IMG/VR virus record: IMGVR_UViG_3300042197_000966
Coordinates: 1 to 64,000 of that record
Length of the DNA stretch: 64,000 nt
Strand: one strand, 5' to 3'
Origin: a virus
Below, in pieces: positions 1 to 64,000 of the stretch. The notes below the pieces were generated by a model. That model was given only the letters and a program-made list of their open reading frames with translations. It was not told the DNA's origin and ran no database searches. How positions within the stretch are numbered: position 1 is the stretch's first letter; every line of letters starts with the position of its first letter. The position numbers and the translations under genes are program-made.

Positions 1-690
1 GAAATTATCAAAGAACTTAAAAAGTATGTTATTGCATCGGTTGAACCAGTAATTGTAGATCCTTCAATTCTATACGTTGAAGTGAATAGCAAAATTTATT
101 ACAACTCTTCGATTACTTCAGATACTCCTTCTCAAATTAGAGATAAAGTAATAGGAGCATTACAAAACTATATTGAATTATCGGACATAGAAAAGTTCAA
201 TGGTAAATTTAGATATAGTAAAATTGTTGGTGTGATTGATGAAACGGATAAGTCAATCAACTCAAATATAACATCAGTTACAATGAGGAAAGATTTCTAT
301 CCTCAGCTCAATTCTACATTCTATTACGAGATCTGCTATCAGAATGCATTTGATAAAGAATGCGATACTTCAATTCTGTCTACGACTGGTTTTAGAGTTA
401 CAGAATACCCAAATTTTGATGTCTATCTTGAAGATAGGGATGGTCTAATTGTCCTATATACACTAGATGCTGTAACTGGTGAAAAGATTGTTCTGGACAA
501 AGAAGTTGGAACTATTGATTATGAAAAAGGTGAATTAAAAATGTATGATCTAACTATCATAAAAGGTAGTTATTTTGATAATAGAATTTCAGTTAGAGTA
601 AAACCACTGTATAATGATATTCAGGCATTCCGTGAGGTATACCTTGATGTTGATATTGCTAATTCATCCTTTAGTGCGTATAAAGAGTAA
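1..690 (+). CDS. gp6: Baseplate wedge protein gp6, C-terminal part (5' end outside window)
   Basis: The frame is open from base 1, so this is the C-terminal ~229 residues of a longer protein. A GTG at base 82 is an internal codon, not a start. The segment resembles the end of T4-like gp6, the baseplate wedge subunit that forms the inner ring around the tail hub, with 'ITSDTPSQIRDKV' and 'IGALQNYI' followed by a beta-rich end. Position supports this: it is followed after four bases by the gp7-position giant gene and then gp8, the usual wedge order in T4-like marine phages. Identification rests on similarity recalled by eye plus synteny, and the catalogue of its N-terminal domains cannot be seen here. 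Confidence 0.8.
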   Translation, partial: EIIKELKKYVIASVEPVIVDPSILYVEVNSKIYYNSSITSDTPSQIRDKVIGALQNYIELSDIEKFNGKFRYSKIVGVIDETDKSINSNITSVTMRKDFYPQLNSTFYYEICYQNAFDKECDTSILSTTGFRVTEYPNFDVYLEDRDGLIVLYTLDAVTGEKIVLDKEVGTIDYEKGELKMYDLTIIKGSYFDNRISVRVKPLYNDIQAFREVYLDVDIANSSFSAYKE

Positions 691-694
691 GTAG

Positions 695-3600
695 ATGGCA
701 GTTAAGACCAAAAGAATTTCTACTCTAATTGAGTCACAACTTCCAGAGTTCATTTCTAATGAATATGAACTTTTTGGCAAGTTTGTAGAAAAATATTATG
801 AGGCTCAAGAGGTTCAAGGGGGACCGCTTGATATTCTTAGTAATCTGCAGAAATATCTAGATATTGATTACTATGAGAAGTCTTTACTTCAGCAAAATAC
901 TACTCTTGTTACATCAATTACTTCTTCATCTACAACCGTAGTATTAGAGGATGCTTCTGGATTTCCAGAAAAAAATGGATATGTGCAAATTGGAGATGAA
1001 ATTATTTTCTATGGCGAGAGAACTGGCAATACACTAACAAATTGTTCCAGGGGTGTTAGTGGCAATATTGCTTTGGGTGATTTGTATGAAAAATCTTCTT
1101 TTGTTGGAACAACATCGGTTGCTCATTCTTCTGGAGATTTAGTTCTTAACATTAGTAATTTGTTTTTGTATGCTATTGTTAAAAACTTTGAATCACAATA
1201 TCTAGGTTCTTTCCCAGAAAAATATTTGCGTGGGGAAGTTGACAAGAGAACTTTAATTAAAAATATACAAAAATTTTATAAGGCAAAAGGAACTGATAGT
1301 TCTATAAAATTTATTTTTAATACTATTGTTACTCAAGATAGCACTAACAAACCAGAAGTTTATAAACCAAGAGATTTTGTTTACAAATCTTCCGAATCTG
1401 ATTGGATTAGTGTCTATGCAATTAAAGCAAAGATTGTATCTGGAGATCCAAAAAATTTAATTGGAAAACAAATAGTTCAAATAGAGACAGAAGAATATCA
1501 ATATGCATCAGCAATTGTTGATAATGTTTTTCCAGAAGGAACTTCTGATAACGAACAAATTTGGAATATAGTAGTTGCTCCAGAAACAGTTAATGGATCT
1601 TTTGCAATTTCAACAAAAACCCGTCTAGAAAAACAATTACAATCAAACAGTGGTTTTGGAAAAAGAGTAAATGTTTTTTCTACAGTTGGATGGGATCTTG
1701 CTGGAGAAATATTAATTGGAAATGAAACAATTTCCTTTGATGATAAAAATGCAACTCAGTTTATTATCAAAAGTAGAGGATCTAATCCAGCAACGTATGA
1801 GATTGGAGATCCAGTATATAAACCAGTAATTCTTCAAGGATCTAACGTTAAACTACTAACACTCGGGGTTGTTTATAATTTTGTACCAGAAAATGCACAA
1901 CCATATTCATATACTGGAGATGAAGTACAAGTATCAGATCCTGGTTTTAAAACAATAGATCCAAAAATTGTTATTACTGGTTCAAATCAACCAAGATGGT
2001 TTTTATCTCAGGGATCATCTCCTGATGTACCAACAATACCATCAATCAATACGGAATTGAGTGAGATATCAACAGATATTTCTGCAATTTTTGAAGATGA
2101 TCAATATTATTACATTGCAAGCTCTAGTTATCCATCCCATAAAATTTTAGATGGTTCTGTTGTTACAGAAAAACTACTAGATCAAAAACTGCTGAGAATT
2201 ATTAGAAAAGAAGCAACAAGAACTACCGAAATATATAAAACTCCAAAAAGAGACGTTGGCATTCTATTAAATGGTGTACCCATTTTTGGTTACAAGGATG
2301 AAGAAAGTGTAAGATTTGGTTTATTGGAAGAAATTAAAATCAACACTCAAGGAACTGGTTATGCAAAACCACCATTTGTTTTATTGGATGGAGTTCCAAA
2401 TCAAGCAAGAGCTTTATTGAGTGGTCAAGTTGTAGAGAAAATTATTGTTGATACGAATACAATATTTCCAAGAACCCCAGAAGTTTTGATAACCTCTGGT
2501 CGTGGAGCGGTTGTACGTGCAGTAGTAACAAAAGGAAAGGTTACTAGTCTCATCATAGATAATCCAGGAGAATTTTATTCTTCTCCCCCAACTGTAAGAA
2601 TTAGAGATCGTGCTGGAAGAGGAAGATTTGCAGATTTTACAGCAGTTGTAAATACTGATGGCAAAATTACTGATTTCATAAAAAATGAAGAAGGTAATTT
2701 TTATGATCAAGCAACAGTAATAGTTGATATTATCCCAGTTGGTAATGGAGCATCTGCCACTCCATTTTTAAAGGAATGGAATAAAAATAGATTTGTCAAA
2801 TTATCCGATAATTTGGATACGGAATATGGACACGTTTTTAAAAATTATAATAACGTTTTAGAGTATGGATATGGTCAGGTAGCAAATCCAAAATCCCTCA
2901 GAATAAGTTTAAATGACAATCTAAATGCTACATTGGTAGAACCAGTAACAAAAACTCATTCTCCTATTATTGGATTTGCATATGATGGCAATCCAATTTA
3001 TGGTCCATTTGCATATGAAAATCCATTAGATCCTCAATCTTCGATTATAAGAATGACTTCTAGTTATTCTTTAAACGGCAGTCGTCCAGGCGGTCCAGGA
3101 CTTTCTGAATATCCAATTGGAACATTTGTAAATGATTTTAAGTATACACACAAGAGTGGAACTTTAGATGAAAACAATGGTAGATTTTGTGTTACTCCAG
3201 ATTTTCCTGCAGGAACATATGCATACTTTTTGACAATCGATAGTAATCAAATTCCACAATTTCCATATGTTATTGGAGAGAATTTTTATTCCCTTCCAGT
3301 TGATAGTAATTACAATTCAAACATCAGTCAAAATGATATTCCGAAGAAATCAAAAAGATTGTTTACTCCAGGAATGCCAGGAAATGGAGATGGTGTCATT
3401 GCTCAAATTTCTGATGTAAAACCAGGATTTGTTGATTCGATCGAATTACAAAATTCATCAAGCAATTTTTCAGTAAATTCAAAAGTATACTTTGATAATA
3501 GTAGAACAGAAGGTCAGGATGCTGAAGCTATTGTGTCTTCTGTTGTTGGAGAAAATGTAAATTATTTACAAAGTAAAGAAAATAAAGTAGTACAACTAAC

Positions 3601-6600
3601 AATTATTCAAAACGCATACTTATTTGCAAATGATACCCTCAGTCAACCAAATTCTGGTGCATACGGAGAAATTGTTGGAAATGTTGTAAGTGATAATGTT
3701 ATTGTATTAAAAAATGTTGTTGGTGTTTTCAATGGGACTGGAACATTCTCAGCAGCTATAAAAACTTTCTCTATTCTGGTTGATCAAGATAGTTCTTACA
3801 CTGCTGGCGCCATTTTATCTTTAACAGATGGCATTAATTTACCAATAGCAACAGCAGAAGTTTTAGAAACAACTTCTAGACAAAATGTTGTTAAGATTAA
3901 AGTTCTCAGTGGAACCTGGATTGTTGATGATGATTATTTCTTACAATCCAATAATTTGTTTAATACTTCTGGATCCAGAATTGTCAGTCTAACGTCTCTG
4001 AGTGATGGTCTCATACCATTTGATGTAAATCAAAATGTTGCATTGGTTGAGACAAGTAGTGAACATGGATTGGGTATTGATGATGAGGTAGTGATTAATA
4101 TTTTACCAGATGATGCAACTAAAACAAAGACATATTTTGTAAGAAAAAGATTATATCAAAAGGTAAAGTTTGTTTCTCCAAGATATTCTTCAACAATTGA
4201 TTATACTGGTATTGGAAGATTTGAAATTTTAAATGGTGGCGCATATTATACGCCAGGAACATATACAAATATACCATTGACTGGTGGATCTGGTACTGGC
4301 GCAAAAGCTAATATTACTGTTTCATCAGCTGGAATAGTTTCCTCAGTTGTTATTCAAGATGGAGGATCAGGTTATAAAAAATATGATTACTTAGGTGTTG
4401 ACGATGAATCTCTTTCTAGATCTGGATCTGCAAATGCTGGTAGTTCTAGATTAGTTGTATATCTAGATCATGTTGGATTTGCTGCATCTTCTACATCTTT
4501 AATTTTAGAGGATGCTTTGGGTCTTTCTTTAAATGATTATTTAATAATTGGAAAAGAAGTCATACGTGTTTCTGCTATCAATGGAAACAAATTGACAGTA
4601 TTGAGATCACAAAAAGGAACACAAGCAGCTGATCATTTTAATGGTCAAGTAGTCTCACTGTATGAAGAAAAATATAATTTTAGTAATAATTTTCAATTAT
4701 CATCTTCTCAGTATTCTGGATTTATCAAAACATATGACTACGAAACTCAAGAAGCAATAATTGTATTTAATTACACAACTACAAAATCAAACGCAGAAGA
4801 AGTTCAAATTAGTACAACTTTCTTTGATTCCAGTACTCCAAAAAAATTAGTTTCTGTTGTTTCTGCAGAAGATATTAGTTACAAATTTGAATTTTCTGAA
4901 GACAATTCTCTGTTCGTTCCAAATCCAACTATAAACATTCAAGAGTTCTACAAGTATAAATTTGATACATCACACTCGTCTCTGACTGGAACATACTTTG
5001 ATTTAAGTCCTAGTAAAACTTTTAATTTGATAACAGAAGAAAAAAATACGTCGTCTGTTTTACCTGGAAATCCTGGATCATTTACAGATGTAAAATTTGG
5101 ATTTGGACCAAGACTATCTTCAAATTCATATTTGAATAAAATAGGAACAAATTTTGCTAATTTTTATTATTTTGATAAAAATGGAATAGTCACATCTGAT
5201 GGTTCTTATTTGAAAATTATTCAAGATCCTCTTCAGGGAACCAAAAAAATTACATATGTAACTCCAACAAGATTTGTATATCAATTAGATTCAGTTCCTC
5301 TGTGGGATGGATCTGGATCAATATCTTATACAACTACTGGGCAATTTGCAATAGGTCAAATTAATTCATTTAAAGTTATTAACTTAGGATTAAATTATAA
5401 AAAAGCACCAATAATAGTTGGTTGTGATCCAAATACAAACTTTAAAGCAAAAGCAACAGTTCTATATGATTATTCTACAAATGTTGTTACTGGTGTCAGA
5501 ATAGATGACACTGGTTCAAATTATACAAATCCAAAAGTTTTTATAAAGAATGGAGATGGTGTTGATCTTTCTTTTAATGTTGTGGTAAGAGATGGTAAAA
5601 TATTCTCAATTACTGTAAGCAATCCAGGAAAAGGATATACATTTGCTCCAGAAATTGAAATCATTGAGGGTGATGTTGAAGCATATGTACAAAGTTCTAC
5701 AATTGGAGTTCCACAAAGCATCACGATTATAAAAAATGGAGGGGCATTCCATTTAGATAAAACAGTATCTTCATCATTTACATCAAAATATATTTTCTCG
5801 TTAGAAAATTTTTCGGGAGAATATCAAAAAGGAGAAGTCGTAGTCCAAGTAATAGATGGTGTTGAAGTTGCACGAGGAATTGTATCTGAATGGAGACGTG
5901 GTTCAAATTTATTAAAAATAGAAAAAATCACTGGTATTTTTAGGCAAGGATATCAAATTAAATCTATATTAAATTTTACTGTTGGTACAATAAAATCTGT
6001 ATTTGTAACTACGTTTGGCGCAGAAATTTCTAGTTTCTATGATAATCTTGGTTATTATACTTCTGATAGAGGAAAACTTGGAGTTGCAAATCAAAAACTT
6101 TTAGATAGTGATTTTTATCAGGACTATTCGTATGTTGTAAAATCAAAAACTCCAATTAATGTTTGGAGAGATTTAATTAAATCTACAACACACCCAGCTG
6201 GATTTAAATTATTTGGTCAAGTTGACATTGAAGGTATTGGAAGCACATCGATGCCTTCTCAACAAATTAATAAAAATGATCACTTTTCGATTATTCAACT
6301 CTGGGATCCAGCAAAAAATAAAGTTACTGTCGAAAATACGAGAAGAACAGTTACGCAAGTTATCCAAAAAATTGAAAACCAACGAATTAAGAGAGGATTT
6401 GGTTCTGCTGCACCATCAGAGTTTAATTTTAATGAATACATTTCTTTTGAAGTTAGTCTGGTGCAACCATTTAATGGATACTATGATAGTGATGGTAGAT
6501 TGCAAGGAAGAACGGTATTTGATCTAGAAGATAATAATGGCAACCCATTTACTCCATTCAATGCAAAATCTTTAATCATTACTTTGGATGGTATCTTACA

Positions 6601-9600
6601 AGAACCAGAAGTTGCATATACAGTTCAAGCAAATACTATTATTTTTTCAAAACCACCACTGGGACCAGGAGCAGAAAGAACAGGTAATAATTTAAACGAT
6701 ATTACTTCTTACAAGGGCGTAACTTTCTATGGTAAATATTTTTCTTTTAAAGATACTCAATACAATACAAGATATCTAAGAAAGATTAGAAATATTTTCC
6801 AAAGAAGTGGTAGATGGTTAGATGCTGCTAATCAAATAGAAAGAAACAAAACTTTCATTGTAGAGGAATCTATTGGATATGGAAAAAACAAATATCCGAC
6901 ATTGGATTGGAGCACAAAAACTGATGATTATCAAAGAGATATTGGTTATTTACTAGATGCTTATCAGCATGATGTTAGATTTGGTGGAAACACCAAAACT
7001 GTAGATTATGTTAATATCTTTAGGAATGATACTGATTATGATTACATTACGAAGAATAAAACAAAGTCTTTAGAAATATTTAAATATGCAACAAAACTTG
7101 CAAATCTTGCAGTAAGAAATTGGGATATTGTTGAGAATAATATTTCTTACACACAAGGTTCTTCTACTATCACAGTTGAAGATAGTGAGAGACTTGCAAT
7201 TGGAATGTATATTAGTTGCGGTAGAGCTTATCCAGCAAATACCAAGATTACTGCAATTAATAGCGCAACTCAAATTACAGTATCAAATAATGCCTTATCA
7301 ACTTCTGGTTCCGATCAGGCAACTTTCTATCTGAGTGGCATTAATAATGGAACTTTTTATGATGCATCAAATTTAATTCAAGCAAATAAAGAATTCCTGA
7401 TAGAATTTATTAGTGAATATATTTATACCAGCACCAATCTTCCGCAATCTGATAAAGAAAAATGTAAGAGAGATCTTGGATACTTAGTTGATGCTGTTGT
7501 TTATCATTTAAGATTTGGTGGAAATCAAAAGATAGTTGAATTTGCTCAATCTTATTATACATTTTCATCATATCCTTACGGAGAAGAACTTACTTATATT
7601 AATAGATCACCAGAAGAAACAAGCGCAGCAATACTTGCTTGGGATACTCTTAAAGATGGAATGATTCTCGCTATGAGAAATCAGCTGACTACTGGAGGAT
7701 CATATACTTCTATTCTACCAGTAACAGATAACACAATTTTAGTCGATCCAATTAATCCAGTTTGTCAAGAAGTTGCATCTAGTATCAATACAATGATCGA
7801 CATTGTAAAAGATATTATTGCGAGAGGATCTGGAGTAGTTTCAATTACTCCAATTAATACTAACAAATCTGGTCAATGGTCAACTACAACAACATATTCA
7901 AATTATAATTTAATACCAGATCCACTCATTCTTTCCTCAGAATGTGCTGATGTTGTTTCTTCTGTTAATTCTTTATATTCAAATGTAAAAAATATTTTAG
8001 ATAAGAAAACTGTCAAGAGAACATATCCAGATTATGTTGATGGCGAAAATAAAACTTTTGAATTATATTGGGATGACGGAAGTGAAGTTATAACTGAAGA
8101 AGATGAGGATCTATTTTTAACGATCAATGCTGTCTTACAGAGACCAAAATATACAGAGACATATCCAGGTTCTGATTCATATTACATCAATCGTGAAGTA
8201 ATACCTAATGAAATTGTATTTGATGTCGCACCAATATGGGATCAAGATTTTAGTGCAAAAAGCATTGGAGAACCAACAGCAGTTGAAAAAGTTGTTGGTA
8301 TAGGAGTTGGAAACTATAAAAGACTTACTATTGATACTAGTTTAGTCGATGGAATTAGTTCTGGTCCATTCTTGATACTTGATGTCGAAGACTTTACTGT
8401 ACAGAATATCGAAGAATCAACTTTCCTGTATGTATTTTTAGATGGTGTTTTACAGAGAGAAGGATATTCTTACATAGTTTCTGGTCCAAATATCTATTTT
8501 AATGTTCCTATTGTTAAGGAAATGAAAGTAGATATGAGATATTTGTATGGTCGTGATGTCGGTCAAGTTCTCAATATCTATGATTATAACCCAGACACAT
8601 ATTATGCGAAAGGAGCTGTAAGTTTAACTATTACAAGCGGTCTCTCTGATTTGTTGAAATATGAATGGGCTGGAAATAAAATTGGAGAACCAATACACGC
8701 ATATCAGATTAATGCAAATGGCACCTATAATATGATAGGTCAAATATCAGATGGATATGTTTCTGGTTCAAATATATTGAATTTTAATGTCTTTGGTGCA
8801 AAGGCATCTATTGACATCAGTAAACCAGTTTGGTTTGCCATACGTGGATTTTATAATACATTAAGAATAAGTGTAAATATCTCTGCTGCAGGTATTACAT
8901 ATGAATTAGATAGCACTGGTAAAACCATTCTTTCGGATAATGAGCAGATTTGGTCTGGAACATATCTAGGAAAAACATACAAGAGACCATTTATTTCTCT
9001 ATCAAATAATGATTTGATCAGAGTTGATGGGGAAGAAGGTTTTAGAAAAATCAAAAAATTACCAGGAAGAGTTACTAGTAAAGAGCAAAGACAATACGAA
9101 CAAGTTTCAAATTCATTCTATGGAACTGTTGATATTGAAACTTACAACGGTATTACAAGGGGAGAGGGATTAAGTGTAGTAGCTAAAGTTGAAAACGGAA
9201 AAGTTACAAAACTTGAATGGAATAGAAGAAGTTACGAACCATTAACTCAACCAACTGCATATCAATATTATACTCCTCCAATTCTTAATTTTATTCCAGT
9301 TGATGGAAATGGTGGAGGAGCAAGAGCAAATGTTCTTGTCAGCAAAGGTCAAGTTATCAGCATTGATATTATTGATGGCGGATCTGGATATACTCAAGCT
9401 CCAAAAGTTGTAGTAGCAAGAGGATATGATATTCTCACAGAAAGAGATATTGGTGTTTCATTAATTAATATTGGTGTCAATTCATTTGTTGAACATGGTG
9501 GGTATACAGCATTCTCATCTATTGATGTATTAGGAAATCAAGTTTCTGGAGTAAATTCGTTTACATCAATTTTCTTTGATAGTCCTATATCTACTGATAG

Positions 9601-11650
9601 AGTAATTACTGCTCAGATACAACTTTTAAGATCTGCTGGTAGTAACTTAACTAAGAAACAAACACAATTAATTGTTCAAGATGCCCCATTTGCAAGTGAT
9701 ATTAAAAAACTGGATGTATTTACAAATACAAATCAATATATTAGTGTCATTCGTGGAAGACTTGCTGATGTAATTACATCTTCTATTGTTACAACCAATA
9801 GACAAATTACAACCAGTTTTGAAAATCTAATACCAAATGATGCATTATCAAATGTAAATTACTATACTACTGGCGGATTTTTACAGGTTGATCTTGCTAT
9901 CGCTGATAAGGTTGTTTATGTTGCAGATACAAGCAAGTTTAAATCTAATGGATATCTACTAATCGGTAATGAAATTGTTAGATATTACAGAAAAATTAAT
10001 GATCGTTTCTTAAATGTAGAAAGAGGTCAGAGAAGCACAACTGCCCAATTCTGGGCAGCAGGAACAGTAATATTACAACTACCAGATCCAGCATCTAGCG
10101 TATTTGGTGGAGTTGTGATTGTAGAATCTGCATCTCAAACTGCTACTATCAAAGGTGGTTTGGGAACGGTTTCTGCTTCAACAACAAGAACAGAATACCA
10201 AGACATTACCCCACCAGTATCAATAGCGACTACAAGTAGAATTATTGAAATTGATATTGCTCCATCAGCAAAAGCAATAACAATGAGTAGTCTGGTAACA
10301 ACCAGAACTTCTAGATCTTATGAAACTACCTCATCTTCTATAAAGTCATTTGTAACCACAGGTTCCGTAAAACAATTAGAAGTTGATATTCAATCAATCA
10401 CTTCCAAAGTTTCTTCACTATTAACAAAATTTGAACTTTTACTGATACCACCACCAACTGGAGTTGTTGATGGATATGTAGAAAATCTGTACTGGACAGA
10501 TCCTATTTTACAAAGAAGTGGTTCTTTTGTTACTCTTGATAATTCAATTTATGGTAGACATGTAGTTCAAAGAAATAATTTGATTGTTCAAGTCAGAAAT
10601 CTTTCTACTACTGATGCAGAATATATTGGAACATACGAAGTTACCAATGCTGGTCATACAATAAATCATTTCAATATTCTAGCTGATGATGGTGTATCAA
10701 ATGTTTCTGGAATTACATTAGAAGAATTGGAAAGATATTATCCAACTTTATCAATAGAAGATTTTGAATTAAAAGGAAAATCTAGTTATACAACAGATGG
10801 ATTTTATTTTGTATTAATGCCACCTTCAATTCAAAATCCTGTAGTAGTTCCATTCTCAACTGGATCTATAGCATCAACTATTGAAGTCCCAACAACTACA
10901 TTCTTCCCAACAAGTGGTTATCTATTTACTGGATCAGGTGGTCTTATTCAATATACTGGTAAGACTTCTACATCATTTACTGGTTGCACATCGGTAAGGG
11001 GATCAACTACTTTAATTGGAAATTCTGTAAGTTTTGATGGAACTGGTTACTTAAATATTGCTTCAAATAATGCTTTCAATTATGGAACTGGAGATTTTAC
11101 CATAGAGTTTTATTGGAAACCAAATGCTCTTAGCGGAACGCAAGTTTTGATAGATCAAAGAACTGCATCAACAGATGTTTCAATTTATGTTGAAATGAAT
11201 TCTTCTGGAAATATCAGGGTATTTGTTAATGGAGCTTATAGGATTACATCTTCAAATACGTGTAGCACATCTCAAGACAACCATGTTGCCATATATAGAT
11301 CTTCTGGAATTACAAGAGTTGCTATCAACGGAACTGTAACTACCACATCAACATACACCGATACTAACAACTATGCTTCTAAACCATTTAGAATTGGAGC
11401 TTCTTGGACTGCCAGTTCCTTTATTTCTGGTAGAATTAACAGTTTGCGTGTTGTAAAAGGAACTTCATTGTATTCTAACACAAACTTTACTCTTCCATCT
11501 CAAATAACAAACATTTCTGGAACATCTTTACTAACATGTCAAGGAAACTCAATAAAAGATAGAAGTTCTAATAATCTATCTATTACAGTAAATGGAGGTG
11601 CTGTCGTTTCCAATACTGGAAAGGAAATCATTCCTTTTGAAATCACCTAA
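695..11650 (+). CDS. Giant baseplate/virion protein in the gp7 position, with YHYH and LamG-like domains
   Basis: This 3651-residue protein lies between gp6 and gp8, where T4 has gp7 (about 1030 residues), so it is a positional gp7 counterpart or a cyanophage-type structural protein. The N-terminal ~200 residues are mixed alpha/beta. A YHYH-type domain spans about residues 750-870 ('GFAYDGNPIYGPFAYE', 'NGRFCVTPDFPAGTYAYF'). Five copies of a 'GYL-IG-E-I-Y ... RG' module start near residues 75, 332, 1262, 3070 and 3398. G-x-G-Y-x-x-P beta modules lie near 553, 625, 1223, 1567, 1608, 1647 and 2896. Two related helical modules (about 2041-2145 and 2222-2332) carry 'KCKRDLGYLVDA' and 'RFGGN'. A LamG/concanavalin-like domain fills about 3443-3645. 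The ATG at 695 follows gp6 by four bases. LamG and YHYH imply surface or carbohydrate contact. The family assignment is strong as a structural protein, less sure as true gp7. Confidence 0.8.
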   Translation: MAVKTKRISTLIESQLPEFISNEYELFGKFVEKYYEAQEVQGGPLDILSNLQKYLDIDYYEKSLLQQNTTLVTSITSSSTTVVLEDASGFPEKNGYVQIGDEIIFYGERTGNTLTNCSRGVSGNIALGDLYEKSSFVGTTSVAHSSGDLVLNISNLFLYAIVKNFESQYLGSFPEKYLRGEVDKRTLIKNIQKFYKAKGTDSSIKFIFNTIVTQDSTNKPEVYKPRDFVYKSSESDWISVYAIKAKIVSGDPKNLIGKQIVQIETEEYQYASAIVDNVFPEGTSDNEQIWNIVVAPETVNGSFAISTKTRLEKQLQSNSGFGKRVNVFSTVGWDLAGEILIGNETISFDDKNATQFIIKSRGSNPATYEIGDPVYKPVILQGSNVKLLTLGVVYNFVPENAQPYSYTGDEVQVSDPGFKTIDPKIVITGSNQPRWFLSQGSSPDVPTIPSINTELSEISTDISAIFEDDQYYYIASSSYPSHKILDGSVVTEKLLDQKLLRIIRKEATRTTEIYKTPKRDVGILLNGVPIFGYKDEESVRFGLLEEIKINTQGTGYAKPPFVLLDGVPNQARALLSGQVVEKIIVDTNTIFPRTPEVLITSGRGAVVRAVVTKGKVTSLIIDNPGEFYSSPPTVRIRDRAGRGRFADFTAVVNTDGKITDFIKNEEGNFYDQATVIVDIIPVGNGASATPFLKEWNKNRFVKLSDNLDTEYGHVFKNYNNVLEYGYGQVANPKSLRISLNDNLNATLVEPVTKTHSPIIGFAYDGNPIYGPFAYENPLDPQSSIIRMTSSYSLNGSRPGGPGLSEYPIGTFVNDFKYTHKSGTLDENNGRFCVTPDFPAGTYAYFLTIDSNQIPQFPYVIGENFYSLPVDSNYNSNISQNDIPKKSKRLFTPGMPGNGDGVIAQISDVKPGFVDSIELQNSSSNFSVNSKVYFDNSRTEGQDAEAIVSSVVGENVNYLQSKENKVVQLTIIQNAYLFANDTLSQPNSGAYGEIVGNVVSDNVIVLKNVVGVFNGTGTFSAAIKTFSILVDQDSSYTAGAILSLTDGINLPIATAEVLETTSRQNVVKIKVLSGTWIVDDDYFLQSNNLFNTSGSRIVSLTSLSDGLIPFDVNQNVALVETSSEHGLGIDDEVVINILPDDATKTKTYFVRKRLYQKVKFVSPRYSSTIDYTGIGRFEILNGGAYYTPGTYTNIPLTGGSGTGAKANITVSSAGIVSSVVIQDGGSGYKKYDYLGVDDESLSRSGSANAGSSRLVVYLDHVGFAASSTSLILEDALGLSLNDYLIIGKEVIRVSAINGNKLTVLRSQKGTQAADHFNGQVVSLYEEKYNFSNNFQLSSSQYSGFIKTYDYETQEAIIVFNYTTTKSNAEEVQISTTFFDSSTPKKLVSVVSAEDISYKFEFSEDNSLFVPNPTINIQEFYKYKFDTSHSSLTGTYFDLSPSKTFNLITEEKNTSSVLPGNPGSFTDVKFGFGPRLSSNSYLNKIGTNFANFYYFDKNGIVTSDGSYLKIIQDPLQGTKKITYVTPTRFVYQLDSVPLWDGSGSISYTTTGQFAIGQINSFKVINLGLNYKKAPIIVGCDPNTNFKAKATVLYDYSTNVVTGVRIDDTGSNYTNPKVFIKNGDGVDLSFNVVVRDGKIFSITVSNPGKGYTFAPEIEIIEGDVEAYVQSSTIGVPQSITIIKNGGAFHLDKTVSSSFTSKYIFSLENFSGEYQKGEVVVQVIDGVEVARGIVSEWRRGSNLLKIEKITGIFRQGYQIKSILNFTVGTIKSVFVTTFGAEISSFYDNLGYYTSDRGKLGVANQKLLDSDFYQDYSYVVKSKTPINVWRDLIKSTTHPAGFKLFGQVDIEGIGSTSMPSQQINKNDHFSIIQLWDPAKNKVTVENTRRTVTQVIQKIENQRIKRGFGSAAPSEFNFNEYISFEVSLVQPFNGYYDSDGRLQGRTVFDLEDNNGNPFTPFNAKSLIITLDGILQEPEVAYTVQANTIIFSKPPLGPGAERTGNNLNDITSYKGVTFYGKYFSFKDTQYNTRYLRKIRNIFQRSGRWLDAANQIERNKTFIVEESIGYGKNKYPTLDWSTKTDDYQRDIGYLLDAYQHDVRFGGNTKTVDYVNIFRNDTDYDYITKNKTKSLEIFKYATKLANLAVRNWDIVENNISYTQGSSTITVEDSERLAIGMYISCGRAYPANTKITAINSATQITVSNNALSTSGSDQATFYLSGINNGTFYDASNLIQANKEFLIEFISEYIYTSTNLPQSDKEKCKRDLGYLVDAVVYHLRFGGNQKIVEFAQSYYTFSSYPYGEELTYINRSPEETSAAILAWDTLKDGMILAMRNQLTTGGSYTSILPVTDNTILVDPINPVCQEVASSINTMIDIVKDIIARGSGVVSITPINTNKSGQWSTTTTYSNYNLIPDPLILSSECADVVSSVNSLYSNVKNILDKKTVKRTYPDYVDGENKTFELYWDDGSEVITEEDEDLFLTINAVLQRPKYTETYPGSDSYYINREVIPNEIVFDVAPIWDQDFSAKSIGEPTAVEKVVGIGVGNYKRLTIDTSLVDGISSGPFLILDVEDFTVQNIEESTFLYVFLDGVLQREGYSYIVSGPNIYFNVPIVKEMKVDMRYLYGRDVGQVLNIYDYNPDTYYAKGAVSLTITSGLSDLLKYEWAGNKIGEPIHAYQINANGTYNMIGQISDGYVSGSNILNFNVFGAKASIDISKPVWFAIRGFYNTLRISVNISAAGITYELDSTGKTILSDNEQIWSGTYLGKTYKRPFISLSNNDLIRVDGEEGFRKIKKLPGRVTSKEQRQYEQVSNSFYGTVDIETYNGITRGEGLSVVAKVENGKVTKLEWNRRSYEPLTQPTAYQYYTPPILNFIPVDGNGGGARANVLVSKGQVISIDIIDGGSGYTQAPKVVVARGYDILTERDIGVSLINIGVNSFVEHGGYTAFSSIDVLGNQVSGVNSFTSIFFDSPISTDRVITAQIQLLRSAGSNLTKKQTQLIVQDAPFASDIKKLDVFTNTNQYISVIRGRLADVITSSIVTTNRQITTSFENLIPNDALSNVNYYTTGGFLQVDLAIADKVVYVADTSKFKSNGYLLIGNEIVRYYRKINDRFLNVERGQRSTTAQFWAAGTVILQLPDPASSVFGGVVIVESASQTATIKGGLGTVSASTTRTEYQDITPPVSIATTSRIIEIDIAPSAKAITMSSLVTTRTSRSYETTSSSIKSFVTTGSVKQLEVDIQSITSKVSSLLTKFELLLIPPPTGVVDGYVENLYWTDPILQRSGSFVTLDNSIYGRHVVQRNNLIVQVRNLSTTDAEYIGTYEVTNAGHTINHFNILADDGVSNVSGITLEELERYYPTLSIEDFELKGKSSYTTDGFYFVLMPPSIQNPVVVPFSTGSIASTIEVPTTTFFPTSGYLFTGSGGLIQYTGKTSTSFTGCTSVRGSTTLIGNSVSFDGTGYLNIASNNAFNYGTGDFTIEFYWKPNALSGTQVLIDQRTASTDVSIYVEMNSSGNIRVFVNGAYRITSSNTCSTSQDNHVAIYRSSGITRVAINGTVTTTSTYTDTNNYASKPFRIGASWTASSFISGRINSLRVVKGTSLYSNTNFTLPSQITNISGTSLLTCQGNSIKDRSSNNLSITVNGGAVVSNTGKEIIPFEIT

Positions 11651-11671
11651 ATAAACACATAAATATAAATA
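11647..11671 (+). promoter_or_regulatory. Putative late promoter(s) of gp8
   Basis: CTAAATA at 11647-11653 overlaps the stop codon of the preceding giant gene, and a perfect T4 late motif TATAAATA lies at 11664-11671, 35 bases before the gp8 ATG. T4 late promoters consist of this single -10 element read by gp55. TATAAATA is the better candidate; CTAAATA may be a second start or chance. Confidence 0.65.
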
Positions 11672-11705
11672 ACTTTGGCACAAATCTAGTCGGAACGAAA
11701 AAACC

Positions 11706-13553
11706 ATGCCTGCTATTATTTCTGATAAGTTTAGAATTTTTAATGCGAAGCAATTTCTGGAATCGCTAACTGAAGGTAGTACGGATACTGGTACGGAACG
11801 TACTAGAATGTACTTCTTTGTCGGAAGACCACAACCATGGAGAGCATACCTAGAGATTTATTCAAAAGGAACAGTCAACTTCACTGTTGGTAACAAAATT
11901 TTTGTTGGAACAACTGCTGGTCAATATGCAGCATCAGCATTTAAGGCAACGATTGCTGCAGTATATGATACTGCACTTCTACTTACAGATGTCTTTGGAA
12001 CAAATGGAGTAAATTCAGTTCCATCATTTGGAAGTACAATTTCTTCTACTGCTGATAACGGAACAACTATCGTTACCAACGCTACAGCAAAAACTGGTGT
12101 CTATCGTTATGCAACAGAGGATGTGCCACCTCTTCCCCTTGATAATCAAGATGAAAAGAATGCAGTTTACGACGAAATAATTGCTGCTAAGCGCATTACC
12201 GATACATTTGCTAGAGCAGTTATTCGTCGTTACAATTGGGATTTAGTTGCTAATCCTAAGTTTGATATGTGGAAACCAGATTATTCTGCCACACCAGCTG
12301 GTGGTGGTGGTATTGGTAAGTCTACAGCAACTGGTGCAACTTCAATTGCAGATGCTAAGTTCTATGTAATGAACTCTGCATATGAAGTATTCAAGTGTCT
12401 TTATAACGGTCAGAACCCAACAAACGCCACTGGTCAAAACGCAACAGAAGAACCAATTACAACTGGTGCTAATTATGCAGCAGGAACTGGTCTTTATACA
12501 GAAACAACTGGCGCTGGTTATATCTGGAAATATATGTACACCATCCCAACAGATGATGTACTAAGATTCCTATCATCAGATTTTCTACCTATTGTTCTTC
12601 CTGCAAACCCTTCTCGTACTGCAGTAAAGGCTTTAGCAGTTGATGGAGCTATCGATGCTGTTCTAATTAAAGATGCTGGTGCTGGTCTTCCTGCATCTTC
12701 AACACTATATTCTTCCATCAAAGGAGATGGAACTGGTGGTATTGTAAGAATTACTACTAATGGTTCTGGTAATATTACTGGTGCTTTTGTTCAAGCAAGA
12801 GGATCTGGATATACATACGCTAATGTAATCTTAGCAACTGGTACTGGTACTGGAGGAACTTCGTATGGTCTCTTCACTAATAGTGCTCTGACAACAGCAG
12901 CTACTGTTACTGCTGGGGCAACTGGATCTATAGAAGTAATTCTTCCTCCTCTTGGCGGTCATGGTTTTGACCATGAGCAAGAATTGAACGCTAAGAGAGT
13001 TATGACAAATATTCGTCTAACTTATTCCGAAGGATCTGGAGATTTCCCAGTTGATAATGACTTCCGCAGAATTGGTATTCTTGCTGATCCATATAACTAT
13101 GGAACAACTACTTTCTCAACTGCCGATACCCTTAGTGGTCTAAAAGCTGTTAAGATTAATAGTGCAACTGCTGACTTCATTCCAGACGAAAGAATTCAAC
13201 AAACCGTTTCTGGTGGAACAGCAATTGGTACTGTCGTTTCTTGGACACTTGATAGTGGATCAACTGTTAATGGAGTTCTTAAGTATATCCAAACTAATGA
13301 CGCTCATAGAGATACGACTGGAACAGTAAGAAGCTTCAGCAGCAGTGGCGCTATCACTGGATCACAATCAGCGGCGTCTGGAACACCTAATACTGCATAT
13401 AGTTCATCAAGTGGTGGTGTAACATTTACATCTGGTTATGCAAATCCAGAAATTCAAAATAATTCTGGTGAGGTCATTTACGTAGAAAATCGTAAACTGA
13501 TCACTCGTGCCCCTGATCAGATCGAAGATATCAAACTAGTTATTGAGTTCTGA
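11706..13553 (+). CDS. gp8: Baseplate wedge protein gp8
   Basis: The N-terminus 'IISDKFRIFNAKQF' and 'MYFFVGRPQPWR' corresponds to the start of T4 gp8 (T4: SKFRTEKMLNFYN, ITFGRSEPW), and the gene lies in the gp8 position. At 615 residues it is nearly twice T4 gp8 (334). The first ~100 residues are interrupted by a beta-rich stretch, and a G-x-G-Y-T module (around residues 310-385, 'ARGSGYTYANVIL') is inserted in the middle. The C-terminus 'LITRAPDQIEDIKLVIEF' is typical of marine T4-like gp8. It is a dimeric wedge component joining gp10/gp7 and gp6 in T4. The ATG at 11706 follows a TATAAATA late promoter; the upstream ribosome site is weak (GGAACG). Confidence 0.88.
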   Translation: MPAIISDKFRIFNAKQFLESLTEGSTDTGTERTRMYFFVGRPQPWRAYLEIYSKGTVNFTVGNKIFVGTTAGQYAASAFKATIAAVYDTALLLTDVFGTNGVNSVPSFGSTISSTADNGTTIVTNATAKTGVYRYATEDVPPLPLDNQDEKNAVYDEIIAAKRITDTFARAVIRRYNWDLVANPKFDMWKPDYSATPAGGGGIGKSTATGATSIADAKFYVMNSAYEVFKCLYNGQNPTNATGQNATEEPITTGANYAAGTGLYTETTGAGYIWKYMYTIPTDDVLRFLSSDFLPIVLPANPSRTAVKALAVDGAIDAVLIKDAGAGLPASSTLYSSIKGDGTGGIVRITTNGSGNITGAFVQARGSGYTYANVILATGTGTGGTSYGLFTNSALTTAATVTAGATGSIEVILPPLGGHGFDHEQELNAKRVMTNIRLTYSEGSGDFPVDNDFRRIGILADPYNYGTTTFSTADTLSGLKAVKINSATADFIPDERIQQTVSGGTAIGTVVSWTLDSGSTVNGVLKYIQTNDAHRDTTGTVRSFSSSGAITGSQSAASGTPNTAYSSSSGGVTFTSGYANPEIQNNSGEVIYVENRKLITRAPDQIEDIKLVIEF

Positions 13554-13562
13554 TTTATATTT

Positions 13563-13608
13563 TACTCCGCTAAATATTAACGACTAGATGTTTGTATTTG
13601 GCGGAGTA
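13563..13608 (+). promoter_or_regulatory. Hairpin that can mask the ribosome site of the 2698-residue protein
   Basis: TACTCCGC (13563-13570) is perfectly complementary to GCGGAGTA (13601-13608). The 3' arm contains the GGAG Shine-Dalgarno core (13603-13606), five bases from the ATG at 13611. The 30-base loop holds the late promoter motif, so only read-through RNA from upstream would carry both arms. Confidence 0.5.
13570..13576 (+). promoter_or_regulatory. Putative late promoter CTAAATA
   Basis: CTAAATA begins at the last base of the 5' hairpin arm, 35 bases before the ATG of the 2698-residue protein. By T4 spacing, transcription would begin near 13583, inside the loop, so the late mRNA would lack the 5' arm and keep a free Shine-Dalgarno. 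Confidence 0.6.
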
Positions 13609-13610
13609 CG

Positions 13611-16600
13611 ATGCCACAGAAGACCAATCTTAACGTAAATCCTTACTACGAGGACTTTGATGCGACAAAGAATTTTTATAAGATTCTTTTTCGCCCTGGT
13701 TACTCTATTCAAGGCAGAGAATTAACACAACTACAATCAATCTTACAAAATCAGATTGAAAGTTTTGGTAGATATGCCTTCAAGCAAGGGCAGATGGTTA
13801 TTCCTGGAGAGATAGGTCTTAATACAAAACTAGATTATGTAAAATTATCATCGGTAACAGAAGTAGCTGTTAGTGAAGGAGATGATATTGTTTATAAAAA
13901 ATATGATATTACACAGTTAATTGGTCAGCAAGTTATCGGTTTAACTTCTGGTGTTGTTGGAACTATAGTATCTGTAAAATTAGCAACAGAAGAAACTGCA
14001 GATACTCTTTATGTCAATTATATAACTAGTGGTAATTCAAATGAAGAACCAACTTTCAGACAAGGAGAAACTCTGGAAGTTGTTGATGGTGTCAATACTC
14101 CACTGTTAGTTGTTGGAACGGATGGGAGCGTACTTCCAACAAGTATTAGTATAACAAATCCAGATACTGGAGAAGTGACTTCTTTAGAAAGTCCAGCAAT
14201 GGGATATGCTTCTGCTGTGAAGGTATCGGAAGGAATTTATTTTGTAAACGGTTACTTTGTTCGTAATCAAGAAGATCTTTTGATCATTGAAGAATATTAT
14301 GATAAACCATCAGCAAAAGTTGGATTTGTTATTTCTGAAAATATTGTAACACCAGAGGAAGATGCATCTCTATATGATAATGCTATAGGATCTTCTAACT
14401 ATACCGCTCCTGGTGCTCATAGATTAAGTATTTCTTTATCTCTAAAAGAATTTGCATTAGATGCAATTACCGATAAAAACTTTATTCAATTATTGACAGT
14501 TTCTAGAGGAGTAATTCAGAAAAAAGTATCTCCAGCAGATTATACATTGCTAGAAGAAACTTTAGCAAGAAGAACTTTTGATGAAAGTGGAGATTATGTA
14601 GTAGATAATTTTTCTATTGATATCAGAGAATACGCCCAAAAAGAAACAAATAATGGAATATATTCTGAGGATGAATTCGGATTATATAATGGATTAACTT
14701 CTAGCGAAGCAGCAAGAAAAATGGTTGCTAGTGTTGGTCCTGGCAAAGCATACATTAAAGGATATGAAATTGTTAACAAGGAAATTAAATATCTTGATAT
14801 CAATAAATCAAGAGAAAGTCTAAGTAGTGACAATGTTAAATTAAAAACAAAAGGTCTGCCATCATTTACAATAACAAATGTATTTGGTAGTGTTCCTTTG
14901 AATAAAGAAGGAGCAGATCTAACAGCATATCCAGATGTATTTTTATACTCAACATTTAATGATGGTTCAATTGGTCTCAATAATACAGAATTACCTACAG
15001 ATCATAGGCAAACTTTAAACAGAAGAGGTCTGATTTTTAATTCAAATGATGCTATTAAAACTGTAACTATCCAAGTAAGCAGCGTTACAACTTTAATCGG
15101 TAGCATTACTGATGGAACATTCCAAAATTTAATAGGAACACTATATTTTATCAAATCAAGAAGTGATGTTGGATCTCCAACTTCTGTTGGCAGTGTAAAA
15201 TCATTATCATATGCAGTTGTAAATAAACCACTCATAAATCCATCTGTCTCTGTAAAATTCTTAGAGTTAACTGTAACTGGTCCAAAAAATGAACTAGAGT
15301 TTTTACTTCTTGAATATGATAATGGCGATTCCGAATATAAGAGAAGATTTTACCTTACTGAATCTGATGCTCAAAATCAAACTAATGAGTTTGGTTTTAT
15401 CGTAGATTATAGACAAACTCTAACTCCAGTTATTGGTAAAGTTAAGCCAAGTAATTTTTATCTACAGCAAAGAGGATCTGGATTTAACTCAGATTCAGAT
15501 ATTATCCTATCCAAAGGTCGTCTTTCTGGTGGATCGTCTGCATATAATTCATTCTTTGGTTTTTCTTATTTTGATCCTCAGTTCTTTACAAAGATTACCT
15601 TAGAAGCGTCTCCAGTAGGTGCTGATGCATTTTCTATAGGTAGATATGTTTTTGGTCTTGAAAGCAACGCATATGGCGTTGTAGAGGGCGCTGCTAATGG
15701 AGTATATTCTACTAACAATCTTTTATTCATCAAAACTTTGTCTGGTAGATTTTTATCGGGTGAAACAATCCGAGATGAAGTTGGCAACACTGTAAAAATT
15801 GCCAAAGAAAATACAATCTCTCACTTTGTTGTTCAAAATAGAGGTCTTGGTTATGCTACTGGATCAACAATCTTAATTAATGGATTAGAATATGATTCTT
15901 CAAAAATTCAATTATATTTGACTGGAGATGGAAAAGTTTATAAAGCTATTGTAAATAATAGATCTGCAGTTAATGTTGAATATTCACAACCTCCAGCAGT
16001 TAGTGTTAAAGTTCCAACTGGAGCTCCAACACCAAATTCTGGTGCAGCAATTGTTCCAGTTTTATTCAGAGATACTGTAATAACTTACACGCCACAAAAT
16101 GTAAAATCAATTGGTTGTAATTATGGATCTGGAAATGCAAATACTTTTAGTGCTGATGTTTTAGTAGATAGTAAAGAATATTCAGAGGTAAGATCTGTCA
16201 CAGATTTTACATTTTTTGGATCACAGGGTTCGGACTTTATTGAATCAACAAGTTTTAGTGCTGATGCAAGTTCTTTATTGGTGCAAGGAGACATAGTACA
16301 ATTTTCTGATGCTAACAATAATTTAATTCGTGCAATTGTCCAATATGCAACAAAACCATCTGGAGTAGAAAAAACTAGAATTTATCTAGATTCTGTTTTG
16401 TCTGGAAATGTAACTAATACTAGTATTGTTAGATTGAGACCAGTATTAAAAAATCCAAATGGTGGAACTCTCTTATATCCAACTGGTAGCAAACAGATTA
16501 GTCAAATTTCTAATGGAGGAGATGATACAAATATCAAATATTATTTCCGTAGAGATTTTGTAACTACTGCATCTTCAAGCGGTGGAACAATTACATTTGC

Positions 16601-19600
16601 AGCTCAATTGCCTTATGGAACTCAAAGATTTGCTGCATTCACAGAGAATAATTTTATTATTACCGTTTTAGATAAGGGAGATGCCTCTGATATTTCAAAC
16701 GGAGATATAATCTATGTTAATGAAGATTCCGTAGAGATTTCTTCAGCAACTGATACATCAAGTGGTCTAACATCTGGTAGTATCAGTCTACAATTACCAT
16801 CAACATATTTTGGAAGTATTCCCACAAATGGAACATTCCCAAAATTAAAATTAACTGCTACTTTGGAAGTAAGCAACGCAAAACCAAGATTAAAGACAGC
16901 AATCAAAAATAAAAGAATTATTGTAAATTCTTCTGGAGATAGAGTTCTTCCTTTTAGAGGAACAGATTATGATAATGAAGCTGTAAATATTTTATCTTAT
17001 TCGGATGCTTTTAAATTAAGATACGTTTATGAGGGAACTAGCACCCAACCACCAGAGGCAGATAGTGCTGGAAATCTTATTTCTGGAACTGATGTAACAT
17101 CAAAGTTTACATTTGATAATGGACAAAGAGATACCATTTACGATGTTTCTAGGATTGTATTAAAACCAGGATTTGAACCAACTACTGGTCAACTATTAAT
17201 TGCGTTTGATTATTTTGAACATTCGCAAGGAGATTTCTGTACGATTGATAGTTACTTACATGAGGCTGGTGTCGAAGAAGATGAAATTCCAACATTTAAT
17301 TCTTCAGTTCATGGAAATCTTGAACTAAAAAATGTTCTAGATTTTAGACCAAAAGTTGATGTAGATGCTATTATTGCAGGATTTCAGGATACATCTTCTC
17401 TTGCAATTACTACTGGTCAATTTTCTGGTCCTGGATCTGTAATTGCTGCTACACCAGCAGCAGATCAAGGAATAGAATATACATTCTCATTTAGTCAAGT
17501 TCAATATCTCGATAGAATTGATGGCATTTTCTTGAACAAAAAAGGAGAATTTTTTGTGAAGGAAGGAAATTCATCATTAAATCCTTCTAAACCAGATACA
17601 ATAGATGATGCTGTTCCTCTGTTCTATGTTTATATTCCTGCATATACAAAAACAAGTAAAGATGTAAGGATTACTCCAGTAGATAATCGTAGATATACGA
17701 TGCGTGATATTGGTAAGCTAGAAAAGCGTATTGAAAGACTTGAATATTATACTACTTTAAGTATTTTAGAGCAGCAAGCATTGAATATGCAAGTCAAGGA
17801 TGAGGTTGGTTTAGATAGATTTAAGAGTGGATTTTTTGTTGATAATTTTGAATCTCATAAAGTTGGAAACCTAACATCCTTAGATTATAGATGCGCTATT
17901 GATACTCAGCAATCAGTTTTGCGTCCTCAATCTAAAGAAGATTGTGTTCTCTTAAAAGAAGTGAATACTAGAGAAGATCAAAGATCGGTATCTGGTTATA
18001 AAAAATCTGGTGATATTATCACATTACCATATACTGACTTAAAACTTTTTGGAAATGAGTTTGCATCAAAAACAATAAATCCAAATCCTTTCGTTGTTAT
18101 TCAATATGTTGGGGATGTTGATGTTTCTCCAAATATTGATCATTGGTATGACCAGAATATCGATCCAGTTGTTGTCGATACAAATACAAGTTTGTTTAAT
18201 ATTTTCTTAGCAAAAGATGATTCTAAGGAAAGTTTTTCTGGATTATATAATTCATTTATTGTCAATTGGGTTGGCACTTCTCCAGCATTTACAACTATTA
18301 ATTCGCTTGGAGAAATCAATACTCAACAAGCAACATCTACAGTAACATCGGCATCAATTTCTAGTTCTTCAAATATCAGTCCAAGAAATAATGATATTGG
18401 AAAAGGTGTTCAAACAAAATCTGTAAATGGAAATCTTGTCTCAACAGCACTATCATTTTTTGCAAGAAGTGTTCCTGTGAAATTTGTTGTTAGAAGAATG
18501 AAGCCAAATACTACTATTAATGTATTTTTAGAAGGAAGAAATATTAATCGTTGGGTTAATCCTGATCTTAGATTTACTGGTGTTGCTGGGAATTCTCTTT
18601 CATCATTTAATGGAACTGTTACAACAGATGAAAATGGAAATGCTAGTGGATTGATTTTAGTTCCTGCTGGAGTTCCACCAAGAGAAAATGCTACTTGGAC
18701 TGGCGATGTAGCTACCGTTGATTATGATACATCGGGAGCAGCGATACGCTTGACAACTGGTGTTCTTACTTTCAGATTTACTTCTAGTCCAGTAGATGCA
18801 TCTAAGGACAGTGTAGATACTTATGCGGAAGTAAAATATTATGCTACTGGAATTTTACCAGAAAATCCATCAAGTATTGTTTCAACAAAACCATCTTACT
18901 TTAAATCAAATGAAGGGGTTCAAATTATTGATAACAATACAGATAACCCACTAAGACCAAATCCACTTGCTCAAACATTTAAAATTGAAAATTATGACGG
19001 TGGTTTATTTGCCACTGGAGTTGATCTATTTTTCTCCAAGAAGAGTAGTAATATTCCATTCAAAGTATACATTACAGATGTTGTCTCTGGGAAACCAGCA
19101 AAAAATATTGTTCCTGGATCAGAAAAAACTTTAAATCCAAATACGTATTTGAAGTGCTACTCCAATGGAAATATAAGTGTTACTATCGGTGAATATGTAA
19201 CTGGAACCAGTTCTTCAGCAAGTGGTCCTATTTTAAAAATATATGATAAAAATGGAGTTGAATTAGTAGCATCAACTGCTGGAAAATATTCATTAACAAA
19301 TGAGCAAGTTTATACTGTTGTTTTAGGCAACCATAATGGTAAGTCTTTCAAACAAAATGAAGATCTTTTAATTCCATCCGTAACTCTCGCAAATGCTACA
19401 GATGGCACTCAATTAAAACTAACTATTGCAAAAGATAGCGGAAAAGTTTCAGATATTAAAATTAAAAATACAGGTCAAAATTATGACAGTGCAATCTTAA
19501 CAATCGAAAGTCCACAACTTCCTGGTGGATCCTCTGCCACTGCCCGCATTGAAGTTTCTGAAGGAAAAATTTATAATGCAGAAATTTCTCTTTCTGGATT

Positions 19601-21707
19601 TGGTTATACTGAACCACCATCAGTTGTTGTGAAAGGAGTTGGAAATGGTGCTAGTGGATGTGAGATAGAAACATTTATTGAAATTGATACTCCAGCTGTA
19701 CAAATGGGTATTGCGGTAGATGTATCTGGTACAACCAAATCCACAGTTCCAACTAAATTTGCATTTGATTATCCAGTATATCTACAAAATAATACTGAAT
19801 ATGCTTTAGTTTTAGAAACAGATTCTGTAGAATATGAAGTATGGGCATCTAGACTTGGGGAAATTGATATTTCAACAAGTACTGTCATTACAACCCAACC
19901 TTCATTGGGATCTGTATATAGATCACAGAATGTTGATAATTGGACAGAAGATATTTTTGAAGATCTCAAATTTAATTTCTATCGTGCAGAATTTGATATC
20001 TCTCGCCCAGCAGAATTTTTAGCAACAAATAGAAAGCTTGGTTATGAATTATTGAATTCAAATCCCTTTGAAACTAATGCTAGTTCAAATACTAATGCTA
20101 CTTCTAAACTATTTAAAAATAATAATAGCATTATCAAAGTAAAACATAGAGATAATGGATTTGAAGATTCTGGCAAATCATATGTTTTCTATAGAAGTGC
20201 CGAGGAAACCGCTGGTATTACAGCAAATATTTTAAATAACACACTATTTAAAGTTACAAATTCTGGTATTGATATTTACAATATTACTTCTTCTTCAAAA
20301 GCTGCTGGAAATAATCTTGGTGGAGGAGATACAGTTTATGCAAGTTTCAATAGAAAATTTGAAATTTTGTATCCACAAATTCATTACTTAACTATGACAG
20401 GTACAAAACTTGAAACTTTTGTTAAAACAACAAATATTATCCCTACAGATTCTAAAACAACAAATTATACTTCATATTCACAAACCGATTACGAAAAGAC
20501 ATTTTTAAATGAACCTCACTATTTCACAAATCAAAAAGTAATTGCTTCAGAAATTAATGAAACACTGAACAGTGTTACTAGATCTCTTACATACAAAATG
20601 ATTTTATCATCAGAAAAATCATATTTATCTCCAGTAATTGATTTGTCGAGTGCTTCAGTAAAAACAGTTTCAAATAGAGTTGAATTTGCCTCTGGTCAAG
20701 AAAATAGATTTGGAAGAAGAGATCAAATTATTGAATTCTATCCAGTTTATCAATTCCAACTTGCTGGTAATGGATCTACTGCAATACAAGATAATCAAAC
20801 AATTACTGGAAAAACAACAAAAGCAACTGGAACGATATGTAAAGTGAGTGGAAATAATGTGTGGGTTCGTGTGAAGACTAGTCAATTCTTCCAAAAAGGA
20901 GAAGGAGTTACGTTAGGTAATCAACTTACATTAACAAGTGTTACTATCAATTCAAATCCAGCACAAGTCTTTGTTTCCATTGCAGATGCTGCGACGATTA
21001 TAGCTCGCAATCCATCCGCTCTCTTACAAACCTATGATAATATTATTACTGGTAAAACAGTGTTGTGGAATAATAAAACACAGGAATTGATTGTTTCTGT
21101 AGATATACAACCAATCAATAATGATTTTACTTCAAGAATAATTGACAATGCCGCATTTAATAGAAATGCTGTTGTTACTGCACAAATAGCAGATATTTTT
21201 AGAGTTGGAGATTTTGTAAAATACCCAAATCAACCAGACGATGAAAAAGCATTTTGGGAAGTTGGTAGAGTAACTTATAGAAACGGTATTGATTATGTAT
21301 CAGAAAATACATCCAAAAATAGTTCTGCCGTTGCTAAGTATGTAACAAAAGAAGTTTCAATTAATAATCCAGCAACTTCGATTGATGTTCGTTTAACAGC
21401 AAATGTTAAAGATGTAGAAAATATTCAAGTTCTGTATAGATATAAAAAGTCTTCAAGTCAAGAAAACTTTGAAGACATTGATTGGGTATATTTCAATGAA
21501 ACTGGATTGCCTGATACACTAGAAATTGCAAACAGTGAAAATACTATTTCGGGAACTGTGGAGAAGCAATCTTCATATCAAGAGTTTAAATACAGTGTAA
21601 CAAATCTTCCAGAATTTTCTTCTTTTGCTGTAAAAATTGTTATGAAGTCTGTTGATCCTGCTTACGTGCCTAAGATCCAAGACATTCGTGCTGTTGCTTC
21701 ATTCTGA
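13611..21707 (+). CDS. Giant virion protein with N-terminal DUF4815-type region
   Basis: The 2698-residue product starts 'MPQKTNLNVNPYYEDFD' and 'FRPGYSIQGRELTQLQSILQ', the opening of the DUF4815 family found in T4-like marine phage baseplate/tail proteins. Residues 1 to about 600 match that family by recall. A coiled coil lies near residue 1363 ('GKLEKRIERLEYYTTLSILE'), and Ig-like beta stretches with fibre features follow. Two G-x-G-Y modules lie near 740 and 1940-2025 ('SGFGYTEPPSVVVKG'). It sits between gp8 and the gp9/gp10-type genes, so a role in the outer baseplate or fibre attachment is likely. There is no signal peptide or transmembrane segment. The start is fixed by GGAG five bases upstream. 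No enzymatic motif was seen. Confidence 0.78.
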   Translation: MPQKTNLNVNPYYEDFDATKNFYKILFRPGYSIQGRELTQLQSILQNQIESFGRYAFKQGQMVIPGEIGLNTKLDYVKLSSVTEVAVSEGDDIVYKKYDITQLIGQQVIGLTSGVVGTIVSVKLATEETADTLYVNYITSGNSNEEPTFRQGETLEVVDGVNTPLLVVGTDGSVLPTSISITNPDTGEVTSLESPAMGYASAVKVSEGIYFVNGYFVRNQEDLLIIEEYYDKPSAKVGFVISENIVTPEEDASLYDNAIGSSNYTAPGAHRLSISLSLKEFALDAITDKNFIQLLTVSRGVIQKKVSPADYTLLEETLARRTFDESGDYVVDNFSIDIREYAQKETNNGIYSEDEFGLYNGLTSSEAARKMVASVGPGKAYIKGYEIVNKEIKYLDINKSRESLSSDNVKLKTKGLPSFTITNVFGSVPLNKEGADLTAYPDVFLYSTFNDGSIGLNNTELPTDHRQTLNRRGLIFNSNDAIKTVTIQVSSVTTLIGSITDGTFQNLIGTLYFIKSRSDVGSPTSVGSVKSLSYAVVNKPLINPSVSVKFLELTVTGPKNELEFLLLEYDNGDSEYKRRFYLTESDAQNQTNEFGFIVDYRQTLTPVIGKVKPSNFYLQQRGSGFNSDSDIILSKGRLSGGSSAYNSFFGFSYFDPQFFTKITLEASPVGADAFSIGRYVFGLESNAYGVVEGAANGVYSTNNLLFIKTLSGRFLSGETIRDEVGNTVKIAKENTISHFVVQNRGLGYATGSTILINGLEYDSSKIQLYLTGDGKVYKAIVNNRSAVNVEYSQPPAVSVKVPTGAPTPNSGAAIVPVLFRDTVITYTPQNVKSIGCNYGSGNANTFSADVLVDSKEYSEVRSVTDFTFFGSQGSDFIESTSFSADASSLLVQGDIVQFSDANNNLIRAIVQYATKPSGVEKTRIYLDSVLSGNVTNTSIVRLRPVLKNPNGGTLLYPTGSKQISQISNGGDDTNIKYYFRRDFVTTASSSGGTITFAAQLPYGTQRFAAFTENNFIITVLDKGDASDISNGDIIYVNEDSVEISSATDTSSGLTSGSISLQLPSTYFGSIPTNGTFPKLKLTATLEVSNAKPRLKTAIKNKRIIVNSSGDRVLPFRGTDYDNEAVNILSYSDAFKLRYVYEGTSTQPPEADSAGNLISGTDVTSKFTFDNGQRDTIYDVSRIVLKPGFEPTTGQLLIAFDYFEHSQGDFCTIDSYLHEAGVEEDEIPTFNSSVHGNLELKNVLDFRPKVDVDAIIAGFQDTSSLAITTGQFSGPGSVIAATPAADQGIEYTFSFSQVQYLDRIDGIFLNKKGEFFVKEGNSSLNPSKPDTIDDAVPLFYVYIPAYTKTSKDVRITPVDNRRYTMRDIGKLEKRIERLEYYTTLSILEQQALNMQVKDEVGLDRFKSGFFVDNFESHKVGNLTSLDYRCAIDTQQSVLRPQSKEDCVLLKEVNTREDQRSVSGYKKSGDIITLPYTDLKLFGNEFASKTINPNPFVVIQYVGDVDVSPNIDHWYDQNIDPVVVDTNTSLFNIFLAKDDSKESFSGLYNSFIVNWVGTSPAFTTINSLGEINTQQATSTVTSASISSSSNISPRNNDIGKGVQTKSVNGNLVSTALSFFARSVPVKFVVRRMKPNTTINVFLEGRNINRWVNPDLRFTGVAGNSLSSFNGTVTTDENGNASGLILVPAGVPPRENATWTGDVATVDYDTSGAAIRLTTGVLTFRFTSSPVDASKDSVDTYAEVKYYATGILPENPSSIVSTKPSYFKSNEGVQIIDNNTDNPLRPNPLAQTFKIENYDGGLFATGVDLFFSKKSSNIPFKVYITDVVSGKPAKNIVPGSEKTLNPNTYLKCYSNGNISVTIGEYVTGTSSSASGPILKIYDKNGVELVASTAGKYSLTNEQVYTVVLGNHNGKSFKQNEDLLIPSVTLANATDGTQLKLTIAKDSGKVSDIKIKNTGQNYDSAILTIESPQLPGGSSATARIEVSEGKIYNAEISLSGFGYTEPPSVVVKGVGNGASGCEIETFIEIDTPAVQMGIAVDVSGTTKSTVPTKFAFDYPVYLQNNTEYALVLETDSVEYEVWASRLGEIDISTSTVITTQPSLGSVYRSQNVDNWTEDIFEDLKFNFYRAEFDISRPAEFLATNRKLGYELLNSNPFETNASSNTNATSKLFKNNNSIIKVKHRDNGFEDSGKSYVFYRSAEETAGITANILNNTLFKVTNSGIDIYNITSSSKAAGNNLGGGDTVYASFNRKFEILYPQIHYLTMTGTKLETFVKTTNIIPTDSKTTNYTSYSQTDYEKTFLNEPHYFTNQKVIASEINETLNSVTRSLTYKMILSSEKSYLSPVIDLSSASVKTVSNRVEFASGQENRFGRRDQIIEFYPVYQFQLAGNGSTAIQDNQTITGKTTKATGTICKVSGNNVWVRVKTSQFFQKGEGVTLGNQLTLTSVTINSNPAQVFVSIADAATIIARNPSALLQTYDNIITGKTVLWNNKTQELIVSVDIQPINNDFTSRIIDNAAFNRNAVVTAQIADIFRVGDFVKYPNQPDDEKAFWEVGRVTYRNGIDYVSENTSKNSSAVAKYVTKEVSINNPATSIDVRLTANVKDVENIQVLYRYKKSSSQENFEDIDWVYFNETGLPDTLEIANSENTISGTVEKQSSYQEFKYSVTNLPEFSSFAVKIVMKSVDPAYVPKIQDIRAVASF

Positions 21708-21723
21708 TTTTTAATTTCCGCGT

Positions 21724-21930
21724 ATGGATTATATAAAAGTTGCTGGTCATGATGGTCTAGTGAGAGATGAAAATACAGGTGCCATCTTGAATTTGGATGA
21801 TTCTGCTATAGAAGCAAGAAGAAAATCAAAACACTTAAGTTCCGCATTGGAAGACATAAATATGTTGAAGAATGAAATCTCTGAGATCAAATCACTATTA
21901 CGAGAGTTATTAAGAAATGGCAATTCTTAG
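21724..21930 (+). CDS. Small coiled-coil protein of the baseplate/fibre cluster
   Basis: The 68-residue product ends in an amphipathic helix with heptad-like hydrophobics (about residues 38-65, '[20 protein letters not shown]'). The N-terminus is a short '[15 protein letters not shown]' strand region. Such a mini-protein precedes the gp9/gp10-like gene in related phages as I recall. It overlaps the next gene by 14 bases, indicating translational coupling. A role as a trimeric connector or assembly partner of the following fibre-like protein is an inference from the coiled coil and position. Function is otherwise unknown. Confidence 0.7.
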
Positions 21931-24900
21931 ATCCGTTGCTAAAACAGATACCTTTGAATCTCAGAGGCAAAAAATTAATTTAATAGCGGCAGACTTATAC
22001 GACGTACAAACTTCTGTTGGAGAAGGCGCGTTTAGTATGAGTGATGGAACTCTCCAATCTCCAGCACTATATTTTACAAATGCTAACGATGTTGGTTTAT
22101 ATAGAAGATCATCAAAAGAACTATCAATAGTTTCTGACGGAAATGCTGTAGCTTCTTTTACTTCTACATATCTAACTTCATTGCAACCATTTAGAACTTT
22201 ATTATCATCAGTACAAACTGGAAGTGGTGGCACTACTGTATCAGCAGTTGGTTCTGGATATAATCTAGGAACAAATATAAAAATTCCATTAACTGGTGGC
22301 AGTGGTTCTGGTGCAGTAGCAACGATTACCACTAGCAATAGTGGAAATATTACGAATGCTGGAAGTTCATACGCTGGTGGTGTATATACTAACGTTCCAT
22401 TAACTGGCGGCACTGGAACAGGTGCGTTGGCATCTATTACAGTACTGGCATGGGCAGGTAGTGTAAGTGCTCCTGGAACTGGTGGAACCGCTGGTACTTA
22501 TAATAATGTTACTTTAACAAACGTCAGTGGTTCTGGTTCTGGTGCTACTGCCAACATATTAGTTGGTGGTGCTGGAGGAGTAGCTACAGTAACTGTTGTT
22601 AACAAAGGATCTGGATATAAACAAGGAGACGTTTTAACAGCGTCTTCTGGAAGTATTGGCGGAACAACAGGATTTCAATTTACTTTATCTGGTGGCGGAG
22701 AAGTTTCTAATGTTTTAATAACAACTGGTGGAACTGGTTATGCTGTTGGAAATGTACTATCCGCTTCAAATGCTAATTTGGGAAATGGCAGTCCAGCTGG
22801 ATCTGGTTTTCAATATACACTAACTTCTATTGGTGCTGTCACTGCAGTTAGTGTCACAAATGGTGGTGACAATTATGTTATTGGAGATATATTGAGTTTT
22901 GATAGTAATTTAATTGCTCCAGTAACAACATATCATGTGAAGATGGAGTTGTGCCAATTAGTAGAATTTTCATCTCCAAATCCAACTACAGGTTTTAATG
23001 TTGGTGACACTTTAACATACAATGGACAAACTTTTAATATTGTAAAAAGATTTACATCTGGATCAAATATTACTGCTGTTACTGTTCAAGTAACAGCATT
23101 TGATCAATTGAGTTTTTCTAATGGTCTTACTGCAACTTCTTCTGGAGGTGGAGGATCTCCTACAGTATCCGCCATTACAACAGCATTAAATTACTTTTTT
23201 TCATCAACTGGACCCGCTGGAACTTATACAAATATTCCAGATTTCACGTTTCAAAAAAATGTTCGTTATGTTTTTGAGCAATCAGATCCATCAAATATTG
23301 GACACCCATTAAGATTTAGTACAACAAGAGATGGATTTCATACAGTACTTAATTTATTTCCAACTACGTATGGAGTAAAATACGAAGGAGATGAGGTAGA
23401 TTATAATTATACATCAACATCTTTATCTATAGTTCCAAATGATAGCACCCCAACAACTCTTTATTACTACTGCGATGCAGGAACTCCTGGTGGAGCATCT
23501 CACTTAGATGAAGGTGGTTTTAATAATCGTGAAGGAGTAATTACAGTAAGTGGAACTGGAGCAATTTCTGGTAGCGGAGCACAGATTACTGTTTCCGATA
23601 TTGATGTTAGTTCAAATATAATTTTAGAAAAAGACGGCACTGCTACTCTTGGCAATACTACGGCATCAAATATTACAGCATCTGGCAATTTAAATATTAG
23701 TGGTATATCAACATTAAATAATGATCTGATTATTGGTTCAAACACTTTCACCGTAGATGCTCAAACGGGAGATACTGTTGTAGATGGAGATCTTACCATA
23801 AATGGAGAATTTTCAATAACAACAAGTGCCAATTTGGCAAATACATTATACATAGATGCCATCAATAATAGAGTTGGTATTAATAAAGATCCGTCAATTA
23901 CGCCACTAACAGAAGCATTTGAAATTACAGGAGGTATTGTAAATAGTGGAGATACTTATCTTTCATCAGATTTAAATAAAATAGTACGAATTGGAGATAC
24001 GACTAATCTTTCTGGAACATCAAGATTACAAGTTGACGGATCAGTTCTCTCTACTGGTGGTTATCAAGCAACTTCATCCGATGATATTAAAACTCCAGTA
24101 TACGCAATAAGAGGCAATACAAGATATGGACTTGCATTTAATACTGGATCGTTAGCACTATCTGTTGCAGTAGGAAGTGGAGAAGCATTAAAATTTACAA
24201 ATCTACTGACGACATCATATAGAAGTTTAAACTTTGATTATAAAACTATCACATCAACATCAATAACTGGTGGATCTGGATATACAGATGGTTCATACTC
24301 TGGAATACAACCATCAGGAGGATCTGGAACTGGTTTGACGTTAAACGCAACTGTTTCTGGAAACGCATTAACTTCAGTTACTGTAACCGATAATGGTATT
24401 GGTTATGAAGTTGGCGATGTATTGGTAATTCCTCTCCCTGGAACTTTAGGAGCAACTGGAGCAACACTAACAATAAACAACATAACAACGGCAACAACAA
24501 TTTCTACTGATGTTGCAACTGGTGTTATCACAGCAAGTGCTCTCAACACAACAGGATCTGGAATTACTGTTGATAATAAACTCAATATTGATGGTACTAC
24601 TATTACATCAACTCAAGATGAAGATATCACAATTGCTCCAGGAGCATCTTCTAGACTTCTTTCAGTTACTGGAACTGGTGGTGTAAAACTTCCAGTTGGA
24701 AATTCCACAAACAGACCATCTGCTACAACAGCTGGCATCATTAGATATAATACACAAACCTCACAGTATGAAGGATCAAATGGTGTTAATTTTATTTCCC
24801 TAGGTGGTGTCAGAGATGTTGATGGAAATACTTATATTATTGCTGAAGAAACTGTAGGTGCGAATGATAATATTTTATATTTCTTCAACGATGGATCTAA

Positions 24901-25771
24901 TTCAGCAAGATTGTCTAGAACAGAACTTGTTTTAACAACTGCAAATAAAATTACTTCGAGAGACACTGATGGAAAACAGTTGTGGAAACCAACGACTGCT
25001 TACACTCTGAATACATTTGTTTATTACTTAGATAACATTTATCAAGTAACCACGGCAGGAACTACTGGAACTGTAGCACCTACTCACACTACTGGAGCTG
25101 TTGCAAACGGAAGTGCAACTTTAACTTGGGTAAGCGATAGTTACGCAAATCTAGAAATACGTGGAGATGAAATTAAGTTAGGAGTAAGAGTTAATATTGA
25201 CGATAAATTGAGTGTATATGGTTATGCTACAAATAACTTAATTTTTGAAAGTGGATTGAACAACACCAAGTTCGCATTTGGAAATATCTTGGGAGTTCCA
25301 GATACTCTCTTAACTTTAAATGGAACAACTGGTTCTTTAGTAATTAATAGAAATTTTGATGTTTCTTCAACTGAAGATAATATTAGCATCTTAGATAAGA
25401 CCCTAAAATTCTTTGAACTGACTGATATTCGCAATGAAATGACATCAACAACTCTAGTCAAAGGAACCAGTAATGTCGCAAACGTGACTGTATACAGTCC
25501 AACAGTTCATGCATCTGCAAAGATTTTAGTATCTGCCGATAATCTAACAACTGGTGATAAACAGATTGTTGAATATAACGTCATACATAAAGGAACAGAT
25601 ATTGTTGCTGTTCAATATGGAAATATAAATACGGCTAACAGCGATCTGTTTGTTGGATCATTTGATTTTGATGTGTCTAATAATGTCAGATTTACTGCAA
25701 CTCTTGCAACTAGTGTTGCATCTGGTGATAATGTGAAAATAGTTGTTAATAAAACACAAATCAAGAAGTAA
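21917..25771 (+). CDS. Fibre-like baseplate protein (gp9/gp10-type N-terminus) with cupredoxin-like segment
   Basis: The 1284-residue protein begins '[20 protein letters not shown]', the N-terminal signature of marine T4-like baseplate wedge/tail-fibre connector proteins (variously annotated gp9 or gp10). Residues ~95-330 and ~780-840 are Gly/Thr-rich G-x-G-Y beta modules ('[13 protein letters not shown]', '[13 protein letters not shown]'). Residues ~431-534 look cupredoxin-like: 'IGHPLRFS' and 'TLYYYCDAG' give a His...Cys pair followed by a His. The rest contains short fibre repeats such as 'RVGIN' and '[10 protein letters not shown]'. It is translationally coupled to the preceding coiled-coil gene by a 14-base overlap. 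Whether it is the true gp10 counterpart cannot be settled by eye. Confidence 0.75.
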
Positions 25772-25777
25772 TCAACC

Positions 25778-26284
25778 ATGCCTACTACTATAAAAACTTT
25801 CAATTCCAGTGGTGGTTTTGGAATTAATCAAACTCCATTAATTACAGATACTCTAGACGTTAAAAACGTCAATACTCTGGAGTTGCAAAATTCAAACTTT
25901 ATTGATGCTTCTAGTAAGAGATATATTTTAAGAGGAGTTAGTACAACTATTCTTAGTCAAGACAATGGATCAACTCCAATACCAATTTCAAGCAGCACAA
26001 TTAATTTTATAACTGCTCACATCATTGGAGTTAATCCAACAGGATCTGGTCATTATTCATTTAAAAATGAAACTGTGATTTCTTGTGGTTCGGCAGGTGC
26101 CATTTCAATTTTATCTTCTCTGGATACAATTATAAAAGACAGCATTCCAACTGGAGAAACTTGGACTGCTACTCCATATTCTGCGATTGCAAATCAATTC
26201 AGTTATTCCAGTACAAGAACTGGAACAGCTGTTGCTATTAAATGGTTTGCAAACGTAGAAGTGGTAAAAGTTTTATGGACCTGA
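25778..26284 (+). CDS. Small structural protein candidate downstream of fibre-like gene
   Basis: This 168-residue beta-rich protein carries 'TFNSSGGFGINQTPLI' at the start and 'IIKDSIPTGETWT' followed by 'GTAVAIKWFANVEVVKVLW' at the end. There are no membrane or signal segments. It begins seven bases after the stop of the 1284-residue gene and precedes a late promoter, so it belongs to the same late transcript. Proteins of similar look occur in fibre clusters of T4-like marine phages, but I do not recognise a named family. A short fibre tip or adaptor is possible, and the assignment rests on position and composition. Confidence 0.62.
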   Translation: MPTTIKTFNSSGGFGINQTPLITDTLDVKNVNTLELQNSNFIDASSKRYILRGVSTTILSQDNGSTPIPISSSTINFITAHIIGVNPTGSGHYSFKNETVISCGSAGAISILSSLDTIIKDSIPTGETWTATPYSAIANQFSYSSTRTGTAVAIKWFANVEVVKVLWT

Positions 26285-26286
26285 TG

Positions 26287-26293
26287 CTAAATA
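26287..26293 (+). promoter_or_regulatory. Putative late promoter CTAAATA
   Basis: The motif starts three bases after the stop of the 168-residue gene and lies 43 bases before the ATG of the 2947-residue fibre-like gene. The intervening leader is 40-odd bases, like other late leaders in the window. Confidence 0.6.
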
Positions 26294-26335
26294 ATACAAG
26301 AATAGATACCAGAACTCTCGGAGCACCAAGGGCAA

Positions 26336-29300
26336 ATGAGTTTAGAATTTAATGCTGACAAACAGTATCTTAAGGGAACCAAACCTTACGTTCTAGGAAC
26401 AAGCGAATTTACGATACGTGCTGGAACAGGAGCAAGTGAAAAAGAGGTTATGCGTTGGCAGCTAGATGCAACGCAGCAACTTACCCGTGTAGGTATTAAC
26501 AGAAATGGTCAGCAAGTTGAAAAAATTACATTAACAAATACTGGTGGTGGTTATTCTTCTACTCCAACAGTTACGATCAGTGCTCCAAATTTAGCAACTG
26601 GAAGGCAAGCGACAGCAAGTGCCTTGATTAACTTAGGAACAGTTGCTGCAATTATTGTAGATGATCCTGGCAATGGATATACATCTACCCCAACTGTTAC
26701 TATTTCTGGCGGTGCTGGTAATGGAGCGACTGCTACAGCAACTCTTAATAGTATTGAATATGAATTAGATGTTAATGGTGCTATAAGAACTTCCACGTCC
26801 ATTATTTCTGATACAGCAAGAGTTATTAACCTAGATTTCGTTAATCTAACAACTGCTGATGGAACATTTCGTGCTCCATATTTAAAACTATATGCTAATA
26901 ATACTGGAACATCCTGGTTAGCATCTACGGTTGTTAGCAAAAATACTTTTAGATATTTTGGAGATAATATCTATCGTGTAAATCAAGATGGAACAACTGG
27001 AACAAATGCTCCAATTCATACAAGTGGTGAAGTCGCAAATGGAACTACAATACTGGAACATGTAGGATATAGAGTAAATAGTCCTTCTTTGCCTCATTAT
27101 GGAATAACGGGTGATGGAATATTCCCAAGATCTATTACTCCTCTTCAAGGTGATAGATCAAATAAAATTGCTACAACTGAATATGTTTTAAGTCTTGCTA
27201 CAAATGACGTTGGTGGTCGTATCTATGTTTCTGAACAAATTGGAGATGACGCAAACGATGGTCGTTCGGCAGTAAATCCAGTTAGAACAATTAAAAGAGC
27301 CTGTCAAATTGCTACTGGAACTGTTGGAGTAAGAGAAACTGTTATTATTTCTGGTGGCGATTATGTAGAAGATAATCCAATTTCAATTCCACCTGATTGT
27401 TCTATTGTAGGAGATTCACTTCGCATTGTTAATGTCAGACCCCTGAACGGTGGTAAGCACATGTTCAAGTTTGCCGACAAAAATTATATTACTGGTATTA
27501 CATTTAGAGATCGCCTAGATTCAGCTGGAAATCCCATACAGACATGGGACTATGCTTGTGCATTTGACGATAAGCAAAGAATTTACTATGATTCAAATAG
27601 TGGCGGTGACTATGGTAGGGATTTTCCTATTGGTTATCAAATATTTGGAAGACAAGAATACAGAATTACATTTTCAGAAAATACTGGTAATGCTCAAATA
27701 GCAGTTGGAGAAACTATTTGGGGAGAAACAAATAACGCAAATGCCACTGTAACTAATGTATTCTATAATGCAACAACTGGAGCATCTGCATATGATACAG
27801 GATATATCGATGTTGTTTTAAATCAAAATAGTAACCAGTTAAGCACTGGAGATAGATTTAGATATGGTGGTCCTGCTCCAAGTCTAGGAACTTTTACACA
27901 ACCTTGGTTAGCTAATACATCGTTTCCTGCTAATGTTTATCTATGGACTACTGGAACTAGTGGAAATCCTGGTCGCGTATATTTAACGACTGCGGCAGTT
28001 ACGACTGGAGCTGCTACTCCATCACATACATCTGGTACAGTTTCAAATCTTTTATATATCAGAGATCGTCTCCAATTTACTTCTTCAACAATTACTTCTA
28101 TTAGACCAGAAGGAGAAATTGTATCAAAGGGAGAAGATTTAATATCTCAACTTCCAATTACAAGAATTGATGCTTCGGTTGCAACATATAACACATATGG
28201 TGGTGTAGTAATTTACACCAATCCACTTGTAGGTGCATCTAACGTTCATAACTTCAAAGAAAATGAAGAGATTGAAATTTTTGGTTTGCCAACATCGTCA
28301 CCAGATCTTTCTTGGTTGAATGGAAAACAACGAGTTTATAAAATTATTGAAGATGCTGATGCTAGATCAAGAAGAATTGTTATTGCAAAGGAAGGAAATA
28401 GAGTAGGATTTACACAGAGCAACTATGCACCACTATCTGCTTATGTAAGATCATATTCATATTACTTTACTCTTTCCCTTCTCAATTCACCATATAAGTT
28501 TCCAATAACAGATTATGTAAGTAGAAGATATCAAGATGCTTGTAATTTAATTCGCAATAATCTTGAATTTATTAAAGATGAAACTTATCAAATTATCGAA
28601 GATGAATTTAGTCCCAATTTTACTATAAGTTCTATTGTACCAACAACTGGAACTGGTTTGGATCTAGGAAAAGTAATTGTAAGAATAACAACATCTGTTC
28701 CTCATGGGTTCTATGTTTCTGATAATGTCACCATTAAAAAGACAACATTTGCATCTGGTCTTTTAAATGGAAATTATATTGTTACAAATAGAGTAAGCTC
28801 TACAGTATTAGAAGTTCAATATACTGGCACAGTTGCAACATTAGGATTAACTTCTGGAACTACTTATAATAATGCAGCAATTGGAACATCTTCTTTTATA
28901 CAAAGAGGATTTGTAATTCCAAGCGAGACAAAGTGCCGTAGAGACATCGGGCATTTTGTCAATGCCATCATCATGGATCTTGAGTATGGCGGAAACTACC
29001 ATGTGGTAGAAGCTGCAAAGAGATACAGAAACAATGGTGTTCTTGGATATGTTGGTAACGAACTTGCATACACTGTAAGATCTCTTGAGGTTGCTAGGAG
29101 ATTGTGCATTTATGCAATGCGTAACTGGAGATTGGAAGATGGTAAATATTCTCAACCAACTTATACTCCAAAATTCTCATCATTAAGTCGTTACTTTGAT
29201 TTAACTGTAACAGAAGATACTTCTGGTGCAACCACAAATGGATTTACTTGTTCTGATGTAGCAAGTGCTATTACTACATTAGCATATCTTTATACTGATG

Positions 29301-32300
29301 TTTTATGCAATAAGACAGTAACCAATAGTCCTACCGTAGGAACTATGGAGGATGCTGGTTACCTCATCATGGCAAACGCGGACTTCATTGCTTCAGAAGC
29401 ATCTGAGTTTGCCTATGCACAGTTCCCAGTCGTTGCAGCGTCGCTTACAGATGACCAGAAGAGAAAGTGTAAGAGAGATATTCGTTATATCCTTTCTGGA
29501 CTGACAAGAGACCTTATTGGTGGTGGTAACAGTGGAATTGTTACGGCAGCAGAATCATATTTTACAGGAAATACTTTATCTGGCATTCCATCGAATGAAC
29601 TTGCTGCTACTCGTTCTGCATTTTCAAGAGCAAGAGATCTTTCAATTCAGGCAATTCGTAACTGGAGTAATGGAACTGTTACTACAAGGACCGCAACAAC
29701 TGCAACATATAACTCAACCAGTGGCGTTCTTACCGTAACATTCCCAACTCCAACCACTCCAGTCACAACTGCACATAAATTAGCATTCAAAGAACGTGCA
29801 TTAACATTTAGTTGTGCATCTGATGGTGGTGGAAACTTAGCAAGTCCTCAACCAACAGATAGAAACTATGGTAAGAGTTTATCAATTTCCAATGTAACAA
29901 CTGGTGGTGGAAATCAAACGGTTACTGTTAATGTTGGTGCTGCTGGAACGGCAGCTGGCGTTGCTCATACATTTGTAAGTGCATTGGCAAATGGAGTTAT
30001 CATTATCTACGATCCAGTAACTCCAACATACGAAACAAACATCACAAGAGTAGAAGATTGGAACATTGCTCTATATGGTTCAAATCCACTTTGCGCTAAC
30101 GTAGCATCTGCAATTACTACAGAATTTACAACTCTTGATAACATTCTAGGTGGCACTGTTCTTCCTGGAGCAACAACAAAAACATATGGAACTTTATATG
30201 ATCCAACGGTAACATATCCAACAGGTGTCATGATTGACAATGATGGATATTATATTACACCAAGAGGAAGATGGGATGATCTTCCAATCATTGAAGCTTC
30301 TCCATACATTCAAAATGCTTCAGTAATCTCATTTAAAGGTGGAGGTGGATGTGAGGTTGATGGATCTAAAGTCAAACAACCAAACTGTCCTTTCCCTGGA
30401 TTAGAAGCAGATGGTTCTGCAACTTATCCAAATCAAGGTAAATCAATGGTTGCGGCACAATTTACGATTGTGTCATTTGGTGGAACTGGTTACAAAATTG
30501 TAAAAGATGGATATACTCAGTTAGTTTCGGTATTCGTTCTCTTCTGTAAAGATGGAGTATTAGCAGAATCTGGTGGATATGTATCAATTACAAACGCCGC
30601 TACAAACTTTGGTATCTATGCTCTACGTGCTGTGGGTTATAGAGAAAATGCTTATTCTTTTGATACTGGAATAATTACAAACGTAAGTGAAACAGTAACT
30701 GGAAGAACTATTCTAACAGTAGGAAGTCTTGGTAGAAAACCATTAGAGCACTATGTTCTTAAAATCGATGGTTATACAAATCAAGGCGAATCAATCGAAT
30801 ACTTTATTGAAAAAGTAACATCCGCTTCTGTTGGACCTATTTTCACTGCAACGTTTGAAGTCAATGCTGCTATGTTATTAACGAGAACTTCCGATGGAGC
30901 TCTCTTTAATTCTCCACTATCTGGTGCAGAATTTACAGGAAAAACTATAAAACTACATAGACCATCTATTGTTAATTCCTCTGGTCATACTTGGGAATTT
31001 GCTGGAGCAGGAACAAATTATAAAGCTCTACCAGAAAATGGCGGTAAGAAGATCGAAGCATATGAGCAGGTATCGGAAAACTATGGTCGTGTTTATACAT
31101 CTGGTACTGATGAACTTGGTGACTTCAAAGTAGGTTATTTTGCTAAGATTGAGAACAGAACTGGTAACATTACATTTACTGGAACGGTTTCTATCTCAGA
31201 AGTTGAATTCCTCAAGCTAAAAGGTGGAGATGTTGTTGTTACTGGATTTACTTCTGATAACACCCTAGGCGGTGCTGCATCATCAAATAGTTTGCTTCCA
31301 ACCCAAAAAGCAGTTAAAGATTATATCACAACTAACCTAGGAACATATATTAATAAACCATATTCAACCAATGCTGTTCCAAGAGCACTTGTTGAACTAA
31401 CCGATAGCGGAAAGATTTCAATTGATCAAATCCCTGCCTTAAGACCATTCAGTGTGTATACTGTTGCCGACCAAGCAGAGAGATTAAAACTAGAAGGAGC
31501 ACTTGCTGGTGACATTGCAATCGAGCAAGACACATCAACATCGTATATTTTAAATAATGATTTAACAAGTCTATTCTTAGGATTTGCTGTCAATCAGGCA
31601 CTTCAATTTACAATAAACAATCTCTTTGTTGGAACGCCAGGTGGAGGTCAAATTCAAGCAAAAGAGTATAGGCAAGGTGTAGTTTATCAAATCAATATTA
31701 CAAATGGTGGAAGTGGTTATTCTAGTGCTCCTAGCGTAACGTTTAGTGCTCCACAGCAAGGTGGTGGTGTTACCGCTACTGCAGTAGCGACAGTTGCTAA
31801 TGGTCAGGTTACTACCATTACTATCACTGAGACTGGAGGATTGAAAGGTGGTAGAGGATATACTTCTGCCCCAACGATTACCATTGCTTCTCCTGGTGGA
31901 GCTGGAACAACTGCTACTGCAACATGTTTGATTGAGAGCAGATTGTATGGTAATATAACAAACAATATAAAGATAGTAGATATAGATACAATACAATCTT
32001 CCAATGGAACTCCAATAACTGTTGATATCAATCGTGTTGTAAATACTTCAGCATTTACAGCATCAAACTGGGTATCACTCTCCTCAAATCAAGTTGCGGC
32101 AGATCAAATTACTTCTGGTGTAATTGCCACAACAAGACTAGCAAGTAATTCTGGTGCTGCTAACTCAACAACCTTCTTAAGAGGTGATCAAACATATGCG
32201 CCAGTTATCCAGTCTATCAAAGGTGTTGAAACAAGATATTTTGTAAAGACTTCAAATCAGACAAATTCTGGTGGTCAGCAACTGTTCTTTACAGAAGCAC

Positions 32301-35179
32301 AGGCAGCTACAATCCTAAAAGGTCATTCAATTACTGCGGCGCCAGTTAATGCTGGAATTGCTCCAGGAACAACGGTTACTTCTGTAACATTAAATGCTGG
32401 TTTATACACTGTCAATATCAATAATCCAACAACTGCAAATATTCCTGTTGGAACAGTTATTGAATTTGGGAGAGCAGCATCTCCATTAGTTATTGATACT
32501 CCTGTCGCTCTTACAAATTACATTGCGAGCGTTATCATTGTTAATAGTGGAACAGGATATACAAATGGAACTTATACCAATGTAACTCTCCAAGGAGGAG
32601 ATGGTACTGGATGTAAAGCTGATATTGTTGTTTCTGGAAATGAAATCATTTCAGTTACAGTTACCGATGGTGGAACTGGTTATATTTCTGACTTCCTTGT
32701 TACTGGATTTTCGACAAGTCTTGGTGCTGGAAACTCGTTAGTTCTTTCCGCAAAAATTAATACAGTTCTTAAGTATTACGGTAATACTACTTTTGATGTC
32801 TCAAAGGTTTCAGATTCTGCAACTGATAGTTATTCCACAGTCGGTGCAGCAAGATTTTTAAGATATCAAAACACAACTGATTTGCAGGCAGGATTTAACA
32901 TCAATGCTGACGGTAATGGTTCTATTAGTCTTAAAACTGGGGCTTTAAGTGGATTGAATGCCGATAAATTGGATGGAGAACATGGTATTTTCTATCTAAC
33001 TGGTTCAAACTTCGTTGATGGTAGTATCACCCCATCCAAGTTACTTGGTGGTCAAGAATATAGTATTAATATCAGCGGTATTGCAAGATCTGCAAATAGA
33101 TTGAATTCCACTGATGAAGGATCGAATGATCCACTACCAATTAATTCTTCTGAAGGTGTAGTTGCACAATTAAGAAACAATTCTGCAAACGGATTGAATG
33201 ATGGTGGTACAAGAAACCTAGTTCTAAATCTCAGAAATGGTATTGATGCTACTTATGGTGGCGCAAGGCAATTAGCACTTACGGATAACAATAATCTTTG
33301 GATCCGTGGTTCTGGAACGGCACTAACACAATGGAGCACTTGGTATAAAGTATGGACATCTGGAAATGATGCTTCTGCTGGTCAAGGTTCTGGTCCAGAT
33401 GCTTTTAGATTGAACAATAAGGTACAAGAATATTATAACACTGCTTATAATATCAATTATGGAACTCTATCAGATAATAGAATTCCATATTATCAAACTG
33501 CAAAAGCATTTGACGATAATTTAACTATTCGTTGGCAGAAAACACAAGTTGTATATGAATTTTATATTCCTGGTGTTCTATTAACTGGTGGAAGTGGAAC
33601 ATATCAAATTGGAAATACTCTGAAGTTATTCCAATCAAACGGTGTTGAAAATGGTCAAGTTGTTGTTCTTGCAGTAACAAATAATTCAGCAACTGCAACA
33701 GATACAAGTCTTCGTTGGTCAATAATCAGAGGAAGATTAACGAGTGGTAGCATTAATGTTGGTGGAAATCCTTCCATCAAGATTGGATTGGATATTTCAA
33801 ATAGCTCTGTATTTACTGATTATACTGGTAATACTGAGAATACAATTGAAGTTGCTAAATTGCAATCTACATCTGGAACTGCTCTCCTAAAATTAGGCAG
33901 AACAGACGGTGTTGCTTCAAACCCAGCTATTCATTTTAACAGTAGTGCAACTACAGCAACAAACTACCACGTTGCAATGATTGCTTCTGGTGGAACTGCA
34001 ACTGATGGTAGTGGAAGTCTTAATATTATTGCTGGAACAAATAATGCTGTAACTATTAACAACAATGCTATTTGGAACGCTGGCAATATATCATTTAATA
34101 CTGGTTTTACTGGAGCTAATTATAACACTGGAGCAAATAGCACTGGTGTTATTAGAGATGCTAGCGGCAATGCTGCTTTCAACGGAATTACATTAGGAGC
34201 ATCTGGAACTGGTGTTCTAACTGGATCTGCTTCTCTCAACGTATTGAAGGCAGGCGATACGATGACAGGTCAGTTAAAGATTGCCTTCAATAGTGGTCTA
34301 GGTATTAGTGAAACTGGTGGAACTGGAGCAAGACTGACGATTACTTCATCTGCTTCTGGTTCTATTCTAAATGTTGTTGATAACTCAGCACTAATCTTCC
34401 AAACCGACAGTGGCGTAGAGCAAGGTAGATTTAGGAATAATGCTGCTGGTGGTGGATTGCTACTAACTACAAATCAAGCTGGTGGTGTTCCACTAACTCT
34501 CAATAGACAATGGGATGGTGGTAGATTACAATTCATTTACAATAGTGATGCCACCACCAGAGGTGAAATTGGCATGACCTATGCTGGTGCCAATGGCAAC
34601 ATGTATTTGTGGATGGGAAGCAACCTAAACTCGACTGGAAGCGGTCACACAAATGCTACGCAAGGCAATTCGGCGTATTCTTCTTGGGTAACATATCACC
34701 ATTCAAACTCTGATTACTATCAAGTTGGCAGAATTGCTAGTGGAACTTATACATCTGCTTTACATATCAATGGTAGCAGACAAGTTGGTATTAACACCAC
34801 AACCAATACAACTTATAACCTACAAGTTAATGGTTCCTTCGCTGCTACTACCAAGTCATTCCGCATTTCTCACCCAACCAAAGAGAACCATGACCTTGTT
34901 TATGGTTCGTTGGAAGGACCAGAGCATGGCGTATATGTTCGTGGCAAGTCATCTGACGTTATTGAGTTACCTGATTACTGGGTTGCTCTTGTCGATGAAA
35001 ACACCATCACCGTTCAACTCACTCCAATCGGCAATCATATGTCATGGGTAGAGAAGATTGAAGATAATAAGATCCTTATTGGTGGTGGCGAGGCATTCTA
35101 CTTCGTTCAGGCAATGCGTAAGGATATCGAGAAGTTAGAGGTTGAAGTTGAGTTGCCTGTTGAGGAGGAGCAAGAGTGA
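26336..35179 (+). CDS. Giant tail-fibre-like virion protein (2947 residues)
   Basis: The order of modules is: a short adaptor-like N-terminus; G-x-G-Y-T beta modules (residues ~60-140); the fibre motif 'NKIATTEYVLSLA' (~280); a right-handed beta-helix-like region (~288-420, 'GDDANDGRSAVNPVRTIKRA'); two helical modules (~731-925 and ~1005-1100, with 'KCRRDIGHFVNA' and 'KCKRDIRYILSG'); 'LPTQKAVKDYI' (~1654); more G-x-G-Y modules (~1780-1870 and ~2065-2130); and many short fibre repeats. The last ~110 residues ('YGSLEGPEHGVYVRG', 'ITVQLTPIGNHMSWV') are a C-terminal domain I have seen ending many fibre and structural proteins. It probably mediates host binding or baseplate-fibre linkage. The beta-helix lacks recognisable lyase catalytic residues. 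Confidence 0.8.
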   Translation: MSLEFNADKQYLKGTKPYVLGTSEFTIRAGTGASEKEVMRWQLDATQQLTRVGINRNGQQVEKITLTNTGGGYSSTPTVTISAPNLATGRQATASALINLGTVAAIIVDDPGNGYTSTPTVTISGGAGNGATATATLNSIEYELDVNGAIRTSTSIISDTARVINLDFVNLTTADGTFRAPYLKLYANNTGTSWLASTVVSKNTFRYFGDNIYRVNQDGTTGTNAPIHTSGEVANGTTILEHVGYRVNSPSLPHYGITGDGIFPRSITPLQGDRSNKIATTEYVLSLATNDVGGRIYVSEQIGDDANDGRSAVNPVRTIKRACQIATGTVGVRETVIISGGDYVEDNPISIPPDCSIVGDSLRIVNVRPLNGGKHMFKFADKNYITGITFRDRLDSAGNPIQTWDYACAFDDKQRIYYDSNSGGDYGRDFPIGYQIFGRQEYRITFSENTGNAQIAVGETIWGETNNANATVTNVFYNATTGASAYDTGYIDVVLNQNSNQLSTGDRFRYGGPAPSLGTFTQPWLANTSFPANVYLWTTGTSGNPGRVYLTTAAVTTGAATPSHTSGTVSNLLYIRDRLQFTSSTITSIRPEGEIVSKGEDLISQLPITRIDASVATYNTYGGVVIYTNPLVGASNVHNFKENEEIEIFGLPTSSPDLSWLNGKQRVYKIIEDADARSRRIVIAKEGNRVGFTQSNYAPLSAYVRSYSYYFTLSLLNSPYKFPITDYVSRRYQDACNLIRNNLEFIKDETYQIIEDEFSPNFTISSIVPTTGTGLDLGKVIVRITTSVPHGFYVSDNVTIKKTTFASGLLNGNYIVTNRVSSTVLEVQYTGTVATLGLTSGTTYNNAAIGTSSFIQRGFVIPSETKCRRDIGHFVNAIIMDLEYGGNYHVVEAAKRYRNNGVLGYVGNELAYTVRSLEVARRLCIYAMRNWRLEDGKYSQPTYTPKFSSLSRYFDLTVTEDTSGATTNGFTCSDVASAITTLAYLYTDVLCNKTVTNSPTVGTMEDAGYLIMANADFIASEASEFAYAQFPVVAASLTDDQKRKCKRDIRYILSGLTRDLIGGGNSGIVTAAESYFTGNTLSGIPSNELAATRSAFSRARDLSIQAIRNWSNGTVTTRTATTATYNSTSGVLTVTFPTPTTPVTTAHKLAFKERALTFSCASDGGGNLASPQPTDRNYGKSLSISNVTTGGGNQTVTVNVGAAGTAAGVAHTFVSALANGVIIIYDPVTPTYETNITRVEDWNIALYGSNPLCANVASAITTEFTTLDNILGGTVLPGATTKTYGTLYDPTVTYPTGVMIDNDGYYITPRGRWDDLPIIEASPYIQNASVISFKGGGGCEVDGSKVKQPNCPFPGLEADGSATYPNQGKSMVAAQFTIVSFGGTGYKIVKDGYTQLVSVFVLFCKDGVLAESGGYVSITNAATNFGIYALRAVGYRENAYSFDTGIITNVSETVTGRTILTVGSLGRKPLEHYVLKIDGYTNQGESIEYFIEKVTSASVGPIFTATFEVNAAMLLTRTSDGALFNSPLSGAEFTGKTIKLHRPSIVNSSGHTWEFAGAGTNYKALPENGGKKIEAYEQVSENYGRVYTSGTDELGDFKVGYFAKIENRTGNITFTGTVSISEVEFLKLKGGDVVVTGFTSDNTLGGAASSNSLLPTQKAVKDYITTNLGTYINKPYSTNAVPRALVELTDSGKISIDQIPALRPFSVYTVADQAERLKLEGALAGDIAIEQDTSTSYILNNDLTSLFLGFAVNQALQFTINNLFVGTPGGGQIQAKEYRQGVVYQINITNGGSGYSSAPSVTFSAPQQGGGVTATAVATVANGQVTTITITETGGLKGGRGYTSAPTITIASPGGAGTTATATCLIESRLYGNITNNIKIVDIDTIQSSNGTPITVDINRVVNTSAFTASNWVSLSSNQVAADQITSGVIATTRLASNSGAANSTTFLRGDQTYAPVIQSIKGVETRYFVKTSNQTNSGGQQLFFTEAQAATILKGHSITAAPVNAGIAPGTTVTSVTLNAGLYTVNINNPTTANIPVGTVIEFGRAASPLVIDTPVALTNYIASVIIVNSGTGYTNGTYTNVTLQGGDGTGCKADIVVSGNEIISVTVTDGGTGYISDFLVTGFSTSLGAGNSLVLSAKINTVLKYYGNTTFDVSKVSDSATDSYSTVGAARFLRYQNTTDLQAGFNINADGNGSISLKTGALSGLNADKLDGEHGIFYLTGSNFVDGSITPSKLLGGQEYSINISGIARSANRLNSTDEGSNDPLPINSSEGVVAQLRNNSANGLNDGGTRNLVLNLRNGIDATYGGARQLALTDNNNLWIRGSGTALTQWSTWYKVWTSGNDASAGQGSGPDAFRLNNKVQEYYNTAYNINYGTLSDNRIPYYQTAKAFDDNLTIRWQKTQVVYEFYIPGVLLTGGSGTYQIGNTLKLFQSNGVENGQVVVLAVTNNSATATDTSLRWSIIRGRLTSGSINVGGNPSIKIGLDISNSSVFTDYTGNTENTIEVAKLQSTSGTALLKLGRTDGVASNPAIHFNSSATTATNYHVAMIASGGTATDGSGSLNIIAGTNNAVTINNNAIWNAGNISFNTGFTGANYNTGANSTGVIRDASGNAAFNGITLGASGTGVLTGSASLNVLKAGDTMTGQLKIAFNSGLGISETGGTGARLTITSSASGSILNVVDNSALIFQTDSGVEQGRFRNNAAGGGLLLTTNQAGGVPLTLNRQWDGGRLQFIYNSDATTRGEIGMTYAGANGNMYLWMGSNLNSTGSGHTNATQGNSAYSSWVTYHHSNSDYYQVGRIASGTYTSALHINGSRQVGINTTTNTTYNLQVNGSFAATTKSFRISHPTKENHDLVYGSLEGPEHGVYVRGKSSDVIELPDYWVALVDENTITVQLTPIGNHMSWVEKIEDNKILIGGGEAFYFVQAMRKDIEKLEVEVELPVEEEQE

Positions 35180-35190
35180 TGTTACTGACT

Positions 35191-35198
35191 TATAAATA
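35191..35198 (+). promoter_or_regulatory. Late promoter TATAAATA upstream of fibre gene
   Basis: A perfect eight-base T4 late motif ends 22 bases before the ATG at 35221. The short leader is followed by an imperfect inverted repeat (35208-35217 with 35246-35256) that places the start codon in its loop. Confidence 0.75.
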
Positions 35199-35220
35199 CT
35201 CAATAAAAGGCGTATAACAA

Positions 35221-37161
35221 ATGGCGAATTCTGATAAGGACATCCTTATAACGCCTAATATTGGTCAGGCGGCACTACCAGAAATTAAATTTGTTGGAAC
35301 TGGAAACAGTCCTCGTTATATACGAGTAAATGATGATAATAGCCTTGCGTTCCTGAACAACTCTGGAACGGAAAGATTTTCTATTAATGAAGATTTAGTA
35401 AGAACCAGTTTATCTGCCAGTGGTAACTATAGAGTTAGAAACAGTTCTGGAACAACATTATTTAATGTAACTAATAGTACAAATGCTATTGAAATAGGTG
35501 GTGCTGGAACTGGTATCGCAATGGTTGGTGGAACAACTACAGCAACCTCTCCAAAACTAGCAATTGTCCAAGCAAGTGCTGGTTCAAGATATTCTCTACA
35601 AATTCAAACCACTGGCGGTATTGCTGATGGACAGTATGATGGTATTGGATTTGTTCAAGGTGCTGCTGGTGCAACACCTTTGGGTGGTATTCGTTGTGAA
35701 TTTAGAAACAGTGGTAGTCCAGATTTTGGATGGTATACAAGGAGTGGCGGAAGCACTGAGAGTATAAAATTAAAATTATGGAACAGTGGTAACTTATCAA
35801 TTGGAACTGCAGATCAAACAGAATATACTAGATTAAGTGTTCTAGGAGGTTCTGGTATTACAATTAGACCAGATACTTCATCTGCAAATAATCGTCATAT
35901 CTATTTTAGACAAGCAGCTAATAATAATGGATTTGTCATAAATCAAGATGATGCTTCTGTTGGTATGCTCTTCTTCAGAGCAATCAATAATGGATCAGAA
36001 ACAAATCCTCTATTAACATTAGATAGACCAAATCAGAGAGTTGGTGTTGGAAATTTTAGCACAAGTTCTAGACCAGGATTTACACTAGATGTAAATGGAG
36101 ATATTAATACTACTGGTCAATTTAGAAGAAATGGAGTAATTTTTAATCCACTTCCCGCGCAAAGTGCATCAACAATTGGTGCTGCATTAAGATCAGATGG
36201 AACTAATGCATTCTGGGATATTGGCGGTGGTGGAAGCGGCGGAGGAACATCTGCTCTTCCATACGCCGCAGAAGACAGATATAGAGTTGGTTTCCAAATC
36301 ACTCGCGGTTATGCAATGGCGGGATATAAAGATAGTACATCATATAAAAATGTTTGTTCTATCAATCATGCCAATAATACTTTAACAAATCATGGAGATC
36401 TTTTAACAAATGGTCAAGGTTATTGTGCTGGAGCACAAAATCTTTCCATGTTTGCATATGTTATGATCGCCGTAAATGGTGTTGGTGGAACTGGATCAAC
36501 ATGTTCTAAAATTAATATGAACACCAATGCAAATGCTGGTACTACCTCCATTAATAATAATAGATCTGCAACAAGTATAATGAGAAGAGATTTCAGATAT
36601 GCATATGTATATGGAGGTGGAGATTCTAGACCAGATAGATTTAATTTAAGTAATGATACTTCAGCGTTAGCTCCAAATGGCAATCCATCTGGAGATGAAA
36701 ACAATCCAGCTGGAGGATATGGTGCTACTTATGGATGGTCTAAGAAGAATGGTGGGTATGCATATTCTTGGGCAAATGAGACATATGCTGCTTGGCCAAA
36801 TAATCCTGGAACTGATGGATCCAATAAAACTATGAACGCTAGACATGGTTATAATTATTGGAATACAGGAGGAGGATATAGGACATCAGCAAATTTCTCC
36901 AAGAGAAGTTCATTTACTGGATCTGAAGCTACTCAAGTTGGTAAGTTTGAATGTGGAGAAGAAACATTCCACACTGGTATGAATAGAGGTTATATGTGTG
37001 GTATGTATGATGGAGCACAGAAAAACACTGGAGCAGTTTTAAATTATGCTGCTGAAACATTTACAGCAGATGCAAATATAAACAGAGTAGGACCACCTGG
37101 ATCGGCATCTGGAGCTGGTGCTGAATTTGGCACGGTTCTAGCAGGTTACGACGGAGTATAA
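35221..37161 (+). CDS. Tail fibre / receptor-binding candidate, 646 residues
   Basis: The N-terminal half (residues 1-330) is a fibre shaft-like series of strands with repeats such as 'NLSIGTADQTEYTRLSVL', 'TLDRPNQRVGVGNF' and 'GFTLDVNGDINTTGQFRRNG'. A glycine linker 'GGGGSGGG' (about 338-345) separates it from a C-terminal ~300 residues that are very rich in Tyr, Asn, Gly and Trp ('YAMAGYKDSTSYKNVCSIN', 'GGYAYSWANETYAAW'), somewhat like kelch-type blades. It has its own TATAAATA promoter and follows the giant fibre. The composition of the C-terminal part fits a receptor-binding tip; this is inference. It ends two bases before the next gene, which links it to the accessory operon. Confidence 0.72.
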   Translation: MANSDKDILITPNIGQAALPEIKFVGTGNSPRYIRVNDDNSLAFLNNSGTERFSINEDLVRTSLSASGNYRVRNSSGTTLFNVTNSTNAIEIGGAGTGIAMVGGTTTATSPKLAIVQASAGSRYSLQIQTTGGIADGQYDGIGFVQGAAGATPLGGIRCEFRNSGSPDFGWYTRSGGSTESIKLKLWNSGNLSIGTADQTEYTRLSVLGGSGITIRPDTSSANNRHIYFRQAANNNGFVINQDDASVGMLFFRAINNGSETNPLLTLDRPNQRVGVGNFSTSSRPGFTLDVNGDINTTGQFRRNGVIFNPLPAQSASTIGAALRSDGTNAFWDIGGGGSGGGTSALPYAAEDRYRVGFQITRGYAMAGYKDSTSYKNVCSINHANNTLTNHGDLLTNGQGYCAGAQNLSMFAYVMIAVNGVGGTGSTCSKINMNTNANAGTTSINNNRSATSIMRRDFRYAYVYGGGDSRPDRFNLSNDTSALAPNGNPSGDENNPAGGYGATYGWSKKNGGYAYSWANETYAAWPNNPGTDGSNKTMNARHGYNYWNTGGGYRTSANFSKRSSFTGSEATQVGKFECGEETFHTGMNRGYMCGMYDGAQKNTGAVLNYAAETFTADANINRVGPPGSASGAGAEFGTVLAGYDGV

Positions 37162-37163
37162 AA

Positions 37164-37916
37164 ATGAGAAAGTATTATCTAACAAATTCAAAAGAAGTAG
37201 CAAAATTATTTTCGTTTAAACCTCACGGCGAAATTTTAAATTGGCAGTTTTTCTCGGTAAATCAAATCGATAGTGAAAGAGTGAAAGAATTAGCTCCTCG
37301 TCATATTGAAGTAGAGAAAGACATTGCTGTCTGGGGAATGAGATCTTGGGGAGAAACCAGAGATGAAGTAACTGTATATAATACAGACATTGAAATTGTA
37401 AGTGAATTTGAGGGATTTGAAATCATTGCCACTGATCCAGAAAATTCACAAGGAAAAGTAAAAATTCCATTCACAGATAAAAGAAAAGATCTAGTAATAT
37501 CGGCAATGAAATTAGTTGCCAAGGTTATGATTGAAGAAGAGTATGATAATAAATATAGAAGATATCTTTCAAAAACTTCATTTTTAGAGAGAGAATGCTG
37601 GAAGTATCAACTCGAAGATGTATCGTTTAGAGATACCCTCGCAGAGTTAAAAGGAAAAGAAAAAGAAGAATTTGAAAATGTTGTAATTGCAAATAGTATT
37701 AGTTATGAAGACTATGTAAAAGGTTTATACATAGAGTGTCAGGCATTAAAGCAAGAATTTTACAATTGCGAAAATATTTCGGAATTGAGTATTCTATTTG
37801 AAGATAAATTTAATCTTCCAATGCAATCACATCTTGCTATCAAACTTGGTAGAGAGATTGTTAATGCCGATGAACCAAATACAAGAACAAATGTTGGAAT
37901 TGGTTTGAATTTTTAA
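37164..37916 (+). CDS. Unknown 250-residue protein at the head of the accessory operon
   Basis: No domain is recognised. The protein is soluble, charged and mostly helical after residue ~110, with an N-terminal 'MRKYYLTNSKEVAKLF' and a central acidic/hydrophobic stretch ('IVSEFEGFEIIATDP'). Aromatic residues are frequent (Trp, Tyr). It starts two bases after the fibre stop, with no separate promoter seen, so it is co-transcribed from the late promoter at 35.19 kb. The next gene follows after 17 bases. It could be a fibre assembly factor or part of the modification system behind it. Confidence 0.7.
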   Translation: MRKYYLTNSKEVAKLFSFKPHGEILNWQFFSVNQIDSERVKELAPRHIEVEKDIAVWGMRSWGETRDEVTVYNTDIEIVSEFEGFEIIATDPENSQGKVKIPFTDKRKDLVISAMKLVAKVMIEEEYDNKYRRYLSKTSFLERECWKYQLEDVSFRDTLAELKGKEKEEFENVVIANSISYEDYVKGLYIECQALKQEFYNCENISELSILFEDKFNLPMQSHLAIKLGREIVNADEPNTRTNVGIGLNF

Positions 37917-37933
37917 GTTTATTTTAAATTGCC

Positions 37934-38731
37934 ATGTCAGATGAAAAAAAATTGGATGTAGAAACTATAAAAAATATTGCTCGTAGATGGGCGTCAGGAA
38001 TGTCTGATGAGCAATGTGATATGTATGTTATTCATTCTCAAGTTACAAAAGATAGACAAGTAAAACAGTGTCTATTGGAAATCGAAAATAGATGCCACAA
38101 TCTAGCAAAACTAGATATTGAAAAGAGAAGACATGATATAAACTATAAAAAACTTCAAGAAAAATTGGGCACAGAAAAAGATCCATATGAAAAAGATCTT
38201 CTTCAACTTGAATTGGATAGCATGGATTTAGATTATGATGTTTTTAATAGAAGAAAAATTACTCAAGAAAAAGAAATTCAATCATTTTTTAAATGGTTAA
38301 TTGAACAAGGATTTACAGCAGAAGAATTGGAGAAAAGATTGGAATATGATCCAGAAGAAGAAAGAAAATACTGGATTGCCAGAATGGGCAAACAAGCAGC
38401 TATGGATGTTGTATTCCAAGGAAGGATTGGAACTGGCAATCTAGACTCTATTGCTATGATGAAGGAGCAGGATCAGCAGGCAATTTTAGAAATTGCAATG
38501 CAGTATTCTGCATTATATAACGTTAGCGTCAATAAAATTCAACAGAAACTTGTTCCATATATTCAAGCATTAGAAGAAAGTTCTACAGGAGCATTACCAA
38601 CTTTTCATGGAATTGATGAAAACTTAGAAATAGGTTTGTTGAGTGAATTAAAAACTATTAAAGGTGAATTGAATGGAACCAAATCTTCATCCCCAAGTCT
38701 TCAGCTTACCTATAAACCCCAAGCTTCCTGA
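37934..38731 (+). CDS. Unknown 265-residue helical protein
   Basis: The product is charged and almost entirely helical, with a long Lys/Glu/Arg-rich stretch (about residues 55-125) likely to form a coiled coil ('LDIEKRRHDINYKKLQEKLG'). A later segment reads 'YWIARMGKQAAMDVVFQGRI'. No catalytic motif is evident. The C-terminal 59 bases overlap the start of the next gene in another frame, so the two are translationally coupled. Position between the fibre genes and the Fe-S/methyltransferase gene suggests an assembly or partner role, but its function is unknown to me. Confidence 0.7.
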   Translation: MSDEKKLDVETIKNIARRWASGMSDEQCDMYVIHSQVTKDRQVKQCLLEIENRCHNLAKLDIEKRRHDINYKKLQEKLGTEKDPYEKDLLQLELDSMDLDYDVFNRRKITQEKEIQSFFKWLIEQGFTAEELEKRLEYDPEEERKYWIARMGKQAAMDVVFQGRIGTGNLDSIAMMKEQDQQAILEIAMQYSALYNVSVNKIQQKLVPYIQALEESSTGALPTFHGIDENLEIGLLSELKTIKGELNGTKSSSPSLQLTYKPQAS

Positions 38732-40376
38732 AGATTTTGTAGATAATATCTTTATTCCATTTTTACAAAAGCATAAAGATTACATTTTTGATTTATATTT
38801 TACTTGCAGAATGCCTCCATTTGAGCAGGATGCTATGGGTGATATTTTCAACAATCCAAAAGATACCACTTTCAGTGCTTTATACATTTCAAATAAAACT
38901 GGAATACCACTATCTGCAACATTTAATAATATTTTTGTGAGACCAGATCAAGAAAATTTAGATCTATTCATAAAGAATTTTAGATATGTTTATGAGAGAG
39001 GTGTAAGAATTGCTACAATTCCACACACTTCATGGTTACTTACTGGACAAATACAAAAAGAGTTTCCAAATCTCTTCATAAAGAATACAATTCTGAGAGA
39101 AGTTACTAGACCCAACGAAATTGTTTCTTTAGCAAAAGCAGGATTTCATTATATCAATCTTGATAGAGATTTAATGCGCGATAGAGATCAATTACTTGCT
39201 ATTAAAGAAGCAAAAGATTATTGCTCTTCTATTGGCAAACCAGTTAAATTGTCTTTATTAGCAAATGAAAATTGTTGGGGTGGATGTCCCATCATGCCAG
39301 AGCATTATCATTATAACAATACAAGAAAATTAAACAATCCAGAATATTTTGGAGATGCTATAAGTAGAATTTCATGTTCCTCTTGGGATATATTGGATTC
39401 TTCATCCTCGTTAAAAGCAGCGATATTACCACCATGGAAAGAAGATTGGATTGAATTTTTTAATTTGGGAATTGATGTATTTAAAATGCATGGCAGAGAG
39501 ACTGCTACCAGATTAAAAGAAAGTATGGACATCATTGAAAACTGGGCAAATAATAACGAATATTTGTTTCCAAATTTTGATGAATTTATTCATGATATAC
39601 ACATAGATGATAAACCTATTGATATTTGGAGAGAAAAAATTAAAACATGTAAATTTGATTGTTGGAAATGCAACTATTGTGAATCTGTAATCAAATCACG
39701 AGTTAGAAAATATGAAAAAGATCACCATCCTTATGTTTATCATGTTTTAAAATCTTTCGAAAAATCTGGTAGAAATGAATCTAGTTTTAATCCAGAAAAA
39801 TATGACATTGAAGGATTAACTTCTGATCGAGTAAGACATTTTTTAAATAATCTTTGTTCAATGGATGGAGCAAAATATTTGGAAATAGGATCTTATGCTG
39901 GAAGTACATTTTTTGCTGCTACCATGAATAACAATGTTCAAGCTTATGCAGTCGATAATTATGTTTGCAATGTTTCTCCTGCTAGATTGGATGTTAAATG
40001 GAATGGATATTCAAAACCCAAAAGAGACTTTTTAAAAAATAGATCAAAATATGAAATAGGAAAATTAATTGATAAGCATGTAAATGCCATCAACCTAATG
40101 GATTTGGATAATACAAAAGTCAATATCATTTTTTATGATGCTAGTCATGAATATAAAGATCAAAAAAAGGCATTATCTACTCTCCTTCCATTAGCAGAAG
40201 ATACCTTTATTTTGGTTATTGATGACATTAATTTCAAAGATGTGTTAGAATCTGCAAAAGAATTTATATCCGATAATAATTTGACTTCATTATATGAAAA
40301 ACAATTATTCACCACGGTCTTTGAAGATTCTAATAGTTGGTGGAATGGATTATTTGTAGCAGTTTTACGAAAATGA
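38673..40376 (+). CDS. U32-like TIM-barrel Fe-S protein fused to a class I SAM methyltransferase
   Basis: Residues ~1-345 resemble the peptidase-U32/UbiV-type fold: barrel strands ('GVRIATIPHTSWLL', 'AGFHYINLDRDLMRDR') lead to 'LLANENCWGGCPIMPEHYHY', the Cys-x3-Cys-Pro...His motif of that superfamily. Candidate cluster cysteines are C201, C205, C235 and the group C326, C330, C333, C336 ('CKFDCWKCNYC'). Residues ~395-567 are a Methyltransf_24-like domain with motif I 'YLEIGSYAGSTFFAA' and 'IIFYDASHEYKDQKKAL'. In the known U32 family, UbiU/UbiV carry [4Fe-4S] and support O2-independent hydroxylation; whether this one does is not shown. The start overlaps the previous gene by 59 bases; its stop overlaps the next start in ATGA. 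The fusion is unusual, and the substrate is unknown. Confidence 0.72.
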   Translation: MEPNLHPQVFSLPINPKLPEDFVDNIFIPFLQKHKDYIFDLYFTCRMPPFEQDAMGDIFNNPKDTTFSALYISNKTGIPLSATFNNIFVRPDQENLDLFIKNFRYVYERGVRIATIPHTSWLLTGQIQKEFPNLFIKNTILREVTRPNEIVSLAKAGFHYINLDRDLMRDRDQLLAIKEAKDYCSSIGKPVKLSLLANENCWGGCPIMPEHYHYNNTRKLNNPEYFGDAISRISCSSWDILDSSSSLKAAILPPWKEDWIEFFNLGIDVFKMHGRETATRLKESMDIIENWANNNEYLFPNFDEFIHDIHIDDKPIDIWREKIKTCKFDCWKCNYCESVIKSRVRKYEKDHHPYVYHVLKSFEKSGRNESSFNPEKYDIEGLTSDRVRHFLNNLCSMDGAKYLEIGSYAGSTFFAATMNNNVQAYAVDNYVCNVSPARLDVKWNGYSKPKRDFLKNRSKYEIGKLIDKHVNAINLMDLDNTKVNIIFYDASHEYKDQKKALSTLLPLAEDTFILVIDDINFKDVLESAKEFISDNNLTSLYEKQLFTTVFEDSNSWWNGLFVAVLRK

Positions 40377-41023
40377 AATTATATGATTTATTTCCAAATC
40401 CAATATTTGGAATTGATTATCCAGAGCACGATAAATTAAAAAAAATTATTCTTCAAATTATGGAAGAGTGCAAAGATGATTTTGAATTTAATGGTCAATC
40501 ATCTAATTTATCACACTTAAAAAATAAATTGAACGAATCAATTTTGCATGAAGAGCAATTAAAAGAATTTAAAGACTGGGTTGAAGAAACATGCTCTGAT
40601 TATGTTACAGATTGCTTGGGTTATAATCTCCAAGAAAAAATGATGGTTACAGATAGTTGGTTAAATAAATGCGACAAAGGAGGATCACAACATCCTCATT
40701 ATCATTCAAACTCATATGTTTCTGGAACATATTATGTAAATTTTCAAGATGGTCATGCTCCTTTAATGTTTAACAAAAGATCTGCATTATTATTTCCAAA
40801 TCATGCATCGATAGTTTTACCAGAGAATGATAATTTTATAACCAAGTACAATACAGATTCTGCTGTATATCCAGAGGAAGGTGAGTTATACCTTTGGCAA
40901 TCTCAAATGACGCATAGTGTTCCAGAAAATGGACTTGATAATCGAATTAGTTTGTCTATGAATTTTATGCCAACTGTTGTAAGCAATACAAGATATGGAT
41001 TTAGAGTAGAGTATTTATCATGA
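40373..41023 (+). CDS. 2OG-Fe(II) oxygenase-like protein (TIGR02466 type), first copy
   Basis: This 216-residue protein has the layout of the TIGR02466 family of 2-oxoglutarate/Fe(II) dioxygenases common in marine T4-like phages. 'QHPHYHSNSYVSGTYYVNF' supplies the H-x-H metal site (H109/H111 or H107/H109), and 'WQSQMTHSVPENGLDNRISL' supplies the distal His (H181) and the 2OG-binding Arg (R191). The N-terminus 'LFPNPIFGIDYPEHD' is typical. The start was set at 40373 because ATGA overlaps the upstream stop; an in-frame upstream extension is inside the preceding gene. The likely activity is hydroxylation of a protein or small molecule. Neighbours suggest a joint pathway with the Fe-S proteins, but the substrate is not shown. 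Confidence 0.82.
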   Translation: MKLYDLFPNPIFGIDYPEHDKLKKIILQIMEECKDDFEFNGQSSNLSHLKNKLNESILHEEQLKEFKDWVEETCSDYVTDCLGYNLQEKMMVTDSWLNKCDKGGSQHPHYHSNSYVSGTYYVNFQDGHAPLMFNKRSALLFPNHASIVLPENDNFITKYNTDSAVYPEEGELYLWQSQMTHSVPENGLDNRISLSMNFMPTVVSNTRYGFRVEYLS

Positions 41024-41805
41024 TAGATTTTAATGATATATTGAAACTTTTTCCCCAGGATGTGTGGGATATTGGATTGTTGAAGGGCGTTGAGTATAAA
41101 AAAGTATTGAATTCTCCAGTAAAGGCAGCATGTCATTTTAAAGGTGAAATGCTGACCAACAGATTGCAGGCTCCATATCAGTCAAGTAATACTCTGGTAT
41201 TTGCTAGAATGTCTGAACATGCTGCTGACTATTCTTTATATGAAGAAGCAACAAATTACTTATCCGAATACATAAAAGAAAATAAATGTGTTCAGGTATA
41301 TTTAAATTTTAAAGAGGCGGCTATACAATCTGGATTGGGAGTGAGAGCAAAAAATTCATTGATATATAATAAAAAATTTGGATTTCAATGTAAGATATGT
41401 GCCTTTACATTTTTAGAAGATCTGATTAATGCCCCAGAACCACATATAAACAATGGACAGTTAGATCTTTGTGATGGATGTAATGATTGCATAAAAAATT
41501 GTCCAGCTAATGCAATCCATGAAGATTTTATTGATGGCAATGCATGTGACACTTTTGTTGGTGTTGGTAATAGTTCCGAACAGTTATCAATTAAATGGTT
41601 CTGGTATGAATTGGTAAAACCAGATATATCAAGAGAAGTTGTAGAATCTTGGAATACACTAGAAGATTTTCAAAATATTGTATGGACAAATGGATATGAA
41701 ATGACACCAAATGGTTTGATGAAAGATGGTGAAGTAATTCCAATGCCTCTTTGTAGAGTGTGTCAGCAACAACCAAAATGTAGTAAAGTTCCTATAATGT
41801 TATGA
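41020..41805 (+). CDS. QueG/reductive-dehalogenase-like Fe-S protein
   Basis: The 261-residue protein has 'AAIQSGLGVRAKNSLIY', matching the A-x-x-A-G-L-G-x-x-G-K-N signature of epoxyqueuosine reductase QueG and reductive dehalogenases. This is followed by a ferredoxin motif C151-x2-C154-x2-C157-x3-C161-P. A second cluster could use C176 plus C245, C248 and C254, paralleling the two clusters of QueG. QueG proteins are about 350-380 residues and have a catalytic Asp upstream of the G-L-G motif; here that stretch reads 'VQVYLNFKEA', so the usual Asp-x-x-Pro is not evident. It is therefore a shortened divergent relative, possibly an electron-transfer or cobalamin-independent reductase. ATGA overlaps couple it to both oxygenase genes. 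The substrate is unknown. Confidence 0.7.
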   Translation: MIDFNDILKLFPQDVWDIGLLKGVEYKKVLNSPVKAACHFKGEMLTNRLQAPYQSSNTLVFARMSEHAADYSLYEEATNYLSEYIKENKCVQVYLNFKEAAIQSGLGVRAKNSLIYNKKFGFQCKICAFTFLEDLINAPEPHINNGQLDLCDGCNDCIKNCPANAIHEDFIDGNACDTFVGVGNSSEQLSIKWFWYELVKPDISREVVESWNTLEDFQNIVWTNGYEMTPNGLMKDGEVIPMPLCRVCQQQPKCSKVPIML

Positions 41806-42422
41806 TTTTAAATGTCGGACCATGGGAAATTAATCCATGTTTTTCCATGCCAGTATCATCTAAAAACATAGATCCAAGCATTAGTTTTCTTCTTAAAACT
41901 ATGTGCAAACGTGTTGAATGGATTGAAGATAATACATATACTGGAGTAAATGGATTTTATTCTAAAGATAGAAATGTTTTAGATTGTGATCAAGAAATTA
42001 AAAATGGATTTGTTTCTATATGCAAGGATTATATTGTTAATGCTCTTTGTTATGATACAGAGATACAGATAACAACTTCTTGGTTTACAAAAACTATAAA
42101 GGGAGGACATTGTGTTGATCACACACACTGCAATTCTTGGTTTAGTGCAGTTGTCTATTTTGGTGAATATGATGAAAATTCTTCGCCACTAGTATTTTCC
42201 ACAAATCCTCCACAAATAATGGTTGGATCAAAAAATTCAAATTTCTTAAACTCTTATAATTTGACAATAGAACCAATAAAGAATAAAATAATTATATTTC
42301 CTAGTAATCTGCGGCATAAAGTTATGCCGCACAAATCAGATATTCCAAGATATTCACTGTCTTTTAATATCATGCCACTAGGATTAGTTGGAGAAGGAGA
42401 TTCTTCTTATCAATATAAATAA
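41802..42422 (+). CDS. 2OG-Fe(II) oxygenase-like protein, second divergent copy
   Basis: This 206-residue protein has the same architecture as the oxygenase two genes upstream but little sequence identity. H107-x-H109 lies in 'GHCVDHTHCNSWFSAVVYF', H172 in 'IIIFPSNLRHKVMPHK', and R183 in 'IPRYSLSFNIMP'. These are the expected Fe(II) and 2OG ligands of TIGR02466-like enzymes. Its start codon overlaps the stop of the QueG-like gene (ATGA). It ends the accessory operon, and TATAAATA for the next gene overlaps its last codons. The second enzyme could act on the product of the first or on a different site of the same target; both are guesses. Confidence 0.78.
   Translation: MILNVGPWEINPCFSMPVSSKNIDPSISFLLKTMCKRVEWIEDNTYTGVNGFYSKDRNVLDCDQEIKNGFVSICKDYIVNALCYDTEIQITTSWFTKTIKGGHCVDHTHCNSWFSAVVYFGEYDENSSPLVFSTNPPQIMVGSKNSNFLNSYNLTIEPIKNKIIIFPSNLRHKVMPHKSDIPRYSLSFNIMPLGLVGEGDSSYQYK
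42414..42421 (+). promoter_or_regulatory. Late promoter TATAAATA of the small coiled-coil gene
   Basis: A perfect late motif overlaps the final codons and stop of the second oxygenase gene and lies 29 bases before the ATG at 42450. It would let the next mini-gene be made independently of the accessory operon. Confidence 0.7.
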
Positions 42423-42449
42423 CATTACACACTATCATTTGTGATAACC

Positions 42450-42632
42450 ATGGATACCGCAACACTTAAAAAGAATTTTGAAGAGCAGCTTGCTACTGCA
42501 GACAAGCAGATTGCTGAACTAGAAACAAATCTTGTTAAAGCAAGAGAATACAAACTCAAGCTTGAAGGTGGTCTAGAAACACTAGGACTTCTGGAACAAG
42601 AAGAAGCACCTGCCGAAGAAGCAGCAGAATAA
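42450..42632 (+). CDS. Small coiled-coil protein before gp13
   Basis: The 60-residue product is a single amphipathic helix ('LKKNFEEQLATADKQIAELE') with an acidic Ala/Glu tail ('EQEEAPAEEAAE'). I place the start at ATG 42450; a GTG three codons upstream is possible but less likely. Proteins of this kind sit directly before the neck genes in cyanomyoviruses as I recall. It is flanked by a TATAAATA promoter and a strong terminator, making it a one-gene late unit. Its high-level, separate expression suggests a structural or assembly role, which is not established. Confidence 0.75.
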   Translation: MDTATLKKNFEEQLATADKQIAELETNLVKAREYKLKLEGGLETLGLLEQEEAPAEEAAE

Positions 42633-42638
42633 TCCCAG

Positions 42639-42674
42639 ATCCCTTCTTACTAAATATGTAAGAAGGGATTTTTT
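42639..42674 (+). terminator. Strong rho-independent terminator with promoter motif in its loop
   Basis: A perfect 12-bp stem (42639-42650 with 42658-42669) and a seven-base loop are followed by a T run (42669-42674). It closes the transcript of the small coiled-coil gene. The loop is TAAATAT, so with the last stem base it reads CTAAATA, a late promoter motif for gp13. Confidence 0.9.
42650..42656 (+). promoter_or_regulatory. Putative late promoter CTAAATA inside the terminator loop
   Basis: The motif occupies the loop of the terminator and lies 26 bases before the gp13 ATG. By T4 spacing, RNA would begin near 42663-42665 in the 3' arm, so the gp13 mRNA would lack the 5' arm and escape the hairpin. 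Confidence 0.6.
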
Positions 42675-42681
42675 GTGTCTA

Positions 42682-43482
42682 ATGGCATCTCCAAATAGTA
42701 GAGCCTCTCTTATCACATATTGTAAAAGACAACTGGGCGAACCAGTTCTTCAAATCAATATTGATGACGAGCAGGTAAGCAACGTTATTGATGATACTAT
42801 TCAGTTCTTCCAAGAGAACTGCTATAACGGTATGGAGCGTTGCTATCTACGCCATGAAATGAATGCTGCCGATAAAGCAAGATTAGAAGGAAAAGTTACA
42901 ACCACGAATGGAACTACAAACTGGGAAGAAGCAACAAATTATATTCCAATTCCAGATCATGTCGTGGGTGTTAGCAGAGTGTTTGGAGTGGTTGGAAACA
43001 GCATTCGCAGTAATCTATTTGGTATCGAATATCAGATCTTCCTCAATGATCTCTACGCTTTCGGATCACTTGATATTCTCAACTACTTTATGACAAAGCA
43101 GTATCTAGAAACTCTGGATATGGTTTTGAATAATGGATCATTCCAGCAGTTCAGATACACGATGCGTCGTGATCGTCTGTATCTAGATATTGACAAGGAC
43201 TTCCTACAAGAAGGTCAGTGGCTATTGATTGAGGCACACCGTCTCGTCAATCCAAATGATGCCACTGAAATGTATAATGATATGTTTGTAAAGCGTTATG
43301 CTACTGCTCTCATGAAGAAGCAGTGGGGACAAAACCTTATCAAGTATAACAATGTTCAACTGCCTGGCGGTATCTCACTGAATGGCAGACAGTTATATGA
43401 AGATGCGCTTGGTGAAATTGAAAAGATAGAAAGTGAAGTCCTCAGTAAGTATGCAGAACCACCTATGGATATGATCGGATAA
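42682..43482 (+). CDS. gp13: Neck protein gp13
   Basis: The 266-residue protein 'SRASLITYCKRQLGEPVLQI' followed by 'FFQENCYNGMERCYLRHEM' is typical of gp13 of T4-like marine phages (T4: 309 residues). It forms the neck ring joining head and tail together with gp14. I use ATG 42682; a TTG three codons upstream lies in the terminator T run and is unlikely. gp14 starts two bases after its stop, and gp15 and gp16 follow, which is the T4 order. It is expressed from the promoter in the terminator loop if that is functional. Confidence 0.92.
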   Translation: MASPNSRASLITYCKRQLGEPVLQINIDDEQVSNVIDDTIQFFQENCYNGMERCYLRHEMNAADKARLEGKVTTTNGTTNWEEATNYIPIPDHVVGVSRVFGVVGNSIRSNLFGIEYQIFLNDLYAFGSLDILNYFMTKQYLETLDMVLNNGSFQQFRYTMRRDRLYLDIDKDFLQEGQWLLIEAHRLVNPNDATEMYNDMFVKRYATALMKKQWGQNLIKYNNVQLPGGISLNGRQLYEDALGEIEKIESEVLSKYAEPPMDMIG

Positions 43483-43483
43483 G

Positions 43484-44614
43484 ATGCCTACCAGTCCTTA
43501 TTTTCCTACCTACTACCAAGGTCATCCTGGGGAGCAAAACCTCGCTCAGGATCTTGCTGACGAACAGATCAAACTGTTTGGAACAGATATCTATTATCTA
43601 CCAAGAACCATTCTAAAAGATAATACATTAGATGATATCATCTATTCAAAGTATCAAGAGCAATTCCAAATTGAAATGCTTCTACAGAACGTTGAAGGTT
43701 TTGGTGAGCAGTCAGAATTCATCAGTAAGTTTGGTGTCAAGATTACTGACGAAGTGAAGTTTATTGTTTCGTCTAGAAGATGGGATCAAGCAGAGGCACA
43801 GTATAATCCAACGCTTACTGTTCCTGGAAGACCAAACGATGGAGATCTATTATACTTTCCTCTCACTACAGATATCTACGAAATCAAATTTGTAGAAAGA
43901 GAGACACCATTCTACCAGTTTGGTAAAATTCAATTCTTTATTCTAACTGCTGAAATCTATGATGTTGGCAACGACAATCTTGAAACTGGAGTTCCAGCAA
44001 TTGATGAGATTGAACAACTCTTCTCTAGTGCGTTCAAGCTTGTCATGGATCCTGGTGGTATTGGCAACTTTACAGTTGGAGAAGAGATCGTTGGAGATGA
44101 GTTCCTAGCAAAAGCAACATCAGCAATTACTGGTGGTGCTATAAGTGGAACAACAATCAGCGATGGTGGGGCATTCTACAATCCAGCAATTCCTCCAACT
44201 GTTACATTCTCGGCACCTCCAACAGGTGGCACTCAAGCTACTGGAACTGCTACGGTATCTTCAAACGGTATCGTGACTGGTATTTTCATTACCAATCCTG
44301 GAAGTGGTTACACATCTGCCCCTACAGTAACGATTGACTACTCACCAAAAGATAACAGAGCAGAAGTCAAGTCTTGGAACCAAGCAACTCGCACTCTAGA
44401 AGTTATCAACAGAACTGGCACATTCACAACTGCTGAGACAATTACTGGTCTTACATCTGGCGCCAAGTGGAGCCCATTCACTTTTGACACTCTAAATAAT
44501 ACCAACAGCGCCTACGATCAAAATAGAGAGATTGAGGATACCGCTGACGATATTGTGGATTGGACTGAAAGAAACCCATTTGGTGAGTTTGGAAATTATA
44601 CAGGTAGCGTCTGA
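43484..44614 (+). CDS. gp14: Neck protein gp14 with an inserted beta module
   Basis: The N-terminal part ('YFPTYYQGHPGEQNLAQDLA', 'KDNTLDDIIYSKYQEQFQ', 'MLLQNVEGFG') is characteristic of gp14, the neck protein that works with gp13 to join head and tail. At 376 residues it is much longer than T4 gp14 (256). The excess is explained by a G-x-G-Y-T module at about residues 214-285 ('SDGGAFYNPAIPPTVTFSA', 'NPGSGYTSAPTVTIDY'), the same module found in the baseplate and fibre proteins. The C-terminus resumes the gp14 pattern ('DIVDWTERNPFGEFGNY'). Its stop overlaps the gp15 start (TGATG). Confidence 0.9.
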   Translation: MPTSPYFPTYYQGHPGEQNLAQDLADEQIKLFGTDIYYLPRTILKDNTLDDIIYSKYQEQFQIEMLLQNVEGFGEQSEFISKFGVKITDEVKFIVSSRRWDQAEAQYNPTLTVPGRPNDGDLLYFPLTTDIYEIKFVERETPFYQFGKIQFFILTAEIYDVGNDNLETGVPAIDEIEQLFSSAFKLVMDPGGIGNFTVGEEIVGDEFLAKATSAITGGAISGTTISDGGAFYNPAIPPTVTFSAPPTGGTQATGTATVSSNGIVTGIFITNPGSGYTSAPTVTIDYSPKDNRAEVKSWNQATRTLEVINRTGTFTTAETITGLTSGAKWSPFTFDTLNNTNSAYDQNREIEDTADDIVDWTERNPFGEFGNYTGSV

Positions 44615-45417
44615 TGTTAGGATCACATTTTTATAACGAAATTACTCGTAAGAATATTATTGCTTTCGGCACACTCTTCAACAATATCACGTTGAGAAAA
44701 AAAGATCCGAATACTGGTGCTGTATTGGAAGAGGAGAAGGTCCAATTAGCATACGGTCCCAAGCAAAAGTTTCTTGCTCGCCTAGAACAAAACCCAGATG
44801 TGGGTAGAAAGGTTGGCATTACTTTGCCACGTATTTACTTTGAGATGACTGGAATTGATTACGATGCTACCCGTAAGACATCACCAATTCAAAAATACAA
44901 AACGATCATTGCTGATAATGGTAATGAAGTCAGAGTTCAGTATGTTCCTGTTCCTTATAATATGAGTTTTGAATTGGGGATCATATCAAAATCACAAGAC
45001 GATGCTCTACAGATTATTGAGCAGATCCTACCATACTTTCAACCATCATTCTCAATCACTCTGAATATGATCCCAGAGATGGATGAGAAAAAAGACGTTG
45101 CGATTGTTCTCAACGATATCAACTACGAAGATGAATGGGAAGATGACTATATGCAGCGTAGATACGTTGTCTATACTCTAAGATTTACTGCTAAGACATA
45201 CTTCTACGGTCCTTACAGTCAGTCTGATATCATCAAGAAAGCAATTGTTTATGAAACAGTTGGTGATGCTGCTGTCAATAGGAGAACGATCAAGAGAACA
45301 TATACTCCCGTTGCTGTTCAAGATCAAGATGGTGATGGTGATGTAGATACTCAGGATACAGTCATCCTAACAGCAGATGATAATTTTGGTTTCAACGAAG
45401 GTATAGAATTCTATTGA
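44614..45417 (+). CDS. gp15: Tail sheath stabiliser gp15
   Basis: The 267-residue product matches T4 gp15 in length (272) and pattern: 'GSHFYNEITRKNIIAFGTLF', 'LPRIYFEMTGIDYDATRKTS' and 'VPYNMSFELGIISKSQDDAL'. In T4, gp15 forms the hexameric terminator that caps the contracted-ready tail and binds gp13/gp14 at the neck. It overlaps the gp14 stop by one base and is followed after one base by gp16. A Ca-binding-like 'DQDGDGDVDTQDT' stretch (residues ~237-249) is visible near the C-terminus and may be an EF-hand-like or dockerin-like loop. Confidence 0.93.
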   Translation: MLGSHFYNEITRKNIIAFGTLFNNITLRKKDPNTGAVLEEEKVQLAYGPKQKFLARLEQNPDVGRKVGITLPRIYFEMTGIDYDATRKTSPIQKYKTIIADNGNEVRVQYVPVPYNMSFELGIISKSQDDALQIIEQILPYFQPSFSITLNMIPEMDEKKDVAIVLNDINYEDEWEDDYMQRRYVVYTLRFTAKTYFYGPYSQSDIIKKAIVYETVGDAAVNRRTIKRTYTPVAVQDQDGDGDVDTQDTVILTADDNFGFNEGIEFY

Positions 45418-45418
45418 T

Positions 45419-45820
45419 ATGAGCTTAGAGGAAAATATGGAAGAACTACTGAATATTGAGGCGGAGGTTGTTGATGAACCAAAGCCCGTGAAAGTTTCTG
45501 GTGAGAAGGAAGACAAGATAGAAGACTACGAATATACCAGGGCAGAGTTATACACCCTCATCAGCAAGGGTCAGGAGGCGGTGCAAGGCGCCTTAGAGGT
45601 TGCCCAGGAGAGCGGACACCCTAGAGCATACGAAGTCGCTGTGAATGCCATGAAGCAGGTAGCAGACATGACTGACAAACTTGTAGATCTTCAGAAGAAG
45701 ATGAAGGATCTAGATGCCGAGAATAAAAAAGTCACAAACGTTACAAACAACGCCATGTTTGTTGGTAGCACAACTGAGCTTCAGAAGATGCTGAAGCAGA
45801 TGGGAGGAGGCAAACGATAA
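45419..45820 (+). CDS. gp16: Small terminase subunit gp16
   Basis: This 133-residue acidic, largely helical protein starts 'MSLEENMEELLNIEAEVVDE' and has a central helical hairpin ('YTRAELYTLISKGQEAVQGA' to 'QVADMTDKLVDLQKKMKDL'), the oligomerising coiled coil of T4-like gp16 (T4: 164 residues). It regulates the large terminase gp17 and recognises packaging DNA. It sits next to gp15 as in T4, but gp17 is separated by about 3.7 kb of small genes here, as in other cyanomyoviruses. ATAAATA for the next unit overlaps its stop. Confidence 0.9.
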   Translation: MSLEENMEELLNIEAEVVDEPKPVKVSGEKEDKIEDYEYTRAELYTLISKGQEAVQGALEVAQESGHPRAYEVAVNAMKQVADMTDKLVDLQKKMKDLDAENKKVTNVTNNAMFVGSTTELQKMLKQMGGGKR

Positions 45821-45823
45821 ATA
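45817..45823 (+). promoter_or_regulatory. Putative late promoter ATAAATA
   Basis: The motif (GATAAATATT context) overlaps the gp16 stop codon and precedes the Lys-rich mini-gene at 45848 by 25 bases. Confidence 0.5.
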
Positions 45824-45847
45824 TTTTATTGTCTCTCAGTTCAACAA

Positions 45848-45952
45848 ATGGCAAAGTCAGCTAACAAAGGCAAGAAAGGATCTAACGGATCCAAGCAAAA
45901 CCAAGGTAATGCCACTGCCAAGAAAGCAAAGAATGGGGGCAAGAAAAAATGA
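45848..45952 (+). CDS. 34-residue Lys/Gly-rich basic mini-protein
   Basis: The frame from ATG 45848 encodes a 34-residue product with about 13 Lys and many Gly/Asn/Ser/Ala ('MAKSANKGKKGSNGSKQNQG' ... 'GGKKK'). There are no acidic residues. The low complexity would fit nucleic-acid binding or a DNA-condensing virion component, but this is not shown. Its stop overlaps the next start (ATGA). A late motif lies 25 bases upstream. Lysine-rich mini-proteins in this position exist in related cyanophages as far as I recall. Confidence 0.65.
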   Translation: MAKSANKGKKGSNGSKQNQGNATAKKAKNGGKKK

Positions 45953-46131
45953 CTTTGATAGCATTTGCGATCATAGGAATAGTTGAGGTTGGACCCAACG
46001 TTTGCCAGATTGATTATATGAGATACGTGGATGTTGCGAGTGTAAAACTTCCTTGCGACATCGTGAAACTAAATACTATTGATATGAAGTCGGAAAATGC
46101 CAGTTCCAGCAACCAACTTAAATTACGTTAG
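45949..46131 (+). CDS. Small protein with hydrophobic N-terminus
   Basis: The 60-residue product has a short hydrophobic N-terminus ('MTLIAFAIIGIVEVGPNVCQ') followed by a soluble part with two further Cys/Met-containing strands. The start is fixed by the ATGA overlap with the Lys-rich mini-gene. The last 35 bases overlap the next gene in another frame. The hydrophobic run (about 11 residues) is too short for a certain membrane helix. Function unknown. Confidence 0.6.
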   Translation: MTLIAFAIIGIVEVGPNVCQIDYMRYVDVASVKLPCDIVKLNTIDMKSENASSSNQLKLR

Positions 46132-46375
46132 AAATGACATAAATTGTGATCCATTAGTGACACAACCTGCTTCGGTAACGGTTGATGTATTCAACGGAAC
46201 AGAAGGTTGGACGGCATTTCAATACAAGGACTTCAATGGTGATTATGTCCCAAGAAATTCTAACAATACTATAAGAACTCCTGGGACATTTCAAGCAAGG
46301 AACTACGACAACACAACTAGAACTCCTGCTAATTATCAACGTCATGATACTAGCAACAATCCGATATTAGCATAA
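46097..46375 (+). CDS. Small Asn/Thr-rich virion-type protein
   Basis: This 92-residue protein shows 'LVTQPASVTVDVFNGTEGWT' and a repetitive C-terminal half in which 'N-N/D-T-x-R-T-P' recurs: 'NSNNTIRTPGTFQARNY' and 'DNTTRTPANYQRHDTS'. The repeat suggests a structural rather than enzymatic role. Its final base overlaps the start of the 425-residue structural gene, so the two are coupled. No named family is recognised. Confidence 0.65.
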   Translation: MPVPATNLNYVRNDINCDPLVTQPASVTVDVFNGTEGWTAFQYKDFNGDYVPRNSNNTIRTPGTFQARNYDNTTRTPANYQRHDTSNNPILA

Positions 46376-47652
46376 TGGCACAGTATAACAGAAATACCCG
46401 AGAGTTCTTAAATCAAGAAAGAACGTTATTCGAAGTCATGATGCTTTCGGATAACTGGGGAACTCGTGCCGATTTTCGCCCAGACTTCACGAGTAAGAAT
46501 AGATTAAAGACATCTCCATACGAAACATCATTCTTCAATACATTTCAGTTTGGTAAGGAAACTGATGTATGGGATGAGACCACAGCAAATGGTGGAACAG
46601 CAACGCATGATCCAAACCGTTCTGGTGTTGTAATGGCAGTAACTAGCACTACTGGTTCTGAGGTGATCCGCCAGACGAAACATGTGATGAGGTATATTCC
46701 TGGCAGAACATCCACAGTAAGCTTTGCTATTCGCTTACAAACACCAGTAGCAGGTGTTCGTAGAAGATTTGGTTTGTTTGATGAGAACAACGGCGTCTTC
46801 TTTGAGGATGGTGGAGATGGAAATTACTATTGTGTATTGAGAAGTAAGACGACTGGTTCCGTAGTTGAAACCAGAGTTGCCAGAGCAGATTGGAATGGAG
46901 ACAAGTTAGATGGAAATGGCAGAAGTAAAATTACTGCTGATCCAAATGCCCAGCATATGATCAATATTGAATATGAGTGGTATGGTGCTGGTCAAGTGAA
47001 ATTCTCTTACATTATTGGCGGCGAAACTCACACTATTCATACATTCAATACTGGAAATGTATTGAGCACAGTTTGGTCAGCAACACCATTCTTACCCATT
47101 CGTTTGGAACTAAAGAATGTAACTGGTGCTGCTGGAACTCATTATCTTTATCAAGGTTCTAACTCAATCATTAGTGAGGGTGTGCCAGAGAAGTTGGGAA
47201 CAGGTCAGAATATTCTGACGCCATTAGCAGGTAGAACGATGACGCTTGCTAATACTTTTTATCCAATAGTTAGCATTCGTTTGAAAAGCACAGCACTTCA
47301 AGGTATTGCTCTCCCAACAGCATTCCAAGCAGGAACAACAGATAACACCAACATCTTTTATAAATTAATTTTGAACCCAGCTTTAACTGGTGCTTCCTGG
47401 GTTGATATGGCAGATCCAAATTCATTCACTCAATATGATATGTCTGCTACTGCTCTGACTGGAGGAACTGATTTAGATGCTGGATTTATTGTTTCTGGTG
47501 CGAGTTCAACCATCCAAATTAACTCCAAAACAGCAAACCAAATAGGTAGAAGTTCCATGGGGACTGTTTCAGATATACTCACTCTTGCTATTGCTTGCGT
47601 CAACGCAAACAAAAGTGCTATCGCTTCGATGACCTGGATAGAACAACGATGA
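46375..47652 (+). CDS. Virion structural protein candidate, 425 residues
   Basis: The N-terminus 'MAQYNRNTREFLNQERTLFE' followed by 'VMMLSDN' is one I recognise from structural proteins of marine T4-like phages. It continues with a beta-sandwich-like domain (about residues 40-290: 'GSEVIRQTKHVMRYIPGR', 'RRRFGLFDENNGVFFEDGG') and a C-terminal domain with 'RLKSTALQGIALPTAFQAG' and 'ALACV'-like helices. No catalytic motif is seen. It starts at the last base of the preceding gene and ends in an ATGA overlap with the next. A virion decoration or tail accessory role is likely; the exact site is unknown. Confidence 0.72.
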   Translation: MAQYNRNTREFLNQERTLFEVMMLSDNWGTRADFRPDFTSKNRLKTSPYETSFFNTFQFGKETDVWDETTANGGTATHDPNRSGVVMAVTSTTGSEVIRQTKHVMRYIPGRTSTVSFAIRLQTPVAGVRRRFGLFDENNGVFFEDGGDGNYYCVLRSKTTGSVVETRVARADWNGDKLDGNGRSKITADPNAQHMINIEYEWYGAGQVKFSYIIGGETHTIHTFNTGNVLSTVWSATPFLPIRLELKNVTGAAGTHYLYQGSNSIISEGVPEKLGTGQNILTPLAGRTMTLANTFYPIVSIRLKSTALQGIALPTAFQAGTTDNTNIFYKLILNPALTGASWVDMADPNSFTQYDMSATALTGGTDLDAGFIVSGASSTIQINSKTANQIGRSSMGTVSDILTLAIACVNANKSAIASMTWIEQR

Positions 47653-48080
47653 AAAACTACAAAGAAATCAAACACCTTGCTGAAGAAGCAAAGAAGAAAG
47701 AGAAAGAAGAGAAAAAGTTTTGTAGGCTCTGTCAGAAACCAGAGACCAGAGATGAATGTTCCTATGGCGAGAAAGCATGGGATCGTTTCGCTGTTCCCAT
47801 CAAGTCAGTCAAGAAAGAAGAACTAGAATTAGACGAAGCTGCTTGGACACGAAAGGAGGGTCAAAACAAGAATGGTGGTCTCAACGAGAAAGGTAGAAAA
47901 TCCTACGAAAGAGCTAATCCTGGAAGCGACCTTAAGGCACCTTCAAAGAAAGTTGGAAATCCCCGCAGGGCGTCATTTTGTGCCAGAATGAAGGGCATGA
48001 AATCAAAGCTCACTAGTAAGAAAACTGCCAGAGATCCAGACAGTAGGATCAACAAATCGCTTCGTGCGTGGAATTGCTGA
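47649..48080 (+). CDS. Conserved basic protein (DUF6321-like C-terminus)
   Basis: The 143-residue protein has an N-terminal Lys/Glu-rich helix, then a possible zinc site 'FCRLCQKPETRDECSYG', and a C-terminal block 'AAWTRKEGQNKNGGLNEKGR' to 'DPDSRINKSLRAWNC' that I recall as a DUF6321-type domain found in many marine phages. The start was set at 47649 because ATGA overlaps the upstream stop; an 18-residue extension in the same frame would lie inside the structural gene. The net charge is strongly positive, so nucleic-acid contact is plausible. Function is not known. Confidence 0.75.
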   Translation: MKNYKEIKHLAEEAKKKEKEEKKFCRLCQKPETRDECSYGEKAWDRFAVPIKSVKKEELELDEAAWTRKEGQNKNGGLNEKGRKSYERANPGSDLKAPSKKVGNPRRASFCARMKGMKSKLTSKKTARDPDSRINKSLRAWNC

Positions 48081-48109
48081 CATAAAACTGCCAAAAAATT
48101 TACTATCGT

Positions 48110-48115
48110 TATAAT
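48110..48115 (+). promoter_or_regulatory. Possible host-type -10 element TATAAT
   Basis: A perfect TATAAT lies 20 bases before the ATG at 48135. No good TTGACA-like box is seen at 16-18 bases upstream (ACTGCC at 17), so this would be an extended or weak early/middle promoter for the mini-gene cluster, if real. Confidence 0.4.
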
Positions 48116-48134
48116 TAGTTTTGAGGTTTCCATT

Positions 48135-48293
48135 ATGATAATGAGACTGAAAGAAGAAGACATCACACGACTTATTCTTGCCTGCGAACTCTATAAGAAT
48201 TCTACTGGATCAGAGTATATCTGGGACCAGTATAACGAACTTATAAAGACACTCAAAACTTACCTTGAACAATACTCGACAGATGATGACTAA
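48135..48293 (+). CDS. 52-residue helical mini-protein
   Basis: The product 'MIMRLKEEDITRLILACELY' continues with 'SEYIWDQYNELIKTLKTYLE' and an acidic end. It is mostly amphipathic helix and carries no membrane segment. The start is supported by TTGAGG upstream and by the TATAAT at 48110. Its final 11 bases overlap the next mini-gene. Function unknown. Confidence 0.6.
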   Translation: MIMRLKEEDITRLILACELYKNSTGSEYIWDQYNELIKTLKTYLEQYSTDDD

Positions 48294-48375
48294 TACACTT
48301 ATCAGTGCTATGCTAATTTTTTCTAGCATAGCACTTTTCATTTATTGGGGGCTCACACATGCTTACCCTAGTTGA
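48283..48375 (+). CDS. 30-residue single-span membrane mini-protein
   Basis: The frame encodes 'MMTNTLISAMLIFSSIALFI' plus a short 'YWGLTHAYPS' tail, i.e. one hydrophobic segment of about 18 residues. Both ends overlap neighbouring mini-genes (11 bases before, 17 after). The size is small, and support comes from the overlap chain and the clear membrane segment. Confidence 0.5.
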   Translation: MMTNTLISAMLIFSSIALFIYWGLTHAYPS

Positions 48376-48484
48376 GCATTTAGCAGCAAGTCAAATTTGG
48401 TTAGGACTTTGTGGATTTGGTGTAATTGTCCTACCGATCATGGGCATACAATACATCCACAGCAAGCACAAAAATGATACATGA
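48359..48484 (+). CDS. 41-residue single-span membrane mini-protein
   Basis: The frame encodes a short polar N-terminus, a hydrophobic span ('IWLGLCGFGVIVLPIMGI', about residues 13-30) and a basic tail ('HSKHKND'). By the positive-inside rule the tail would be cytoplasmic. It overlaps the preceding and following mini-genes. Confidence 0.5.
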   Translation: MLTLVEHLAASQIWLGLCGFGVIVLPIMGIQYIHSKHKNDT

Positions 48485-48599
48485 CTTTCCCTGGGGAGTA
48501 TTCATAATTCTCAGTTGTGGTCTTTCTTTTACTTTGTATATCATCTACTACATATTACGGATGGCAAACGAGGAAATGAAAGACCATGACAGACACTAA
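48474..48599 (+). CDS. 41-residue single-span membrane mini-protein
   Basis: After 'MIHDFPWG' a long hydrophobic span ('VFIILSCGLSFTLYIIYYIL', about residues 9-28) is followed by a charged tail ('EEMKDHDRH'). It overlaps the SNase gene start by 14 bases. This is the third membrane mini-protein in a row; no holin or spanin signature could be assigned. Confidence 0.5.
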   Translation: MIHDFPWGVFIILSCGLSFTLYIIYYILRMANEEMKDHDRH

Positions 48600-49023
48600 A
48601 GATCCATATATTTACCGCATTCGTTCAGTACATAAAGTAGTAGATGGTGACACCATTGATGCTGATATTGACTTAGGTTTTGATATCAGCCTCACTAAAA
48701 GAATTCGCCTTGCTGGTATTGATACCCCCGAAAGTCGCACGGCAGATCCATACGAAAAGAAACTCGGACTTCAAGCAAAAGATTGGTTGAAGCACAGACT
48801 AGAATTTGCCAAAGATATTATCATCAAGACTGAACTTCCAGACAGCACAGAGAAGTATGGTCGCATCATCGGACATCTGTATATCAACGGGGAAGAAACA
48901 TCGCTGAATAACCAGATGATCGCTGAAGGATATGCGTGGAACTATGATGGTGGAACCAAAGCTAAGGATTTTAACATTCTAAAGGAAATCAGAATTGCTA
49001 AAGGAACCTGGACAGAAGCATAA
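48586..49023 (+). CDS. Staphylococcal-nuclease-type (thermonuclease) enzyme
   Basis: The 145-residue protein has all SNase catalytic residues with the same spacing as the Staphylococcus enzyme: R41, E49 and R93 (R35, E43, R87 there), the Ca ligands in 'DGDTIDADIDLG' (D20/D22) and D46-T47 in 'RLAGIDTPESR'. The fold is the OB-type nuclease of Ca-dependent DNA/RNA cleavage. There is no signal peptide, so it acts in the cell, where it could help degrade host nucleic acid or process phage DNA. The start overlaps the third membrane mini-gene. A 9-bp hairpin with TATAAT follows. Confidence in the family is high; the role is inferred. Confidence 0.9.
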   Translation: MTDTKDPYIYRIRSVHKVVDGDTIDADIDLGFDISLTKRIRLAGIDTPESRTADPYEKKLGLQAKDWLKHRLEFAKDIIIKTELPDSTEKYGRIIGHLYINGEETSLNNQMIAEGYAWNYDGGTKAKDFNILKEIRIAKGTWTEA

Positions 49024-49079
49024 TTTATAAGCATGTAAAGACATACTTATCAAATCGTAACATAATGTAACACTTTTTT

Positions 49080-49109
49080 CTGCTACATAGCTTATAATAA
49101 ATGTAGCAG
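49080..49109 (+). promoter_or_regulatory. Hairpin with TATAAT in its loop (possible promoter)
   Basis: CTGCTACAT (49080-49088) and ATGTAGCAG (49101-49109) are perfectly complementary, with a 12-base loop containing TATAAT (49093-49098). A host-type promoter here would start RNA near 49105, in the 3' arm, 15 bases before the ATG at 49120. No good -35 was seen. GTAACA repeats at 49057 and 49067, ten bases apart, lie upstream. There is no T run, so this is not a terminator. Confidence 0.45.
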
Positions 49110-49119
49110 AGAGTTACAT

Positions 49120-49350
49120 ATGTACGGGACTTATTTTATCGTTGTGTTTTTTGCGATCCTAGTAGCATATGCTGGGGTTGAGGAAACTATGAAACTCTTT
49201 GCTTATGCTGATCTTCAACTACGCTATGCGTTTGTAAGAGTTCAGATGAGATGGATGGGTTGGAAACTCAAGAGGCAACTTGTGAGAGATACAACCGATT
49301 TCAAAAAGTTCCTCGCAAATTACGAAAATGAACACGAAGACCTGCCCTAA
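49120..49350 (+). CDS. Small membrane protein before gp17
   Basis: The 76-residue protein has an N-terminal hydrophobic span ('YFIVVFFAILVAYAGV', residues ~5-20) and a basic amphipathic remainder ('RVQMRWMGWKLKRQLVRDTT'), so the C-terminus is probably cytoplasmic. It overlaps the following gene by 23 bases. Similar one-span proteins sit upstream of the terminase gene in cyanomyoviruses as I recall. It has no assigned role. Confidence 0.65.
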   Translation: MYGTYFIVVFFAILVAYAGVEETMKLFAYADLQLRYAFVRVQMRWMGWKLKRQLVRDTTDFKKFLANYENEHEDLP

Positions 49351-49540
49351 GTGTGGTGCTAATTGGATCAACGAACAGCACTACTGGACGGGAACAAACA
49401 AGCCAGGTAATGAACTTGACCTGGCGGGGTTAGTATGTAACAAGTTGGGAGATGATACTTGTATCAATCCTTGCCGTGGCAAAGAAGGTGGTGTTACATG
49501 GGAGAAGAGATTGAAAGAGTTGGAAGAAGACCACCCCTAA
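49328..49540 (+). CDS. Small zinc-ribbon-like protein before gp17
   Basis: The 70-residue product begins 'MNTKTCPKCGANWINEQHYW' and continues 'GLVCNKLGDDTCINPCRGKE', giving four to five Cys in C-x2-C and C-x7-C-x3-C spacing that could bind zinc. I recall a conserved relative in cyanophages in this position. It overlaps the previous gene by 23 bases. The C-terminus 'WEKRLKELEED' is helical. It may bind DNA or the terminase; no evidence shows this. Confidence 0.68.
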   Translation: MNTKTCPKCGANWINEQHYWTGTNKPGNELDLAGLVCNKLGDDTCINPCRGKEGGVTWEKRLKELEEDHP

Positions 49541-49543
49541 ATA
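49537..49543 (+). promoter_or_regulatory. Putative late promoter CTAAATA of gp17
   Basis: The motif overlaps the stop codon of the zinc-ribbon-like gene and precedes the gp17 GTG start by 22 bases. Confidence 0.6.
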
Positions 49544-49565
49544 CCAGTAGTGACTAGGTTTTATT

Positions 49566-51218
49566 GTGGCAGCTGGTACTGATGTATATTTGGGTAATCC
49601 TAATCTAAAGAAAGCAGGAACCCAAATATCATTTACAAAAAAGCAAATCAACGAATGGATCAAGTGTAAAAATGATCCAGTCTATTTTGCTGAAAATTAT
49701 ATTAAGATTATCTCACTAGACGAAGGATTGGTGCCTTTTGAGATGTATGATTTCCAAAAGAAGATTTTACAGGACTTCCATGAAAACCGATTCAACATCG
49801 CAAAACTCCCAAGACAAACTGGAAAATCCACTACGGTTGTTGCTTATCTGCTTTATTACGCAATATTCTTTGATAGCGTTAATATTGGCATTCTGGCTAA
49901 CAAAGCTTCCACATCCAGGGAACTCCTAAGCAGACTTCAACTTGCTTATGAGAACCTTCCCAGGTGGATGCAGCATGGTGTAGTTGTTTGGAACAAAGGT
50001 AATGTCGAACTTGAAAACGGATCAAAAATTCTGGCATCTTCTACATCTGCGTCTGCTGTCCGAGGCATGTCGTTTAATATCTTGTTCCTCGACGAATTCG
50101 CTTTCGTTCCAAACCATGTTGCGGAGCAATTCTTTGCCTCTGTTTATCCTACTATTACTTCTGGTAAGAGCACAAAAGTCATAATCATTTCAACGCCGAA
50201 TGGCATGAACCACTTCTACAAGATGTGGATTGATGCTAAGAACGGAAAGAATGGTTATGTGATGAATGAGGTTCATTGGTCTCAAGTTCCTGGCAGAGAC
50301 GCTAAGTGGAAAGAAGAGACACTCAAAAATACATCTGCCAGACAGTTCGCACAAGAGTTTGAATGCGACTTTCTTGGTTCTGCTGATACATTGATCAGTC
50401 CAGCCAAGCTTCAAAACATACCATTTTCTGACCCAATTACATCCAATGCAGGACTTGATATACACGAAAGAGTACAAAAAGATCACGAATACATTATTAC
50501 TGTTGATGTTGCCAGAGGAATTGGTGGCGACTATAGTGCTTTCATCGTGTTTGATATCACCACACTGCCGTATAAGGTCGTGGCAAAGTACAGAAATAAT
50601 GAAATTAAACCTGTATTGTTTCCCTCGGTCATCCTACAAGTAGCCAAGGAATATAATTTACCATACATCCTAGTAGAAGTAAATGATATTGGTGACAGCA
50701 TTGCTGCTACATTGAACTATGATTTGGAGTATCCTAATGTTCTGATGTGTGCCATGAGAGGTAGGGCAGGGCAAATTGTCGGCACTGGTTTCTCTGGCAT
50801 GAAAACTCAACTTGGTGTAAAGATGAGTGTGACGGTTAAGAAATTGGGTTGCGCTAATCTCAAAGCAATCATCGAAGAAGATAAATTGATGTTTGGTGAT
50901 TTTGAGATCCTACAGGAGCTCACTACATTCATCCAGAAGAAGATGGCATGGGAAGCAGATGAAGGATATCACGATGACCTTGTAATGTGTCTGGTTCTTT
51001 TTGCGTGGTTAGTCATGCAGGAATACTTCAAAGAAATGACAGATCAAGATGTTCGTCGTCGTATCTATGAAGAACAAAGAAATCAGATTGAGCAAGACAT
51101 GGCGCCATTCGGATTTGTTGATGATGGTCTTGGTGATGATAGTTTTGTAGATGCTGATGGATCTCTGTGGGAGTATGGAAATACTCAAGAAGAAGTAAGT
51201 TACATGTGGAACTATTAA
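49566..51218 (+). CDS. gp17: Terminase large subunit gp17
   Basis: The 550-residue DNA-packaging motor has an N-terminal ATPase with Walker A 'RQTGKST' (83-89) and Walker B/Glu 'ILFLDEFAF' (D176, E177). Its C-terminal RNase H-like nuclease has 'TVDVARG' (D314), 'VEVND' (E371) and a late 'YHDDLVM' Asp pair. It cleaves concatemers and drives DNA into the prohead through the gp20 portal. The start is GTG at 49566 with weak ribosome site context. T4 gp17 is 610 residues, so this is slightly shorter. The stop overlaps the next gene (TAATG). Confidence 0.97.
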   Translation: MAAGTDVYLGNPNLKKAGTQISFTKKQINEWIKCKNDPVYFAENYIKIISLDEGLVPFEMYDFQKKILQDFHENRFNIAKLPRQTGKSTTVVAYLLYYAIFFDSVNIGILANKASTSRELLSRLQLAYENLPRWMQHGVVVWNKGNVELENGSKILASSTSASAVRGMSFNILFLDEFAFVPNHVAEQFFASVYPTITSGKSTKVIIISTPNGMNHFYKMWIDAKNGKNGYVMNEVHWSQVPGRDAKWKEETLKNTSARQFAQEFECDFLGSADTLISPAKLQNIPFSDPITSNAGLDIHERVQKDHEYIITVDVARGIGGDYSAFIVFDITTLPYKVVAKYRNNEIKPVLFPSVILQVAKEYNLPYILVEVNDIGDSIAATLNYDLEYPNVLMCAMRGRAGQIVGTGFSGMKTQLGVKMSVTVKKLGCANLKAIIEEDKLMFGDFEILQELTTFIQKKMAWEADEGYHDDLVMCLVLFAWLVMQEYFKEMTDQDVRRRIYEEQRNQIEQDMAPFGFVDDGLGDDSFVDADGSLWEYGNTQEEVSYMWNY

Positions 51219-51442
51219 TGGACTTAGAAGATCAGTTTTCTCTAGAGCATCTCATTTTCAAGGAGAGAAAATGTAGAACTTGTAACAAAGAAAAAGATCT
51301 CCTTACAGATTTTTATTTGATCAGAAAAAATAAAAGACCATTTCCATCAGCATATTCATACGAATGTAAAGCATGTACAGTCAAAAGAATTATTGAAGCA
51401 AGGAAGAAAGATCCTGGCACATGGTTATATCCTGACTGGTAG
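51218..51442 (+). CDS. Small two-CxxC zinc-binding protein after gp17
   Basis: The 74-residue product carries 'ERKCRTCNKEKDLLTDFYLI' and, about 25 residues later, 'YECKACTVKRIIE', a C-x2-C...C-x2-C zinc finger of the type found at the front of small phage endonucleases and DNA-binding proteins. The HNH catalytic His is not evident. The start is set at 51218 from the TAATG overlap with gp17; a longer frame would lie inside gp17. It may be accessory to packaging, but that is a guess. Confidence 0.68.
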   Translation: MDLEDQFSLEHLIFKERKCRTCNKEKDLLTDFYLIRKNKRPFPSAYSYECKACTVKRIIEARKKDPGTWLYPDW

Positions 51443-51482
51443 AGTGTTCATGCGTTGTTTCCCCCTCTGAACATTACTAATT

Positions 51483-51498
51483 TCTAAATAGATTTAGA
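51483..51498 (+). promoter_or_regulatory. Palindromic late promoter of gp18
   Basis: TCTAAATAGATTTAGA is a perfect inverted repeat (7-base arms, AG centre) containing CTAAATA at 51484-51490. It lies 28 bases before the gp18 ATG. A weak 6-bp hairpin at 51445-51473 lies further upstream. Confidence 0.6.
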
Positions 51499-51525
51499 TA
51501 AATTTGATATCTAAGAGGTAAACAA

Positions 51526-53439
51526 ATGGCAAGTCAAGTCTCGCCTGGTGTTGTTATTAAGGAACGTGATTTATCCAATGCTGTAGTAACTGGAGCACTC
51601 GCTATTCGTGCTGCTTTTGCCACTACATTTCGCACTGGACCAGTAGGCAAAGTAATCAATGTCAATTCAGAAAGAGAACTAATTGACACCTTCGGAACAC
51701 CAGCTGAGGCAAATGCTTCCGATTGGTTAGTAGGAGCAGAATTCCTCCGCTACGGTGGACAACTAGCAGTTCTTCGCGCAGCAACAACTGTAAAGAACGC
51801 AACCAAGAGTGGCACTGGAGTTCTAATCTCAACAAAAGAAGCATTTGATGCTGGTGTTACAACAGAAAAATTTGCTGCTCGTTACGCAGGAACAGAGGGT
51901 AACTACTATCGTGTAGTTATTCTTGATCGTGGTGCTGATTATAAAGTAACCAAAACTGCTCATGGACTGACAGTTGGTGGAACTTTTACAGCAGCAAACA
52001 CCACAACTCATGAAGTATACAAGGTAATTGATGCTGATAATTTCCTAATCGTTAAAGGTTCTGGAGTTCCAAACAGTGGTGGTGGAGCAACAGTTGCTGC
52101 TTACACAAATTCCGATTGGAATGCTGAGGCAATTGGATCAACTGGTTTGACCTTTAAGGCAATCGGTCCTCGTCCTGGCACTTCACCTTGGGCAGCAGAG
52201 CGTTATCTTTCATATGACGAAGTTCATCTTGCTGTAATTGATGAGAGAGACAACACAGTTGTTGAGCGTTTCACATATCTTTCAAAGATCTCTGATGCTA
52301 AGTCACCAGAAGGAAATTCAACATACTGGAAGTCAGCAATCAATGAATTTTCAAACTACATCTATGCTGGTCAAGATTTAAGTTCTGCTGAGATCACCAC
52401 TGCTGGTGAAAATCCTGGTGGAACTGCTGCTTCCTATGGTGCTACATCTGGCGCTCCTCTAGAGTTATCAAGAATTCTCCAGAGTGCTGGTGGAGCTCTA
52501 TCAGGTGGTGTTGATGATTACGCATACACTGCTGGAGAAATTCAAGCAGCATACGATGCTTTCCTTGATACAGAAGAGACCCAAATTGACTTTGTTCTAA
52601 TGGGCGGTTCAATGAGCAACGAAACCGATACCGTTGCCAAGGCACAAGCAGTTGCTGCTATCGCAAATAGCAGAAAAGATTGTGTTGCTTTCCTCTCACC
52701 ATACGTTGGTAATCAGGTAGCTACTTCTGGTGGTGCTGCTATTACGGCATCTACTCAACTAGCAAATACTATCGCATTCTTTGACAACATTGCTTCAAGC
52801 TCATATGTTGTTCTTGATAGTGGTGTCAAGTATACCTACGATCGTTTCAACGATAAGTATCGTTACATCGGTTGTAACGGTGATGTTGCTGGACTTTGTG
52901 TTTCAACCTCGGCAATTCTAGATGACTGGTTCTCACCAGCAGGTCTAAATCGTGGTGGTGTTCAGAATGTTGTGAAGCTTGCTTTCAATCCAAACAAAGC
53001 AGCAAGAGATGATCTCTACAGCAACAGAATTAACCCAATCGTTTCACTTCCTGGTTCTGGTCCTGTTCTCTTTGGAGACAAGACTGGTCTTGCTTCACCT
53101 TCCGCATTTGATAGAATTAACGTTCGTCGTTTGTTCCTCAATGTTGAGAAGAGAGCAAAGGCACTTGCTGAAGCAGTGCTCTTTGAGCAAAATGATAGCA
53201 CCACTCGTTCAAACTTCAGTGCTTCAATTTCGTCATATCTTTCTGAAGTTCAAGCACGTAGAGGTGTCACTGACTTCCTAGTTGTTTGCGATGAAACAAA
53301 TAACACTCCAGAAGTCATTGACAGAAATGAGTTTGTGGCTGAACTCTACCTCAAGCCAACCCGCTCAATCAACTATGTAACGGTTACCGTAACGGCAACC
53401 AGAACGGGCGTTTCCTTCTCGGAAGTCGTTGGTAGATAA
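51526..53439 (+). CDS. gp18: Tail sheath protein gp18
   Basis: The 637-residue protein starts 'MASQVSPGVVIKERDLSNAV' and follows the T4-type sheath pattern ('GAEFLRYGGQLAVLRAA', 'RINVRRLFLNVEKRAKALAE' near 545, 'FVAELYLKPTRSINYVTVTV' at the end), against 659 residues in T4. It forms the contractile tail that drives the tube through the host envelope. The last ~150 residues are the conserved C-terminal domain that links successive hexamers. The start has a good ribosome site (AGAGGT) and a palindromic CTAAATA promoter. gp19 follows after 37 bases. Confidence 0.96.
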   Translation: MASQVSPGVVIKERDLSNAVVTGALAIRAAFATTFRTGPVGKVINVNSERELIDTFGTPAEANASDWLVGAEFLRYGGQLAVLRAATTVKNATKSGTGVLISTKEAFDAGVTTEKFAARYAGTEGNYYRVVILDRGADYKVTKTAHGLTVGGTFTAANTTTHEVYKVIDADNFLIVKGSGVPNSGGGATVAAYTNSDWNAEAIGSTGLTFKAIGPRPGTSPWAAERYLSYDEVHLAVIDERDNTVVERFTYLSKISDAKSPEGNSTYWKSAINEFSNYIYAGQDLSSAEITTAGENPGGTAASYGATSGAPLELSRILQSAGGALSGGVDDYAYTAGEIQAAYDAFLDTEETQIDFVLMGGSMSNETDTVAKAQAVAAIANSRKDCVAFLSPYVGNQVATSGGAAITASTQLANTIAFFDNIASSSYVVLDSGVKYTYDRFNDKYRYIGCNGDVAGLCVSTSAILDDWFSPAGLNRGGVQNVVKLAFNPNKAARDDLYSNRINPIVSLPGSGPVLFGDKTGLASPSAFDRINVRRLFLNVEKRAKALAEAVLFEQNDSTTRSNFSASISSYLSEVQARRGVTDFLVVCDETNNTPEVIDRNEFVAELYLKPTRSINYVTVTVTATRTGVSFSEVVGR

Positions 53440-53476
53440 TTAGTAGTATAAGAAAAAATCACAGAGGTAACCACTA

Positions 53477-54064
53477 ATGGCATCGTCAAACGTAAGTCAG
53501 TTCCTACAAACTATCGGTCAGGGCGTGAAGCCCAACATGTTCCTGATTGATGTTCAGTTTCCTGCCACGCTATCAAAGCAGTCAGAAGATCAAAATCTTA
53601 CAAATCTACTTTGTAAGTCAGCAGCACTTCCAGGTTCAAACCTAGGTGTTATTGAAGTTCCTTTCCGTGGAAGAACAGTTAAGATCGCAGGTGATCGCAC
53701 CTTTGATACTTGGACTACCACATTCTTCAACGATAAGGATTTCAAACTACGCTCATTCTTTGAGCAGTGGGCAAATAGCATCAATACTCATGAGGGCAAT
53801 ACTGCTCCTCTATTTGTTCCTAACAATTCTTCAGGTTACATGGCTGACCTTGGAGTTAAGCAACTAGAGAAAGATGCTAGCGAAGAAGGTGCTATCTTAA
53901 GAGCATACACTCTTAAGTATTGCTTCCCAACTAATGTTTCTCAAATTGACGTTGCTTATGATAGCAATGATCAGATTGAAGAGTTCACAGTTGAGTGGCA
54001 GTATTCATACTTCACCGCTGAGGCAGGAACCAGACAGGGCGTATCTTCACTTCCAGTAGTCTGA
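53477..54064 (+). CDS. gp19: Tail tube protein gp19
   Basis: The 195-residue product 'MASSNVSQFLQTIGQGVKPN' with 'NLLCKSAALPGSNLGVIEVP' and 'GRTVKIAGDRTFDTWTTTFF' matches T4-like tail tube protein (T4: 163). The tube hexamers form the DNA channel within the gp18 sheath. The ribosome site is AGAGGT, as in gp18, and the gene directly follows it as in T4. The C-terminal strand 'EEFTVEWQYSYF' is typical of the tube fold. ATAAATA for the portal gene overlaps its stop. Confidence 0.95.
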   Translation: MASSNVSQFLQTIGQGVKPNMFLIDVQFPATLSKQSEDQNLTNLLCKSAALPGSNLGVIEVPFRGRTVKIAGDRTFDTWTTTFFNDKDFKLRSFFEQWANSINTHEGNTAPLFVPNNSSGYMADLGVKQLEKDASEEGAILRAYTLKYCFPTNVSQIDVAYDSNDQIEEFTVEWQYSYFTAEAGTRQGVSSLPVV

Positions 54065-54070
54065 TAAATA
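54064..54070 (+). promoter_or_regulatory. Putative late promoter ATAAATA of gp20
   Basis: The motif (TGATAAATAG) begins at the last base of the gp19 stop, 29 bases before the portal ATG. The T4-type TATAAATA is matched in seven of eight positions. Confidence 0.55.
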
Positions 54071-54099
54071 GTTGGAAGCAGTAATTTGAATAACTAATC

Positions 54100-55809
54100 A
54101 TGAGTCAACTATTTGGCTTCCAAATTAATCGCAAGGAGGCACAGAAGGGTCAGTCCCCTGTGCCTCCTTCTGCTGACGAACCAATTGCGGTTGCGGCTGG
54201 CGGTTATTATGGAACATATGTAGAAACGGATAATGCTTCTCAAGCTCGCAATGAGTTTGAGTTGATCCGTCGTTATCGTGACATGGCACTTCATCCAGAG
54301 GTTGATAGTGCTGTTGATGAAGTTGTAAATGAATTTGTAGTTAGCGATGCCAATGACAGTCCAGTAGAAATCAACTTAGATAACTTAGAAGTTGGATCTG
54401 GAGTAAAAAATAAAATTAGAAATGAATTTGATTATATTAAACGTCTTTTAAATTTTGATAATCGCGCACATGAGATTGTGCGTAACTGGTATATTGACGG
54501 TAGAGTATTCTACCACAAAGTAATTGATCTAGACAATCCAAAGAAAGGTATTACGGAACTTCGTTACATTGATCCAATGAAGATCAAGAAGGTCCGCCAA
54601 AAGATTGACGATAAACCAAAAGATTCTCTTGCTCGTGCTGCTATCAAAGGAACAGCACTTGAGTATGAGTATGGAACATTCGTAGATTATTATTTGTTTA
54701 ATCCAAAAGGTTTTTATCAAGGTGGTGTCCTAGGACCAATTGGTGACATGTCACTTTCACAAGGAGTGAAGATGGCAGTTGATAGTGTCACATTTATTCC
54801 TTCTGGATTACAAGATCTTAATAAGCGCATGACGCTGAGCTTTCTCCATAAAGCAATCAAGTCTCTCAATCAATTGAGAATGATTGAAGATAGTTTGGTA
54901 ATCTACAGATTGTCACGCGCACCAGAACGTAGAATTTTTTACATTGATGTAGGCAATCTTCCGAAGGTAAAAGCAGAACAATACCTCCGCGATGTAATGT
55001 CTCGTTACAGAAACAAACTTGTTTATGATTCATCAACTGGAGAGATGCGTGATGATAAAAAGCATATGTCAATGCTTGAAGATTTCTGGTTACCTCGTCG
55101 TGAAGGTGGTAGAGGAACTGAGATCACTACACTACCAGGCGGTCAAAACCTTGGTGAGCTCAAGGATGTTGAGTATTTCAAAAAGAAACTTTACAACTCA
55201 CTCAACCTACCACCTTCCCGCCTTACGGATGACAACAAGGGGTTTAATCTTGGTAAGACCACAGAGGTTCTCAGGGATGAACTCAAGTTTGCTAAGTTCA
55301 TCGGTCGTCTCCGCAAGCGTTTCAGCGAACTATTCCAAGATATTCTCAAGACACAACTAATCCTCAAGGGTATCATCTCACCAGAAGATTGGGATGATAT
55401 GAAAGAGCATATCCAATACGACTTCTTATTTGATAATCATTTCAACGAACTGAAAGAAATTGAAATGATGACCCAGCGTATTGCCATTGTTACACAGATG
55501 GATCCTTTTGTTGGCAAATACTACTCAGTAGAATATATACGCAAGCATATTCTCAATCAAACTGAAAAAGAATTCAAGGAGATTGATAAACAGATGAAGG
55601 GAGAGATCGCATCTGGTCTTGCGATTGATCCAGTCCAGACAAATATGATGGATACAATGTCACAACAAAATACTGCGTTCGGTCCAGAATTACAAGGTAT
55701 TCAAGCAGATGATAGTGCTGCCAGAGAACAAGAAGCTGCTGACGCAAACATGGACAGAGAGATGGAAAAGATGAAGGCACAACCTACACCTGCGCCAAAG
55801 TCTAAATAA
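54100..55809 (+). CDS. gp20: Portal vertex protein gp20
   Basis: The 569-residue portal (T4: 524) has 'ARNEFELIRRYRDMALHPEV', 'AVDEVVNEFVVSD' and the central 'RAPERRIFYIDVGNLPKVKA' and 'RRKLVYD'-type region seen as 'YRNKLVYDSSTGEMRDD', all typical of T4-like gp20. It forms the dodecameric gate for DNA at one capsid vertex and initiates prohead assembly. The C-terminus is Gln/Met/Ala rich, unlike T4, and ends 'KMKAQPTPAPKSK'. The next gene is the prohead core protein after 21 bases, and CTAAATA overlaps its end. Confidence 0.97.
   Translation: MSQLFGFQINRKEAQKGQSPVPPSADEPIAVAAGGYYGTYVETDNASQARNEFELIRRYRDMALHPEVDSAVDEVVNEFVVSDANDSPVEINLDNLEVGSGVKNKIRNEFDYIKRLLNFDNRAHEIVRNWYIDGRVFYHKVIDLDNPKKGITELRYIDPMKIKKVRQKIDDKPKDSLARAAIKGTALEYEYGTFVDYYLFNPKGFYQGGVLGPIGDMSLSQGVKMAVDSVTFIPSGLQDLNKRMTLSFLHKAIKSLNQLRMIEDSLVIYRLSRAPERRIFYIDVGNLPKVKAEQYLRDVMSRYRNKLVYDSSTGEMRDDKKHMSMLEDFWLPRREGGRGTEITTLPGGQNLGELKDVEYFKKKLYNSLNLPPSRLTDDNKGFNLGKTTEVLRDELKFAKFIGRLRKRFSELFQDILKTQLILKGIISPEDWDDMKEHIQYDFLFDNHFNELKEIEMMTQRIAIVTQMDPFVGKYYSVEYIRKHILNQTEKEFKEIDKQMKGEIASGLAIDPVQTNMMDTMSQQNTAFGPELQGIQADDSAAREQEAADANMDREMEKMKAQPTPAPKSK
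55802..55808 (+). promoter_or_regulatory. Putative late promoter CTAAATA of the gp67/gp21 unit
   Basis: The motif overlaps the gp20 stop and precedes the 69-residue prohead core gene by 22 bases. Confidence 0.58.
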
Positions 55810-55830
55810 ATTATATATTGTTATCTTATC

Positions 55831-56040
55831 ATGACTGAAACTAATAACGAAATGGGCGCCGTTGATATTGTTGGCAAGATCAGCGATAACGACAGAGCAT
55901 CCGCTATTGACGCAATCCATGACATGTTATTTGCTAAAGCATCTGATGCTATGGCAACTTACAAGCAAGTGGTAGCGAAAACTTTCTTTGACGAACCAAC
56001 CGAGACCGAAACCGATGAAACTGATAACGGAACAGATTGA
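55831..56040 (+). CDS. gp67: Small acidic prohead core protein, gp67-like
   Basis: The 69-residue acidic protein ('VGKISDNDRASAIDAIHDML' to an acidic Thr/Glu/Asp tail) lies between gp20 and gp21, where T4 has gp67 (80 residues) and gp68. Sequence similarity to T4 gp67 is low; the name comes from position, size and charge. It is probably part of the scaffold core removed at maturation. Its end overlaps the gp21 start by 26 bases. Confidence 0.7.
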   Translation: MTETNNEMGAVDIVGKISDNDRASAIDAIHDMLFAKASDAMATYKQVVAKTFFDEPTETETDETDNGTD

Positions 56041-56659
56041 GGACGTAAAAGTTCTCACAGAAGAAAAGAATGGAAAGAAACTTCTTTACATTGAAGGTAT
56101 CTTTCTTCAATCCGAACTCAAGAACCGCAATGGTCGCATGTATCCATTCGATGTTCTCAACCGTGAGGTAGAGAGATACAACGAAGAATATGTAAAGTCA
56201 AAGAGAGCTCTTGGAGAACTAGGACACCCAGATGGTCCTACTATCAATCTTGATAGAGTGTCACATAGAATTGTTGAACTCCGCGCAGAAGGACACAACT
56301 TCTATGGAAAGGCACAAATTCTAGATACCCCCATGGGACAGATTGCTAAGTCACTTCTTGGTGAAGGAGTACAACTTGGTGTTTCATCTCGTGGTATGGG
56401 TAGCATTGACAAGAGAGAAGATATCTCAATTGTCCGCGACGATTTCTTCCTCACCACCGCTGCTGATATTGTAGCAGATCCTTCCGCACCAGATGCTTTT
56501 GTCAATGGCATCATGGAAGGCAAAGAGTGGATTTGGGAAAACGGAATTCTCAAGGAAGCGAAAGTAGATAAATACCGCAAGTATATTGATGAGGCAACTC
56601 GTCAAAATATGGAAGCGAGAACGCTCAAAGTCTTTGAGCATTTCCTCTCAAATCTTTGA
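56015..56659 (+). CDS. gp21: Prohead core protease gp21
   Basis: The 214-residue protein (T4: 212) has 'LYIEGIFLQSELKNRNGRMY', 'ALGELGHPDGPTINLDRVSH' and 'GVQLGVSSRGMGSID', the conserved blocks of the T4-type assemblin-like serine protease. H71 and S124 or S125 are the likely catalytic pair. It cleaves scaffold and capsid proteins after L/I-x-E. The start at 56015 overlaps the previous gene by 26 bases; a nine-codon upstream extension in frame is possible but less like T4. The C-terminal part carries a possible self-cleavage site near 'GILKEAKV'. gp22 follows after 51 bases. Confidence 0.95.
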   Translation: MKLITEQIEDVKVLTEEKNGKKLLYIEGIFLQSELKNRNGRMYPFDVLNREVERYNEEYVKSKRALGELGHPDGPTINLDRVSHRIVELRAEGHNFYGKAQILDTPMGQIAKSLLGEGVQLGVSSRGMGSIDKREDISIVRDDFFLTTAADIVADPSAPDAFVNGIMEGKEWIWENGILKEAKVDKYRKYIDEATRQNMEARTLKVFEHFLSNL

Positions 56660-56663
56660 TTTC

Positions 56664-56670
56664 ATAAATA
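56664..56670 (+). promoter_or_regulatory. Putative late promoter (C)ATAAATA of gp22
   Basis: CATAAATAAA starts four bases after the gp21 stop region and lies 40 bases before the gp22 ATG. It matches the T4 late motif in seven of eight positions. Confidence 0.55.
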
Positions 56671-56710
56671 AACTTAGAATAATTATACGGAAATTACGAG
56701 GTAAACTCAA

Positions 56711-57871
56711 ATGTCAGATATGCTAAACGAAAAGTTTGAAGAGTTTGTTGCTGAGCAAAAAGTTATTCTGGAAGCTGGCGATCCAATGCCGACTGTTCAA
56801 GCTTCTGTGATCCCTGGTGCTGGCAGCGACCCTTCACAGGTTTCTGACGTTCAGACTGCGAAGGCTGGCGGAAAGGATCCACAACCAACCGTCCAACCTT
56901 CGGTTGCGATCGGTCAATCAGCTCCTGCTGATCTTGGCGGTTCAACTTCCGCGCCACTTCATTCCAACGATGAAGATGGTGAAGAGAACCCAGGTGCGAA
57001 AGCAGCAGCACCTATCTCGCAAATTTCTGGTGATCCTCAGTTCGCAGCAAAGAAAGATGCTGGCGATCAAGGAACTCAACCAACAGTAAATGTTGCCGCA
57101 GCATACGGCATCACTAAGATGGGCGGAAATGTCACATATCCAATCAAAGCTGGATTTGAAATTGACATGACCGACGACGTAAATGCTCTCCTTGAGGGCA
57201 CTGAACTCTCTGAAGAGTTTGCTGAGAAAGCAAAGACAATCTTTGAAGCAGCAGTAACAGCAAAACTCAACGCAGAGTATGACAAGCTTGTAGAGCACTT
57301 TGCCAATGAACTAGATAAGCAAGTTGAAGAAATCAAGAACGAACTTGCTGAAGAAGTTAATGGCACTGTGACCTACGCCATTGGTCAGTGGATGGAAGAA
57401 AATCAAGTTGCCATTGACCGTGGTATCAGAAATGAGATTACCGAAGACTTCATCGCAGGTCTCAAGGGTCTCTTTGAAGAGCACTACATTTCGATCCCCG
57501 ACGATAAAGTTGATGTGGTCGAAGGTATGGCTGAATCAATTCGTGAAATGGAAGAGCGCCTCGACGAACAGGTTAAGGCTAATGTGAAACTACAAAATCG
57601 TCTGAATGAGACTGCCAAAATCAACATTCTGAACATTGTTTCGGAAGGACTAGCAGATACTCAGAAAGAAAAACTTGCAGCACTTGCTGAAGGTTTAGAT
57701 TTCGTTTCGGAAGAAGATTTCTCCAGAAAGGTGAAAACCATTAAGGAGTCATACTTCAAAGAATCAATCGCAACTCCAGCAGAAACTGTAGATGAAACAC
57801 CAGTGGAAGGTCAGGAAGTATCACCAGCAATGGCAGCATACCTCCAGGCACTAAACCGCTGGGGTAACTGA
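56711..57871 (+). CDS. gp22: Prohead scaffolding protein gp22
   Basis: The 386-residue acidic protein is typical of marine T4-like gp22 (T4: 269): a proline/glutamine-rich N-terminal section with repeated 'P-T-V-Q' ('PTVQASVIPG', 'PTVQPSVAIG', 'PTVNVAAAYG') and a long helical C-terminal part ('DKLVEHFANELDKQVEEIKN', 'EMEERLDEQVKANVKLQNRL'). It forms the internal core that templates the prohead and is degraded by gp21; I-L-E|A at residue 21 is a plausible cleavage site. The ribosome site is ACGAGGT. The C-terminus 'MAAYLQALNRWGN' is probably the part that contacts gp23. Confidence 0.95.
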   Translation: MSDMLNEKFEEFVAEQKVILEAGDPMPTVQASVIPGAGSDPSQVSDVQTAKAGGKDPQPTVQPSVAIGQSAPADLGGSTSAPLHSNDEDGEENPGAKAAAPISQISGDPQFAAKKDAGDQGTQPTVNVAAAYGITKMGGNVTYPIKAGFEIDMTDDVNALLEGTELSEEFAEKAKTIFEAAVTAKLNAEYDKLVEHFANELDKQVEEIKNELAEEVNGTVTYAIGQWMEENQVAIDRGIRNEITEDFIAGLKGLFEEHYISIPDDKVDVVEGMAESIREMEERLDEQVKANVKLQNRLNETAKINILNIVSEGLADTQKEKLAALAEGLDFVSEEDFSRKVKTIKESYFKESIATPAETVDETPVEGQEVSPAMAAYLQALNRWGN

Positions 57872-57909
57872 TAATTTATTAATCCCTCAATTTTCAACGG
57901 AGCAAACCA

Positions 57910-59334
57910 ATGTTTAACGCACAAGCTCTAACCGAAAAGTGGGCACCTGTTCTAGGTCATGAAGGCGCTGGCGCTATCAAGGACAATTATAGAAAGGCTG
58001 TTACCGCTGTTCTGTTAGAAAACACAGAAAAAGCACTACGCGAAGAGCGTGGTATGATCAACGAAGCATCCAACACTGTTGGTGCTATCGGTTCTAACGC
58101 ACTTTCGGGTAGCGCACTAGGAACCCAAACTGGTGGTCTCGCAGGTTTCGATCCTGTCATGATCTCCCTAATCCGCAGAGCAATGCCTAACCTCGTTGCT
58201 TATGATATCTGCGGTGTTCAACCAATGAGCGGTCCTACTGGACTAATCTTCGCAATGAAGTATCACTATCAGGAAAATGGTTCAGCTCTTCGTGCTGGTC
58301 CAGAAGCTCTCTACAACGAGCCTGATAGCAACTTCTCTGCTTCTTCAGCAGGTTCTGCTGTTTATAACCAGACCAACGCTGCTGGTGGCGACGACACTCA
58401 CCCAAGAGGTGATGGTGGTACTACCGATGCTAACCCTGGTCTTCTAAACGACAGCGGCACCTACGAGCGTGGCGCAACCGCTATTCCTCGTGAAACCGCA
58501 GAAGTTCTAGGTTCTGGCGCTACTCTCTTCAACGAGATGAGCTTCAGCATCGAGAAGACTTCGGTACAAGCACGTACCAGAGCACTCAAGGCAGAATACA
58601 CCCTAGAACTAGCACAAGACCTCAAGGCAATCCATGGTCTTGATGCTGAGCAAGAGCTCGCTAACCTACTCTCCAGCGAAATCCTCGCTGAGATCAACCG
58701 TGAAGTTGTAAGAACAGTTTACACCGTTGCTAAGCCTGGTGCTCAGAACAACGTTGCTAACGCTGGTATCTTCGACCTCGACGTTGACTCAAACGGTCGT
58801 TGGTCAGTTGAGAAGTTCAAGGGTCTTATGTTCCAAGTTGAGCGCGATGCTAACGCTATTGCTCAGCAAACCCGTCGTGGTAAGGGCAACTTCATCATCA
58901 CTTCTGCTGATGTTGCTTCTGCTCTCGCTATGAGCGGCACCCTAGACTATACCTCTGGTCTCTCTGGCGCTGGTGGTCCTTCCATCGGTGAAGTAGATGA
59001 CACTGGTAACCTCCTTGTCGGAACCATGAACGGCAGAATTAAGGTCTATGTTGATCCTTATTCAGCAAACGTTTCCAGCAACCACTACTATGTTGTTGGT
59101 TACAAGGGTTCTTCACCATATGACGCAGGTCTATTCTACTGCCCATATGTTCCCCTCCAGATGCTCCGTTCGATTGATCCTAACACCTTCCAGCCTAAGA
59201 TTGGCTTCAAGACCCGTTACGGAATGGTTGCTAACCCATTCGTCGTTCAGTCGAATGGCACCCCAGATGCAGAGACCCTCACTGCTAACCGCAACCAGTA
59301 CTACAGAAGAGTACTCGTTAAGAACCTCATGTGA
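57910..59334 (+). CDS. gp23: Major capsid protein gp23
   Basis: The 474-residue protein matches marine T4-like gp23: 'PVLGHEGAGAIKDNYRKAVT', 'FDPVMISLIRRAMPNLVAYD', 'CGVQPMSGPTGLIFAM' and the C-terminal 'FQPKIGFKTRYGMVANPF'. A prohead protease site I-N-E|A follows residue 52 ('MINEASNTVGA'), so mature gp23* would start at A53. It builds the hexamers of the head. The ribosome site is CGGAG. No clear CTAAATA motif lies in the 38-base leader, so it may be read from the gp22 promoter. Codon use is visibly richer in C-ending codons than the fibre genes. It ends in a strong terminator. Confidence 0.98.
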   Translation: MFNAQALTEKWAPVLGHEGAGAIKDNYRKAVTAVLLENTEKALREERGMINEASNTVGAIGSNALSGSALGTQTGGLAGFDPVMISLIRRAMPNLVAYDICGVQPMSGPTGLIFAMKYHYQENGSALRAGPEALYNEPDSNFSASSAGSAVYNQTNAAGGDDTHPRGDGGTTDANPGLLNDSGTYERGATAIPRETAEVLGSGATLFNEMSFSIEKTSVQARTRALKAEYTLELAQDLKAIHGLDAEQELANLLSSEILAEINREVVRTVYTVAKPGAQNNVANAGIFDLDVDSNGRWSVEKFKGLMFQVERDANAIAQQTRRGKGNFIITSADVASALAMSGTLDYTSGLSGAGGPSIGEVDDTGNLLVGTMNGRIKVYVDPYSANVSSNHYYVVGYKGSSPYDAGLFYCPYVPLQMLRSIDPNTFQPKIGFKTRYGMVANPFVVQSNGTPDAETLTANRNQYYRRVLVKNLM

Positions 59335-59357
59335 TCCATTCACAATTCAACACACAG

Positions 59358-59382
59358 GGGACCCGAAAGGGTCCCTTTTTTT
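59358..59382 (+). terminator. Rho-independent terminator after gp23
   Basis: A 7-bp GC-rich stem (GGGACCC, 59358-59364, with GGGTCCC, 59369-59375), a GAAA tetraloop and seven T follow the gp23 stop by 23 bases. This marks the end of the high-level capsid transcript. Confidence 0.95.
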
Positions 59383-59396
59383 GTAAATAGTAAATA
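59383..59396 (+). promoter_or_regulatory. Tandem GTAAATA motifs downstream of the terminator
   Basis: GTAAATA occurs twice in direct succession right after the T run and 17 bases before the next ATG. One base away from CTAAATA, it could be a degenerate tandem late promoter. Confidence 0.4.
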
Positions 59397-59413
59397 GCAT
59401 TTTTTATTAAGTT

Positions 59414-59578
59414 ATGCCAAGAGGAATGATGAGTAAGGTTGACATGCTAGCAAGAGTATATAAAATGAAAACAGCATTACATGATGGAATTTTTATCAGC
59501 AAAGGTAAAGATTGGAATGATGGTGCTAATTATACTCTGGACAGAATACTAGATATTCTAAACGAATACTACACATGA
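59414..59578 (+). CDS. 54-residue basic mini-protein after gp23
   Basis: The frame encodes 'MPRGMMSKVDMLARVYKMKT' followed by 'LHDGIFISKGKDWNDGANYT' and a helical end. No domain is recognised. The start codon is assigned from the first ATG after the tandem GTAAATA; Met5/Met6 are alternatives. The stop overlaps the next gene (ATGA). Confidence 0.6.
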   Translation: MPRGMMSKVDMLARVYKMKTALHDGIFISKGKDWNDGANYTLDRILDILNEYYT

Positions 59579-59760
59579 ACCAATCGTCACTCATTTTATT
59601 GTTATGTCTGTCGCCACTAGCGATGGTTTTTATTGTAATGAAGATGGCATTGTGGTTAGGTGAGACAGCATCATTTGCTGCCAAGACAAAAGAACTTGAA
59701 AGGATGCAGCATGGTCCATATATTGTTTGGGACGAAGAGGAGGAAGATGAATGGTCTTAG
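59575..59760 (+). CDS. 61-residue single-span membrane protein with acidic tail
   Basis: A hydrophobic segment ('SLILLLCLSPLAMVFIVMKM', residues ~4-24) is followed by a polar part ending in an acidic 'WDEEEEDEW' tail. The start is fixed by an ATGA overlap, and the stop region overlaps the next mini-gene by 10 bases. The layout resembles small membrane proteins of cyanophages, but no function is assigned. Confidence 0.62.
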   Translation: MNQSSLILLLCLSPLAMVFIVMKMALWLGETASFAAKTKELERMQHGPYIVWDEEEEDEWS

Positions 59761-59921
59761 ATGATTTGTACAGAAGAGTAGAAAGAGCAAGGATCAATCT
59801 TTTGATGGAAGAACCATGCCCAATGTATGAACCAGAATGGGAAAACAATTATGGCACATCGTATGAAAGAAATATCACCAGAAAGATTAATAACACACAA
59901 AGAATGTCAGGAGATGATTGA
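59751..59921 (+). CDS. 56-residue mini-protein
   Basis: The frame starts inside the last codons of the membrane protein and encodes a charged soluble product ('MVLDDLYRRVERARINLLME', then 'EPEWENNYGTSYERNITRKI'). It overlaps the following frame by 71 bases at 59851-59921, which is large, so one of the two starts is probably further downstream. Supported mainly by the overlap chain. Confidence 0.45.
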   Translation: MVLDDLYRRVERARINLLMEEPCPMYEPEWENNYGTSYERNITRKINNTQRMSGDD

Positions 59922-60069
59922 TGCTGCTATACGACAGCACAATCGGAATGCTTCCATTATTTCTATGTGCGTTGGTTGGGTTGTCCTTGCTCTATTTGCT
60001 GAAGGATTGCTAAGACTTATTGGAGTTATACCACCAGTACTACCATGGCTCAACATTACCCTGAAATAA
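59851..60069 (+). CDS. Small membrane protein (start uncertain)
   Basis: The C-terminal ~50 residues are clear: 'MIDAAIRQHNRNASIISMCV' leads into a hydrophobic span ('SMCVGWVVLALFAEGLLRLI') and 'GVIPPVLPW'. The N-terminus could begin at 59827, 59851 or 59914. I chose 59851 for the GGAAAA upstream; 59914 would give a minimal overlap with the preceding mini-gene. One membrane helix with a basic N-terminal helix is predicted. It is followed by an overlapping mini-gene. Confidence 0.6.
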   Translation: MAHRMKEISPERLITHKECQEMIDAAIRQHNRNASIISMCVGWVVLALFAEGLLRLIGVIPPVLPWLNITLK

Positions 60070-60224
60070 TCGGAATTGTTTTCCTATTAGTATTTGCTGC
60101 CACGATGTTCTATCAAGGAACATGTATTCTCAGAGGACAGCGCGGATACTCACTCAGAGATTATCTAAAGCAGGATAGCACTAATATGCGCCGCAGAATG
60201 GAGGAACTACTCAAAGATAAATAA
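60045..60224 (+). CDS. 59-residue single-span membrane protein before gp3
   Basis: The product has a hydrophobic N-terminal span ('IIGIVFLLVFAATMFYQG', residues ~8-25) and a basic amphipathic remainder ('GYSLRDYLKQDSTNMRRRME'), so a cytoplasmic tail is expected. It overlaps the previous gene by 25 bases, and its stop overlaps the ATAAATA motif of gp3. Confidence 0.58.
   Translation: MAQHYPEIIGIVFLLVFAATMFYQGTCILRGQRGYSLRDYLKQDSTNMRRRMEELLKDK
60217..60223 (+). promoter_or_regulatory. Putative late promoter ATAAATA of gp3
   Basis: The motif (GATAAATAAC) overlaps the last codons of the upstream mini-gene and ends 22 bases before the gp3 ATG. Confidence 0.55.
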
Positions 60225-60245
60225 CTAGTAGCTTGGGAAGTTGAC

Positions 60246-60764
60246 ATGGCCGCTGAGTGGTACAAAGAGCAACCAAGGAATAGAAATTTTCTAAATCCAG
60301 TTGGTTATCTTTTGAAATTGGATAAATTTGAAGGAACGGATTTCTTTTGTCAAAGAGCAAACGTTCCTGATATCACTATGCCAACAACAGAGTTTGCGAC
60401 AAGATTTCGCAACCTACCTATTATCCCTGGAGGTGGTGTCACTTTCGGGGATTTTACTGTTCAATTTATTGTTGATGAAGATCTAAAGAATTATTATTCA
60501 ATTCATAAATGGATGCGCGAGAACGGCAGAGCAGATGATGACGCCGATACTCCACCAAAAGAAGAATATAGTAATGCTCAACTACACATTGTAACTTCAT
60601 CATACAATCCCGCATTCATTGTATCGTTTGAGAATATTTTTCCAGTGTCATTGTCTGGTCTAGAATTCAATGCTACAATGACAGATGTAGAATACATTAC
60701 TGCTGAAGTTACATTCAAGCATCAGCGATTTTTTATCCTCAATAAAAACATGAAACCTTTATGA
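60246..60764 (+). CDS. gp3: Tail completion and sheath stabiliser protein gp3
   Basis: The 172-residue protein (T4: 176) resembles the tail-tube fold ('NPVGYLLKLDKFEGTDFFCQ', 'FTVQFIVDEDLKNYYSIHKW', 'YITAEVTFKHQRFFILN') and lies between gp23 and uvsY, where marine T4-like phages carry gp3. In T4, gp3 terminates the tail tube. A gp19- or gp54-like tube protein is the alternative; synteny favours gp3. The next gene overlaps it by four bases. Confidence 0.85.
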   Translation: MAAEWYKEQPRNRNFLNPVGYLLKLDKFEGTDFFCQRANVPDITMPTTEFATRFRNLPIIPGGGVTFGDFTVQFIVDEDLKNYYSIHKWMRENGRADDDADTPPKEEYSNAQLHIVTSSYNPAFIVSFENIFPVSLSGLEFNATMTDVEYITAEVTFKHQRFFILNKNMKPL

Positions 60765-61234
60765 ATTTTGAAACTCTTCGTAATAAATTTGATCAACTAC
60801 GTGAAGAATGGGCAGAGGATAGCGCAGTAGATTTTCAGTTCAAGAACAAACAGTATACCACAGATCTTGGACAACTTGCGTTAGACATCCCTTTCCAACA
60901 CAATAAATACTTAAACCATTACACTGATATCTCACAGATCAAAACTTCTCTGGAGTTTGAAATCAGAAAGCTTGTAAAAGAAAAACGCGAATACTACAGT
61001 GGTGAAGCTGATGCTCGTGTTTACGCAGAAAAACCTTTTGGCGGAAGAATTCAAACTTCCGAAAAAATGAAGACTTACCTAGAGAGTGATGATGAGATTA
61101 TCAATCTTGAGGCGAAGATCAAGTATCTAGACCAGATGTTATACTGGTTAGATCAGGTTATGAGGCAGATTTCAAACAGAGGGTTTCAGATCAAGAGTGC
61201 CATTGAGTGGGAGAAATTTATTAATGGACAATAA
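60761..61234 (+). CDS. uvsY: Recombination mediator UvsY
   Basis: The 157-residue helical protein has the UvsY pattern ('MNFETLRNKFDQLREEWAED', 'KTSLEFEIRKLVKEKREYYS', 'IKYLDQMLYWLDQVMRQISN'), with the C-terminal coiled-coil used for hexamer formation. T4 UvsY is 137 residues. UvsY loads the UvsX recombinase onto single-stranded DNA coated by gp32; neither partner is in this window. The start overlaps gp3 by four bases, and its stop overlaps uvsW by one. Order gp3-uvsY-uvsW is typical of cyanomyoviruses. Confidence 0.95.
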   Translation: MNFETLRNKFDQLREEWAEDSAVDFQFKNKQYTTDLGQLALDIPFQHNKYLNHYTDISQIKTSLEFEIRKLVKEKREYYSGEADARVYAEKPFGGRIQTSEKMKTYLESDDEIINLEAKIKYLDQMLYWLDQVMRQISNRGFQIKSAIEWEKFINGQ

Positions 61235-62703
61235 TGACCCTCCTATCTGTAAAGAAGAAGAACGAAGTATACGTTACTATCCAATCCACAGAGCCCCATG
61301 TTCATATGGAGCTCTCGGATTATTTTACATTTGAAGTTCCAGAAGCAAAGTTCCTAAAGAAAAATCCTCGTTACAAATATTGGGATGGAACTATTCGTTT
61401 GTATTCTCCTGGAACTGGAGAACTATATGGTGGGTTGATGAAGCACCTTGAGGTGTGGGCAGCGGAGCGTCAATACACTATACAGTACGAAAAGAATGAT
61501 TGGTATGGAGATGTTCAAGAAACTAATGACTTTGTTTCTCCTGCTGGTATCAAAACCTTTATGGACAAGATCACCAGAGAAGGAATTACTCCAAGAGAGT
61601 ATCAATACCGTGCTGTCTATGAGGCGATAAAAAACAACCGTAAGTTACTTCTTTCTCCTACTGGCAGTGGAAAATCTTTGATGATCTATTCCCTCGTCAG
61701 ATACTATACTGCTACCAACAAGCAAACGCTCATCATCGTCCCTACTACGTCCCTCGTAGAACAGATGGTCAATGACTTTAAGGACTATGGGTGGAATGCT
61801 GATGATCATGTTCATAAGATTTACTCTGGTAAAGATAAGAATACTGATAAACCAATTATTATTTCCACTTGGCAATCAATCTATAAGTTTCCTAAGAGAT
61901 ACTTTGATGATTTTGATTGTGTGATTGGTGATGAGGCACACCTGTTCAAATCTAAATCACTCACTGGTATTATGACGAAGCTTCATAATGCGAAGTATAG
62001 ATTTGGTTTCACTGGAACACTTGATGGTAGCAAGACACACAAGTGGGTATTGGAAGGTTTGTTTGGTGATTGTGAGCGTGTGACTAAAACTGATGATCTA
62101 ATCAGAGAGGGTCACCTTTCTAAATTTAGGATCAAAGTGTTACTTTGTAAACATGCTCCTCAATATTTTGACACATACCACGATGAAATTGAGTATCTAA
62201 TACAACATCGTGGAAGAAATAATCTAATCAAAAATCTTGTCAAAGATATAGAAGGTAATACCCTTGTATTGTTCAACTATGTTGAGAAGCATGGGGAACC
62301 ACTTTTTGATTTGATAAATAGCACCATAGATCCCACCAGGAAAATATTTTTTGTTCATGGTGGAACTGATGTTGAGGACAGAGAGGAAGTCCGTCAAATT
62401 ACTGAAACTGAAAACAATGCTGTGATCATCGCTTCATACGGCACGTTCTCAACTGGTATCAACATCAAAAGACTACACAATATTATATTCGCCTCACCAA
62501 GTAAATCGCGGATCAGAAATTTACAATCTATTGGACGTGTATTGCGTAAGGGAGAAGGAAAAGATATCGCAACCTTGTATGACATTGCTGATGATATAGG
62601 TGGTCAAAATTATACACTGAAGCATCTAAACGAAAGAGTTAATATTTACAACGAAGAAAACTTTAAGTATGAGGTCATAAGAGTAAATTTACGAGCAAGT
62701 TAA
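61234..62703 (+). CDS. uvsW: DNA helicase UvsW
   Basis: The 489-residue superfamily 2 helicase (T4: about 500) has an N-terminal ~100-residue DNA-binding domain, Walker A 'PTGSGKS' (142-148), 'DEAH' (233-236), 'GFTGTLDG' (motif III) and 'QSIGRVLRKGEG' (motif VI, near 430). UvsW unwinds recombination intermediates and R-loops at origins and switches T4 from origin- to recombination-dependent replication. It starts at the last base of the UvsY stop. The next gene follows after one base. Confidence 0.96.
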   Translation: MTLLSVKKKNEVYVTIQSTEPHVHMELSDYFTFEVPEAKFLKKNPRYKYWDGTIRLYSPGTGELYGGLMKHLEVWAAERQYTIQYEKNDWYGDVQETNDFVSPAGIKTFMDKITREGITPREYQYRAVYEAIKNNRKLLLSPTGSGKSLMIYSLVRYYTATNKQTLIIVPTTSLVEQMVNDFKDYGWNADDHVHKIYSGKDKNTDKPIIISTWQSIYKFPKRYFDDFDCVIGDEAHLFKSKSLTGIMTKLHNAKYRFGFTGTLDGSKTHKWVLEGLFGDCERVTKTDDLIREGHLSKFRIKVLLCKHAPQYFDTYHDEIEYLIQHRGRNNLIKNLVKDIEGNTLVLFNYVEKHGEPLFDLINSTIDPTRKIFFVHGGTDVEDREEVRQITETENNAVIIASYGTFSTGINIKRLHNIIFASPSKSRIRNLQSIGRVLRKGEGKDIATLYDIADDIGGQNYTLKHLNERVNIYNEENFKYEVIRVNLRAS

Positions 62704-62704
62704 T

Positions 62705-63103
62705 ATGGAAGAAGAATTTTATGCGACACTCAAATTAGTTTCTGGGGAAGAAGTAGTAGCAAGAGTTTGCTATCTTCCCGATGAAGACAAAGTTATGTTG
62801 GATAAACCACTAGCAGTTGAAACTGCCAAACAAAAGAAAGGTCACATGGAAGTGACAGGATTTACTTTAAAAGAATGGATCTCAGCTACATTTGATGATA
62901 TGTTTATTATCAAACGAGATCACATCCTCACCATGACTGAACTGGATGAAACTATTGAAGAGTTTTATTTAAAGACAGTTCAGAAAATTGAAAGCGCCAA
63001 AACGCTAGTTGGTAAAGGATCAAAACTTCCTAGAAGATCTGGTTATCTGGGGTCTATCAAAGAAGTTAAAAAATCTCTAGAAGATATATTTAATAAAAGC
63101 TAA
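62705..63103 (+). CDS. Conserved cyanophage protein between uvsW and gp55, possibly LSm-like
   Basis: The 132-residue protein opens 'EEEFYATLKLVSGEEVVARV' and 'LPDEDKVMLDKPLAVE', which looks like the strand pattern of Sm/LSm-type beta barrels. A second half is helical ('DETIEEFYLKTVQKIESAKT', 'GSIKEVKKSLEDIF'). The gene's place between uvsW and gp55 is conserved in cyanomyoviruses as I recall. The start is one base after the uvsW stop. An RNA-binding or DNA-binding role is speculative. Confidence 0.7.
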   Translation: MEEEFYATLKLVSGEEVVARVCYLPDEDKVMLDKPLAVETAKQKKGHMEVTGFTLKEWISATFDDMFIIKRDHILTMTELDETIEEFYLKTVQKIESAKTLVGKGSKLPRRSGYLGSIKEVKKSLEDIFNKS

Positions 63104-63118
63104 TATCAACCTTGAACC

Positions 63119-63160
63119 CTTGACAGAGTTATTGTACTAAGTTTCTGAGGTTCTGTCAAG
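63119..63160 (+). promoter_or_regulatory. Hairpin upstream of gp55
   Basis: CTTGACAGA (63119-63127) and TCTGTCAAG (63152-63160) form a perfect 9-bp inverted repeat with a 24-base loop. There is no T run on the 3' side (CCCCCTTT), so it is not a typical terminator. It lies between the previous gene and the gp55 promoter, and could act as a weak terminator or operator. Confidence 0.4.
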
Positions 63161-63165
63161 CCCCC

Positions 63166-63194
63166 TTTACATTTGAGTATTGCTATGCTACACT
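63166..63194 (+). promoter_or_regulatory. Possible sigma70-type promoter for gp55
   Basis: TTTACA (63166-63171) and TACACT (63189-63194) are separated by 17 bases, matching the consensus in five and four of six positions. Transcription would begin near 63201, before both candidate starts of gp55. A host-type promoter makes sense for the late sigma factor, which must be made before late transcription. Confidence 0.5.
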
Positions 63195-63233
63195 TGATAC
63201 AAATGATGTGAGAACACCGTGACATTCGCAGTA

Positions 63234-63728
63234 ATGACAAGAAAAAAACAAACCGAAAATTACGTTAATAACAAAGAGTTTCTTGCTGCGATCAGTGAGT
63301 ACCGATCTAAGGTCATTGCTGCGAAAGAAGCGGGAAAACCACGACCACGAGTAACAAATTATTTGGGTGAATGTTTCTTGAAGATCGCCACACATCTATC
63401 ATACAAACCAAACTTTGTCAATTACATGTTCCGTGAGGACATGATCTGTGATGGCATTGAAAACTGTCTACAGTATATTGATAACTTTGATCCAGAGAAA
63501 TCAACAAACCCGTTTGCTTACTTCACTCAAATCATTTACTACGCTTTCCTTCGTCGTATTCAGAAAGAAAAGAAACAACTTGAGATCAAAGGAAAGATCC
63601 TTGAGCGTTCAGGATATGACGAAGTAATGCACACTGACACATTTGATGGTACAATGTCTGGTATGAACGCATCCTATTCCGACATGGGTACGATCAAAGA
63701 AAGTATTGAAACACGAATGAACCGATGA
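63234..63728 (+). CDS. gp55: Late sigma factor gp55
   Basis: The 164-residue protein has the T4-like gp55 pattern: 'TRKKQTENYVNNKEF', 'CFLKIATHLSYKPNFVNYMF' and a region 2-like block 'DGIENCLQYIDNFDPEKSTN' to 'FAYFTQIIYYAFLRRIQKEK'. It binds host RNA polymerase to read TATAAATA/CTAAATA late promoters (T4: 185 residues). The start is uncertain: ATG 63234 is used, and GTG 63219 in frame would add five residues. Its stop overlaps the next gene (ATGAG). It therefore controls the promoters marked through this window. Confidence 0.95.
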   Translation: MTRKKQTENYVNNKEFLAAISEYRSKVIAAKEAGKPRPRVTNYLGECFLKIATHLSYKPNFVNYMFREDMICDGIENCLQYIDNFDPEKSTNPFAYFTQIIYYAFLRRIQKEKKQLEIKGKILERSGYDEVMHTDTFDGTMSGMNASYSDMGTIKESIETRMNR

Positions 63729-63937
63729 GTGATTATGAATGGATTGATGAATGTTTCCGTGTCGAACAGAAACGCTTTGGAACTTGGACTAGCTACGATA
63801 AAGAAGATAAGGGCATCCTCACCACACTTAGTAAGGAACACCTTATTGATGCGACCCGTTGGTATCTACGAGCAAAACAAGAAGGGTTCTCTGAACCAAC
63901 TACTCAATACGATGGAACAGTTGGAGGTAAATTATGA
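63725..63937 (+). CDS. Small conserved protein between gp55 and gp47
   Basis: The 70-residue protein 'MSDYEWIDECFRVEQKRFGT' with 'LIDATRWYLRAKQEG' is mixed helix and acidic. No domain is recognised. A four-base ATGA overlap couples it to gp55 and it overlaps the start of gp47 by four bases. It sits in the same place in cyanomyoviruses as I recall. Confidence 0.7.
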   Translation: MSDYEWIDECFRVEQKRFGTWTSYDKEDKGILTTLSKEHLIDATRWYLRAKQEGFSEPTTQYDGTVGGKL

Positions 63938-64000
63938 AAGTAGCACTAATCACTGATCAACACCTTGATGGACGCAAAGGATCTTTATCATTCTGGAATT
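63934..64000 (+). CDS. gp47: Recombination nuclease subunit gp47, N-terminus (continues beyond window)
   Basis: Only 22 residues are visible. 'MKVALITDQHLDGRKGS' matches the N-terminus of T4 gp47 and of the SbcD/Mre11 metallophosphatase family, where D-x-H binds the metal ions. With gp46 it processes DNA ends for recombination. A strong ribosome site (GGAGGT) precedes the ATG, and the gene follows gp55 as in related phages. Confidence 0.8.
   Translation, partial: MKVALITDQHLDGRKGSLSFWN

Follow-up and report, generated by a model that had tools for sequence, protein, structure and literature searches.

Layout of the locus

The window, a stretch of viral DNA of 64,000 nucleotides, carries a run of fibre-associated and enzyme genes on its plus strand, with a late-promoter-like motif at either end:

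35191–35198, plus strand: late-promoter-like TATAAATA, T4-type, an exact match 30 nt 5′ of the fibre gene start
35221–37161, plus strand: fib646, tail-fibre-like protein, phrog_1417; its relatives are T4-GC 351, 'sericin 1 precursor-like'
37164–37916, plus strand: g250, phrog_1604, T4-GC 352, constant partner of gene A
37934–38731, plus strand: g265, phrog_1409, T4-GC 353, constant partner of gene A
38673–40376, plus strand: gene A, open reading frame of 567 aa, phrog_1458, T4-GC 354, with a predicted U32-like TIM barrel (residues ~5–281), a Cys tail CxxxCxxCxxC (326–336) and a predicted class I O-methyltransferase (~363–567)
40373–41023, plus strand: gene B, open reading frame with ATG at 40373, 2OG-FeII_Oxy_5 oxygenase
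41020–41805, plus strand: gene C, open reading frame of 261 aa, predicted QueG/RdhA/CblC-fold protein with eight invariant Cys
41802–42422, plus strand: gene D, open reading frame of 206 aa, second 2OG-FeII_Oxy_5 oxygenase
42414–42421, plus strand: second late-promoter-like TATAAATA, 5′ of s63 and the neck genes

The open reading frames bear out the existence and positions of the four genes that an earlier note on this DNA had placed at 38673–42422, together with their coupling: ATGA overlaps form all three junctions (A/B, B/C and C/D). Gene A starts 59 nt within the 3′ end of g265, and a AAAGGTGA stretch 5′ of this start resembles a ribosome-binding site. PHROG assigns fib646 no function; its relatives and position suggest that it encodes a fibre protein.

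The earlier note had also described A–D as one coupled operon. The overlaps agree with this description, but the co-transcribed unit does not appear to start at A; it seems to open with fib646 at 35221. When loci are compared, [ACT]ATAAATA lies near the start of 31 of 42 fib genes, 22 of 47 neck13 genes and 12 of 36 s63 genes. By contrast, it is found near 0 of 80 A, 0 of 60 g250, 1 of 64 g265 and 0 of 20 C genes, and near 2 of 85 2OG, 0 of 138 other oxygenase-type and 0 of 13 halogenase genes. Because the motif stands at the fibre gene and not at A, the fibre block and the enzyme genes appear to be transcribed late and together, as fib646-g250-g265-A-B-C-D; no such motif lies within this unit, and the next one would begin at the 42414–42421 motif. 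This argument rests on placement across loci because counts in the 64-kb window do not rise above chance (5 exact copies of TATAAATA versus 6.4 expected; 27 versus 33.4 with one mismatch), and a late promoter called from the window count alone was rejected. A sigma-70-type scan of the window found 45 sites versus 47.1 expected.

Predicted enzymes encoded by genes A to D

By profile and predicted fold, the C-terminal half of gene A is a class I O-methyltransferase. Methyltransf_24 (Pfam) matches it at 31.7 bits against a cut-off of 26.3, and G406, G410, D428, D489, D517 and D518, which cover the AdoMet-motif and Asp positions, are invariant in 60 rows. The predicted fold matches TrmR and catechol-type O-methyltransferases at Z up to ~16.6. 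The tRNA-bound TrmR 5zw4 ranks among the top methyltransferase folds, and small-molecule O-methyltransferases are equally good matches.

The N-terminal half is U32-like at the level of fold, short of a proven U32 protein. The whole-chain model aligns with the U32 protein Mk0906 (5d88) over 195 residues (Z 14.8, r.m.s.d. 3.7); going by entry titles, Mk0906 is the sole non-methyltransferase in 50 fold-match rows. The best 50 rows of a Foldseek search held no U32 entry and did include another TIM barrel, pyruvate kinase. The U32 assignment rests on this one fold match and on short motifs; the sequence comparisons gave nothing significant. The N-terminal half had no match to Pfam PF01136 at E ≤ 1, and hhalign returned P = 0.011 and a probability of 3.9% against a seven-row U32 set, 0.1% against UbiV alone and 4.0% against UbiU alone. 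Against PDB sequences, whole gene A found no match and its N-terminal profile two chance matches only (E 1.4 and 1.6). With every hhalign probability at or below 4.0%, sequence-level proof of gene A as a U32 protein was dropped. Of the U32-like barrel fused to a methyltransferase that the earlier note had proposed, the methyltransferase is upheld by Pfam and by fold, and the U32 half stands as a fold and fails as a sequence match.

Within the barrel, C201 and C205 are invariant (60 rows), and KMHGR at 271–275 resembles KIEGR, which occurs in six of seven aligned U32 rows. TrhP has an essential Glu and two Cys, E162, C170 and C177 (PMC6599085). In a weak hhalign alignment, the position of this Glu corresponds to the invariant S194 of gene A. 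BLAST searches of phages with TrhP and UbiU matched 44 and 42 records, respectively, with cyanophage absent from the name counts. Cellular relatives of gene A amounted to 2 of 87 candidate stretches in genome contigs. Both come from MAGs, and the title of one names Tara Red Sea. In each, A is flanked by g250 and g265, and one has the fibre gene as well; they are therefore most likely phage DNA in MAGs. A 'Peptidase' of Escherichia phage OLB35 resembles the gene A model; in two stretches of phage V5 (rV5), presumed to be related, lying outside bases 100001–137947, no gene was named U32, and this lead was dropped.

Genes B and D are 2OG-Fe(II) oxygenases, as the earlier note had it. Each matches 2OG-FeII_Oxy_5 (Pfam) at 59.9 bits against a cut-off of 27, gene B having been searched without its first residue; for TIGR02466, gene B lies above the cut-off and gene D below. 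HxH is kept in 94 of 94 distinct members of the B/D family, and the later H and R in 93 of 94; these include the putative metal-ligand residues. Eight cassette oxygenase profiles searched against the 64-kb window gave no matches besides B and D.

Gene C belongs, by fold, to the QueG/RdhA/CblC cobalamin superfamily, with whole-chain Z of 11.9 for QueG, 10.9 for RdhA and 8.4 for CblC (MMACHC). Its NCBIfam matches, of QueG and reductive-dehalogenase type, score far below the cut-offs (34.0 versus 200 bits for the QueG equivalog TIGR00276). Cys 151, 154, 157, 161, 176, 245, 248 and 254 are invariant (20 rows) and equal the set read in E. coli QueG, the first five being aligned by profile; their number would suit two [4Fe-4S] clusters. 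The profile alignment with QueG begins after the catalytic-loop stretch, and the loop was placed by eye. At the presumed site of QueG VDSAPILER, gene C has an invariant Y94-x-NFKE, and the presumed stretch, which precedes the GLG motif, has no invariant Asp. The C-terminal part of QueG is also missing (261 versus 379 residues). The description of gene C as a QueG-like Fe–S protein holds for the fold and the eight Cys; 'reductase like QueG' holds at fold level only, given the absent Asp.

These assignments bear on whether the cassette modifies the tRNA wobble position. Gene A would then be TrhP1/TrhP2 and TrmR in one chain (U34 to ho5U34 to mo5U34), and gene C would act on a queuosine-type base. 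The domains of A match both enzyme types encoded by yrrMNO (the U32 fold, and TrmR including 5zw4; PMC6599085), and C has the QueG fold with the same eight-Cys set. However, the essential Glu of U32 enzymes falls on Ser194 (weak alignment), gene C is shorter than QueG and lacks the Asp, the methyltransferase fits small-molecule enzymes equally well, tRNA genes are absent from the 64-kb window, and both the late-promoter placement and the constant fibre block speak against it. We consider a tRNA substrate unlikely.

A constant fibre block with exchangeable enzymes

Queries with A, g265 and g250 each matched 123 of 50,697 phage records, with an identical name breakdown of 77/38/8; co-occurrence was compared by these counts and names, not record by record. 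The A–D arrangement recurs in other contigs and is therefore more than a chance juxtaposition. In three related loci (L037–L039), two fib-g250-g265-A modules stand in tandem, with different nearest relatives. Distance correlations are 0.77 for A–g265, 0.78 for A–g250, 0.36 for A and the fibre C-terminus and 0.27 for A–neck13; given neck13, the partial correlations are 0.68, 0.62 and 0.40 for the first three pairs, values that partly reflect physical linkage because the genes are adjacent. On this sequence evidence, fibre-g250-g265-A keeps a constant make-up and moves as a module.

The enzymes beside A vary, from zero to seven oxygenase-type genes, sometimes with a tryptophan-halogenase homologue or C. 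Among the 37 loci whose g265-to-neck interval is complete, the exact set A + 2OG + C + 2OG occurs in 5 and C in 7; at least one tailoring enzyme lies beside A in 32, a count that is unchanged when only clusters above the Pfam oxygenase cut-off are considered, and the remaining 5 have A without any. A fixed four-gene pathway, as the earlier note had proposed, was rejected, since neither C nor the second oxygenase is always present. Independent occurrence of the families, which the earlier note had named as refuting its reading, is thus seen for C and the second oxygenase, though not for A with its fibre block.

The 37 intervals hold 166 genes besides A: 94 oxygenase-type, 25 s63, 14 small c14, 7 C, 4 halogenase and 22 other. 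The H-x-D/E...H...R motif is present in most members of clusters 13 (25/27), 15 (27/28), 16 (18/18), 17 (17/17), 28 (10/10) and 66 (3/3), and in 5 of 27 members of cluster 12 and 1 of 14 of cluster 18. By eye, one cluster-12 member lacks the Arg only and one cluster-18 member has HxH. Representatives of clusters 12, 13 and 28 pass the Pfam oxygenase cut-off, those of 15 and 16 fail it, and those of 18 and 66 had no Pfam match; cluster 17, counted as oxygenase-type, is DUF6445 in Pfam and a minor coat protein in PHROGs.

Such variability might indicate an insertion hot spot, a permissive gap beside the fibre gene in which accessory genes of unrelated function gather. In favour of this reading, gene C also occurs where A is missing; in one such locus it immediately follows a ribonucleotide reductase small-chain gene. 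That A is constant and that one kind of protein dominates (94 of 166 genes) nevertheless make this explanation quite improbable.

In S-ShM2, A is separated from g265, and petE and gnd are among the intervening genes. These neighbours would suit a role in host metabolism, put forward for cyanophage 2OG oxygenases generally (Sullivan 2010, PMC3037559), in which the enzymes alter 2-oxoglutarate and nitrogen signalling. That role leaves A, the halogenase, C, the fibre block and the absence of own promoter motifs unexplained, and we regard it as very unlikely.

Proposed function and known systems

We propose that A–D are the enzymatic part of an operon, fib646-g250-g265-A-B-C-D, that is expressed late together with the fibre gene and tailors the virion, a proposal to which we give about an even chance. 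The tailoring chemistry and target would be as follows. During virion assembly, the Fe–S (U32-type) barrel of gene A would hydroxylate residues in the fibre protein or in its partners g250/g265, and the C-terminal domain would O-methylate residues of the same proteins. B and D, or in relatives other oxygenases or a halogenase, would add further modifications, gene C would provide a cobalamin/Fe–S redox step, and swapping one accessory enzyme for another would change the chemistry of the surface that binds the host. Fibre proteins were among the candidate targets of the earlier note, and they gain support because of the late-promoter placement, the co-occurrence of g250/g265 and the tandem whole modules. 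Counting against the proposal, A tracks the fibre C-terminus (0.36) less than g250/g265. The S-ShM2 split, the occurrence of C away from A and the 5 of 37 loci without an accessory enzyme count against it as well.

More tentatively, the system may be one of modular diversification of receptor-binding fibres, in which a fused U32-type (O2-independent) hydroxylase/O-methyltransferase sets a core mark with g250 and g265, and exchangeable Fe(II) oxygenases, a flavin halogenase or a cobalamin-fold redox protein add lineage-specific marks. If so, phages would have a further route, besides sequence change and glycosylation, to vary the host-binding surface. Many cyanophage 2OG oxygenases and tryptophan-halogenase homologues have been listed as host-metabolism genes; placement in an apparently late fibre unit beside a U32-like–methyltransferase fusion gives some of them a testable substrate, the fibre. 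Were this correct, an old question of cyanophage genomics would be answered, and U32 chemistry would extend beyond RNA and ubiquinone. We know of no other U32 enzyme that acts on protein, and gene A would be the first.

A published cyanophage cluster raises the alternative that the enzymes build a secondary metabolite or decorate the capsule. Iyer 2021 describes carbamoyltransferases, a halogenase, 2OG enzymes and O-methyltransferases, with predicted metabolite/capsule decoration (PMC7824862). The mix of halogenase, 2OG enzyme and O-methyltransferase is shared with our cassette, and the fold matches of gene A include O-methyltransferases that act on small molecules. That cluster differs, however, in being carbamoyltransferase-centred, and the accessible text describes no fibre link. 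Among the 10 cluster representatives searched here, carbamoyltransferase and sugar enzymes were absent, and late expression with the fibre gene, as judged from motif placement, and the constant g250/g265 partners also argue against this alternative, which we hold to be improbable.

The fibre block with its enzyme genes appears to be undescribed as a unit: the accessible parts of the literature searched, including PMC3037559, PMC2984593, PMC9301287, PMC6599085, PMC10452541 and PMC7824862, contain no description of a fibre-linked enzyme unit, although a different tailoring cluster is already published. Its genes have been catalogued. T4-GC 351–354, 2OG-Fe(II) oxygenases and PrnA of Sullivan 2010 are the same genes in P-HM2, P-SSM4 and Syn19 (S-RIM2 is another isolate with the block); there the T4-GC genes are mostly annotated as hypothetical, the 2OG enzymes are treated as host-metabolism genes and, in the accessible text, T4-GC 351–354 are not named as one fibre-linked unit (PMC3037559). 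Table S8 of the same paper holds cyanophage virion proteomics.

With the Peptidase U32 family (PF01136; UbiU, UbiV, TrhP, RlhA, Mk0906), gene A shares the barrel fold, the KMHGR/KIEGR motif and a post-strand Cys pair; it differs in Cys spacing, in the extra CxxxCxxCxxC tail and, by weak alignment, in Ser for the essential Glu. B. subtilis yrrMNO (TrmR with TrhP1/TrhP2) couples a U32-type hydroxylation protein to a catechol-type O-methyltransferase, making ho5U34 and mo5U34 in tRNA (PMC6599085), and gene A resembles this pair by fold. Unlike the yrrMNO proteins, however, the two parts sit in a single chain in A; Pfam gives no match for the U32-like half, and A belongs to a late operon with a fibre gene. 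The prolyl 4-hydroxylase and collagen-like virion proteins of PBCV-1, considered for Baltic viruses in PMC9301287, embody the idea of a virus hydroxylating its own structural protein, in that case with a single oxygenase, no U32/methyltransferase core and another gene block.

A constant fibre-g250-g265-A block upstream of the neck genes

The IMG/VR virus record that holds the window spans 76,225 bases and carries neck genes of the T4-like cyanophage type. Upstream of these lies a block in the following order:

35221-37161, + strand, fibre-like gene (fib), followed by its + strand partner genes g250 and g265
38673-40376, + strand, gene A, U32-like barrel fused to an O-methyltransferase
40373-41023, + strand, gene B, 2OG-Fe(II) oxygenase family
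41020-41805, + strand, gene C, QueG/RdhA/CblC-fold protein
41802-42422, + strand, gene D, 2OG-Fe(II) oxygenase family

A small protein and then the neck genes lie downstream of D. The earlier note described A to D as coupled by ATGA overlaps, and such overlaps were indeed found at A/B, B/C and C/D. The start codon of A lies 59 nt inside g265. Because the conserved FSLPINPK block of A (with F10 among the residues that do not vary over 60 rows) begins within this overlap, the early start cannot be put down to faulty ORF calling. The deposited starts of A in S-CAM4, P-SSM4 and S-RIM2 lie further downstream and probably remove the block. A terminator-like stem of 14 pairs is present at 42637-42671, ahead of the neck gene 13 homologue.

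Searches with A matched 123 of 50,697 phage records (77 named Synechococcus, 38 Cyanophage and 8 Prochlorococcus). Queries with g265 (window copy) and g250 (P-SSM4 copy) also matched 123 records each, with the same 77/38/8 breakdown, the lists being compared by totals and names; the fibre query (P-SSM4 copy) matched 142. In IMG/VR, at least 582 candidate stretches hold relatives of A. g265 lies within 4.5 kb of A in 54 of the 58 distinct A copies having 2 kb upstream, and the 42 copies with 4.5 kb upstream are accompanied by g250 in 41 cases, g265 in 41 and the fibre in 35. Pairwise distances gave Spearman correlations of 0.77 for A–g265 (72 loci), 0.78 for A–g250 (64), 0.36 for A–fibre C-terminus (55) and 0.27 for A–neck gene 13 (46); given neck gene 13, partial correlations were 0.68 (37 loci), 0.62 (33) and 0.40 (28) for the first three. 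Physical linkage alone could raise all these correlations. Three loci (L037, L038 and L039) carry two tandem fib-g250-g265-A modules. The first is closest to P-SSM4 and Syn19 (L003, L004) in all four genes; in the second, A, g265 and g250 are closest to L034, and the fibre to L089 and then L034. Tandem modules of differing ancestry are less easily accounted for if the genes have no functional link. Two MAG contigs binned as Dehalococcoidia and Euryarchaeota (L158, L159) both contain g250-g265-A, with the fibre in L158, and are most likely cyanophage DNA.

Predicted folds and residues of the four proteins

The C-terminal half of A belongs to the class I methyltransferases (Methyltransf_24, 31.7 bits against a Pfam cut-off of 26.3), with TomG and TrmR as its best folds (Z 16.6) in an AlphaFold model of mean pLDDT 82 that falls below 50 at residues 201-218 and 222-249. 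The U32 protein Mk0906 aligns to residues 5-281 of the model (Z 14.8, rmsd 3.7, 195 aligned) and, judged by title, is presumably the sole non-methyltransferase in 50 rows of that comparison. Residues 271-275 (KMHGR) are similar to KIEGR of six of the seven aligned U32 rows, and seven cysteines (201, 205, 235, 326, 330, 333 and 336) are invariant in 60 rows. Together these features suggest a U32-like N-terminal half with a putative Fe–S cluster. The wording 'U32-like' was chosen because this half had no Pfam match, its profile alignment to U32 stayed in register but scored low (P 0.011, probability 3.9%) and the best 50 Foldseek rows included several copies of another TIM barrel, pyruvate kinase, but not one U32 protein. 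The 'Peptidase' of Escherichia phage OLB35 (BFVD A0A3G3MCS7) also matches the A model (E 1.8e-8, target TM 0.63), possibly representing a second phage U32-like lineage.

B and D are each 2OG-FeII_Oxy_5 proteins (59.9 bits; cut-off 27, Pfam). Among distinct relatives the HxH pair is conserved in 94/94, and a later His and Arg in 93/94; among these are the putative iron ligands of the family.

The top Foldseek match for the C model is epoxyqueuosine reductase (E 3e-6), and fold comparison (VIA) gave 11.9 for QueG, 10.9 for PceA and 8.4 for MMACHC, with alignments spanning almost all of the protein. Eight cysteines never vary across 20 rows and the same set is read in E. coli QueG, the profile alignment covering the first five. 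An invariant Y-x-NFKE precedes GLG, where E. coli QueG, placed by eye, has VDSAPILER; the title of structure entry 5t8y gives the QueG catalytic loop an Asp. C as query matched no phage record at 1e-5; a relative, at E up to 1, gave partial weak matches in 11 of 50,697. IMG/VR loci with C numbered 12 by single-sequence query and 33 by alignment query. Eight of 22 distinct copies share a locus with A, each immediately after a B-type gene. In the 14 copies from loci lacking A, an oxygenase-type gene lies within 3 kb in eight and is absent in six, several of the latter truncated by contig ends. Two of these six, the C relatives L016:2332-3141 and L144:5959-6768, directly follow members of one gene cluster, identified in L016, the locus tested, as ribonucleotide reductase small chain (PF00268, 3e-55). 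The C-type protein also occurs outside the cassette.

An exchangeable cassette and the late-promoter motif

Across 37 loci with a complete g265-to-neck13 interval, at least one tailoring enzyme is found in 32 and none in five. Oxygenase-type genes number 0-7 per locus, a halogenase homologue (Trp_halogenase, 1.8e-98) occurs in 4/37 and C in 7/37; A is followed by oxygenase, C and oxygenase in 5/37, and in 3/37 the enzymes lie on the g265 side of A, not downstream of it. Counting only clusters over the Pfam oxygenase cut-off leaves an oxygenase in 30/37 and some tailoring enzyme still in 32/37. The 166 interval genes other than A comprise 94 oxygenase-type genes, 25 copies of s63 (a small gene before the neck genes), 14 of the small-protein cluster c14, 7 of C, 4 halogenases and 22 others.

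In many loci g265 and A are separated by the c14 protein (~86 aa); the copy L088:2099-2356 had no PHROG match. L124:8353-9603, a type found inside some cassettes, has a weak Fibrinogen_C match below cut-off and is possibly a fibre. Genes named 'DNA endonuclease V' (T4-GC 100, 'denV') adjoin A in P-SSM4 (L003:7689-8195) and Syn19 (L004:7704-8198), and neither copy matched Pfam. The P-SSM4 copy falls in protein cluster 15, in which H-x-D/E...H...R is conserved in 27 of 28 distinct members and some members match 2OG-FeII_Oxy_3 below cut-off; phrog_274 (DNA endonuclease V) is also matched by cassette oxygenases. The name is likely a misannotation. Oxygenase-type cassette proteins also match phrog_2954 and phrog_3531 ('ferrochelatase'), a name that may be wrong, or the family may include a fusion.

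The T4 late motif [ACT]ATAAATA was scored from 90 nt upstream to 30 nt inside each gene; the loci are related and so not independent trials, and inner genes serve as base-composition controls. It was found at fib in 31/42, neck13 in 22/47 and s63 in 12/36, against A 0/80, g250 0/60, g265 1/64, 2OG genes 2/85, other oxygenase-type genes 0/138, halogenase 0/13 and C 0/20. In the window it occurs at 35191 and 42414, on either side of the block. Sullivan et al. 2010 (PMC3037559) used TATAAAT as the late-promoter query for T4-like cyanophages.

Candidate targets and known systems

The late position of the genes, the constancy of the fibre-linked partners and the many oxygenase-type genes make the fibre our preferred candidate target, at about even odds. 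PMC9301287 already discusses a viral prolyl hydroxylase together with collagen-like proteins of virions. Tailoring of a metabolite or capsule seems improbable. Earlier publications explain cyanophage 2OG enzymes as metabolism (Sullivan 2010, PMC3037559), leave the role of PrnA open, and read a different, carbamoyltransferase-centred cyanophage cluster as metabolite or capsule tailoring (Iyer 2021, PMC7824862). In the isolate genomes examined, A and its partners are mostly annotated as hypothetical proteins, and the open-licence full-text literature yielded no description of the fibre-g250-g265-A block, the U32–methyltransferase fusion or the exchangeable cassette.

Chemical analogy points to tRNA as the target, whereas genomic context points to the fibre; we regard tRNA as an unlikely target, its case being the U32 and TrmR chemistry. 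According to PMC6599085, RNA hydroxylation requires U32 proteins, and in B. subtilis a pair of these shares an operon with the O-methyltransferase TrmR. Compared with that operon, A has the same two protein kinds, fused, so that hydroxylation followed by O-methylation is the natural reading: by this analogy, A would hydroxylate and then O-methylate its target.
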